Source of the DNA: an uncultured bacterium
GTDB lineage: Bacteria > JAAXHH01
Length of the DNA: 41,274 nt
NCBI GenBank assembly: GCA_913051705.1
Contig: CAJXCW010000014.1
Location: forward strand, 1 to 41,274
Direction: 5' to 3'
The notes under the pieces were generated by a model. It was not told the DNA's origin. It did no database searches and saw nothing but the letters and a program-made list of their open reading frames with translations. Every line of letters starts with the position of its first letter. Position 1 is the first letter of the stretch. Below are positions 1-41,274 of this stretch, piece by piece. Made by a program: the position numbers and the translations under genes.

Positions 1-2
1 AT

Positions 3-1955
3 GCGGTTCTGGAAGCGGTTCAGATGCTGCCGGACCCGCAACGTATTGTTACCACCTTATTTTATATCGAGGCCTATTCCCATCAGGAGATCGCCTCATT
101 TCTGGAAGTGCCGAAACATACCATCGATTACCGGCTCAGAGCCGCCAGAAAACATTTGAAAGAAAGGATGATGGACATGGTAAAAGAGACCCTGCATGAT
201 AATGCCCCTTCTAAAGATGACTCGTTTGTCAATATCATCGGGCTGTGCAATGCATCCGCTGCGGGAGATGCAGACCGTGTCCGTCAGATCCTTGATGCAG
301 CCCCATCGCTGATCACGGAGCAAAATCCCGATACGGGCCGTACCCCGCTGCAACATGCCGTTATGGGCCATCACACCAAGGCAGTCGAACTGCTGATTGA
401 TGCAGGCGCCGATCCGCTTCGGGGCATCTATCCCATGAGGGAGATTACCAGTCCGCTGACCATGGCCGAAGATCGAGGTTATCAGGATATTGTCGATTTG
501 ATCCATACGGCGCTTTATAAGGAAGATACAACCCCACGCGGGGACACGTTCTGTCTGGCGATCCGGGATGGCAAGATGGATACGGTCTATGCCATGATGG
601 AAGAAACACCGGAGATCGTCAAAGAAACGGATGTCCAGGGTAATACAGGGTTGCATGCGGCGGCGTACAATCGCCACTGGCGATTGGTTACGGATTTACT
701 CGACCGGGGTGCGAAAGTGGAAAGGCGGAATAACAAAGGAGACCGGCCGATTGAAGAGGTCATGATGCAAGATCATCCCATGGCCCTGATGATCGCCGGC
801 ATTCTTCTGGACCGAGGGGCTGAATACGATATCCTGTCGGCCTGCGCGTTGAATGATCCGACGGCGGTCCGTACGATGCTGGAAGAGGACCCCGCGCTGG
901 CTAACTTCAATCCCCAACAGGATCCCAGATCGGTCTTTTTTCCGCTGGTGATCGCCGCAAAAAAAGGATACAAAGAGATCGTCGAACTCCTCCTGCAACA
1001 TGATGCTGATCTGGACGCAGGTCATCCCTTACTTTATGCGATTGACAACGAAAACAATGAGATCGCCCACCTGTTGCTCGACCATGGCGCACGAGCTGAC
1101 ATGGATAGTTATCCTGCCATGTTTCGCATCAGTGACGTTGTGATTTTTCGAGGAAATCAGGCCCTGATAGACCGAGTTATTATAAACGGCGGCCGACCAC
1201 ACATTTACACCTATGTAAAAGAAAAGAATTATCTCGTCCTCTCCGAACTGTTGAAGCCGTCCAGAGGCTGGGCGAACAGCCCGGAGCTTGAGCCCGGTTT
1301 TGACAGAAATAGAGATCTGGTTCTGGAATGGGCTATACATTTCGGTAATACGGATCTGGTGAAGATGTGTCTCGATCTGAGACCGGAATACAATCAGATA
1401 GAATGGTTCTCGCTCATCTGGGAACTAACCCGGAATGAAGCCGGACCGGCGTCACAACGAACGGAGGTGCTGCAACTTATCCTTGACTATGGCGTTGATC
1501 CGAACGTGTGGTCCAAGAACGATGTCACCCTGTTGCATCTTCATGGCTGTACCGAAAAGGAACAGGATAAGGTAGATATACAGACTGCGCTGGCCGCCGG
1601 GCAAAGCCACGGACCATATGACCACGTGCGAGCAGATGCCGACAGACGGGTTGACCGATGGCGCCGGTGGACCCGGCGACCAGGACACGTTTTGGTGTTG
1701 TTGCCTTGTCCATCATATTTATCCTTACTTCCGGTTATCATCCCTGGGCCACATACCTTCCATCCTGCCACCCCTCCACCCTACCATCCTGCCTTCCTTA
1801 CCGCCGCCTGTTCTCCACCCCATCCCTGCCTCGTGTCGGGTCAAACACCGTACGTACCATCTCGAACCGGTCTTCTATATCGGACGGACGGCCCAGCAGC
1901 TTGTCGCTCAGCATGCGTGCGGCGATGGTCGCATACGCATTACCGCGACCGGTAA
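3..1955 (+). CDS. ECF-type sigma factor region 4 fused to ankyrin repeats; 5' end truncated by window, 3' end chimeric
   Basis: Frame is open upstream of the listed ATG (AVLEAVQMLPDPQRIVTTLFYIEAYSHQEIASFLEVPKHTIDYRLRAARKHLKERM = sigma-70 region 4 HTH), followed by ankyrin motifs (GRTPLQHAVMGHHTKAVELLIDAGADP, GNTGLHAAAYNRHWRLVTDLLDRGA, ...). Sequence after about 1580 is antisense to an epimerase fragment, so the last ~120 aa are not authentic. Confidence 0.75.
   Translation, partial: AVLEAVQMLPDPQRIVTTLFYIEAYSHQEIASFLEVPKHTIDYRLRAARKHLKERMMDMVKETLHDNAPSKDDSFVNIIGLCNASAAGDADRVRQILDAAPSLITEQNPDTGRTPLQHAVMGHHTKAVELLIDAGADPLRGIYPMREITSPLTMAEDRGYQDIVDLIHTALYKEDTTPRGDTFCLAIRDGKMDTVYAMMEETPEIVKETDVQGNTGLHAAAYNRHWRLVTDLLDRGAKVERRNNKGDRPIEEVMMQDHPMALMIAGILLDRGAEYDILSACALNDPTAVRTMLEEDPALANFNPQQDPRSVFFPLVIAAKKGYKEIVELLLQHDADLDAGHPLLYAIDNENNEIAHLLLDHGARADMDSYPAMFRISDVVIFRGNQALIDRVIINGGRPHIYTYVKEKNYLVLSELLKPSRGWANSPELEPGFDRNRDLVLEWAIHFGNTDLVKMCLDLRPEYNQIEWFSLIWELTRNEAGPASQRTEVLQLILDYGVDPNVWSKNDVTLLHLHGCTEKEQDKVDIQTALAAGQSHGPYDHVRADADRRVDRWRRWTRRPGHVLVLLPCPSYLSLLPVIIPGPHTFHPATPPPYHPAFLTAACSPPHPCLVSGQTPYVPSRTGLLYRTDGPAACRSACVRRWSHTHYRDR
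1580..1716 (-). pseudogene. N-terminal fragment of an NAD(P)-dependent epimerase/dehydratase-like protein
   Basis: Minus-strand peptide MDKATTPKRVLVAGSTGAIGQPVCRHLLARGHMVRGFARRPAQS contains the Rossmann GxTGxIG motif of extended SDRs, then homology stops abruptly against the ankyrin gene. Confidence 0.65.
1754..1793. repeat. Degenerate octamer tandem array (ACCTTCC / ATCCTGCC / ACCCCTCC / ACCCTACC / ATCCTGCC)
   Basis: Read directly: five consecutive 8-nt words ending in CC, just downstream of the stop codon of the minus-strand FAD oxidoreductase. Confidence 0.6.
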
Positions 1956-3141
1956 AACCAGCAATTAGGAACACGCCCGGCGTCTCCGTCTCACCCACGA
2001 ATGGGCTGCTGTCGTACGAGAAGCCCATGACGCCGCCCCAGCGGTGTGAACGTTTAAGGTCCGCCAGATGGGGGAAGGTGCGGTTGAATGCGATATCGTT
2101 CGAGCGCTGCACCGCTCTGGTAGGGCGTTCCTTATAGCCCCGGTAGGTCTTGATGACTTTCTTATTGCGACGCAGAAAGTGATAGCCCTGCTCCGCCTTG
2201 ACGTGGTGGTTACGACCGCCGCCGAACAGCAGCCGCCCGCCGTCACCCGGGCCGTCGTGCAACTGACGCCAGAACTCCCAGCCGTCGTTGGCGTAAAACA
2301 CGCCGTTGAACAGTCGTTCCGACGCCGGCTCGGTTGTAAACACCTGTCCCCGATGCGGAATGATGCGTTCTTCGAAGCTTTCGTCGAGCTGGGGCGTGTA
2401 GGCGTTCATGCCTAAAAGGACATTCGCCGTGCGTATCCGGCCGTTGGGTGTATGGACGACCAAATCCTTTTGATCCCGCTTGATTTCGATGATCGGCGTG
2501 TTCTCAAAAATCTGTGCCCCAAGGTGCTTTGCAGCAGCGGCCATACCCCGGACATACTTGACCGGATGCAATTCTCCATCGAATTTGTTCCATATCGCTC
2601 CGGATACCATCGGACTGCGCTTGAGATCCTGCAGGGTCTGCTCATCGATCAGTTCGACATCGAAACCGTCTTCCTGCATCAGATGGTATGATTCGGTAAT
2701 CAGGCTCATCGGCTCGGGATGAGAACCGGGGTCCGGCTTTTTCATCGCTACGATATAGCTGCCATGACTATAGTAGTCGCATTGTATGTCGTATTTCTTC
2801 ATTGTGCCGGTCATCAGGGCATGGTTTTCCAAAGCGACCTGCCATGCTTCTCTGGCCAGACGGCGCCCATCGGTTCCGTATATCTCCGTCAGTTCCTCCA
2901 CGGCTTCGACATAGTACTCATGGGTTCCTGCCAGCATGAACCCGCCGTTACGCCCTGATGCCCCGCTAGCTACCTCCCGCCGTTCCAGCACCACCACCCG
3001 GGCGCCGCCTTCGGCTAAAAACAACGCCCCGGTCATACCCGTCACCCCGCCACCACAAATCACAATATCCACATCCAGATCACCCACCAGCACCTCGGCA
3101 GGTGTATAATCCATATCCAACCAGTATGAGTCTCGAATCAT
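1798..3141 (-). CDS. FAD-dependent oxidoreductase (DAO family, gamma-glutamylputrescine oxidase/glycine oxidase-like)
   Basis: N-terminal dinucleotide-binding motif DVDIVICGGGVTGMTGALFLAEGGARVVVLERREVASGASGRNGGFM, C-terminal GFTGRGNAYATIAARMLSDKLLG. Confidence 0.85.
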   Translation of the reverse strand: MIRDSYWLDMDYTPAEVLVGDLDVDIVICGGGVTGMTGALFLAEGGARVVVLERREVASGASGRNGGFMLAGTHEYYVEAVEELTEIYGTDGRRLAREAWQVALENHALMTGTMKKYDIQCDYYSHGSYIVAMKKPDPGSHPEPMSLITESYHLMQEDGFDVELIDEQTLQDLKRSPMVSGAIWNKFDGELHPVKYVRGMAAAAKHLGAQIFENTPIIEIKRDQKDLVVHTPNGRIRTANVLLGMNAYTPQLDESFEERIIPHRGQVFTTEPASERLFNGVFYANDGWEFWRQLHDGPGDGGRLLFGGGRNHHVKAEQGYHFLRRNKKVIKTYRGYKERPTRAVQRSNDIAFNRTFPHLADLKRSHRWGGVMGFSYDSSPFVGETETPGVFLIAGFTGRGNAYATIAARMLSDKLLGRPSDIEDRFEMVRTVFDPTRGRDGVENRRR

Positions 3142-3153
3142 TGAAATCTCCAG

Positions 3154-3250
3154 AACTACGAAGCTACGAAACTACGAAGCTACGAAACTACGAAGCGGGG
3201 CGTAGATTCCATCTGCCTTTGATTCGTCGTTTTGTCGTTTCGTAGCTTCC
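3154..3250. repeat. Octamer tandem array AACTACGA/AGCTACGA (x5) with inverted arm (hairpin-forming)
   Basis: Alternating AACTACGA AGCTACGA AACTACGA AGCTACGA AACTACGA at 3154-3193. Perfect 12-nt inverted match AAGCTACGAAAC (3161-3172) / GTTTCGTAGCTT (3237-3248). Confidence 0.9.
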
Positions 3251-4150
3251 CTATATCTCCAGCACTGCCGCCAGACTTTCCCCTTCATACACCCGATTGT
3301 ACACCCGCAGACACAGCACGAGCCCTTCCTGTACGGACACGATATTCTTCCGCCTGTCGCCCAGAAGATTGGTGACCACGCCGATGAGATCGCCCGGTTT
3401 CACGGTGTCCATCAGCCTGACGACCGGTTCGAAAAAACCGGAAAAAGGCGATGGATAGTTGCCCTGGATATGACCTGCATTATCCCGGTCGTCTTCTACG
3501 ACATGGTCGGTCCGCGATGCCGGCTGGGACCGTGCGATCATGCCCAGTTCTCCCATGACGTTCATGCACCCCTCGAAATAGTCGTCAACGCCCGCAGGAT
3601 CACAGGCGCCGCCGCCCATCCATTCGGCGTAAATGGCGGGTACATGCGCATCCCGCGCCACGGACAATGTCCGTCCGTCCAGTCGGGAGGTGGTGCCCCA
3701 GATAACCGGCATATTGAACGCCCGGGCCATACGACGCTGTTCGTCCAGCACATCCGAGTCGGGATGCAGGGTATAGCCGACGGTGGGATAGAACTGCATA
3801 ATCAGGCCGCCGCTGTGTAAATCGATCAGGTAGTCCGCTTCCCTGATCAGAGCACTCACAGCATACGCCACGCGCTCCGTGACGGAGCCCTCTGGTCGCC
3901 CCGGACAGGTCCGTGCCAGATCGAGCTCATCCTCTGCGGTGCGCTGCCCACGCCAGAAGGCGGCTTCGTTGACTACCGGAACCAGGGTCACGCTGCCCTT
4001 TAGCACATCCGGAACAACAGCGCTTTTCAAGCGCCGGATCGCCCACATGGATTCAAATTCATCGCCATGTATCCCGCCTAAAATGAGCAGATTCGGTCCG
4101 CTTTCGCGGCCTTCTATAGTGGTCGATTGCAGTTGAATGGGTTCAGTCAT
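3251..4150 (-). CDS. Succinylglutamate desuccinylase/aspartoacylase family protein (M14-like zinc hydrolase)
   Basis: GGIHGDEFES zinc motif near N-terminus, LIDLHSGG motif, C-terminal barrel domain. Confidence 0.85.
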   Translation of the reverse strand: MTEPIQLQSTTIEGRESGPNLLILGGIHGDEFESMWAIRRLKSAVVPDVLKGSVTLVPVVNEAAFWRGQRTAEDELDLARTCPGRPEGSVTERVAYAVSALIREADYLIDLHSGGLIMQFYPTVGYTLHPDSDVLDEQRRMARAFNMPVIWGTTSRLDGRTLSVARDAHVPAIYAEWMGGGACDPAGVDDYFEGCMNVMGELGMIARSQPASRTDHVVEDDRDNAGHIQGNYPSPFSGFFEPVVRLMDTVKPGDLIGVVTNLLGDRRKNIVSVQEGLVLCLRVYNRVYEGESLAAVLEI

Positions 4151-4252
4151 ACTTCACTCCGGATGTACGAAACGCGGATTTTGCAAAACTCTTTTCGTCC
4201 AGTAGACGGAAAGGGATGCGAGCGCGAATCATTTACAAGTATATTGAAGACT

Positions 4253-4273
4253 CCCCGCAGCAAGGCTACGGGG
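4253..4273. repeat. Short REP-like hairpin CCCCGCAGC-AAG-GCTACGGGG
   Basis: 9-nt arms with one mismatch and an AAG loop, in the intergenic region upstream of the aspartoacylase-like gene. Confidence 0.6.
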
Positions 4274-4527
4274 CTACCGCTTGCATGAAGTACCGCAATC
4301 TATCTCCGAACGTAATTATTTGTAAGCGCTTTGCTGTTCTTTTCAATTTGAAATGGGCAGTTGACAATGCCGGAATCACCTCATATCATGCATAAGATCA
4401 ACAAAAAAAACAATGGTTAATATCACCACCTTCAACGTTCCTTCCGAGGAACTGAAGGCTTTGCCTTTGAGGGGCATCCAATTAGCCAATCAGACAACCC
4501 CGAACCGCGAACGGAACTATCCATCAG

Positions 4528-7071
4528 ATGATCAACAATCTGACCATCCCCATCACCGTAACCCACGAGGCTGCCTATCCTCTGAAAGCCTGGCCCATAA
4601 CCCGTGGTATACCCTTACCGAAAGGGATGTTTACCGTGACAGAGGGGTTATGCGTATTAAATCCGGCAGGCGACCTCGTACCTGCCCAATACCGTATACT
4701 CAGCCATTGGCCCGACGGCAGTGTGCACTGGGTGCTGACCGATTTTCAGGCAGACGGTCCGGCAGATCAGCCTTTGATGTATTCCCTGACCCATAGGCCG
4801 AACGACATGGCGCCCGCTCATTTTTCACCCGTTCGGTTAGAAGAAACAGATGGACATATTATCTTGGATACAGGCCGATTACTATTCCATATCAGTCTGA
4901 ATAACTATAACCTCTTCGATTCGGTCTCACTCAGAAACACATCAAACGGTGAGCATGTATTTACGGTGTATGAAAAGCAAAACGGGAGCGGAGACGCCTG
5001 GGGAAAAATTTCGGAAGGCGGCTCTGAAGGCGGCACGGTCAGACGTATATACGGCATGGGTGGCATCTGCCGGGCGTCGCTTGCCCCGGATGCGTATAGC
5101 GCAACCATCGAAGAAGTCGGACCATTGCGAACAGTCATTCGTCTGGACGGCGCTCTGGAAGCGGACATTCCTATGCATCATTACGCCGGATACCGTCCGC
5201 TGCGATGCACCACAAGGATTTATGCGTATGCCGGGCATGCGTTTCTTCGGATACTGCATACACTCATTATGACCTGCAATCCTCGTGAAACCGAGATCGA
5301 TGAGCTGGCGATGCATATCCCCATCACGTTGAACGGCCCGGAACGACGTTATGCATACGCTTTAAATCAACTGGAGCAGGGCACATTGAACAGTGGAGAA
5401 ACCCTGCACATCTCCCAGCGACTGGATAACCATGTACAGGTACATCGGCATCAGGGTGCTGTTTCTCAAGTCGTTGCCGAAGGAAAACGCACCGAAGGAT
5501 GGCTAACGCTCAATGACGGCATAACAGGCCTGGGCGTTGCTTTCCGGCATATGTCAGAGGAATACCCGAAAGCACTGGAAATACCAGTCGGCGCCGAGGG
5601 CATCACCGCCTATTTCTGGCGTGACCCGGATGGGAAAAGGCTCTCGTTATCCAGATATGCCGAAGAAGTCGCCTGGCACGAAGGCGAAGGGGTCTATGCC
5701 GACGGCACGGGCCTGGCAAAGACCAGTGAATGTTTCGTCTGTTATTATGAAGCTTCGCAACAGGAAGAGACCATCGAAACGCTGCGTACCATGCTGACGC
5801 CACCGCATGCTGCGGTCGATCCGGTCTGGATGGCGCGGTGTGAGGCCACCGGCGGGTTTGCGTCTTATGATCCGCAAACATTTCCTGCCAGCGAACGCAT
5901 GATGACCGGATTCGCAGATTGGATGGAACGGAATGTGCACCTGGGCCGGCGTTACAGTTTCCTTGACTGGGGAGATATCCTGGCTGCCTGGGACGAGGCG
6001 GACGACGACTGGCGGTTTCGCGGCCGGTGGGGCTGGTGCAACAGCGAATGGGATCCTCGCCATGGCCTGTGGATACAGTATCTCCGTACCGGCGATCCCC
6101 GCTATTTTGAGCTGGGTGAGGCCATGACCCGGCATTCGACCGATGTGGATACCTGCCACTGGCATCCGTTCCGCCCTTATATGGTGGGTGGATGCTATCG
6201 GCACAGTACCGACCATTTCAGTGACGAGCCCTGTGCCTCGCATACCTTTATTGACAACTGGATGGACTATTACTATTTGACCGGCGATTTGCGAACGTAC
6301 GATGTGATTAAAGAAGCAGGGGCATTTTTTATGCGCTACCGGTGGACCGAAGATCCTGCGTACAGCTTCAGTCTACGCAGCATCGCCAATACGCTGCGTG
6401 GCTTGCTATACCTGTTCGAAGTGACCGGTGAACCATGTTTTAAACAGCGAGCGGAAGAAGTCTACGAGGTTATTGCCCGCGGTCAAAACGACGATGGAAG
6501 CTGGCATAAACGGTTTCAGGTCTCTACGCCCGACAAACTGCCCACCCAACTGCCATACGGTATGGCGACAGAAGGAACAACGCTGGCCGTCGAAATGGGT
6601 ACGGCGGAGCCATTTACTGATGAGGAATATCTGGCCTTAGGCGGTTCCTTCACCCGGCTTATACGCGAACTGCCGTACGAGGAACAAAAGGGCTATCAAA
6701 CGCACTACCTGATGATCGGTCTGGAACTGATGCACCGTTTGACCGGTCGATCTGATGTGGCCGAGGTGTATCGCCGCGCCGTAGACTGGTTCTGCGGCTA
6801 TCCGGACACCTTTGCATCGAATCGGCCCCTTGAGGAACACTACGGCGGCATACTCTGCCGGCATACCGCGTATGCCTACCGGCTAACCGGTGATACCCGC
6901 TATATCGACACCGGACGAAAGATCCTGCACCGGCTCATCGACATGCAGGACTGGAGCGACGATCCGAAACGCCATGGTAATATCGGTATGAGTCCAACCT
7001 ATTTAAGTCTGCTCTTCTTCGGCGTCCCCTATCTACTGAGTACCATGCAAAACGCCGGACTGGAGGAGTAA
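4528..7071 (+). CDS. PcRGLX/YetA-like RIFT-barrel protein (putative exo-rhamnogalacturonan lyase-like polysaccharide enzyme)
   Basis: N-terminal ITVTHEAAYPLKAWPITRGIPLPKGMFTVTEGLCVLNPAGDLVPAQYRILSHWPDGSVHWVLTDFQ, typical of the RIFT-barrel first domain; C-terminal helical-toroid-like half. Confidence 0.7.
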   Translation: MINNLTIPITVTHEAAYPLKAWPITRGIPLPKGMFTVTEGLCVLNPAGDLVPAQYRILSHWPDGSVHWVLTDFQADGPADQPLMYSLTHRPNDMAPAHFSPVRLEETDGHIILDTGRLLFHISLNNYNLFDSVSLRNTSNGEHVFTVYEKQNGSGDAWGKISEGGSEGGTVRRIYGMGGICRASLAPDAYSATIEEVGPLRTVIRLDGALEADIPMHHYAGYRPLRCTTRIYAYAGHAFLRILHTLIMTCNPRETEIDELAMHIPITLNGPERRYAYALNQLEQGTLNSGETLHISQRLDNHVQVHRHQGAVSQVVAEGKRTEGWLTLNDGITGLGVAFRHMSEEYPKALEIPVGAEGITAYFWRDPDGKRLSLSRYAEEVAWHEGEGVYADGTGLAKTSECFVCYYEASQQEETIETLRTMLTPPHAAVDPVWMARCEATGGFASYDPQTFPASERMMTGFADWMERNVHLGRRYSFLDWGDILAAWDEADDDWRFRGRWGWCNSEWDPRHGLWIQYLRTGDPRYFELGEAMTRHSTDVDTCHWHPFRPYMVGGCYRHSTDHFSDEPCASHTFIDNWMDYYYLTGDLRTYDVIKEAGAFFMRYRWTEDPAYSFSLRSIANTLRGLLYLFEVTGEPCFKQRAEEVYEVIARGQNDDGSWHKRFQVSTPDKLPTQLPYGMATEGTTLAVEMGTAEPFTDEEYLALGGSFTRLIRELPYEEQKGYQTHYLMIGLELMHRLTGRSDVAEVYRRAVDWFCGYPDTFASNRPLEEHYGGILCRHTAYAYRLTGDTRYIDTGRKILHRLIDMQDWSDDPKRHGNIGMSPTYLSLLFFGVPYLLSTMQNAGLEE

Positions 7072-8099
7072 ATGTTCCTATCCGACTACACTCCCTACGT
7101 CCTTATCGTAGAGGACTAGGAAGACAATCGCGAGTTGCTTTCGGTTATCCTGTCGGAGGAGGGCTATCAGGTACAAACCGCTCAAGATGGCCTGGCGGCT
7201 ATTTCCATGGTAGAGCAAATCAAGCCGGACCTTATCCTCATGGACGTGAATATGCCCCGTATGGACGGTTTTGAAGCCTGTCGGGAGCTCAAAAAACGGC
7301 ATCCGGATATTGACATCCCCATCGTATTCCTGACTGGTCAAAACAGCATGGAGTCCATTGTTCACGGTTTCGAGCTGGGTGCCAGAGATTATTTAACCAA
7401 ACCGTTCAATCCGGATGAATTGCTGGCTCGTGTACGACCCCACGTTCAGTTGGAATTAGCGCAACAGAAACTGACAGACCTGGCGGACAAACTGGCCAAA
7501 TATCTCTCTCCGCAGGTGTACGCCTCTATATTTAAAGGCGAAAAAGACGCTCGGATTGAATCCTATGAAAAAAACTGACCGTCTGTTTTACGGATATCGT
7601 GAATTTCACGCCGACCGTCGAAAAAATGGCGCCGGTAGAACTAACCAACTGGCTCAATCATTACCTCAATGAAATGTCCCGCATTGTGATAAAATACGGC
7701 GGGACGCTCGATAAGTATATCGGGGATGCGGTCATGATCTTTTTCGGGGATCCCACATCGCGTGGCCTCATAGAAGATGCGACCCAATGCGTCAAGATGG
7801 CGCAGGAGATGATTTTTCGCACCAAAACCATGGGGCTCGATATTCGCATCGGCATCAGCACCGGCGAATGCACTGTCGGCAACTTCGGCAGCTTCGACCG
7901 TATGGATTATACCATCATAGGCAAAGAGGTCAATGTCGCCTCCCGCCTCGAAGGGCTCGCAGCGCCGGGTCGTATCCTTATTTCTGAGTCGACTTATCAG
8001 CTTGTGAAGAACGAAGTTGTCTGCGGACCACATGGCACGATTCAGGTAAAAGGTCTCGAAGGTTCACTCATAACGTATTGGGTTAAAAGCGGTGGATGA
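7072..8099 (+). pseudogene. Response regulator (REC) - adenylate/guanylate cyclase fusion, interrupted by in-frame TAG and a -1 frameshift (pseudogene or recoded gene)
   Basis: GGAGGAG SD directly before ATG 7072. MFLSDYTPYVLIVED*EDNRELLSVILSEEGYQVQTAQDGLAAISMVEQIKPDLILMDVNMPRMDG (REC), then ...RIESYEK at 7576 stop. The -1 frame restores ESYEKKLTVCFTDIVNFTPTVEKMAPVELTNWLNHYLNEMSRIVIKYGGTLDKYIGDAVMIFFGDP (class III nucleotidyl cyclase). Confidence 0.8.
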
Positions 8100-8190
8100 A
8101 CCGTTGTCTCCAATTCGTAGATCAGTGGATAATTATAATAGATTGATTGTGTCTTTTTCATGATGACAACACATTTGAAAGGGGTGTTCT

Positions 8191-9156
8191 ATGATCAACA
8201 TGCAATTATTGCATTCTATTGGTCGCTGGACCGGTCTGGTGGGATTTATCGCTGCTTTGATAGGCGCCGGCATCGCCTGTACTCAGGACCCTATGACCCA
8301 GCAGATGGTGTGGGTGGACCGTGGGGGCAATGTGTTAGAAAAAATTGGGGATCCTCAGGTGATTATCACCGGAACTATTCTATCGCCGGATCAGAAGGTG
8401 GTCGCCGTACGAGGGCGTAACATTGCGGACGGGAATGACGACATATGGGTGTATATGTTGGAAAACAACGGCAGAAAAATGCAGAAGACCTTCCATTCGT
8501 CAAACGAGCGTCAGCCGGCCTGGGCGCCCGACGGTAAGAGTTTGATCTATTTTTCGTATCGTAACGGACCGGCCAATATGTATAAAATCACCGAAAATGG
8601 GAAAGAAGAAGAGTTCCTGATCCTGCCTCATGAGACCTATGCCCCGTCCTGGTCGTCAGACGGGAAGTATATCGTCTATCATTTGCATAATCAAGAGGAT
8701 AAGGAACATGACAATCGGGATCTATGGTACATAAATCCAGAAGAGCGCAAGCCCATGCAGTTTACCGATACGCCGGCCTTCAAAGAAGCGATGCCTCAAT
8801 TTTCGCCCAATGGTAAATACGTGGCTTATGTAGCGGATGAGACCGGCACATGGGAAGCCTATGTAAAAGCGTTTCCGGCCGGCGACAAACCCTTCAAAAT
8901 TTCCTCCAACGGCGGCGCTTATCCCCGCTGGAGTGGTACAGGCGATGAGATTTTTTTCTGGGAAGGGAATGCTTTGATGGCGGCCTCGGTAAACACAGAA
9001 GGCGACTTCAGTATGGAGACGCCTCAAAAGCTGTTTACCGGCGAGCAGGTAGGTATGGGACCACGACCGGTCGGCGGGTTCAATACCATCTATGAAGTTG
9101 CACCGGACGGTCAAAGATTCATCGTGGTACAAAACAGCCTGCAACCACGGCAGTAA
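8191..9156 (+). CDS. TolB/PD40-like beta-propeller protein, probable exported/lipoprotein
   Basis: Repeated PD40 motifs (QPAWAPDGKSLIYFSYR, APSWSSDGKYIVYHLH, MPQFSPNGKYVAYVADETG, YPRWSGTGDEIFFWEG); hydrophobic N-terminus ending in a Cys. Confidence 0.75.
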   Translation: MINMQLLHSIGRWTGLVGFIAALIGAGIACTQDPMTQQMVWVDRGGNVLEKIGDPQVIITGTILSPDQKVVAVRGRNIADGNDDIWVYMLENNGRKMQKTFHSSNERQPAWAPDGKSLIYFSYRNGPANMYKITENGKEEEFLILPHETYAPSWSSDGKYIVYHLHNQEDKEHDNRDLWYINPEERKPMQFTDTPAFKEAMPQFSPNGKYVAYVADETGTWEAYVKAFPAGDKPFKISSNGGAYPRWSGTGDEIFFWEGNALMAASVNTEGDFSMETPQKLFTGEQVGMGPRPVGGFNTIYEVAPDGQRFIVVQNSLQPRQ

Positions 9157-9279
9157 TTATCTTCAGGTAGGCTGTACGGACATGACAACGGGACACCGAT
9201 GTTGGATCGGAACCCAACGGCCAATCCCCTTTAAAAACGGTCGGACACACTCTTTGACCAATACCTTCATCCCACCTCC

Positions 9280-9306
9280 GCCCCCTTCCCCGAGAGGGAA
9301 GGGGGC
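9280..9306. terminator. Strong GC-rich inverted repeat between convergent genes, candidate bidirectional terminator or REP-like hairpin
   Basis: Perfect 11-bp stem GCCCCCTTCCC (9280-9290) / GGGAAGGGGGC (9296-9306), 5-nt loop; no clear U-tract. Confidence 0.5.
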
Positions 9307-9312
9307 CAGGAG

Positions 9313-10647
9313 TCAAACGCCATCCTTAAGCATTTCCGATATAGCAGCGACCGCCCGATCTGCCTCTCCTAACGTATTATAGATATGCGGCGACAATCGA
9401 ATATTGGGGCCCATACCGGCACCACCGATGTGATAGGTCTCGTAGAGCTTGGCAAACACTTTGCGTGGAGCCAATGAACCTGGTTTGAAAATGACCACGC
9501 CGGCAGAAAGCGCCGGGGCCATCGAGGTGGTGATTTCTACGCCGGGTAGCTTGCTCATCCCCTCTTTGATGGCGGTTGCCACCTGCCGCATACGCGCCTC
9601 CACCCGATCAGCGCCGATCATCATGTGGAAATCGACCGTACGTCCCATCGCCGTCACCGCAGCATCATCCCGTTGCCCCAGGGCCTCATATTTCCGGGCG
9701 CCGACTACATCATCCCGCCAAGGTACGCTGATGATACTGGGCCAAACATCGTCCTGCCGGTCTTTACGGACATACAGAATGCCGACCTCTTTGGGCCCCA
9801 TAAACCATTTATGCGCACTGCCCGAATAGGAATCGCATCCCATGTCCGCCAGATTCACGTTGAGGGCGCCGAAGCTCTGCGCGCCGTCCACATGCACGAA
9901 GATACCGCGATCACGTGCCAGCTTGCACAACGCTTTGGCCGGCATGGTCAAACCGGTGGTATTGGACACATGGGTGAACGACAGCAGCCTGATCTTTGAC
10001 GTCAACGCCTTCTCGAACGCCTGGATAATTTCTTCCTCACCCTGCGGTGTCCGAGCGACGGAAACATAGTTGATCTTGAACCCATACCGCCTGGATTTAA
10101 CCTCCCAGGCCTTATTGTTCGACGGATGGTTCAGATCCGACAGTAAAATTTCATCGCCTTCATTAAGATGAAATCCGCTGCTGATGGTATTATTCGCTTC
10201 ACTCGTATTACGTACGATTGCAATTTCGTCCGGGGTCGCGCCCAGCAATCGGGCCAGCTTTGCACGGGCATCCTCCTTCGCCTGACTAAATTTACCCCGG
10301 TTCTGAAACGAGGCATCTGCATTCACATCCCGCGTATACTTAAATACCGTTTCCATCACCGGGTACGGCGAGGGGCACAGATTAGCGGCGTTCATCAGCG
10401 CGAGATCTTCCCGCAGCGTAAATTGATCTTTGACCGCCTTCCAGAACCGCTCATCTCCCATGTCGCCGGGATCGAGTGCATCCAGATCTTCTGCCAGCGC
10501 TTTAAACGGCGAGGCCGAAGCAGCGGAACCCCAACCGAATACGCCGGCCGCAGCCACCCCACCGGCCAATCGCTTCATAAATGACCGGCGAGACGTCCGC
10601 CACGCCTCCTCCGGGATACTTTCAATGACATAATTATCCTGATCCAT
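9313..10647 (-). CDS. Class V aminotransferase family protein (PLP-dependent, isopenicillin N epimerase-like) with Tat-type signal
   Basis: RRSFMKRLAGGVAAAGVFGWGSA signal; FVHVDGAQSFGALNVNLADMGCDSYSGSAHKWFMGPKEVGILYVRK PLP-lysine region. Confidence 0.88.
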   Translation of the reverse strand: MDQDNYVIESIPEEAWRTSRRSFMKRLAGGVAAAGVFGWGSAASASPFKALAEDLDALDPGDMGDERFWKAVKDQFTLREDLALMNAANLCPSPYPVMETVFKYTRDVNADASFQNRGKFSQAKEDARAKLARLLGATPDEIAIVRNTSEANNTISSGFHLNEGDEILLSDLNHPSNNKAWEVKSRRYGFKINYVSVARTPQGEEEIIQAFEKALTSKIRLLSFTHVSNTTGLTMPAKALCKLARDRGIFVHVDGAQSFGALNVNLADMGCDSYSGSAHKWFMGPKEVGILYVRKDRQDDVWPSIISVPWRDDVVGARKYEALGQRDDAAVTAMGRTVDFHMMIGADRVEARMRQVATAIKEGMSKLPGVEITTSMAPALSAGVVIFKPGSLAPRKVFAKLYETYHIGGAGMGPNIRLSPHIYNTLGEADRAVAAISEMLKDGV

Positions 10648-10675
10648 TACAAACCTCCATGGGAAAGGGCAAATT

Positions 10676-10759
10676 GCGAAACTACGAAACTACGAAACTA
10701 CGAAGCTACAAAACTAAACATTGATTCATCAGTTCGCGATTCGTAGTTTCGTAGTTTTC
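10676..10759. repeat. Octamer tandem array ACTACGAA (x3 perfect plus degenerate) with inverted arm
   Basis: ACTACGAA x3 at 10681-10704, then GCTACAAA ACTAAACA; inverted arm GATTCGTAGTTTCGTAGTTTTC at about 10738-10759. Same word as the 3154 locus. Confidence 0.9.
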
Positions 10760-10891
10760 TTTATCGGGATTATCTATATATACTATCTACACGACCAAAC
10801 ATTCAAGCCAAAACTCATAATATCTCCGAACCCTCCGTGTCTCCCGCTGTTTCCGTTCACCGGACGAAAACAGTTCTCTGTGACCAAATCT

Positions 10892-11965
10892 TCAATCCCC
10901 GAACAAATATGCCTTCAAATCCGGGTTCGACGCGTTCAGCTTCCAGATAAACGCATCCAGAATATAATGCGTCGCCTGCGGAAGAACCAGAAGCGGTACG
11001 ATGATTACCAACAGGTCAGAGCCATCAATCCATGCCCCATCAATGCCTCCGAAGACCATCGGATGATCCCCCCAGACCAACAGATCCCAGATGCCTTCTT
11101 CCACAAACGCCAGGATGCAGAGGATACCCACAAATCCCATAACCCAGGTCGGGCGGGAGATGGTATGTAACCAGGAATGGCTGGCCTGTCCCATCCATTT
11201 CCGGCGACAATAGAGCCAGACCAGAGCCATATAGGGAACGCCATGGATGACGACATTGGTCACGGTAAATGAATAATCTGAATTATACTGTACAATACCG
11301 ATGTACCAGACCAACGCCGTGGTGATCATTACCAGATGCTTGCCGGGATTAAGTGGGCGCCCGGACCAGATAAACCATACCTCTTTTAACAGGTAGGTCG
11401 TCATAAGCAAAAGATATATCCATCCCATCCATTGCACCACTTCAACGACAGGAGCGGAGAAAAAATCACCTTCTATGAACCAGACAAATTTCCGAGGTAG
11501 ATGGGTATGCCAGTAAGCCAGCGGGTACAGCATCGTCATATAGATCAGCCAGCGATCAAGGTGTAATTCCCATTTATCCCGCTCCCCGCTTCGATATTTG
11601 TACAAAGCCATAAAACCATATTGCTGCCGGATAAAATGAAGTACCGCTGTATAGGCCAGCACCCGCCAGAAAAAAAGACCGTCTATCGAGTATAGAATTA
11701 CACCACCGAGAAACACAGCAAGAGGCACGGACAAATACAGCCCTCTGCGCCGCCGAAATTCTTCACTGTCAAAATATGTCCGGTACAGAGAAGCATACAC
11801 ATGGCTGACATCGATCAGCACAACAAGCAGGACCCAACCCCAGATCGGCAGATCCGTACCATATACCAGTTCATCCGGTGACAGGAACAAAATCAACACC
11901 GACAGGATGCCCGGAGCTACAAAAAACCCGATATCAAACCGTGGGGAAACAAGCCAGCAAGACAT
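10892..11965 (-). CDS. Polytopic integral membrane protein of unknown function
   Basis: Multiple hydrophobic helices. Preferred start is MSCWLVSPRFDIG (11965), because the longer ORF (to 12058) begins inside a repeat array. Confidence 0.7.
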   Translation of the reverse strand: MSCWLVSPRFDIGFFVAPGILSVLILFLSPDELVYGTDLPIWGWVLLVVLIDVSHVYASLYRTYFDSEEFRRRRGLYLSVPLAVFLGGVILYSIDGLFFWRVLAYTAVLHFIRQQYGFMALYKYRSGERDKWELHLDRWLIYMTMLYPLAYWHTHLPRKFVWFIEGDFFSAPVVEVVQWMGWIYLLLMTTYLLKEVWFIWSGRPLNPGKHLVMITTALVWYIGIVQYNSDYSFTVTNVVIHGVPYMALVWLYCRRKWMGQASHSWLHTISRPTWVMGFVGILCILAFVEEGIWDLLVWGDHPMVFGGIDGAWIDGSDLLVIIVPLLVLPQATHYILDAFIWKLNASNPDLKAYLFGD

Positions 11966-11968
11966 GAT

Positions 11969-12042
11969 ATTTGGTGATTTGGTGATGGCATGTGTCCTTC
12001 GGACACGATGCGAGCACTTCGTGGTTTGGTGATTTGGTGATT
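11969..12042. repeat. TTGGTGAT octamer array split by a double mini-hairpin element
   Basis: TTTGGTGATTTGGTGAT / GTGTCC-TTC-GGACAC (11992-12006) / GATGCG / CAC-TTC-GTG / TTTGGTGATTTGGTGATT. Confidence 0.85.
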
Positions 12043-12255
12043 GAAAAGATGTTTTCAACAGCTGCTAAGAATTCCCAGTTGCTAATGTGAGAGGAGATGT
12101 CTTGAAAGTCAAGTGTGGTTATTAGCCTGGGATATTCTGAGGAGAGAAATGGTGCTTAAAAAGCCCATCGGCCTCGGTAGGTCGCTTGAAAATACGGATC
12201 GTAAGACCTCTATAAGGGACCAGGTAGGCGGAGATATCTGCCTTAGGAAGAGAAA

Positions 12256-12579
12256 TTAGATATACATCGATTTGCCTGTGTCCAGAAAAACCTGGGCGCG
12301 CTGGAAAAGTTCTGCAAACAGGTGGTCCCCTTTATCATACCCTTGGCGAAGCGTCAGTTCCCTATCCTGTTTCTCAGCCCGATGACGGCAGGTCAACAAG
12401 CTCCCCATACCATACGGATCAATATCGATCACCCGGTTTATATCAACCATAATGTGCGTATATCGTGACAGGATCGGTCTCATCTGGCGCAAAAATAGCC
12501 GTGCGTTACCGCGATTAAGACGATGAGCCCATATTTTGACTGTCGCGCTGTTTCCCGTTTGTTCGATGACCAGTTGCAT
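12256..12579 (-). CDS. STAS-domain (anti-sigma factor antagonist-like) protein
   Basis: YTHIMVDINRVIDIDPYGMGSLLTCRHRAEKQDRELTL resembles the STAS fold with the conserved mid-domain segment. Confidence 0.55.
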   Translation of the reverse strand: MQLVIEQTGNSATVKIWAHRLNRGNARLFLRQMRPILSRYTHIMVDINRVIDIDPYGMGSLLTCRHRAEKQDRELTLRQGYDKGDHLFAELFQRAQVFLDTGKSMYI

Positions 12580-12689
12580 GCGATGCTCCTCCGTATGGAG
12601 TCCGAAGCGTCGATAGGCAGAACTTCATTGACCCTTTTAATTTACGGATAGTAAAACGCATATCAATCAGGAGTAACCTTAGAAAAGGA

Positions 12690-13013
12690 TTATTTTTCCT
12701 GAGAGATCCCTACTGGTAAGGATATTTTTCGCTCTGAAGGATCTTCCTGAAGTCTATAAAATAAAACGGTATGCCCTATCGAACCTACAACCGGTACGTC
12801 CAGCGTACTCGATATCTCTTCGATCAACTGCTTCTTCTCTTCTCGTTCATATTCGAGAAATCTGATCTTGATCAACTCATGAAGGTCTAACGCCTCGTCA
12901 ATGGTCTTTACCAGATTCTGAGTTAATCCGGCTTTACCGATATGGACCACCGGCTTCAACCCGTTAGCCAACCCGCGTAAATATCGCTTCTGCCTCCCTT
13001 TTAATACAATCAT
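12690..13013 (-). CDS. yhbY: YhbY-family CRM-domain RNA-binding protein
   Basis: LKGRQKRYLRGLANGLKPVVHIGKAGLTQNLVKTIDEALDLHELIKIRFLEYEREEKKQLIEEISSTLDVPVVGSIGHTVLFYR. Confidence 0.93.
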   Translation of the reverse strand: MIVLKGRQKRYLRGLANGLKPVVHIGKAGLTQNLVKTIDEALDLHELIKIRFLEYEREEKKQLIEEISSTLDVPVVGSIGHTVLFYRLQEDPSERKISLPVGISQEK

Positions 13014-13103
13014 AATTATTCCTTTATAACAAAGTACAAGGTTCCGAGTACCGAGAAAATTTTAAACACTTCCCTGTCTCCGCCGTGGTCTACCTGCTTG
13101 AAA

Positions 13104-14750
13104 TTATAGGGAAGAAGTAAAGGGCACCTGTAGGGCCGTCAGTACCTGTTCCGCAGCCGCTACGCCCCGGTATTGCGCCTCTTCAAAAATGGAAAAGCCA
13201 CTCAAATCCGAATGTGCGAAATGGATTTGTCCACAGGCCTTCGCAACCCGGCGACGCGCTTCTCCCCATACAAAGCCCGGTCGCGGGCGTACCATCGCAT
13301 GTCCCCACCGGAAGATATCTACCTGACGGACCAGGTCGCTGATATCGGGATGGGGACGGGACAGGTCGGTCAGCATCATATTGACCCAGGTCTCCCATGA
13401 CGTATCTAGAAGGCGCTTCCTCTCATCGGCAGGCGCACCGTCTGATAAAGGATAATAGTAGGTGAATACGGTCTCTTTAAGATGTGTTCGTACACTCTGG
13501 TGCGTGGCGACCACATAGCCTAATGACGGGCTATCGTAGATCACATTGTCCCAGGCCAACGGCGTCCGCCTACGATCCGGCGCCGGGAAATCTCTGAGTG
13601 TCATATTAGCCACCAGCCAGGGCGCGTATTCAAACTGCCGAACCAGCGAGGTTCTCTCATCCGACAGACCCGCAAACAGATATGGTGTTAAAAACTGAGG
13701 ACAGGCGTAGATTACCTGATCAGCCCTGATGGTCTCCGTCCGATTTTCCTGGGGGTAATATACTTCTACACGTACTCCACTGTCATGGTTTTCCAATCGA
13801 CATACCAACGCCCCGGTAACAATCTGATCTTCGAGCTTTCGGTGCAACTGTCTTACGATCCAGCCGTTGCCCTCTGGCCAGGTCAGCACCTGCACATGCT
13901 CAAAGCCACTGCTGTCCCGACTGGCAAAATAATGCAATCCGATCCATGCCGAGACGTCAGATGATGTGCAGCCATAGTCATCTCGACAGGCATAATTGAC
14001 ATACCAGTGTAAGGGTTCTGAAACCAGATCGTGCTGAAACAAAAAATCCCGCATTGATAATTGATCCAGCGCCAGCAGCTCCGGATCGCGGGAACTGAAC
14101 GTCATAGGAATAGCAAACGCCTTACGGCCGTCTGCCCCCTGATAATGCGTATAATGATCGATGATTTCCCGGAACCGCTCGTACTGATCCCGATCACGAG
14201 ATGTAATCCCGACCACCGGCATCAGCCCGTCCTGCCAGCGCCCATGCATATATAGCCTTTCCTGCGGTGCAAAGCACAGCGCCCGCTCCTGATATATCGG
14301 CTGTCCATCCGGCGTGTAGCCCTCAATCACGCCTAACTCTTCAAGCAGTTCACGGACAATACGGGATTCCTCCGTCGGCAACGGCAGATAATGCGCTCCC
14401 CAGGGGAAAGGCGTCACCCGGTTTTCGCCGTAACGGGAATTACCGCCGACTTCAGACTCCAGTTCAAGAATCTCAAAATCCGTTAAACCGGCTTTCTGCA
14501 ATTTCCATCCGGCGGAAAGACCTGAGACACCACCCCCAACGATCAATACCGGAACCTGGCGCTCATCTGTCGGTTCAGGTATACCACCATCCCGCAACAG
14601 ATGGCCTAAATCCACAGACGGTCCGGCCATAGTACCGGTTATCGACGGGGCTGCCGTCCGGCCACGGCGCCAAACGTATGCCGCACCGGCTGCTGCACCG
14701 GCAGATGCAAGGAGAAATTTTCTTCGGTTCACCGCACCACCTGTCGCCAT
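13104..14750 (-). CDS. FAD-dependent amine oxidase-like protein (NAD(P)-binding Rossmann N-terminus, Tat-like signal)
   Basis: NRRKFLLASAGAAAGAAYVW signal; VPVLIVGGGVSGLSAGWKLQKAGLTDFEILELESEVGGNSRYGEN. Overlaps the speE stop region by 22 nt. Confidence 0.85.
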   Translation of the reverse strand: MATGGAVNRRKFLLASAGAAAGAAYVWRRGRTAAPSITGTMAGPSVDLGHLLRDGGIPEPTDERQVPVLIVGGGVSGLSAGWKLQKAGLTDFEILELESEVGGNSRYGENRVTPFPWGAHYLPLPTEESRIVRELLEELGVIEGYTPDGQPIYQERALCFAPQERLYMHGRWQDGLMPVVGITSRDRDQYERFREIIDHYTHYQGADGRKAFAIPMTFSSRDPELLALDQLSMRDFLFQHDLVSEPLHWYVNYACRDDYGCTSSDVSAWIGLHYFASRDSSGFEHVQVLTWPEGNGWIVRQLHRKLEDQIVTGALVCRLENHDSGVRVEVYYPQENRTETIRADQVIYACPQFLTPYLFAGLSDERTSLVRQFEYAPWLVANMTLRDFPAPDRRRTPLAWDNVIYDSPSLGYVVATHQSVRTHLKETVFTYYYPLSDGAPADERKRLLDTSWETWVNMMLTDLSRPHPDISDLVRQVDIFRWGHAMVRPRPGFVWGEARRRVAKACGQIHFAHSDLSGFSIFEEAQYRGVAAAEQVLTALQVPFTSSL

Positions 14751-16228
14751 TCCTCTTCAAAATACCGGGTCAGGATCTGGTTGCTCAATCGATTGACCTC
14801 CAGACCGTCCACAGGCTGCATATCCTCAGGGAAATGGAACATGCCCTTTGCGATCTCAGGCGTCAGGTATTTTAAATGATCCGGATAGGATTCAGGTGGC
14901 TGATAGGGCCGCTGTGATGCGATCACAAATCCCCAATCCCCGAAAGAAGGCACATAGGTATGATACGCGTTCACCTGAAAACCAACACTTTCCAACGTTG
15001 CGGCAATGCACCAGAAAGACCGGGGTGCGAAATACGAGGAGGTACTCTGGATGGCCATGATGCCCTGCTCCGACACGTGTTTTCTAAGGAGCTTATAGAA
15101 CGCAGTGGTGTACAACTTGCCCAGCGAATAGTTCGATGGGTCCGGAAAATCAACAACGACAAAGTCGAACATCTCCTGATTCTGTTCCAGCCAGATGAAC
15201 GCGTCGTCATTCACAATCGTCACTTTGGGTGAACGGAGAGCATTTTGATTCAAGGCGGTCAGCATGGGATTGGTAGAAAACAGTTGCGTGATCTGTTCAT
15301 CAAGATCGACCAGCGTAATGGCCTCGACTGTATCGTATTTGAGTACTTCCCGAATCGCCAGTCCATCTCCGCCTCCCAGCACAAGAACCCGTCTGGGATA
15401 CGGGACAGCGCTCAAGCCCGGATGGACCAGCGCCTCATGGTACCGGTATTCGTCCCGCGAGCTGAATTGCAGATGATTATTGAGGTGCAACCGGATGTCG
15501 TCTTTCCAGCGGGTCAGCACGATACGCTGATAGGGTGAGGAGGAGGCGAAGATGATCTCGTCTGCGAAGAGGTTCTCTTCTGCCAGATCCGTCATGCGCC
15601 CTGCATATACAAAACCGGCCATCAGCAGCCCTGTTGTCATGATACAGGCATTGCGCAGATGTACCATCCCGGGCAATCGTTCGCGAAACAGCCAGATGGT
15701 CCATCCGGCCACCAGCACGTTCATCAGGCCGAAGAAAAATCCGGTCCGTATCAAACCCAGCTTCGGAGCAAGAATCACCGGAAACAATATCGATACGATC
15801 AGTGCCCCCAGATAATCGAACGTCAGGACCTGCGCGACCAGGTCTTTAAATTGAATTTGTTCTTTTAAGATACGGAGTAAAAGCGGAATTTCCAGACCGA
15901 CCAGAACGCCAACGATAAAGATAAGGGTATACAGCAGGACGGAAAGAGAACCGAGGAAGGAAAAACTTAGAAACAGGACCGCTGCTGTAAAGCCGCCGAT
16001 CAACCCGATACATAATTCGATCAGAATAAAACGATGGATCAGGCCCTTACCCAGATAACTCGACAGATAGGATCCGATACCCATCGCAAAAAGATAGGTC
16101 CCGATAATCGTAGAAAATTGGGTAACGGAATCCCCAACCAGATAGCTGGCCAGCGCCGCGGCCACCAACTCGTACACCAGACCACAGGAAGCAATAACAA
16201 AAACGGAAAAGAGCAGGGCGTATGTCAT
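14729..16228 (-). CDS. speE: Membrane-embedded spermidine synthase-like protein (N-terminal TM helices plus SpeE methyltransferase-fold domain)
   Basis: RRVLVLGGGDGLAIREVLKYDTVEAITLVDLDEQI and FVVVDFPDPSNYSLGKLYTTAFYKLL. Start chosen at MTYALLFSVF (16228) to avoid overlap with the DUF350 ORF. Confidence 0.88.
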   Translation of the reverse strand: MTYALLFSVFVIASCGLVYELVAAALASYLVGDSVTQFSTIIGTYLFAMGIGSYLSSYLGKGLIHRFILIELCIGLIGGFTAAVLFLSFSFLGSLSVLLYTLIFIVGVLVGLEIPLLLRILKEQIQFKDLVAQVLTFDYLGALIVSILFPVILAPKLGLIRTGFFFGLMNVLVAGWTIWLFRERLPGMVHLRNACIMTTGLLMAGFVYAGRMTDLAEENLFADEIIFASSSPYQRIVLTRWKDDIRLHLNNHLQFSSRDEYRYHEALVHPGLSAVPYPRRVLVLGGGDGLAIREVLKYDTVEAITLVDLDEQITQLFSTNPMLTALNQNALRSPKVTIVNDDAFIWLEQNQEMFDFVVVDFPDPSNYSLGKLYTTAFYKLLRKHVSEQGIMAIQSTSSYFAPRSFWCIAATLESVGFQVNAYHTYVPSFGDWGFVIASQRPYQPPESYPDHLKYLTPEIAKGMFHFPEDMQPVDGLEVNRLSNQILTRYFEEEWRQVVR

Positions 16229-16260
16229 AATGATGGTTAACCGCTTTAACCGATTACCGG

Positions 16261-16476
16261 TTACCCATGAATAGCCGCTGCAATAATAATACAAATCCCC
16301 AGCGCAATAGAACCGATCAGAATAGCCAGGGCGGTATTATGCTCTTCGAGCAACTCATGCCAGAGGCTATAAGGCAAAATCTTATCGAGTATAACAAACG
16401 ATGTCCAGAAAATAACCATACCGATCACAGCAAACAATACGGCATTCACGATAAATTGAATATTAATTAATTCCAT
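16261..16476 (-). CDS. DUF350 (YjfL-like) small membrane protein
   Basis: 71 aa, two hydrophobic helices, FIVNAVLFAVIGMVIFWTSFVILDKILPYSLWHELLEEHNTALAILIGSIALGICIIIAAAIHG. Confidence 0.8.
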   Translation of the reverse strand: MELINIQFIVNAVLFAVIGMVIFWTSFVILDKILPYSLWHELLEEHNTALAILIGSIALGICIIIAAAIHG

Positions 16477-16569
16477 GTGTTCCTCCGTTATATGAATACG
16501 TACATTTTGTTGTCCATATGCTTACCTGTTTTTCTAAATCACCATTCCCTATTCAGGTACACACCAATA

Positions 16570-16758
16570 TCACTTATGCACACCGCCTGGATAAAGGCCC
16601 CGACTGTAACCGGCGAAGAAAAAGATCGGAGCACTCCGCATCACGCCGGGATCACCCCTGAATGAGCTATAGCTGGTAAACGCCCATCCTCTATACTGTG
16701 CCATACCGAAGACCAGAAGGACCACAATCCCTATACCGATCAACCATTTCATACGCAC
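16570..16758 (-). CDS. Small single-TM protein, 62 aa, unknown
   Basis: MRMKWLIGIGIVVLLVFGMAQYRGWAF...; lies in line between DUF350 and DUF4178 genes. Confidence 0.5.
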   Translation of the reverse strand: MRMKWLIGIGIVVLLVFGMAQYRGWAFTSYSSFRGDPGVMRSAPIFFFAGYSRGLYPGGVHK

Positions 16759-16775
16759 ACCTCTTGTACTTTAGT

Positions 16776-16819
16776 GGGTGTACGGGAAGTTCATCAACGG
16801 ATCAACTTCCCGTACACCC
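16776..16819. repeat. 16-bp perfect inverted repeat, intra-operon hairpin
   Basis: GGGTGTACGGGAAGTT (16776-16791) / AACTTCCCGTACACCC (16804-16819), 12-nt loop. Confidence 0.9.
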
Positions 16820-16836
16820 TCTTAGATTCCGCGATT

Positions 16837-18114
16837 CTATTCGAATGTTATCGGATGATCGCTATCCATCCACCGACGATTTTCGAACATGCCGATCCGA
16901 ATCAGAATGACAATGCCCATGATCACTAAAACAGCCAGCGCCAGGAAAAAGTTAGTCCAGCCCGGTACATTACGATAGACGGTTAGTGTATATCCGGCCT
17001 GTTTCGTATCCGATTGCGGTTCGACGAGCAAGTAATATCGACCACTGGGCACCGAAGGAATCGTAATCTCGCTCTTCTTGTTGCCTTCAACCCAGGATTC
17101 ACCACCCGACACGCCATGATAGTAGTTCACCTCCCAGGCGAAATCGTAGGCCTCACCCGTCTCGTCATTAACCATCAGCATACTGAAAAACATCCATTGA
17201 TTGTCCAGGTTGGTAGACGCTTCGATGACGACGTTTGAATCATGACCAAGCAATAAAAAAGTATCGGTGACATAAGTTTTTGTTTCCTGGGCGTCATCAA
17301 ACCGCATGAGCTGATCGAATACCGGGTTGTCTTTTCCGGATGTGGAAATAAAACCCAATTGCAGGACAATTAAAATAAGAAATAGAAACCCTATAAAAGA
17401 TCTTGCTTTCTTCCCGCCCTGTCCATACGGCGATGGCTGGCTGGAGGCGATCCCGACCTTTTCAGGAAGGGGTTCTTTTAGATCGAAACCTTTGACTACC
17501 TCCGAGCGTTCCATATACCGCCCGAAATACCAGGTCTCTTTTCGCTGCCGACTACGCGATGTACCGAGCGTCGCCCGGCTCAATAAATGCGGTGGGGCGA
17601 TATATTCCGAGATATCCGTCGTTTCACCTATTTCGGCAGGCCAGTACATTTCACCCACCACCTGAGTGATTTTCGGCTTTATGGTTTGAAAGTGCTTGTA
17701 CTGCTTATCTTCATAAAGATAAATCGGCTGCCTGCCGCGTTTAACATTCTCCGGCTTTGTATCAATCTGAGTCATATAGGTCCAATGTCCGTTGTCCTCG
17801 GACATCCAGCGGATCACGCCATCTTTGCCGGTCAATAAATATTCGGTCCAATCATAGACAATCCCATCCACCGTGATGGCTTTACGCAAATAGCCGATCA
17901 TTTCCAGAGCCTGCCCCCGAATCGTACCACGAGCGCCCAGAGGAATATACGGCGGTATGATCATCTCCGTACGCCCCACGACCATCGGCTCGCTGTCATC
18001 CTTAAAATGCATAAGAGAACCGCACGTTTCACATCCCACCGCTTCGGTCTGCTCCGCAGCGCGTAGTGTGATCGGGTTCGAACAATTCGGACAGGAGAGG
18101 GAGGGTTGGGGCAT
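16837..18114 (-). CDS. DUF4178-domain protein with N-terminal zinc ribbon and C-terminal TM helices
   Basis: LSCPNCSNPITL...VGCETCGS CxxC pairs; VDGIVYDWTEYLLTGKDGVIRWMSEDNGHWTYM DUF4178-like. Start chosen at MPQPSLSC (18114) because upstream residues derive from a repeat array. Confidence 0.75.
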   Translation of the reverse strand: MPQPSLSCPNCSNPITLRAAEQTEAVGCETCGSLMHFKDDSEPMVVGRTEMIIPPYIPLGARGTIRGQALEMIGYLRKAITVDGIVYDWTEYLLTGKDGVIRWMSEDNGHWTYMTQIDTKPENVKRGRQPIYLYEDKQYKHFQTIKPKITQVVGEMYWPAEIGETTDISEYIAPPHLLSRATLGTSRSRQRKETWYFGRYMERSEVVKGFDLKEPLPEKVGIASSQPSPYGQGGKKARSFIGFLFLILIVLQLGFISTSGKDNPVFDQLMRFDDAQETKTYVTDTFLLLGHDSNVVIEASTNLDNQWMFFSMLMVNDETGEAYDFAWEVNYYHGVSGGESWVEGNKKSEITIPSVPSGRYYLLVEPQSDTKQAGYTLTVYRNVPGWTNFFLALAVLVIMGIVILIRIGMFENRRWMDSDHPITFE

Positions 18115-18285
18115 TGGTGATTGACTGATTGGTGATTGACTGATGGATTTCGATTCGCTCAATCGAAAGTATTGAACGCCTCTTCGAGACTTTATTAGAA
18201 CGCGCTTCGCTCGCTTTGCTTTTGGTGATTGACTGATTGGCTTTTTTCTTTTCAATCACCAAATCACCAATCACCAATCACTAAT
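18113..18285. repeat. Composite GGTGATT/GACTGATT array with internal hairpins and inverted arm
   Basis: ATTGGTGATTGACTG x2 (18113-18142), hairpin TTTCGATT-CGCTC-AATCGAAA (18148-18168), further TTC-loop hairpins, TTGGTGATTGACTGATTGG, then inverted CAATCACC AAATCACC AATCACC AATCACT. Confidence 0.88.
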
Positions 18286-18294
18286 TATAAAAAC

Positions 18295-18768
18295 TCAGGC
18301 CAGCCTAAGCGCCTCCAGGTCAACATTTTCTCCGATAAACACAATCGGCGGTGTTTCGCTGTAGTCTATCGTCGCACAGAATTTGCCGGAGCCGGCCAGG
18401 TCCGCCACGGGTATCTCAGTGCCTGGCTCGGCATCAAAGGGCAAATCACCGTCCGCGCCAGCATAGACGGCTATATAAAGATCAGAGACATCATAATATC
18501 GGCGGTTCAACTTTAGCTCCTGATCCAGCCTTAACGATTCAAAAGCAGGTAACGTATCTAATTCGGCGATCTCCGTCTCAAAAGTTACCGCGTATGTGCC
18601 ATCGCCATCACTGAGCCAACCGGCAAGGCCCTCATCAAATAAAAGGTACCATTCATTCCATGAGGAGGCGTCTTCATCCTGGAGTTGTGATCGACCGACG
18701 ATCGTAAACGCCCGATGTCGGTAACGGCCTTGCCCGCCGATTCGAATTTGAGTCTCATCACTGTTCAT
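18295..18768 (-). CDS. DUF4178-domain protein (short form)
   Basis: YRHRAFTIVGRSQLQDEDASSWNEWYLLFDEGLAGWLSDGDGTYAVTFE, the same core pattern as the neighbouring DUF4178. Confidence 0.7.
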   Translation of the reverse strand: MNSDETQIRIGGQGRYRHRAFTIVGRSQLQDEDASSWNEWYLLFDEGLAGWLSDGDGTYAVTFETEIAELDTLPAFESLRLDQELKLNRRYYDVSDLYIAVYAGADGDLPFDAEPGTEIPVADLAGSGKFCATIDYSETPPIVFIGENVDLEALRLA

Positions 18769-18809
18769 CTATGCCCTTCCGGACACACTTAGCCTCCGGG
18801 GTCTGCGGG

Positions 18810-19196
18810 TTACCTGTTCCCGGAATACTCACGTGGACATTCTCGAATAGATACGGATGTCGCCTGAATCATACGGGAGAACATAGACTGCCAGTCCATA
18901 GCCGTCCTGGGCGAACAGCAGAATAAATTAAAACAGGCGGATTCGTATTCCGGAAACGTATGAATGGTCATATGTGACTCCAGGAGCATCCAGAAACCGG
19001 TCATACCCTTTGTCGTAGGGAATTGGTGCCAGACCGGATCGCCCATGGGATGTAAACGCATCTCACGCACAACGGTATTAAACAAAGCAGACATCGTACG
19101 ACGATCCTGCAACACATCGGCTGGACAACCGAAAATATCCACCAGCCACTCCATTCCGTTCAACGCCATCTCCTGATTATTTAATCCAGACAACAC
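18810..19196 (-). CDS. speD: S-adenosylmethionine decarboxylase family protein (pyruvoyl-dependent, prokaryotic SpeD class)
   Basis: LLLESHMTIHTFPEYESACFNLFCCS around the autoprocessing E-S-H site; DIFGCPADVLQD N-terminus. Confidence 0.85.
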   Translation of the reverse strand: MLSGLNNQEMALNGMEWLVDIFGCPADVLQDRRTMSALFNTVVREMRLHPMGDPVWHQFPTTKGMTGFWMLLESHMTIHTFPEYESACFNLFCCSPRTAMDWQSMFSRMIQATSVSIRECPREYSGNR

Positions 19197-19240
19197 ATGA
19201 TATTAGAAAATAAATAGCGGGATATCAACAAGATACAGAT

Positions 19241-19273
19241 ATTATACTTAGGAAGAAATAAGACATCTGTCAA
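19241..19273 (-). promoter_or_regulatory. Weak candidate sigma-70 promoter for speD/DUF4178 operon
   Basis: Minus-strand TTGACA and TATAAT boxes, but spacing is 21 nt (non-optimal). Confidence 0.3.
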
Positions 19274-19354
19274 GCACGAATATCGTGGGATCAATTAGAC
19301 AACCCTCGAGGGCTCAAAAAATTTCCGGCGAAAATCATCCAATTCAGGAAATAG

Positions 19355-20089
19355 CTAGAATTCCACCGACGCTCCCACAAATACGGTGATAATATTCGTC
19401 TCGGATCGGGAAATATTGAGCGCCGTCTGGCCACTCTGCCGAAGAACATCGCCACGATTCAGGTAGGAGGCCTCAGCGCCGTCCAGATATCGGAGACGAA
19501 AATCGATGGAGACGGTTCGAACGCTGCGGTTGAACTGGGTACGTTCGGACCGGCCGTCATAGACTTCGATCATAAAACCCACGCTGCCGCCATAGGTAAA
19601 CGCCACATCGGAAAAATTGATGGAACTGGCGATATCATCACTGAACGGGTCGGGGATATTCCGGATAGACGTTTGGGTGAATAGATAGTGGAATCCGAAC
19701 AGACCGTCGATATAAGGCCGGAAGGGGCCTTCACGTGGTTGGAGACGTAAGAATAAGTTGGTCATCAATATATTGTTATCCGTAACCACACGGACACTAA
19801 CATCTGGAATGGTCGTGCTGAATCGTTCGTTTCGGCTTTCATGTCCATATATCATATAGGACATATCCAGACCTAAGATAACCGGACTTTGTGGGAATCG
19901 ATAGCCGATATGGCCCGAGATGCCGATACCCGGATTGGTTATGTTATTTCCGAATCCCCCTGAGGGGAAACCGCCCAGGAGGCCCAGGCCAGCCTGGAGG
20001 CTTGCCGGCATATCCTGCGCCTGTACCGGGACCGAGGACGTCAACAGGATCGTTAACGGGATGTAAATCAGCCTACGTATCCTAGGCAC
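19355..20089 (-). CDS. Outer-membrane beta-barrel protein
   Basis: Signal peptide, aromatic-rich alternating strands (GISGHIGYRFPQSPVILGLDMSYMIYG), C-terminal ...ITVFVGASVEF ending in Phe. Confidence 0.7.
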   Translation of the reverse strand: MPRIRRLIYIPLTILLTSSVPVQAQDMPASLQAGLGLLGGFPSGGFGNNITNPGIGISGHIGYRFPQSPVILGLDMSYMIYGHESRNERFSTTIPDVSVRVVTDNNILMTNLFLRLQPREGPFRPYIDGLFGFHYLFTQTSIRNIPDPFSDDIASSINFSDVAFTYGGSVGFMIEVYDGRSERTQFNRSVRTVSIDFRLRYLDGAEASYLNRGDVLRQSGQTALNISRSETNIITVFVGASVEF

Positions 20090-20143
20090 TTAAATGCTCC
20101 AGGTTAGCTGGTGTTACGCAAAGAACGTGTAACATCAGGGTTA

Positions 20144-20171
20144 TTTGTGTTTTGTGCTTTGTGATTTGGAA
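20144..20171. repeat. Heptamer array TTTGTGT TTTGTGC TTTGTGA TTTGGAA
   Basis: Four consecutive 7-nt words read directly. Confidence 0.65.
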
Positions 20172-20204
20172 ACACTGATAATCCATCCGTGAAAATACTA
20201 CAAG

Positions 20205-22472
20205 TCATTCCGAAAGCCACTCACCAAGTTGAATACTTTCTTCCAGACGCTCCTCAAATGTATCAAACGCGAGAGCACGCTCTCGACAGGAGTCATCGAA
20301 AATCTGCAGGTGTAAAGGCACGGTGGATGACCCGGTAAAAGCCACGTGCAATTCATCCGCGTCTTTCTCGTAACTTGCATGGGCCAGGTGCGCCTGCACT
20401 TTGCTACGGGCGTAGGCGCCCACCGCATCTTGCGCCATCTTGATCGCGCCGGTATCGGAGACAAAGGAATCAATACGATCTAATATGACCTCCCATTCCC
20501 CCGGCGCCAGTGAGATGATATCCTGCTCCTTCAGCATAATCCCCCCGTAAAAACGGGCATCAAGGCCCATCTTAGCCGAAGAAATAATTTTATCTACTAT
20601 ATTTATAGTACGTGGTGGCCTCAATCCGGGTTCCAAAAGATTCCGACCAGGCACAGCCGAGGGTTTTGTTATTCTAAAACGCCTGTTCTGGATTAATTCA
20701 TACGGCTCTGGATCCGCACGCGTTACGAATAATCCCGGGAAACCGAACAGGTCATCCAGAATAAAACCCGGATGGCCGTACGGACCGGGTTCCCAATGTA
20801 TATGATCCGCCAGTTGCGCTTCATTCGGCAAGAAGGGTGAAAGGCTATATCGCACTTCGGCTCCCATGATCATTGGAACAGCATTACGACCATATTCACC
20901 ATAAGATGGATAAAAGGTATGTCCGATCGGAATACCATGCTGCTTGAATTTTTCTTCGGCCTGTGCCATACGGGCCCGCAGTTCATTATCATGGTACGCC
21001 TGGCTACGGGGATGATGATAATACAGACCGCGTTTTTCCGTCATACCCTGCGGGTACCAGATTACGTTATCAGTTGAAGCTATATCAGCCATGATGGCCC
21101 AATCATCCGTATGAACTTCCTCTGTCAACACCCCTACATAAGGCGTCCATCCCCGTGATAGAACGGGTCGTAGCCAGTCAAATCCATCTGAGGCGCCGGA
21201 TGCGTGCTGAACCTGAAAGGTCATATAAGACGGCATCGCCTTCATAACAAACGGTTTTCTCGATGCCCAGACGATCGATTTCCAGAACACATCATCGAGC
21301 CCTTCGCCATGGCCATAATAAGCGGCGTCCCATAACCTGGGACTGACCAGATATTGAACGATTCGCCCTTCGCCGACTTGCCCGACGACCATCACAGGCA
21401 TCTGTCCATCCGTTTCCAGTAAAGCCGGATTATGCCCCGGTGTTTCTACACACATCAGCTCTAACGTTTGTCGAAGGTTATGACGCTTTTCCGGCTCATG
21501 CGTACGGACAATAAAATGGTCCGAAGCGGGTACGACGACCCGCTGTGTCTCATGTCTTGTCTGTGCAGAATTAACGGGCAGGATAGCTATTAATGATTCC
21601 GGGTAACGGTCAATGCAATGGTCGAAGCTGATAAAACCGATGCCATCGCATACCGCTTTAACCATCTGACGGGCCAACGATTCCGACAGACTGTCGCCAA
21701 GGCCTTCCTGTGCCAGGATCACAGCCTGATGTGTACTGAGCGCCTGTGAAGGTTCCCGATCCTCTGCGAGGTCCAGCACGCGATAAGGTATATCCAGATG
21801 ATATAAGGCGGATAATATGGTTCGGCGAGCCCGGTTATAGGTATCCTGCTGTGAATGATCGAGGATAACCAGTAAGACCCGGTTGCCGCTCGCCTCCCGA
21901 ATCTGATACGATGCCGGTTCCGGTCGCACATGGCGCCACCACTGGTCTGTTTGGTCGGTGTCAGAGAAAATGGCGGCCCAACGCACCCGATGACTGTCTT
22001 CTAAATACGCCGGCTCAAATCCAAGCCTCAGATAGGATTTAATGGCAGGAATACGGAAATCATCCGTCCCCAGATAGGAAGATTCATAATCATGATCCCG
22101 CATATAATGCAGAAGTGCCAGGGTCACCAGATAACCGAGGCCCTTACCACGGTGCGCCGGTTTCGCACAGACCATATGCACCTGGGCGCTGGTTGGACCG
22201 TATAACGCTGTGGGCCACACACAGGCAGCCGCAACCGGCTCACCGTCATATACTATGAAGAATAAGCCGTCAGGTAGAAAAAGATCCTGGCCGGTGATCT
22301 GCGCCCGACATTCTTCAATCGTCCAGTTCGAACCGATCCCGGTTTCCATTATCGCGCACCAGGCCGCTTCATCACCCGGCTGATACGTCCGAAGCGCATA
22401 CCCTTCCGGGATGATCAGATCCGGCAGATCATCCAGATTCGACCGAATCATATGTAATTGTTGTTCCGCCAT
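20205..22472 (-). CDS. Multidomain protein: N-terminal GNAT acetyltransferase, GATase1-like central region, C-terminal region resembling polysaccharide-deacetylase-type barrels
   Basis: GNAT motif QVHMVCAKPAHRGKGLGYLVTLALLHYMRDHDYESSYLGTDDFRIPAIKSYLRLGFEP; central RNRVLLVILDHSQQ...GDGIGFISFD-like domain; C-terminal domain assignment is tentative. Confidence 0.6.
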   Translation of the reverse strand: MAEQQLHMIRSNLDDLPDLIIPEGYALRTYQPGDEAAWCAIMETGIGSNWTIEECRAQITGQDLFLPDGLFFIVYDGEPVAAACVWPTALYGPTSAQVHMVCAKPAHRGKGLGYLVTLALLHYMRDHDYESSYLGTDDFRIPAIKSYLRLGFEPAYLEDSHRVRWAAIFSDTDQTDQWWRHVRPEPASYQIREASGNRVLLVILDHSQQDTYNRARRTILSALYHLDIPYRVLDLAEDREPSQALSTHQAVILAQEGLGDSLSESLARQMVKAVCDGIGFISFDHCIDRYPESLIAILPVNSAQTRHETQRVVVPASDHFIVRTHEPEKRHNLRQTLELMCVETPGHNPALLETDGQMPVMVVGQVGEGRIVQYLVSPRLWDAAYYGHGEGLDDVFWKSIVWASRKPFVMKAMPSYMTFQVQHASGASDGFDWLRPVLSRGWTPYVGVLTEEVHTDDWAIMADIASTDNVIWYPQGMTEKRGLYYHHPRSQAYHDNELRARMAQAEEKFKQHGIPIGHTFYPSYGEYGRNAVPMIMGAEVRYSLSPFLPNEAQLADHIHWEPGPYGHPGFILDDLFGFPGLFVTRADPEPYELIQNRRFRITKPSAVPGRNLLEPGLRPPRTINIVDKIISSAKMGLDARFYGGIMLKEQDIISLAPGEWEVILDRIDSFVSDTGAIKMAQDAVGAYARSKVQAHLAHASYEKDADELHVAFTGSSTVPLHLQIFDDSCRERALAFDTFEERLEESIQLGEWLSE

Positions 22473-22505
22473 AGGTCGTCACCGATTCATATATTTATTG
22501 AATGC

Positions 22506-23273
22506 CTATACACCACACCCGATGCGCCTCAAGTAGGCTACCGAATCAGCCACCCGCTGACAGGTCTGGGCTTCATCCAGATTTTCCCCTTCGACGCCTT
22601 CGATTTCCATCGTGAACGGCCCGTTATATCCCCTGTCATTCAGCAGGTCGAACACCGTCTTGAAATCGACAATGCCCTCTCCAAAAGTCGGAAAGCACCA
22701 GGTCTTATACCTGCCATCGGTATCTTTGAGATGCATACTGCCTATATAATTGATAACTTTTTTCATTTCTTCCACGTGATCGACGTTCTGATTATAATAA
22801 TGGATATTGGCCGTATCATAGTTGACACGTACATTCGGATGATCAACACCCTTCATCGTCTCTATGGCCACGTCCGCATTCGTAATCAAGTCCGGATGCG
22901 TTTCCATACCGATGGTGATGCCGTACTCAGCGGCTTTTTCACCGGCGCGCCGAAGATGCTCGTAGACTATCTGCTTATCCATCTCTCCAGCCTTCACGCT
23001 GACAAAAAGAATCTTCGCATTGAGTGCCGTCGCCGCTTCCAGCGTAGGCACAAGCAAGTCGGCGACTTCATCACTTTCAATCTCAATCGTCGCCTGTAAG
23101 CTACTGGCCGACAGCCCGTGCTGAGCCAATCGGGCCTTTACCTGCTCTATCTGATCCGGTGCAGGGGTTGGGATCTCCACATGATTGACGCCGATCGTCG
23201 GCAGATGTTCGAAAGCGGATTCACTGTACTTCCCATAACTCGCAGTTCGGCAGGCAAGCAGATTGTCAGGCAT
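22506..23273 (-). CDS. Sugar phosphate isomerase/epimerase (xylose isomerase-like TIM barrel)
   Basis: GITIGMETHPDLITNADVAIETMKGVDHPNVRVNYDTANIHYYNQNVDHVEEMKKVINYIGSMHLKDTDG. Confidence 0.9.
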   Translation of the reverse strand: MPDNLLACRTASYGKYSESAFEHLPTIGVNHVEIPTPAPDQIEQVKARLAQHGLSASSLQATIEIESDEVADLLVPTLEAATALNAKILFVSVKAGEMDKQIVYEHLRRAGEKAAEYGITIGMETHPDLITNADVAIETMKGVDHPNVRVNYDTANIHYYNQNVDHVEEMKKVINYIGSMHLKDTDGRYKTWCFPTFGEGIVDFKTVFDLLNDRGYNGPFTMEIEGVEGENLDEAQTCQRVADSVAYLRRIGCGV

Positions 23274-23372
23274 GATGGTCCTTTCAGATTTCGATGTGGG
23301 TTCAGGGTCTAAGATCGTTTGAATAATATATAATATGTTTTATCAGAAATCAATAAAGCCTTTATGGTTTCA

Positions 23373-23410
23373 TTACCCACAATCACCCATCAAAAATGAC
23401 CCATCACCAA
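23373..23410. repeat. Heptamer array ACCCACA ATCACCC ATCAAAA ATGACCC ATCACCA spanning the hpnE stop codon
   Basis: Period-7 words; the minus strand encodes the HpnE C-terminus KLVMGHF-stop from this array. Confidence 0.65.
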
Positions 23411-24853
23411 TTTCATGATCCCTTCCATCGGCACCTCCGGCAGGAGTACCTTCTGTGGCTTGTCAAAGACACTTAACATGGCCTCCGCACTTTGGTAGCC
23501 GCTCCGGACCGCACTCTCCATGGTCGCCGGCCAGCCGGTCTGCGTCCAATCGCCAGCTACGAACAAATTGGAAATCGGGCTTACCGGTCCAGGTCGTAAC
23601 GGGTCGCAACCGGGTTCAGGGGCAAACGTCGCCCGACCTTCTTTGACCACGATGGCCTTTAGAAGTTTGGCCTCTTGAACAGCAGGAAAGATCGATTTGA
23701 GATCTTCCAGCGCCTGTTGAATAATCACCTGTTGCGGCTGCTTCATCCATTCATTCGAGGCGCTGACCACCAGGCCGAGATACGTACCCGATTCGGTGGA
23801 TGAAAAGGCATCGGGATCCCGTATGGTCTGATTAAATATCCATTGAATCGTCCGTCCCAATACAGCGACGAAGTCCAGATCCATGACCGGGCGATCTAAC
23901 CACACGTGTACAGCCGTAATCGGTGAAACGTCCAGACGCTGTAAATTGTTGAAGTAGTCCCAACGAGCTACTTCTGTGTCGGGGAGCATTTTAAGAAGTA
24001 TATCAAAAGGCAGGGCAGACAAATAGGCATCCGCCTGAACGGTCGTCCCATCCTGCAACGTCATCCTCGTAATGCGCGTATTATCTACAGCCATTTCGGT
24101 AATACCCTGGTCGAGGATAACACGGCCACCTCGCTGCTCCAGATAGTCTATACAGGGGGCATATAAATCACCCAGCGGCACCACGGGCAGGCCGACCTGA
24201 TAACCCTGCCTGTTGGATAGAAACGCCTTTACAATAGTCATGATACCGTATTCGGCGTCTATATCATCCAATTCGTCATTCAACGCGCTGATTAGAATCG
24301 GGCGCCACAGGGCCTCTATCGACCGCTCGGTCGCCCGGTGGGATTTAAGCCAGTTTTGCATGGAAAGCGGCAGGTGGGCAGATGTAGGAGCCTTATTGCC
24401 CTCTTGCCCACCTGCCCTCTTTCCCACCTGCCCACCTGCCCTAGTATGCCATATCATATGCACCATGGCATAGCTGACGGACAGTTTATCTTTCCATCCC
24501 AGGAATTTAAGCCGAAAGAAGGAGGGCAGCAGATGTAAAGGCACGGGAAGCGGAGAACTCTGGATGACGGAGATCCGGTTGGCCTCATCTATGAAGGGAA
24601 CACGATCCTGGAATACAATGCCGTTTTCAACACCGAGTCTGGTGTAAAAATCAATCAGATTGGCACAACACCGTAAAAGGACATGCTGGCAATTGTCGAC
24701 CAGTTCGCCGCCGGCAGGATGGACAAACGAGGAAGCTCGACCGCCAAGAATGGTCCGGCGCTCATATAACGTGACCTTCAGGCCGGCATCCGCTAATGCC
24801 ACCGCGCCGGCAAGACCGGCAAGTCCGCCACCGATCACAATGACATCGTTCAT
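23390..24853 (-). CDS. hpnE: Hydroxysqualene dehydroxylase HpnE (phytoene desaturase-like FAD protein) with repeat-derived in-frame insertion
   Basis: MNDVIVIGGGLAGLAGAVALADAGLKVTLYERRTILGGRASSF; 4-bp overlap with upstream hpnD; adjacent hpnC and hpnD. Confidence 0.88.
   Translation of the reverse strand: MNDVIVIGGGLAGLAGAVALADAGLKVTLYERRTILGGRASSFVHPAGGELVDNCQHVLLRCCANLIDFYTRLGVENGIVFQDRVPFIDEANRISVIQSSPLPVPLHLLPSFFRLKFLGWKDKLSVSYAMVHMIWHTRAGGQVGKRAGGQEGNKAPTSAHLPLSMQNWLKSHRATERSIEALWRPILISALNDELDDIDAEYGIMTIVKAFLSNRQGYQVGLPVVPLGDLYAPCIDYLEQRGGRVILDQGITEMAVDNTRITRMTLQDGTTVQADAYLSALPFDILLKMLPDTEVARWDYFNNLQRLDVSPITAVHVWLDRPVMDLDFVAVLGRTIQWIFNQTIRDPDAFSSTESGTYLGLVVSASNEWMKQPQQVIIQQALEDLKSIFPAVQEAKLLKAIVVKEGRATFAPEPGCDPLRPGPVSPISNLFVAGDWTQTGWPATMESAVRSGYQSAEAMLSVFDKPQKVLLPEVPMEGIMKLVMGHF
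24369..24440. repeat. Nine-unit octamer array (72 nt) inside hpnE, seven units in one orientation and two inverted
   Basis: GGCAGGTG GGCAGATG TAGGAGCC TTATTGCC CTCTTGCC CACCTGCC CTCTTTCC CACCTGCC CACCTGCC; translated as ..AGGQVGKRAGGQEGNKAPTSAHLP.. Confidence 0.92.
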
Positions 24854-25734
24854 ACACGTTTTTGGATTAATGCCTGGGCGGCAATCGCCAGTTTCTTCCA
24901 GGCTGAAAGACGGATTCGCCGGCGATAAACATCATAATTTCGCCGTTCGATTTCATAGAGATTCTGCCGATAAATACGAATCATGGCAGCCAGACAGGCC
25001 CGGCTCGACGGATGAATAAGCGGTAAGAGCGGTAAGGCTTCTTCATAGTGCTTTTTAGCCCGGTCTACTTCAAAGGCCATTAACTGCGTGAACCGATCAT
25101 CAATGACCCCCTGTCGGATATCCTCTTCCGTATAACCGTAGGTCTCAAGATCTTCCTGAGGAAGATAAACCCGGTCCATCTTCACATCTTCCTGGATATC
25201 CCTCAGGATATTGGTGAGTTGAAAGGCAATACCACAGGACTCGGCATACCGTTTGGCGGATTCATCGGTAAAACCGAAGATGTGTATACATACGAGGCCT
25301 ACAGCTGAAGCCACACGATAACAGTACTGATACAGGTCCTCGAACGTCGGGTACCGGGTGACGGAAAGATCCATCTCCGCCCCGTCAATGATGGCTTCGA
25401 AATAGGATTTAGGAATCGAGAACTGCTCAACCGTATCCTGAAACGCGGGAAGGATAGGATGACTCAATCCATTCGACGAGGCGTAGACCTCATCCAGGCC
25501 GTCACGCCATTGGTCTAGCTGTGTTCTTTTTTCGGCATTCGAACCGCCTTCATCGACCATATCGTCGCAATACCGCATAAAGGCGTACACCGCACATATG
25601 GCACGCCGCCGCTCTGTCGGCAAAACAATGAAGGAATAATAAAAATTCCCCGCCCGCGTCCTGGCTACCTGGCGGCAGTGGTGGTAAGATTTGGTGATCT
25701 GGTGATTTGGTGATTTGGTGATTGTCTGACTCAT
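24850..25734 (-). CDS. hpnD: Presqualene diphosphate synthase HpnD
   Basis: ARTRAGNFYYSFIVLPTERRRAICAVYAFMRYCDDMVDE and DILRDIQEDVKMDRVYLPQEDL-type motifs of trans-isoprenyl head-to-head synthases. Confidence 0.9.
   Translation of the reverse strand: MSQTITKSPNHQITKSYHHCRQVARTRAGNFYYSFIVLPTERRRAICAVYAFMRYCDDMVDEGGSNAEKRTQLDQWRDGLDEVYASSNGLSHPILPAFQDTVEQFSIPKSYFEAIIDGAEMDLSVTRYPTFEDLYQYCYRVASAVGLVCIHIFGFTDESAKRYAESCGIAFQLTNILRDIQEDVKMDRVYLPQEDLETYGYTEEDIRQGVIDDRFTQLMAFEVDRAKKHYEEALPLLPLIHPSSRACLAAMIRIYRQNLYEIERRNYDVYRRRIRLSAWKKLAIAAQALIQKRV
25689..25728. repeat. Octamer array GATTTGGT (x5, slightly degenerate) overlapping the hpnD 5' coding end
   Basis: GATTTGGT GATCTGGT GATTTGGT GATTTGGT GATTGTCT; encodes QTITKSPNHQITKS at the HpnD N-terminus. 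Confidence 0.9.
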
Positions 25735-25758
25735 TTAATTCATTTAATTCATTTAATT
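25732..25758 (-). repeat. 9-nt tandem repeat (AATTAAATG x3) carrying the hpnD start codon and two minimal ORFs
   Basis: Minus strand ATG AAT TAA ATG AAT TAA ATG AGT CAG: two Met-Asn-stop ORFs in frame with the hpnD start. Confidence 0.85.
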
Positions 25759-25769
25759 GAGTATGAGGT

Positions 25770-26702
25770 CTAAAACATCCGTTTCAGCATATACCTGAGC
25801 ATTAAGCTGACTTTTTTTTGCTTGGAGAGAGAAGGACGCCGTGACAGGACATCAAAGCCTTGCTTTTCAATTTGGTCCAGTATGGCTAACCCACCGCGAT
25901 TAAACAACTCAATATCTCCTCTGACCCGTTTATCGAGAAGAGGACACAACCGCAATCCTATGTCGAACAATGCACGGGTGCGGTCCACCTCAAATCGTAT
26001 CAGATCAGTAAACCGATCATTAACAATACGGGTATGCAGGTCCGATTCATTATAATTAAATCGGTCAAGGTCTTCCAGCGGCAGATAAATACGGCCTTTG
26101 CCCAAATCCACCGAAACGTCCTGCCAGAAGTTGGCTAATTGCAGCCCCGTGCAAGTTGCATCGGATAGTTGCTGCCTCTCTTCGTCCCGGTATCCACATA
26201 GATAGAGCACCAGATGGCCTACCGGATTGGCAGAATAACGGCAATAGTCCAGCAGGGTCTCATAAGTCTCATATCGTTGCACAACCTGGTCCTGCCGGAA
26301 AGCGGTCAATAAATCCCGAAACGGTGTGATCGGGATATCAAAATGATGAATTGTTTCTTCTAATGCAATAAAAACAGGATGATGGGGATGCCCTTCATAG
26401 CATGCCTGCAACTCACCGTCCCACCAATCAAGCAGCTTTACAGATCGGACCGGATCATCAATCTCATCCGCCAGGTCGTCCGACCATCGGCAATAGGCGT
26501 AGACAGTATAAAAATGTGGCTGTAACGGTTTGGGCAAAAGCCAGGATACCACGGTGAAATTTTCATAATGACCGGTGGCCAGATGGCGGCAATACTGCCG
26601 TGAAGCTTCAAGAGAAAGATGGGCGTCATCAGGCAGGACATCCAGCGCGAGGGTGTCAAGACTCAGGGCATCTTCGGGCAGATAGGAGAGGGAACGGGGC
26701 AT
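25770..26702 (-). CDS. hpnC: Squalene synthase HpnC (hydroxysqualene synthase)
   Basis: ATGHYENFTVVSWLLPKPLQPHFYTVYAYCRWSDDLADEIDDP and ANFWQDVSVDLGKGRIYLPLEDL. Confidence 0.92.
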   Translation of the reverse strand: MPRSLSYLPEDALSLDTLALDVLPDDAHLSLEASRQYCRHLATGHYENFTVVSWLLPKPLQPHFYTVYAYCRWSDDLADEIDDPVRSVKLLDWWDGELQACYEGHPHHPVFIALEETIHHFDIPITPFRDLLTAFRQDQVVQRYETYETLLDYCRYSANPVGHLVLYLCGYRDEERQQLSDATCTGLQLANFWQDVSVDLGKGRIYLPLEDLDRFNYNESDLHTRIVNDRFTDLIRFEVDRTRALFDIGLRLCPLLDKRVRGDIELFNRGGLAILDQIEKQGFDVLSRRPSLSKQKKVSLMLRYMLKRMF

Positions 26703-26708
26703 AGGACG

Positions 26709-26790
26709 AGTGCAGAGTTTAAGAGTTAAGAGTGCAGAGTGGATATGCGTATGGTTTTACTCTGCACGCTTAACTCTTAACTCTGCACTA
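26709..26790. repeat. Heptamer array AGTGCAG/AGTTAAG with full inverted arm (hairpin)
   Basis: AGTGCAG AGTTTAAG AGTTAAG AGTGCAG AGT (26709-26740) and inverted ACTCTGCACGCTTAACTCTTAACTCTGCACT (26759-26790). Confidence 0.92.
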
Positions 26791-26793
26791 TTT

Positions 26794-27852
26794 TCAAGGA
26801 ATAATCGCTGTCTTCATAGCGCCATTTTTGCCCATCATCAGATCCAGAACATAGGGCAGTTGGGATAACGGGGCTTCCCGCGTAATCAGGGCGTCTATAT
26901 CTATCGCTCCGTCGGCGATCAATTGTAACGCTAATTTGATCATCCGTGGCGTATGGTGAAACGTGCCTTTAATCGTAATTTCAGAATAGTGCAATAGATC
27001 CGCATCAAGCGGTATGATCGTCTTAGAGGGACAGCCGCCGAACACATTCACCGTGCCGCCTGGACGAACCATTCGAATGGCCTGTTCCCAACTTTCCGGC
27101 AAGCCTACTGCTTCAACGACCCGATCCACACCGCGGCCTTGGTCCGTCTCTGCCCGTACCGCAGCCACCACATCCGGGATCTCCACCATATCAATCACGA
27201 CATCCGCCCCCATAGCCCGTGCCGTTTCAAGACGATTGGAGCGCCGCCCGACAGCGATGACATGCGCGCCGCGTAATTTGGCCATGCGGATGAACATCAA
27301 ACCGATAGGTCCAGTACCTATGACAACCATCGAATCATGTCGCTGTACGCCCGTCTCTTCCAGTCCATGAAGCACACAGGCCAGAGGTTCGACCATTGCA
27401 GCGCCCCGAAAGGAGACCTGATCGGGTATCGGCAACAGATTCTGCCGAACCACCTGACCGGGGATACAAATATATTCCGCATAGGCCCCATTAATAAAGA
27501 TCAGGTTCTCGCAAAGATTCTCCTGATCCCGCCGGCAATAGAAACACGTTCCACAAGGTGCCGAGTTAGCAGCCACCACGCGCATACCGGCATGAAAGTC
27601 CTGAACATTACGGCCTACTGCCGCAATCTCGCCTGCCAGCTCATGACCGAATACGGCAGGCGGTACAATCATTCGAGCATGATACCCTCGGCGATATACT
27701 TTGGCGTCCGTACCACATGTCAACGCCACTTTGATACGAAGGAGAACATCATCGTCTTCGATCGACGGGATCGATACCCGTTCTATACGTACATCCTGCT
27801 TCCCATACAGGACAGCAGCTGTCATTTTTTCTATCACAGTCCGTTTCTCCAA
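26794..27852 (-). CDS. Zinc-dependent medium-chain dehydrogenase (alcohol/sorbitol/threonine dehydrogenase-like)
   Basis: GHELAGEIAAVG, CGTCFYCRRDQENLC structural zinc ligands, VIGTGPIGLMFIRMAKLRGA Rossmann motif. Confidence 0.93.
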   Translation of the reverse strand: MEKRTVIEKMTAAVLYGKQDVRIERVSIPSIEDDDVLLRIKVALTCGTDAKVYRRGYHARMIVPPAVFGHELAGEIAAVGRNVQDFHAGMRVVAANSAPCGTCFYCRRDQENLCENLIFINGAYAEYICIPGQVVRQNLLPIPDQVSFRGAAMVEPLACVLHGLEETGVQRHDSMVVIGTGPIGLMFIRMAKLRGAHVIAVGRRSNRLETARAMGADVVIDMVEIPDVVAAVRAETDQGRGVDRVVEAVGLPESWEQAIRMVRPGGTVNVFGGCPSKTIIPLDADLLHYSEITIKGTFHHTPRMIKLALQLIADGAIDIDALITREAPLSQLPYVLDLMMGKNGAMKTAIIP

Positions 27853-27859
27853 AATTCAA

Positions 27860-27891
27860 CAAGTGGGCAATTGGGCAAGTACACAATATCT
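27860..27891. repeat. Octamer array CAAGTGGG CAATTGGG CAAGTACA CAATATCT with short inverted arm CTACTTGCC
   Basis: Read directly; immediately upstream of the dehydrogenase start codon. Confidence 0.65.
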
Positions 27892-28063
27892 TCAACCTGA
27901 TCTACTTGCCGGTCTCGTCAACCTGGAATCAGCAATAATTGCAACGAAACGTCATTCTTTCAAAGGGTTTTGACAAGCATAGACATTTTAGACTTTCTTT
28001 ATTATATTACATCCGTAAAATAAAAACATGAGATTCATGTGATTAATATGTGATTAATAAGGG

Positions 28064-28176
28064 AATCGACAAAACTACATGGCTACGTAAGCGGGGCTAT
28101 GAAAAACCTGATTCGTAGTTTCGTCGATTTGCAGATGAGATGACTCCCTATGGGAGCGCATCGATCACTTCGTGAT
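28064..28176. repeat. Composite inverted repeat related to the ACTACGAA family plus double mini-hairpin
   Basis: AATCGACAAAACTAC (28064-28078) / GTAGTTTCGTCGATT (28115-28129), one mismatch; then CTCCC-TAT-GGGAG, CGCATCG, ATCAC-TTC-GTGAT (28144-28176). Confidence 0.85.
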
Positions 28177-28192
28177 TCATAGCTTTCTAGCC

Positions 28193-30943
28193 ATGACCCA
28201 ACAGATTAACATACCTGGTTTCCAGATCGACGATTTCCATCTGGATGTCCAGAATCGTCAGCTCAAACGAGATGATGAAATACTGCCGCTCAATTCCAAG
28301 TATTTCGATGTCCTTGTGATGCTGATTTCAAACCGTGGGCAGCTGGTTGAAAAGAGCCGGATTTTTGACGAGATATGGGATGGGGTAATCGTCAGCGACT
28401 CCGCACTGACCCAATGCATCAAATCCATCCGAAAACAGCTCAAGGATGATGCCTCTCACCCCCGTTATATCAAAACGATCCCAAAACATGGCTACATATT
28501 TGTCGGAGATGTGGTAGAAGATACAGAAGACCCTCCTGATCTATTCGATCCAACTGAACAGATCGCGCGTCCTTATAAATTCCTTGATTATTATACCGAG
28601 TATGATGCGGAGTTGTTTTTTGGTCGTGACACGGAAATAGAGAGTATTTGTTCTCAGATCATATCCCACCGCTCCTTTCTCCTGTATGGCCGGTCGGGCG
28701 TGGGTAAGAGTTCCATTCTCCGGGCCGGGCTCATGCCTGAACTCCAGAATCAGGGCCATATCGTATTCACGATTCGTAGCTTTACCGATCCATTGCATCA
28801 GATCGCGCAAGCTTTGAGGCGTGTTATACCTGAACATACCCATGACATAGCTGACGACTTACCGCTAACGGAACTTGTGGATCAGTTTCGTCAATATGCG
28901 CCTGATCAGTCGATTATTGTCATGCTCGATCAGTTCGAGGAATTTTTTCTGCTGCTTAACGAACAGAGTCAGCATGTTTTTACCGAGGCGATTGGCTCGC
29001 TGGTTGCCGAGCGGACGTTGTCCTTGCGATTCGTGTTTGTCCTACGAGAAGATATGCTGGCCGAGATGAATCGCTTCAAGCATGTCCTACCGGAGATTTT
29101 TCATCATGAATGCCGGCTTAATAGATTAAGTCGAGACCAGGCGGCGCAAGCCATTACAGAACCGGCTCGAAAGGTAGGCTGTGCATTTGACCTGCCGCTG
29201 ATCGAGCGACTTCTGGATGATCTGGCCGAAAATGAAGACATCGATCCGCCCCATCTTCAAATCGTTTGTGATACGCTCTATGATGCGCGTGATGAACATA
29301 ACCACATCACCGAAACGGCCTATGAACATCTGGGCGGCGCCTCTCAGATCCTGACGGACTATTTAGCCCGCGTCCTAAGACGGTTTAACGCCGCCGACCT
29401 GAACGCGGTGCAACAGATTCTCCTCTCCCTGATTTCCACGGATGAACAGCGGCTTGTGCTTCGTGAAATAGAGCTGACCGCCCGCATTCATCATGATGGG
29501 CGCATAGATGCTGTATCATTAAAGTTGCTTATCGAAGAGTTGGTCGCCGCTCGTGTGGTGCGACGGCGTAGCCAGGACGGCGAAAGTTGGCTGGAACTTG
29601 CGCATGAATGTTTGATTCCGGAAGTATCGCACTGGCTTACCGGTACGCTCTATGAAGTCAAACAGGCCCGTAGTTTACTCGAGAGAGCGTTAGAAAACTA
29701 TCGCGCCCATCAGTTGATCATAGACCCGGATAGCCTGGACTTTTTGTTCCCGTTCCTCGAAGAAATAGGAATCTCAGAAGAAGAGGCGGATTTATTAACG
29801 AAGAGTCTCCTGCATCGGGGTCGTCCTGTCGCAGATTGGTTGGTTCAAAAGGCGCCGAGCGCTTCCGATATTATCATGGAAGCCACGCATCATAATCAGG
29901 TGAGAGTCCGTTTACATGCGATCGAATCATCCCGTCCAGTCCGCAGTCCGGCCTTAAACAATCGGCTCAGAACCCTGGCTCTTCGAGATAATGATTTGAG
30001 TGTTAAGAAAGCCGCCAGTATTGAACTGGCAGACTGGTTCGGCTCTGCGGTGGAAGCCATCCTCTCCCGGCCTTTCGAAAACGAACAGGTCAGCCGCATT
30101 CAGCGTGCCATAAGTCTGGCTATTTTACGAGAACATAATAATCGACTGATCCAGTTACCTCATGTCTCCAGCATCATGGTCATGATCGGTCTCGTACTGG
30201 TCCGTTTGAGGCGGAGCGGTATCGATATCATTCGGCAGGGCGTAGGCGGGGCCTTCGGTGGGGCTGCCGCCGGACTCTTTGGCGGCTTTCTTCTGGGTAT
30301 CGGCCTGGCTATTGCCCGGAAAACAGTGAACTTTGAAGTCACCTCCATGATTTTTGTATTGAGCAGCCTCGGCGCCTTTGTCGGCGCCTTCGGTGGTGCC
30401 GGTGTCAGCTTCGGTATGATTACCATCGGGCGCATCGCACAAAAATACAGCCGGTGGTGGACTGTAGCCGGTGGCGCGCTGGGCGGCGCCTTTGTCGGGG
30501 GATGCGCCAATTTGTTCAGTGTTGACGCCCTCAAAACCTTATTCGGCCAACATCCAACGGGATTGACGGGTGGCCTCGAGGGCGCTTTAATCGGCGCTGG
30601 GGTGGCGTTGGGGCCGGTCATAACCTACTATCTTTTTGATCAGCCAAAATTATGGCACCGTATCTTTCACATCCTGATCGGTGCGTTGGGCGCCATGTGC
30701 GCTGGTATCCTGCTGACTATTATCGGTGGAAACCTGTTCAGCAGCAGCCTGGAGATTGTGCGCCTCTCGTTTGCAGAATCACAGATTCAGCTCGAATCGA
30801 TCGCGATGTTCTTTGGAGAAGGATATTTCGGCAGGACGACCAAGATTGCGCTGGGCGCGCTCGAAGGTCTGCTATTCGGCATCGGCGTCCTGGCCGGTAT
30901 CGAAATGTTCAGCCAACCTCAAGATGAGGATGATGTGGAGTAA
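28193..30943 (+). CDS. wHTH (CadC/OmpR-type)-nSTAND1 NTPase-HEAT-like-glycine-zipper multi-TM protein
   Basis: wHTH DVQNRQLKRDDEILPLNSKYFDVLVMLISNRGQLVEKSRIFDEIW...LRKQLKDD; Walker A LLYGRSGVGKSSILRAGL; Walker B SIIVMLDQFEEFFLLL; C-terminal GVGGAFGGAAAGLFGGFLLGIGLA...GGALGGAFVGGCANLF...GGLEGALIGAGVALGP. ATG at 28193 preferred over GTG 28172. Confidence 0.85.
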   Translation: MTQQINIPGFQIDDFHLDVQNRQLKRDDEILPLNSKYFDVLVMLISNRGQLVEKSRIFDEIWDGVIVSDSALTQCIKSIRKQLKDDASHPRYIKTIPKHGYIFVGDVVEDTEDPPDLFDPTEQIARPYKFLDYYTEYDAELFFGRDTEIESICSQIISHRSFLLYGRSGVGKSSILRAGLMPELQNQGHIVFTIRSFTDPLHQIAQALRRVIPEHTHDIADDLPLTELVDQFRQYAPDQSIIVMLDQFEEFFLLLNEQSQHVFTEAIGSLVAERTLSLRFVFVLREDMLAEMNRFKHVLPEIFHHECRLNRLSRDQAAQAITEPARKVGCAFDLPLIERLLDDLAENEDIDPPHLQIVCDTLYDARDEHNHITETAYEHLGGASQILTDYLARVLRRFNAADLNAVQQILLSLISTDEQRLVLREIELTARIHHDGRIDAVSLKLLIEELVAARVVRRRSQDGESWLELAHECLIPEVSHWLTGTLYEVKQARSLLERALENYRAHQLIIDPDSLDFLFPFLEEIGISEEEADLLTKSLLHRGRPVADWLVQKAPSASDIIMEATHHNQVRVRLHAIESSRPVRSPALNNRLRTLALRDNDLSVKKAASIELADWFGSAVEAILSRPFENEQVSRIQRAISLAILREHNNRLIQLPHVSSIMVMIGLVLVRLRRSGIDIIRQGVGGAFGGAAAGLFGGFLLGIGLAIARKTVNFEVTSMIFVLSSLGAFVGAFGGAGVSFGMITIGRIAQKYSRWWTVAGGALGGAFVGGCANLFSVDALKTLFGQHPTGLTGGLEGALIGAGVALGPVITYYLFDQPKLWHRIFHILIGALGAMCAGILLTIIGGNLFSSSLEIVRLSFAESQIQLESIAMFFGEGYFGRTTKIALGALEGLLFGIGVLAGIEMFSQPQDEDDVE

Positions 30944-31045
30944 TAATGGGGATGAAAGGGTGGAAGTTATACGGCGTTCGAGGAGATGGCCGGATCCTTC
31001 GATCATGGGTCAAGGGAGCCAGCCATTTAAATCGATCACTTACCT

Positions 31046-31480
31046 TTACTTCAGACAGCTCTGCCGTCCATTCATCCAACCAGCTACAGCGTTTTCGGTG
31101 AACTTCACCTGAAATTTCAGGAAGGGACCATGCGCCCAGTAGTTCGAGCCACTGAAATCACGATCCACAAATCCGGCAAAATTGTAGCCTATGGCGACCC
31201 GTGCATTTCGTTGTGAGATCAGCCCGATTTCACCGGAGGCACCATGTCTGAAATCCCGTGCCGTATGGGAATGAAGGATCCGATACTCACCCAGGACATC
31301 CATCCAGCGATGCCATTCATAGCGAACATTTGTCATCCACAGATCGGTCAACGACCGGGAAGCAAATCCTTCGCTGTCCAGAAAGTTGACTTTGAAACCG
31401 TACCGTACGAACAACTCGATCTGGGACTTCGTAAACAAAGCCAACGAGTTGGCAGCAAGGAGTCCGATTGAGGTGCCCGT
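31046..31480 (-). pseudogene. C-terminal beta-barrel fragment of a large outer-membrane/surface protein
   Basis: SLTDLWMTNVRYEWHRWMDVLGEYRILHSHTARDFRHGASGEIGLISQRNARVAIGYNFAGFVDRDFSGSNYWAHGPFLKFQVKFTE resembles the C-terminal barrel of large repeat-containing surface proteins; the N-terminal portion is absent. Confidence 0.55.
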
Positions 31481-31510
31481 CGGGGAACTGAGCGGCTCTA
31501 TCAGTGAATA

Positions 31511-31781
31511 AACCGCCCTGGCCCTGTCGGATATCGCAGCCTTCCTGATCAATCTTCTCTCTTTGTTCTCGCTGTCCATCATTGTCCCGTTCATCCTGTT
31601 TTTTCTGCTTAAAGACGGCGCCGGTATGAAAAAGAAGATTATCAGCATGGTTCCCAATCGGTTCTTCGAGATGTCTCTGAACCTGATCGACACGGTCGAT
31701 CGGCATCTGGGCGCCTATATTCGTGGACAGATGGCGGTGGCCAGTTCGGTCGGCAGCCTGTCGGCGTTGGGTTTTCTGTGA
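31511..31781 (+). pseudogene. AI-2E family transporter internal fragment
   Basis: LSDIAAFLINLLSLFSLSIIVPFILFFLLKDGAGMKKKIISMVPNRFFEMSLNLIDTVDRHLGAYIRGQ; bounded by a stop upstream and a premature stop downstream. Confidence 0.7.
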
Positions 31782-31813
31782 AAAACATACGTTTAGGCTT
31801 ATAATCCTATATT

Positions 31814-34210
31814 ATGGCCCAAGCCACCTCCCACTCCGAAATCGGTTTCCCCCTCCATACATTCCACCGGCAGCAGCAGGCAGGCAGCCTGATCTGTGTG
31901 ATCGGTAAACTGAAGAACGGGGAGACGTTCGCCTGGACTGACGACCGGATACAGCCTCGTTTCTACGTTCGGGTATCGGACCGGCATACTGTAGAAGAGC
32001 AGGCCGGGACCTATGACGTTACCCTGAGTGATTCAGAATGGACTACCATGGATGGAGAATCGGTCATCTGCCTGTATGGCCGGCTTTCCAATCTTCGTCG
32101 GTTGGGGGATCTGCTTCAGGAGAAAAACATTCGTACGTATGAAGCAGATCTCAACACCTCCATGCAGTATCTCATCTATCAGGCGTTCCGTGGTGCGGTT
32201 CGCATCGAAGGCCACTGGCGTAAGGGCGATGGCGTTGACCGCGTCTATTATAATCCTTCCCTGACTCCTGCGGCATGGGATCCGGACCTGGTTGTGCTGT
32301 CGCTCGATATTGAAACCAATGCGGACGCGACCGAAGTGTATGCCGCTGCGCTTGTCGGCGCCGGCCCCGAGGCCCGGCATCGGACGGAAGAGATCCACAT
32401 GGTGGGTCCTGCCCTGCCTGACGATCCGCCGCAGGTCATCTGTTATCCGAATGAGAGGCTATTTCTGGATGGCCTCGTGCATCGTATTCGCACGATAGAC
32501 CCGGATATACTGACCGGATGGAATGTGGTCGATTTCGATCTGCCTGTTCTGGCGAAACGCTGTGAGGCGCATGGTGTCATCTTCAACCCGGGACGCACCA
32601 AGGAGAAAGCATGGCATCGAGAGAGTCGCATCTGGGGCGGTAGCCGGATGGTCGTGTATGGCCGTCAGGTACTGGACGCGCTGCATATGATCCGGGCAAC
32701 TCTGTTGAAATTCGACGATTACCGTCTTGGAACGGTCGCCCAGTCGTTGTTAGGCAGGGGTAAGACGCTGGAGGCCACAGACGATGAGGGCATGGCAGAA
32801 CGTATCCGTCGGGCCTATCAGGAAGACCGGCAGGCGTTTTGCGAATACTGCCTGGAAGATGCGCGGTTGGTGCAGGATATCATTGAACATGAAGGGCTCA
32901 TCCGTCTTACCGTACAGCGTACCGTGCTGACCGGTCTGCCGCTGGAGCGAGTATGGGGAAGCATCGCGCCGTTTGAAACCATGTACATCAGCGAGCTGCA
33001 CCAACGCGGCCTGGTGGCGCCGTCGGTCGGTGTGGATCGGGCCAACCGGGGTGGCTCACCGGGCGGTATGATCATCGCGCCGCAGGCTGGATTGTATCAT
33101 CAGGTCTGGGTATTCGATTTTCGTAGCCTGTATCCATCCATCATGAGAACATTTAACATTGACCCGCTGGCCTATATCCGGGCGCGACAAAAGGGTACGG
33201 ATAACGGATCATCGGACGCCATCACCGCCCCGAATGGAGCGATATTCGACAGACAGCCGGGTATCCTGCCTGACATCCTCGCCCGTTTTTTTGAACAGCG
33301 TGCCCAGGCTAAAGCCGCTGGTGATGATCTGGCTTCATTCGTGTATAAAATCCTGATGAACGCCTGTTACGGCGTCCTGGCCACCGGCGCCTGCCGGTTT
33401 GCGAATAACGAACTGGTCGGCGCCATCACCGGCTTCGGGCATCTTTTTTTGACCTGGGTCCGTGATCTGCTGGAACAGGAGGGCTATCATGTCCTCTACG
33501 GCGATACGGATTCCGTCTTCGTGGTCTCCGGCCTGTCCGGTGATATCGATGCCGAAACAGCGCACCAGGAAGCGGTCGCATTATGCAGGCGGGTCAATGA
33601 GCGGCTGGAGCGTTATATCACGGAAGAATACAAGGTGGTCTCGCATCTCGAACTGGAATTCGAAAAATACTACCGGCGTTTTCTCCTGCCTTCGGTACGC
33701 GGCCGCAATAATCGGGGCCGGGCGAAAGGATATGCCGGCCTGCGTGTCGATACCTCCGGAGAACATCTGGAGATTATAGGTATGGAAGCCGTCCGGCGGG
33801 ATTGGACCGACATGGCCCATGATCTTCAACGGGAACTTCTGGATCTCCTGTTCCACGACGCGCCCCGCGATGATCTGGAAGAACGGATATTTCAGTGGGT
33901 CAGCCATGTACGTTCAGGCCGCAAAGACAACGACCTGGTCTATCGCAAAAGCCTGCGTAAGCCCGTGGAAGACTATATCCGCACCCAGCCCCCCCATGTT
34001 CAGGCGGCGCGCCTGATGCCGAATCCATCCGGTGTCATTCACTACGTCATTACCACAGAAGGTCCACAGCCGGCCGGGCGCGCTACAGCGCCCCTCGACT
34101 ACGATCATTATGTACAGAAGCAGATCGAACCGCTGGTGCGCACGCTGGCCGAGTTTTGCGACATCGATGTCGACGCTACGGTGAACGGCCGACCTAGTTT
34201 GTTTAGATAA
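31814..34210 (+). CDS. polB: DNA polymerase II (family B)
   Basis: Exo motifs VVLSLDIET and ILTGWNVVDFDLPVL; polymerase motifs VFDFRSLYPSIMRTFNIDPL, KILMNACYGVLATG, VLYGDTDSVFV. Confidence 0.93.
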   Translation: MAQATSHSEIGFPLHTFHRQQQAGSLICVIGKLKNGETFAWTDDRIQPRFYVRVSDRHTVEEQAGTYDVTLSDSEWTTMDGESVICLYGRLSNLRRLGDLLQEKNIRTYEADLNTSMQYLIYQAFRGAVRIEGHWRKGDGVDRVYYNPSLTPAAWDPDLVVLSLDIETNADATEVYAAALVGAGPEARHRTEEIHMVGPALPDDPPQVICYPNERLFLDGLVHRIRTIDPDILTGWNVVDFDLPVLAKRCEAHGVIFNPGRTKEKAWHRESRIWGGSRMVVYGRQVLDALHMIRATLLKFDDYRLGTVAQSLLGRGKTLEATDDEGMAERIRRAYQEDRQAFCEYCLEDARLVQDIIEHEGLIRLTVQRTVLTGLPLERVWGSIAPFETMYISELHQRGLVAPSVGVDRANRGGSPGGMIIAPQAGLYHQVWVFDFRSLYPSIMRTFNIDPLAYIRARQKGTDNGSSDAITAPNGAIFDRQPGILPDILARFFEQRAQAKAAGDDLASFVYKILMNACYGVLATGACRFANNELVGAITGFGHLFLTWVRDLLEQEGYHVLYGDTDSVFVVSGLSGDIDAETAHQEAVALCRRVNERLERYITEEYKVVSHLELEFEKYYRRFLLPSVRGRNNRGRAKGYAGLRVDTSGEHLEIIGMEAVRRDWTDMAHDLQRELLDLLFHDAPRDDLEERIFQWVSHVRSGRKDNDLVYRKSLRKPVEDYIRTQPPHVQAARLMPNPSGVIHYVITTEGPQPAGRATAPLDYDHYVQKQIEPLVRTLAEFCDIDVDATVNGRPSLFR

Positions 34211-34212
34211 TT

Positions 34213-34276
34213 GTGCTTTGTACCTGGTACTTTGTTTTTTGCCGTTACCAAGTACAAAGCACAAAGTACAAAGCAC
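34213..34276. repeat. Heptamer array AAGTACA/AAGCACA with inverted arm (hairpin)
   Basis: GTGCTTTGTACCTGGTACTTTG (34213-34234) and AAGTACA AAGCACA AAGTACA AAGCACC (34250-34277); between convergent polB and glmS. Confidence 0.9.
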
Positions 34277-34331
34277 CCTATAGATATCCCGCAGATATGC
34301 TTCAATCCGAAATCCAAAATGCGCAATAGTA

Positions 34332-34970
34332 TTACTCCACCGTCACGCTTTTAGCCAGATTACGGGGTTTATCGACGTCACAGCCTCGCAGCACAGCGAT
34401 ATGATAAGCGAGAAGTTGAAGCGGGATAACAGACAGAAGGGCGATCAGGCAGGCGTCTATGTCGGGGATATAAATAACATGGTCCACTTTATCTCCAATG
34501 AGGGTATCCCCTTCGGTGGCAATAGCAATCACCCGACCCCGGCGGGCCCGGACTTCCTCGATATTGCTCAAGATTTTGTTATACACCTGATCCCGAGTCG
34601 CAATAAAAATGACGGGCATATTCTCATCAATCAAGGCGATCGGCCCATGTTTCATTTCTGCAGCCGGGTATCCTTCTGCATGGATATAGGAAATTTCCTT
34701 GAGTTTCAAGGCACCTTCCAGAGCCACCGGGAAATTAAAAAAGCGCCCGAGATATAACGCATTGTTATGATCGGCATATTGTTCGGCAATGGCACGGATC
34801 TGATCATTTAAAGCCAGAATCTGTTCCATTTTTCCCGGAACCGACGATAACGCCCGGGCCACAGCCTTACGCCGGTCCTGATCGGCATGATGAATCTGAC
34901 CCAAGTGGCGTCCGCCTAATAAAATCGGTACCACATCCCGTTGTCCGATATAACCGACAATGCCGCACAT
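34332..34970 (-). pseudogene. glmS: Internally deleted glucosamine-fructose-6-phosphate aminotransferase
   Basis: N-terminus MCGIVGYIGQRDVVPILLGG joined in frame to LGQIHHADQDRRKAVARALSSVPGKMEQIL...HAEGYPAAEMKHGPIALID...VIPLQLLAYHIAVLRGCDVDKPRNLAKSVTVE; about 400 aa (rest of glutaminase domain and SIS1) missing. Confidence 0.9.
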
Positions 34971-35027
34971 AATTCATGTATCCTGTATTTCCCGGTGCCG
35001 GTAGTAGAGACGTAATATATTGCTTCT

Positions 35028-35807
35028 CTACAGGTCGCCGGGAACCGTATACCCAAAGGCCTGCGCATATTTCCTTGAGGGATTATTCATCAGACTGTAA
35101 AAATTCCGCACTTCCGGATCGGGATGGTCGCGCCAGAGCGAGGTGGGGATGGTGGTAAAATGACTGAGGGCCGGACCGCCGCGATGCCCGTAGTAAATCT
35201 GAACGGACTTACGCTCGTGTTCGGTGGGCCGTACAGTCGCTGTATGCAGCACCGACAGATTGAATAGAATCGCTGTGCCGGCAGGACCGTGTAGATTCAC
35301 TATACCACGTTGTTCAAGCTGTTCCTCTCTCTCCAGGATAGGGGCGTCGTACGGTTCCGGTGAGATAGAAAAACAATGCGTACCTTCATGGACATCAGAC
35401 AGATAAAGCATCATATGAATATAGCCGCACCGATAGGGCCGATCCTGCATATGGGCACGATCCCGGTGCCAGCCTTCTACCTGCTCACCCTCGTAGGGTT
35501 CCATATAGCGCAGGCAGGCTTCCGCCAGGCAGCTCGGTCCTTCCATAATGGACTCAATCGGTTCGATCAGCTTCGGATGACGGATTATTTCATCCATCTC
35601 AGGCGAGGAGATCAGCATCTCACAGTTTATGCTCTGATGCCCGTCGAATGAAATAGCCCGCCAGAAAGGCCCGTTTTCCATCCGGTCCTGATCGTACATC
35701 GTAACAAATCGATCCAGTTCGTCCCCTGTGAACACCTGCCCCAGATCGACGTAACCGTTCTGTTTGAAGAAATCAATGTCAACGACTTCGCTGTCAGTGT
35801 GAGTCAT
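35028..35807 (-). CDS. Phytanoyl-CoA dioxygenase (PhyH) family protein
   Basis: GWHRDRAHMQDRPYRCGYIHMMLYLSDVHEGTHCFSISPEPY and GTAILFNLSVLHTATVRPTEHERKSVQIYYGHRGGP (Fe(II)/2OG ligands HxD...H). Confidence 0.88.
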   Translation of the reverse strand: MTHTDSEVVDIDFFKQNGYVDLGQVFTGDELDRFVTMYDQDRMENGPFWRAISFDGHQSINCEMLISSPEMDEIIRHPKLIEPIESIMEGPSCLAEACLRYMEPYEGEQVEGWHRDRAHMQDRPYRCGYIHMMLYLSDVHEGTHCFSISPEPYDAPILEREEQLEQRGIVNLHGPAGTAILFNLSVLHTATVRPTEHERKSVQIYYGHRGGPALSHFTTIPTSLWRDHPDPEVRNFYSLMNNPSRKYAQAFGYTVPGDL

Positions 35808-35813
35808 AATAGG

Positions 35814-38240
35814 TCATTCATACTGCAACGCATCCGCCGGATTGGTCAGAGCCGCCTTGGTGGCCTGAAAGCTTACGGTCACCACGGTGATGATCACGGC
35901 GCCTACCGCCGCCAGAACAAATGTCCATACAGACAAGCTTGAGGCGTAAGCGAAGTCCTGGAGCCAGTTGTCCATCACATAGTAGGCGATCGGCCAGGCA
36001 ATAATGCTGGCGAGGATCACGAGGGTGATGAACTCTTTGGTCATCATCATAATTATGCCGAATACCGAGGCACCCATTACTTTTCGAATGCCGATCTCTT
36101 TGGTTCCCTGTTCGGCGGTGAAGGACGCCAGACCCAGCAACCCCAGACAGGCAATGAAAATGGCAAGAACGGAAAAAACACCGAAGACCTGCCCGCGCAA
36201 CTGTTCGGTCTGATACAGATTGTCGAAATCCTCATCCAGAAAAGAATACTGGAAGGGGTCGTTCGGATAGACGTCAGGCCATTTTTCTGCAAGGAATGAC
36301 AGCGTATTGGACAGGTTGTTCTCTGAGATCCGAATCGCCATATAAACCGGTTGCTGTATGAAACCTATGACCAGTGGGGCGATCTCAGTGTGTAGAGATT
36401 TTATGTGAAAATCTTTTACGACACCTATGACCTTGGGTCTGAACGGCGCATTTGGACCAAATATGAATTCTTTCCCAATGGGATCATCACTCCATCCCAA
36501 CTGTGCTGCCGCTGCTTCGTTAATGATAAACGCCCGTGTGGAGTCCGTCGAGAAATCAGGGGAGAATGTTCTGCCCTGTACTATTTCGATCTCAAGGGCG
36601 TCCACGAAGTCGTGGTCGACACCGAAGAAGCCCATGAGTACGGTCTCACCCGCCTCTGCGCCTTCCGGGGAAAAACCAATGTTTCCCTGCAAACCGCCGG
36701 GGGGTGCATTGAGGCCGGTGACCGCAATCACATCGGGGCTTTGCAGAATCAGACTTTTGTAGTTGTTGTAGATCAGGCGCTGATCGGTATCCCCTAAAGG
36801 TATGATGACGACATGCTCCTTAGTAAATCCCAGATTCTTGTTTTGCATATATTCCATCTGATCGCCCACGACCCAGGTCCCGATAATAAAAACGATCGAT
36901 AGCGCAAACTGAAACACCACCAGGACCTTGCGAAGTGTTGCATTGGAGGAAGAGCCGGCTTTAGATGAACCCTTCAATACCGCGGCCGGTTGAAACGAGG
37001 AGAGGAACAGCGCCGGGTAACTGCCGGCTATGAGTCCAACAAGCAAGACGATGCCTATAAGACTCAGTAGAAGTGTGCTGTCCGTCAAGGTCAAAACAAG
37101 CGCTTTTGCGGATATTGAATTGAATGCAGGTAATAGGAGGTAGGACAGACCGATAGCCAGAATCAATGAGACAATCGCCATAACCACCGATTCTCCCATG
37201 AATTGCAACATCAACTGACCGCGATGGGCACCCACAACCTTTCTGATGCCCACTTCACGGGCTCTTGCCGCAGAACGGGCGGTCGCCAGATTGATGAAAT
37301 TGATGCAGGCGATGACCAGCACAAAAATGGCAATGGCTGAAAAAATGTAGATATAGGCCATATCGCCGTTGGACTGTAGTTCGGCTTCCCGGCTCGACTG
37401 TAGATGGATATCGGTCAGCGGCTGCAGGGATGCGACCATGGTAGCGTTGAATCGCGTGAGGATTTCGCCGTGATGCCGGTCGATAAATCCGACGAGTTTT
37501 TCCTCCAGTTGGGCGGGGGCATACCCTTCGGGCAGACGGATATACGTATACAGGTCCGGAAAGAACTGCTGCTGCATATTATTGCCGTAATCCTGACCGT
37601 ACGGACCATTGTCAATGGTATGCAAGGTGACAATAGAGGCGAAAAATTCACACTGAAAGTGAGAATTCCTCGGGATCTTTTCCATAATCCCGGTGACCCG
37701 GAAATCATAGGAGTTATCAAGCGTAATTACTTTCCCCATCGGATCGTCATTTCCGAAATACTTGGTTGCCATTGCTTCGCTGATCACTACTGTGCTTGGT
37801 TCTTTCAGAGCGGTAGCCGCGTTCCCTCGGACCATATTCAAGTTGAAGAAATCAATGACCGTATCATCTGCGAAATAAAACCCCTTCTCATGAAACTTTT
37901 TATTCGTCGGTTCGTACGAGACCATCCAGGAAACGAGTGGGGATTTCAACCGGACATAGCTTTCGATTTCGGGTAATTCCTCGGCGAGCACCGGCGCCCA
38001 GGGAGGCGCTGATCGAGCGGAATGGACATCACCACGGTCTCCGACTGCCATATCTATCGTAATCCGATAAACCCGTTCGGGATATTTAGCATACTGGTCA
38101 TAACTGAATTCATCCTGCACGTATAACATGATCAGAATGCAGCTGGTCATACCCACCGCGAGACCCAGGAGATTGATGATTGAATAGCCCTTGTGGCGGA
38201 ACACATTCCTCATGATGACTTTCAGGTAATTCTGTAACAT
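35814..38240 (-). CDS. FtsX/MacB-type ABC transporter permease
   Basis: MLQNYLKVIMRNVFRHKGYSIINLLGLAVGMTSCILIMLYVQDEFSYDQY; two FtsX domains (AREVGIRKVVGAHRGQLMLQFMGESV; TKEIGIRKVMGASVFGIIMMMTKEF). Confidence 0.93.
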   Translation of the reverse strand: MLQNYLKVIMRNVFRHKGYSIINLLGLAVGMTSCILIMLYVQDEFSYDQYAKYPERVYRITIDMAVGDRGDVHSARSAPPWAPVLAEELPEIESYVRLKSPLVSWMVSYEPTNKKFHEKGFYFADDTVIDFFNLNMVRGNAATALKEPSTVVISEAMATKYFGNDDPMGKVITLDNSYDFRVTGIMEKIPRNSHFQCEFFASIVTLHTIDNGPYGQDYGNNMQQQFFPDLYTYIRLPEGYAPAQLEEKLVGFIDRHHGEILTRFNATMVASLQPLTDIHLQSSREAELQSNGDMAYIYIFSAIAIFVLVIACINFINLATARSAARAREVGIRKVVGAHRGQLMLQFMGESVVMAIVSLILAIGLSYLLLPAFNSISAKALVLTLTDSTLLLSLIGIVLLVGLIAGSYPALFLSSFQPAAVLKGSSKAGSSSNATLRKVLVVFQFALSIVFIIGTWVVGDQMEYMQNKNLGFTKEHVVIIPLGDTDQRLIYNNYKSLILQSPDVIAVTGLNAPPGGLQGNIGFSPEGAEAGETVLMGFFGVDHDFVDALEIEIVQGRTFSPDFSTDSTRAFIINEAAAAQLGWSDDPIGKEFIFGPNAPFRPKVIGVVKDFHIKSLHTEIAPLVIGFIQQPVYMAIRISENNLSNTLSFLAEKWPDVYPNDPFQYSFLDEDFDNLYQTEQLRGQVFGVFSVLAIFIACLGLLGLASFTAEQGTKEIGIRKVMGASVFGIIMMMTKEFITLVILASIIAWPIAYYVMDNWLQDFAYASSLSVWTFVLAAVGAVIITVVTVSFQATKAALTNPADALQYE

Positions 38241-38338
38241 AGACTTAGCCCTTTAAAATGATATCCCTTTAAAATGTATGTATGTCCTGTCAGACATCCT
38301 GATGAATTAACCTCTCGTGTAAGACCACAGTGTCCTAC

Positions 38339-38390
38339 AAAAGGTTGTCATTCCCGAGAAACTTGTTCTTGACTTCCATGACAACCTTTT
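38339..38390. repeat. 13-bp inverted repeat, possible hairpin/regulatory element upstream of the FtsX permease
   Basis: AAAAGGTTGTCAT / ATGACAACCTTTT at 38378-38390; T-run on one side. Confidence 0.75.
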
Positions 38391-38531
38391 TGACTTCTGT
38401 CGTGTTACTTACGATATAAGACTAGATTCTCAGGTCTAGTGTTACAGAATTATTGTATGTGTGCCAGATTGGGGGATTCGCCTTATATGGTGGGGCTATC
38501 AGCTGATTATTTTAACAAAGTACAAAACATG

Positions 38532-39638
38532 TTACCCGGACTGTATCTCCTTCATCACAGCTCGAAATATATCTGCAAATACGGCCCGGTCGCCAGGGGC
38601 GCCGACGGTCACGCGTACGAGCCGATCAAGCCCCTCGACGACGGGTTTTCTGAGGAAGACGCCACATGAAATTAACGTGTTCATCACCTGATCGGCGCAC
38701 TCGCTCGAACCGAAGTCGAAGGCGACAAAGTTGGTCATGGACGGCAAGGTGGCAAGACCTGTCTCCTGCGCGAGGGCATTGTATTCCTGTCGACCTTCAG
38801 CCACCGCCTGCACCACGTCCGCTACAAATTTTGTATCACGCAATGATGCCAGAGCGCCGACCTGCGCTACGAGGTTCACGCCAAAATGGAGACGGACCTT
38901 GTTGAATGCCGAGGCGATATTCTTATGCGCTATGGCATAGCCCACCCGGGCGCCGGCCATGCCGTGCGCTTTGGAAAAGGTACGCATTCGGATGATTCGC
39001 GGGTCATTGATATCGATTGGCAGGATCGTATCCGGCGGGACAAAATCAAGATAGGCTTCGTCGAGAATAAATAAACAATCAGGCGGCAATCGATCCAGTA
39101 TATCACTGATCGCGTTGCTGCCGTAAAAAGAGCCGGTCGGATTGTCCGGATTGGCCAGGAAGAGCATACAGGCGTTTTGTTTCGTTGCCTGATCTGTCAA
39201 GGCCAGCAGATCGTTGCGATCATTGCGATACGGCACGGTCTCCAACCGTCCTCCATAGCCGTTGACGTGATAGGCAAAGGTCGGATAGGCACCATAGGAG
39301 GCCACGACGGCATCACCGGGATTCATGAACAGGCGTACGATGAGTCCCAGCAGGTCGTCGATACCAGCGCCAAGGATCACATGCTCCAGGTCTACGCCAT
39401 GCATGTCGGCCAGTGCAGATCGTAGCTCGTACCCTTCTGGATCACAGTACCAGGACAGGCCGGAAACCATCTCGCTCATGGCCTTTCGAGCTTGAGGTGA
39501 AATGCCGAAGGCGCTCTCGTTAGCGCCGATGCGTACTTTAAATCGGCTGCCTTGCTGACGCTCAATGGTCTCCGGTCCCACAAACGGGGTAACGGACGGC
39601 AGGCTGGCAACGATATCGGAAAAAGGGGGTTGGTTCAT
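38532..39638 (-). CDS. hisC: Histidinol-phosphate aminotransferase-like class I/II aminotransferase
   Basis: VRIGANESAFGISPQARKAM, ILGAGIDDLLGLIVRLFMNPGDAVV, LANPDNPTGSFYG, CLFILDEAYLDFVPPD, MRTFSKAHGMAGARVGYAIAH. Confidence 0.9.
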   Translation of the reverse strand: MNQPPFSDIVASLPSVTPFVGPETIERQQGSRFKVRIGANESAFGISPQARKAMSEMVSGLSWYCDPEGYELRSALADMHGVDLEHVILGAGIDDLLGLIVRLFMNPGDAVVASYGAYPTFAYHVNGYGGRLETVPYRNDRNDLLALTDQATKQNACMLFLANPDNPTGSFYGSNAISDILDRLPPDCLFILDEAYLDFVPPDTILPIDINDPRIIRMRTFSKAHGMAGARVGYAIAHKNIASAFNKVRLHFGVNLVAQVGALASLRDTKFVADVVQAVAEGRQEYNALAQETGLATLPSMTNFVAFDFGSSECADQVMNTLISCGVFLRKPVVEGLDRLVRVTVGAPGDRAVFADIFRAVMKEIQSG

Positions 39639-39652
39639 AGAGATGAAAGCCC

Positions 39653-40180
39653 TTAAATTTTATCAATACCAAGCAGCGTCAGGTCATCCCAGCTATGATC
39701 CGGCTTGCTGAAGGTCTGTACGGCGTCCACGAGATGATTGAGCAGTGCTGCACTGTCCTGGTCTACGCACCGAAGCATGATGTCTCGAATCTGTCCGACA
39801 TAAAACAATTCATTCTGGTCGTTGATGGCTTCGTTAAGCCCATCCGTATACAAAAGCAGGGTGTCGCCGTCTTCCAGGGTCATTTCGGTATCTGTTGCAG
39901 GCCGGTACATCTCATTATCAAAGATACCCGGAATCATGCCGCTTGAGGTAATCCGTTCCACATCACCGGTGCGGCGACTCATATACAGGGGGTGTGGCAA
40001 ACCCGCATTAGCGATACACAGGGTTGAATTGGTCGGATCGATCGTTACGGCGGCAGCGTCGGCGAAAATACTGCTGGGCAGATCCTGAGGCAGAGCCTGG
40101 CAAAGGACACGATTAACATTGGCCAGGATATCAACCGGTGTGGCATCCGTGTTCATGGATCTCATCAAGGAGGGCATCGG
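39653..40180 (-). pseudogene. 5'-truncated SpoIIE/PP2C-type phosphatase C-terminal fragment
   Basis: TPVDILANVNRVLCQALPQDLPSSIFADAAAVTIDPTNSTLCIANAGLPHPLYMSRRTG...LEDGDTLLLYTDGLNEAINDQNELF; upstream sequence belongs to a different ORF. Confidence 0.75.
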
Positions 40181-40349
40181 TATCAACCAGATCATCCCAG
40201 CCACCGAAACAGGCGTCAAACGGGCTATCGGCTTCTGAAAACGCCGTGGTCTCGATGGTGATAGTAACTTCGGCGTTCTCTTCAACATGGATCTGGTCCA
40301 GAGGTTGGAAAACACCGCCGGTGTACCGTGCTTTAATGGTTCTGGTCAT
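40131..40349 (-). CDS. DUF104/AF2212-like antitoxin-family small protein
   Basis: MTRTIKARYTGGVFQPLDQIHVEENAEVTITIE. Confidence 0.7.
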   Translation of the reverse strand: MTRTIKARYTGGVFQPLDQIHVEENAEVTITIETTAFSEADSPFDACFGGWDDLVDTDALLDEIHEHGCHTG

Positions 40350-40488
40350 TCTTAACACCTCGCTGCCTCACGAATGAATCCAACTCATGCCTCGCCATCA
40401 TGCAACAGAACGTCCTTGATCATATGTTAAAGTACACCCGGACCGCGTACCTGTCAATGAACATCCATCGCCTGAGACGCCTTCTCCC

Positions 40489-40517
40489 TTGACATAAGCG
40501 CTTCTCCCTGCTATAAT
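40489..40517 (+). promoter_or_regulatory. Perfect consensus sigma-70 promoter (TTGACA-17 nt-TATAAT)
   Basis: TTGACA 40489-40494, 17-nt spacer, TATAAT 40512-40517; upstream of plus-strand ORF at 40598. Confidence 0.75.
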
Positions 40518-40597
40518 TTTTTGATACCTTCCTCGATAGGTTTGTCTATGAATAGTACGGATACGGACTTGGAAACCATCCATCCGCAATCGGCCTT

Positions 40598-40905
40598 ATG
40601 AACCCTACCCGTATTTTCCCACTCTGCCTCCTGTGCCTGCTCTCCCTGTTGCCCACCTCACCGGGCCTTGCACAGCCCCGAGTCGATAACGTGCGCTTCT
40701 CGCAGCAGGGGGACCAGGTGATTATCACGTATGATCTGCTCGGCACGCGCCTACACCATTACCCTCGAACTGTCCACCGACGACGGCCGGACGTACACGC
40801 AGACGCCGAAAACGCTGCTCGGTGATGTTGGCGATAAGGTGCGTCCCGGCCGAAGCAAGCAGATCGTGTGGGAGGCGATGCAGGACGCGAAGGGCTTGGC
40901 AGGCT
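40598..40905 (+). pseudogene. Exported protein fragment, frameshifted near 40745 and truncated
   Basis: Signal peptide MNPTRIFPLCLLCLLSLLPTSPGLAQPRVDNVRFSQQGDQVIITYDLLG, then the frame shifts to RAYTITLELSTDDGRTYTQTPKTLLGDVGDKVRPGRSKQIVWEAMQD. Confidence 0.65.
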
Positions 40906-41095
40906 GTTGTATCCAGGTGGTATCCTGCAATCCAGGGTCATCTGCAGAGGCAAAATGAGCAGGCATGGTGAGATCGTCCATAACCTGATGAGCCAGAGTC
41001 GTTTTACCAACCTGGCGTAGTCCGGCCAGAATCTGTATAAAGCGGCGCGGCTCTTGCAACCGTTGCCATAGCGTATGGTCATCGGACGCATATAC
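40906..41095 (-). pseudogene. N-terminal fragment of AAA_14/DUF4143-type ATPase
   Basis: LWQRLQEPRRFIQILAGLRQVGKTTLAHQVMDDLTMPAHFASADDPGLQDTTWIQQ, then abrupt loss of homology. Confidence 0.65.
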
Positions 41096-41274
41096 ATGCT
41101 GTTTTTCCTGATAAATTACAAATTACTCAATGCACTGAGTATATCAAGATGAACTTCTCGAACAGCCTCTATGTAACATGTAAAAATATCGATCTAAGCA
41201 GTGTGATCAGGATATCTACCCCCATTTTCACATTGACTTACGCCCTGCTTTCACCCAAATTACGACACAATAAT

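Follow-up and report, generated by a model that had tools for sequence, protein, structure and literature searches.

The in-frame octamer hairpin of hpnE is a member of a short tandem repeat family scattered through one lineage's genome

The locus described here raises the question of how an octamer-periodic, inverted segment with an open frame came to lie inside hpnE, a gene on the minus strand, and what kind of repeat it represents. The segment spans positions 24369-24440 of the window, i.e. the whole stretch of 41,274 nucleotides from an uncultured bacterium (contig CAJXCW010000014.1) that was analyzed. To our knowledge, arrays of 7-8 nt repeats have been described in scattered bacteria and have no established mechanism of spread.

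The hpnE product matches the HpnE model TIGR03467 over its full length with 435.1 bits (curated cut-off 283.05), and its top match among solved structures is the rice phytoene desaturase 5mog. It is presumed to be a working hydroxysqualene dehydroxylase. No second good match to hpnE occurs in the 5.45 Mb genome, so that the gene is present as a single full-length copy. The genes hpnC, hpnD and hpnE stand in a row, all on the minus strand, with the start of hpnD placed at 25590 by the hexamer gene caller, versus 25734 for the open reading frame. A 9-nt unit, TCATTTAAT, was found by TRF in three perfect copies at 25731-25758 of the window, adjoining the octamer array ahead of hpnD. The features are summarized in Table 1.

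Table 1. Genes and repeat features of the window, with strand and supporting observations
Feature	Position	Strand	Observations
hpnE, hydroxysqualene dehydroxylase	23390-24853	-	TIGR03467, residues 4-460; array-bearing
Hairpin 3' arm in mRNA, CATCTGCC CACCTGCC	24369-24384	-	inverted repeat; RNA fold
Non-repetitive hairpin loop	24385-24397	-	unit match chance-like, 4/8 positions (by inspection)
Run of about 5.4 octamer units, GGCAGGTG and variants GGAAAGAG, GGCAAGAG	24398-24440	-	TRF; direct-repeat family D1, spacing 8
Hairpin 5' arm in mRNA, two GGCAGGTG units	24425-24440	-	inverted repeat I1, 16 nt, 94% complementary to 24369-24384
hpnD	24850-25734	-	TIGR03465, 297.5 bits vs 278.6; directly upstream of hpnE, overlaps hpnE start
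Octamer array, GATTTGGT units	25688-25729	.	precedes hpnD or sits in its over-extended start
hpnC	25770-26702	-	TIGR03464, 333 bits vs 250
Intergenic octamer hairpin, CTACGAAG-type units	3154-3249	.	arms 3160-3186, 3223-3249
Intergenic octamer hairpin, CGAAACTA-type units	10671-10757	.	arms 10679-10696, 10740-10757
Heptamer hairpin, TTGGTGA/TCACCAA units	18221-18285	.	arms 18221-18232, 18252-18263
Heptamer hairpin, AAGTACA/AAGCACA units	34211-34276	.	arms 34211-34229, 34246-34264

Read on the plus strand, the segment runs GGCAGGTG GGCAGATG, then TAGGAGCCTTATT, then GCCCTCTTGCCCACCTGCCCTCTTTCCCACCTGCCCACCTGCC. An arm of two units (16 nt) is followed by 13 nt of non-repetitive loop, beyond which about 5.4 units run in the opposing direction; TRF reports period 8 and 5.6 units at 24397-24441 only. 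The original prediction had counted exactly nine units, seven in one direction and two in the other. This count is not borne out: two of the seven, TAGGAGCC and TTATTGCC, agree with CACCTGCC at no more than 4 of 8 positions and make up the loop. Its argument that nine units, as a multiple of three, keep the frame is uninformative, since any surviving gene needs a net length change divisible by three. The outer 16-nt arms show 94% complementarity, and the sense-strand RNA folds in silico into a structure whose outer stem has 16 bp, at -41.7 kcal/mol (z -4.11; none of 200 shuffles was as stable). No match to an Rfam family was obtained within the window. The hpnE copy is degenerate (units CTCTTGCC and CTCTTTCC) and could therefore be old or locally grown. 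Its flanks, GGAAAGC on the left and CTAGTAT on the right, show no target-site duplication.

The segment is one member of a repeat family that is scattered over the genome and specific to this lineage. Allowing at most one mismatch, the double unit CACCTGCCCACCTGCC has 89 matches in the 5.45 Mb genome, 41 of them forward and 48 reverse, while its reversed control has none in the same genome; with this result and the complementary arms, the predicted octamer-periodic, inverted, in-frame segment proved to be real. Fifteen other genomes of the same order (a phylum-wide search gave the same 16 genomes) hold between 0 and 2 matches each. A heptamer word of the CAATCACC type behaves likewise, with 92 matches in this genome and 0 in the other 15. 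The CACCTGCC word forms 56 clusters, of which 42 are intergenic, 13 lie at gene edges and one, that of hpnE, is inside a gene. In 21 of the 56 both strands carry the word within 60 nt; for comparison, 8.6% of random 160-nt windows have it on a given strand. Comparison of the flanks revealed no shared loops or flanks among the clusters. Unlike GGTGATT, for instance, the CACCTGCC unit contains no stop codon in any of the six frames.

Arrays of this kind were surveyed in a sample of 841 kb of the genome taken in stretches, alongside targeted regions. Among periods from 4 to 24 the abundant ones are confined to 7 (24 arrays), 8 (27 arrays), their multiples and their sum; no such array arose in shuffled sequence. 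Neither 400 kb of a sister genus nor 324 kb of a third genus contained any period-7 or period-8 array; the arrays of the third genus have mainly coding-type periods of 9, 12 and 15. Extrapolation from the sample gives a genome total of a few hundred arrays. Some arrays of period 15 alternate 7-nt and 8-nt units (L105 14663-14700, L125 8435-8475), which suggests that unit lengths of 7 and 8 arise from a common process.

Genes in the sample were called with a simple hexamer gene caller, by which 86% of the sampled DNA is coding. Of 155 clusters, 120 are intergenic, 32 lie at gene edges and 3 fall inside predicted genes. One of these, at L191 1844, probably reflects a wrongly called start; a heptamer CCCTCTT run in the N-terminal region of a predicted membrane protein (L176 5099-5130) is the only other plausible in-gene array sampled. 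Since a single CACCTGCC cluster in 56 is inside a gene, the hpnE copy is the exception and not the rule. Of the broader proposal that arrays move into or expand within genes and are tolerated, tolerance is supported for hpnE, where the array lies in a predicted disordered loop; a general habit of entering genes is not supported, given the 3 of 155 clusters inside genes in DNA that is so largely coding.

Many arrays are hairpins with both arms built from one word. The excess of inverted arms is based on a strict set of 54 arrays, 15 of which reach an inverted-repeat score of at least 16, compared with 7 of 162 control intergenic sites; in the loose set of 155 the excess is weaker (30 of 155 vs 6 of 155 at a score of at least 15) and the medians are equal. 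At L092 1813-1837/1886-1910 the arms pair at 25 of 25 positions, variant units included, suggesting that one arm may have been copied from the other. The last four arrays of Table 1 are all intergenic, have inverted partner arms and use four different words. An intergenic repeat of larger size, containing the GC palindrome GAACGCCTCTTCGAG...AGAACGCGCTTCGCTCGCTTTGCTTTT, lies beside TTGGTGATT arrays at about 18190-18260 of the window, at L092 ~8552-8653 and at L179 ~2800, and together they form a composite repeat that is possibly mobile. A second common flank, GGACACGATGCGAGCCCTTCGGG, adjoins heptamer or octamer arrays at L105 16371, L125 8434 and L175 374. The median distance of arrays is 19 nt from gene 3' ends versus 46 nt from 5' ends, and when counts are divided by gap lengths, divergent gaps hold fewer arrays per kb. 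Such placement would fit terminators or plain avoidance of promoters.

The array encodes AGGQVGKRAGGQEGNKAPTSAHLP, residues 139-162 of HpnE, which fall between helices 120-138 and 165-171. An AlphaFold2 model from an 18-sequence alignment has a mean pLDDT of 87.8, and its sole stretch below 50, residues 143-160, places the array-encoded residues in a predicted disordered loop between the two helices. Measured as the residue count from K123 to W168, this loop has 45 residues here. Within the same family it spans 33-67 residues: 33 is the length in the sister genus and 35-67 the range in the third genus, where A/P/S-rich sequence fills it. Distant homologues have 23-28. These differences in length and filling indicate a loop that was already free to vary. 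A 15-nt coding repeat at L193 12045-12104 (genome G002 of the third genus) is an independent repeat at the equivalent site.

The sequence of residues 139-162 is absent from all HpnE homologues compared, in agreement with the earlier statement that the peptide is foreign to the family pattern; as none carries the segment, none has the same residues lacking octamer periodicity. A scan of genome contigs for HpnE returned mainly distant homologues. The nearest HpnE, all from outside the genus, are 61-68% identical, and no empty-site allele was found. The clean 24-codon insertion originally envisaged is at odds with the alignment: without the 24 array residues a loop of 21 would remain, which is below all homologues examined (23-67) and makes such an insertion unlikely. 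The array probably replaced part of the already variable loop, or an insertion was accompanied by a deletion.

We consider it likely that a copy from a short tandem repeat family peculiar to this lineage came to lie in a tolerant loop of the enzyme and forms the hpnE hairpin. The family comprises 7- or 8-nt units, often arranged with inverted arms on either side of a short unique loop and normally intergenic, and one copy occupies, in frame, the predicted disordered loop of HpnE. There it can persist because the loop tolerates changes in length and sequence, the word is stop-free and the net length keeps the frame. Its effect on the enzyme is most likely close to neutral, and the stable hairpin in the mRNA would be a by-product. 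The CACCTGCC word may have reached hpnE from elsewhere in the genome; the shared word and the matched arms favor transfer or templated copying. No flanks are shared and no target duplication is present, which speaks against an ordinary transposon. These absences would also suit expansion in place, i.e. amplification of a chance unit-like word in the loop through replication slippage or template switching and not by transfer from elsewhere. Relatives carry independently evolved repeats in the same loop, for instance the 15-nt repeat of G002, and for 7-nt repeats an origin by polymerase slippage has been put forward (PMC4679880, PMC4692102). We nevertheless regard expansion in place as unlikely, because the hpnE word is the genome-wide one with inverted arms, and independent convergence on CACCTGCC is improbable given the zero matches of the control.

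The stability of the predicted RNA fold and the position of other arrays close to gene 3' ends could point to a selected regulatory element in the hpnCDE transcript, acting on pausing, mRNA stability or downstream translation. The hairpin is, however, missing from hpnE of all relatives compared, sits some 410 nt into the coding sequence, in contrast to almost every other copy, and matches no Rfam family, so that we judge such a function very improbable. An ordinary low-complexity protein segment that merely resembles the repeat family is scarcely credible: although the loop of relatives is also of low complexity (A/P/S-rich in the third genus), their coding repeats have periods of 9, 12 and 15, whereas a period of 8 is not a multiple of three, and the words are those of the intergenic family with 16-nt inverted arms. 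The genome-wide family brings this reading close to refutation. Beyond membership in the repeat family, the lineage might have an active process, e.g. templated or template-switch synthesis, that writes 7- and 8-nt words as inverted pairs. The sites would be unrelated to each other and now and then within genes, with neither shared flanks nor a target-site duplication, and hpnE would then preserve one captured event. We think this quite unlikely; if it were true, the number of units in hpnE would vary between strains.

The hpnE copy mainly demonstrates that a disordered protein loop can absorb such a repeat. By extrapolation the genome contains a few hundred arrays, inverted hairpins in many cases, and one copy lies in a conserved enzyme; the sampled DNA of the sister genera has no array of these periods. 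This makes the genome a clean setting in which to study the spread of such words.

Among known repeats, the cyanobacterial STRR are arrays of 7-nt units which are mostly intergenic and hairpin-capable, with the hoxW case near the 3' end of the preceding gene (PMC2670836). The present family resembles them in its many dispersed, mostly intergenic arrays of one short unit (89 double-unit matches; 120 of 155 clusters) and in its hairpin potential. It differs in that 8-nt units are as common as 7-nt units, many words co-occur, one copy lies in a conserved protein gene and the host belongs to another phylum; as the hpnE copy has 8-nt and not 7-nt units, in a genome that also has 7-nt arrays, it is STRR-like only. 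The TAACTGA repeats of marine Beggiatoaceae, with 169 sets in one draft genome, are mostly intergenic, with a few copies in reading frames, and lineage-patchy (PMC4679880). They use one 7-nt word in essentially direct orientation (one indirect), with stops in all forward frames, and in-gene copies are mostly at protein ends or in hypothetical proteins (PMC4679880). Both families are dispersed, mainly intergenic and patchy among lineages, but units of 7 and 8 nt, many words and inverted arms distinguish the one described here. The heptamers GGGAATC and GGGGA(C/T)T of Xanthomonas and Nostoc form many intergenic arrays nearer one end of a neighboring gene, each lineage with a single G-quadruplex-forming word; inverted arms are not described in the sections of that source consulted (PMC4692102).

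Rickettsia palindromic elements (RPE) are dispersed palindromic repeats that occur in frame in protein genes and are apparently compatible with the protein fold (review PMC10969869). The hpnE copy is likewise a palindrome in frame within a protein gene and, like an RPE, is tolerated by its host protein. RPEs, however, measure about 150 bp and form defined families, whereas only the 8-nt word is common to the copies described here, loops and flanks differ and almost no copies are in genes. Membership in RPE or MITE families was rejected, as the CACCTGCC clusters contain no constant element of about 100-150 bp and there is no target-site duplication. The kind of repeat to which the hpnE hairpin belongs is already known from other bacteria; this copy is an exceptional one.
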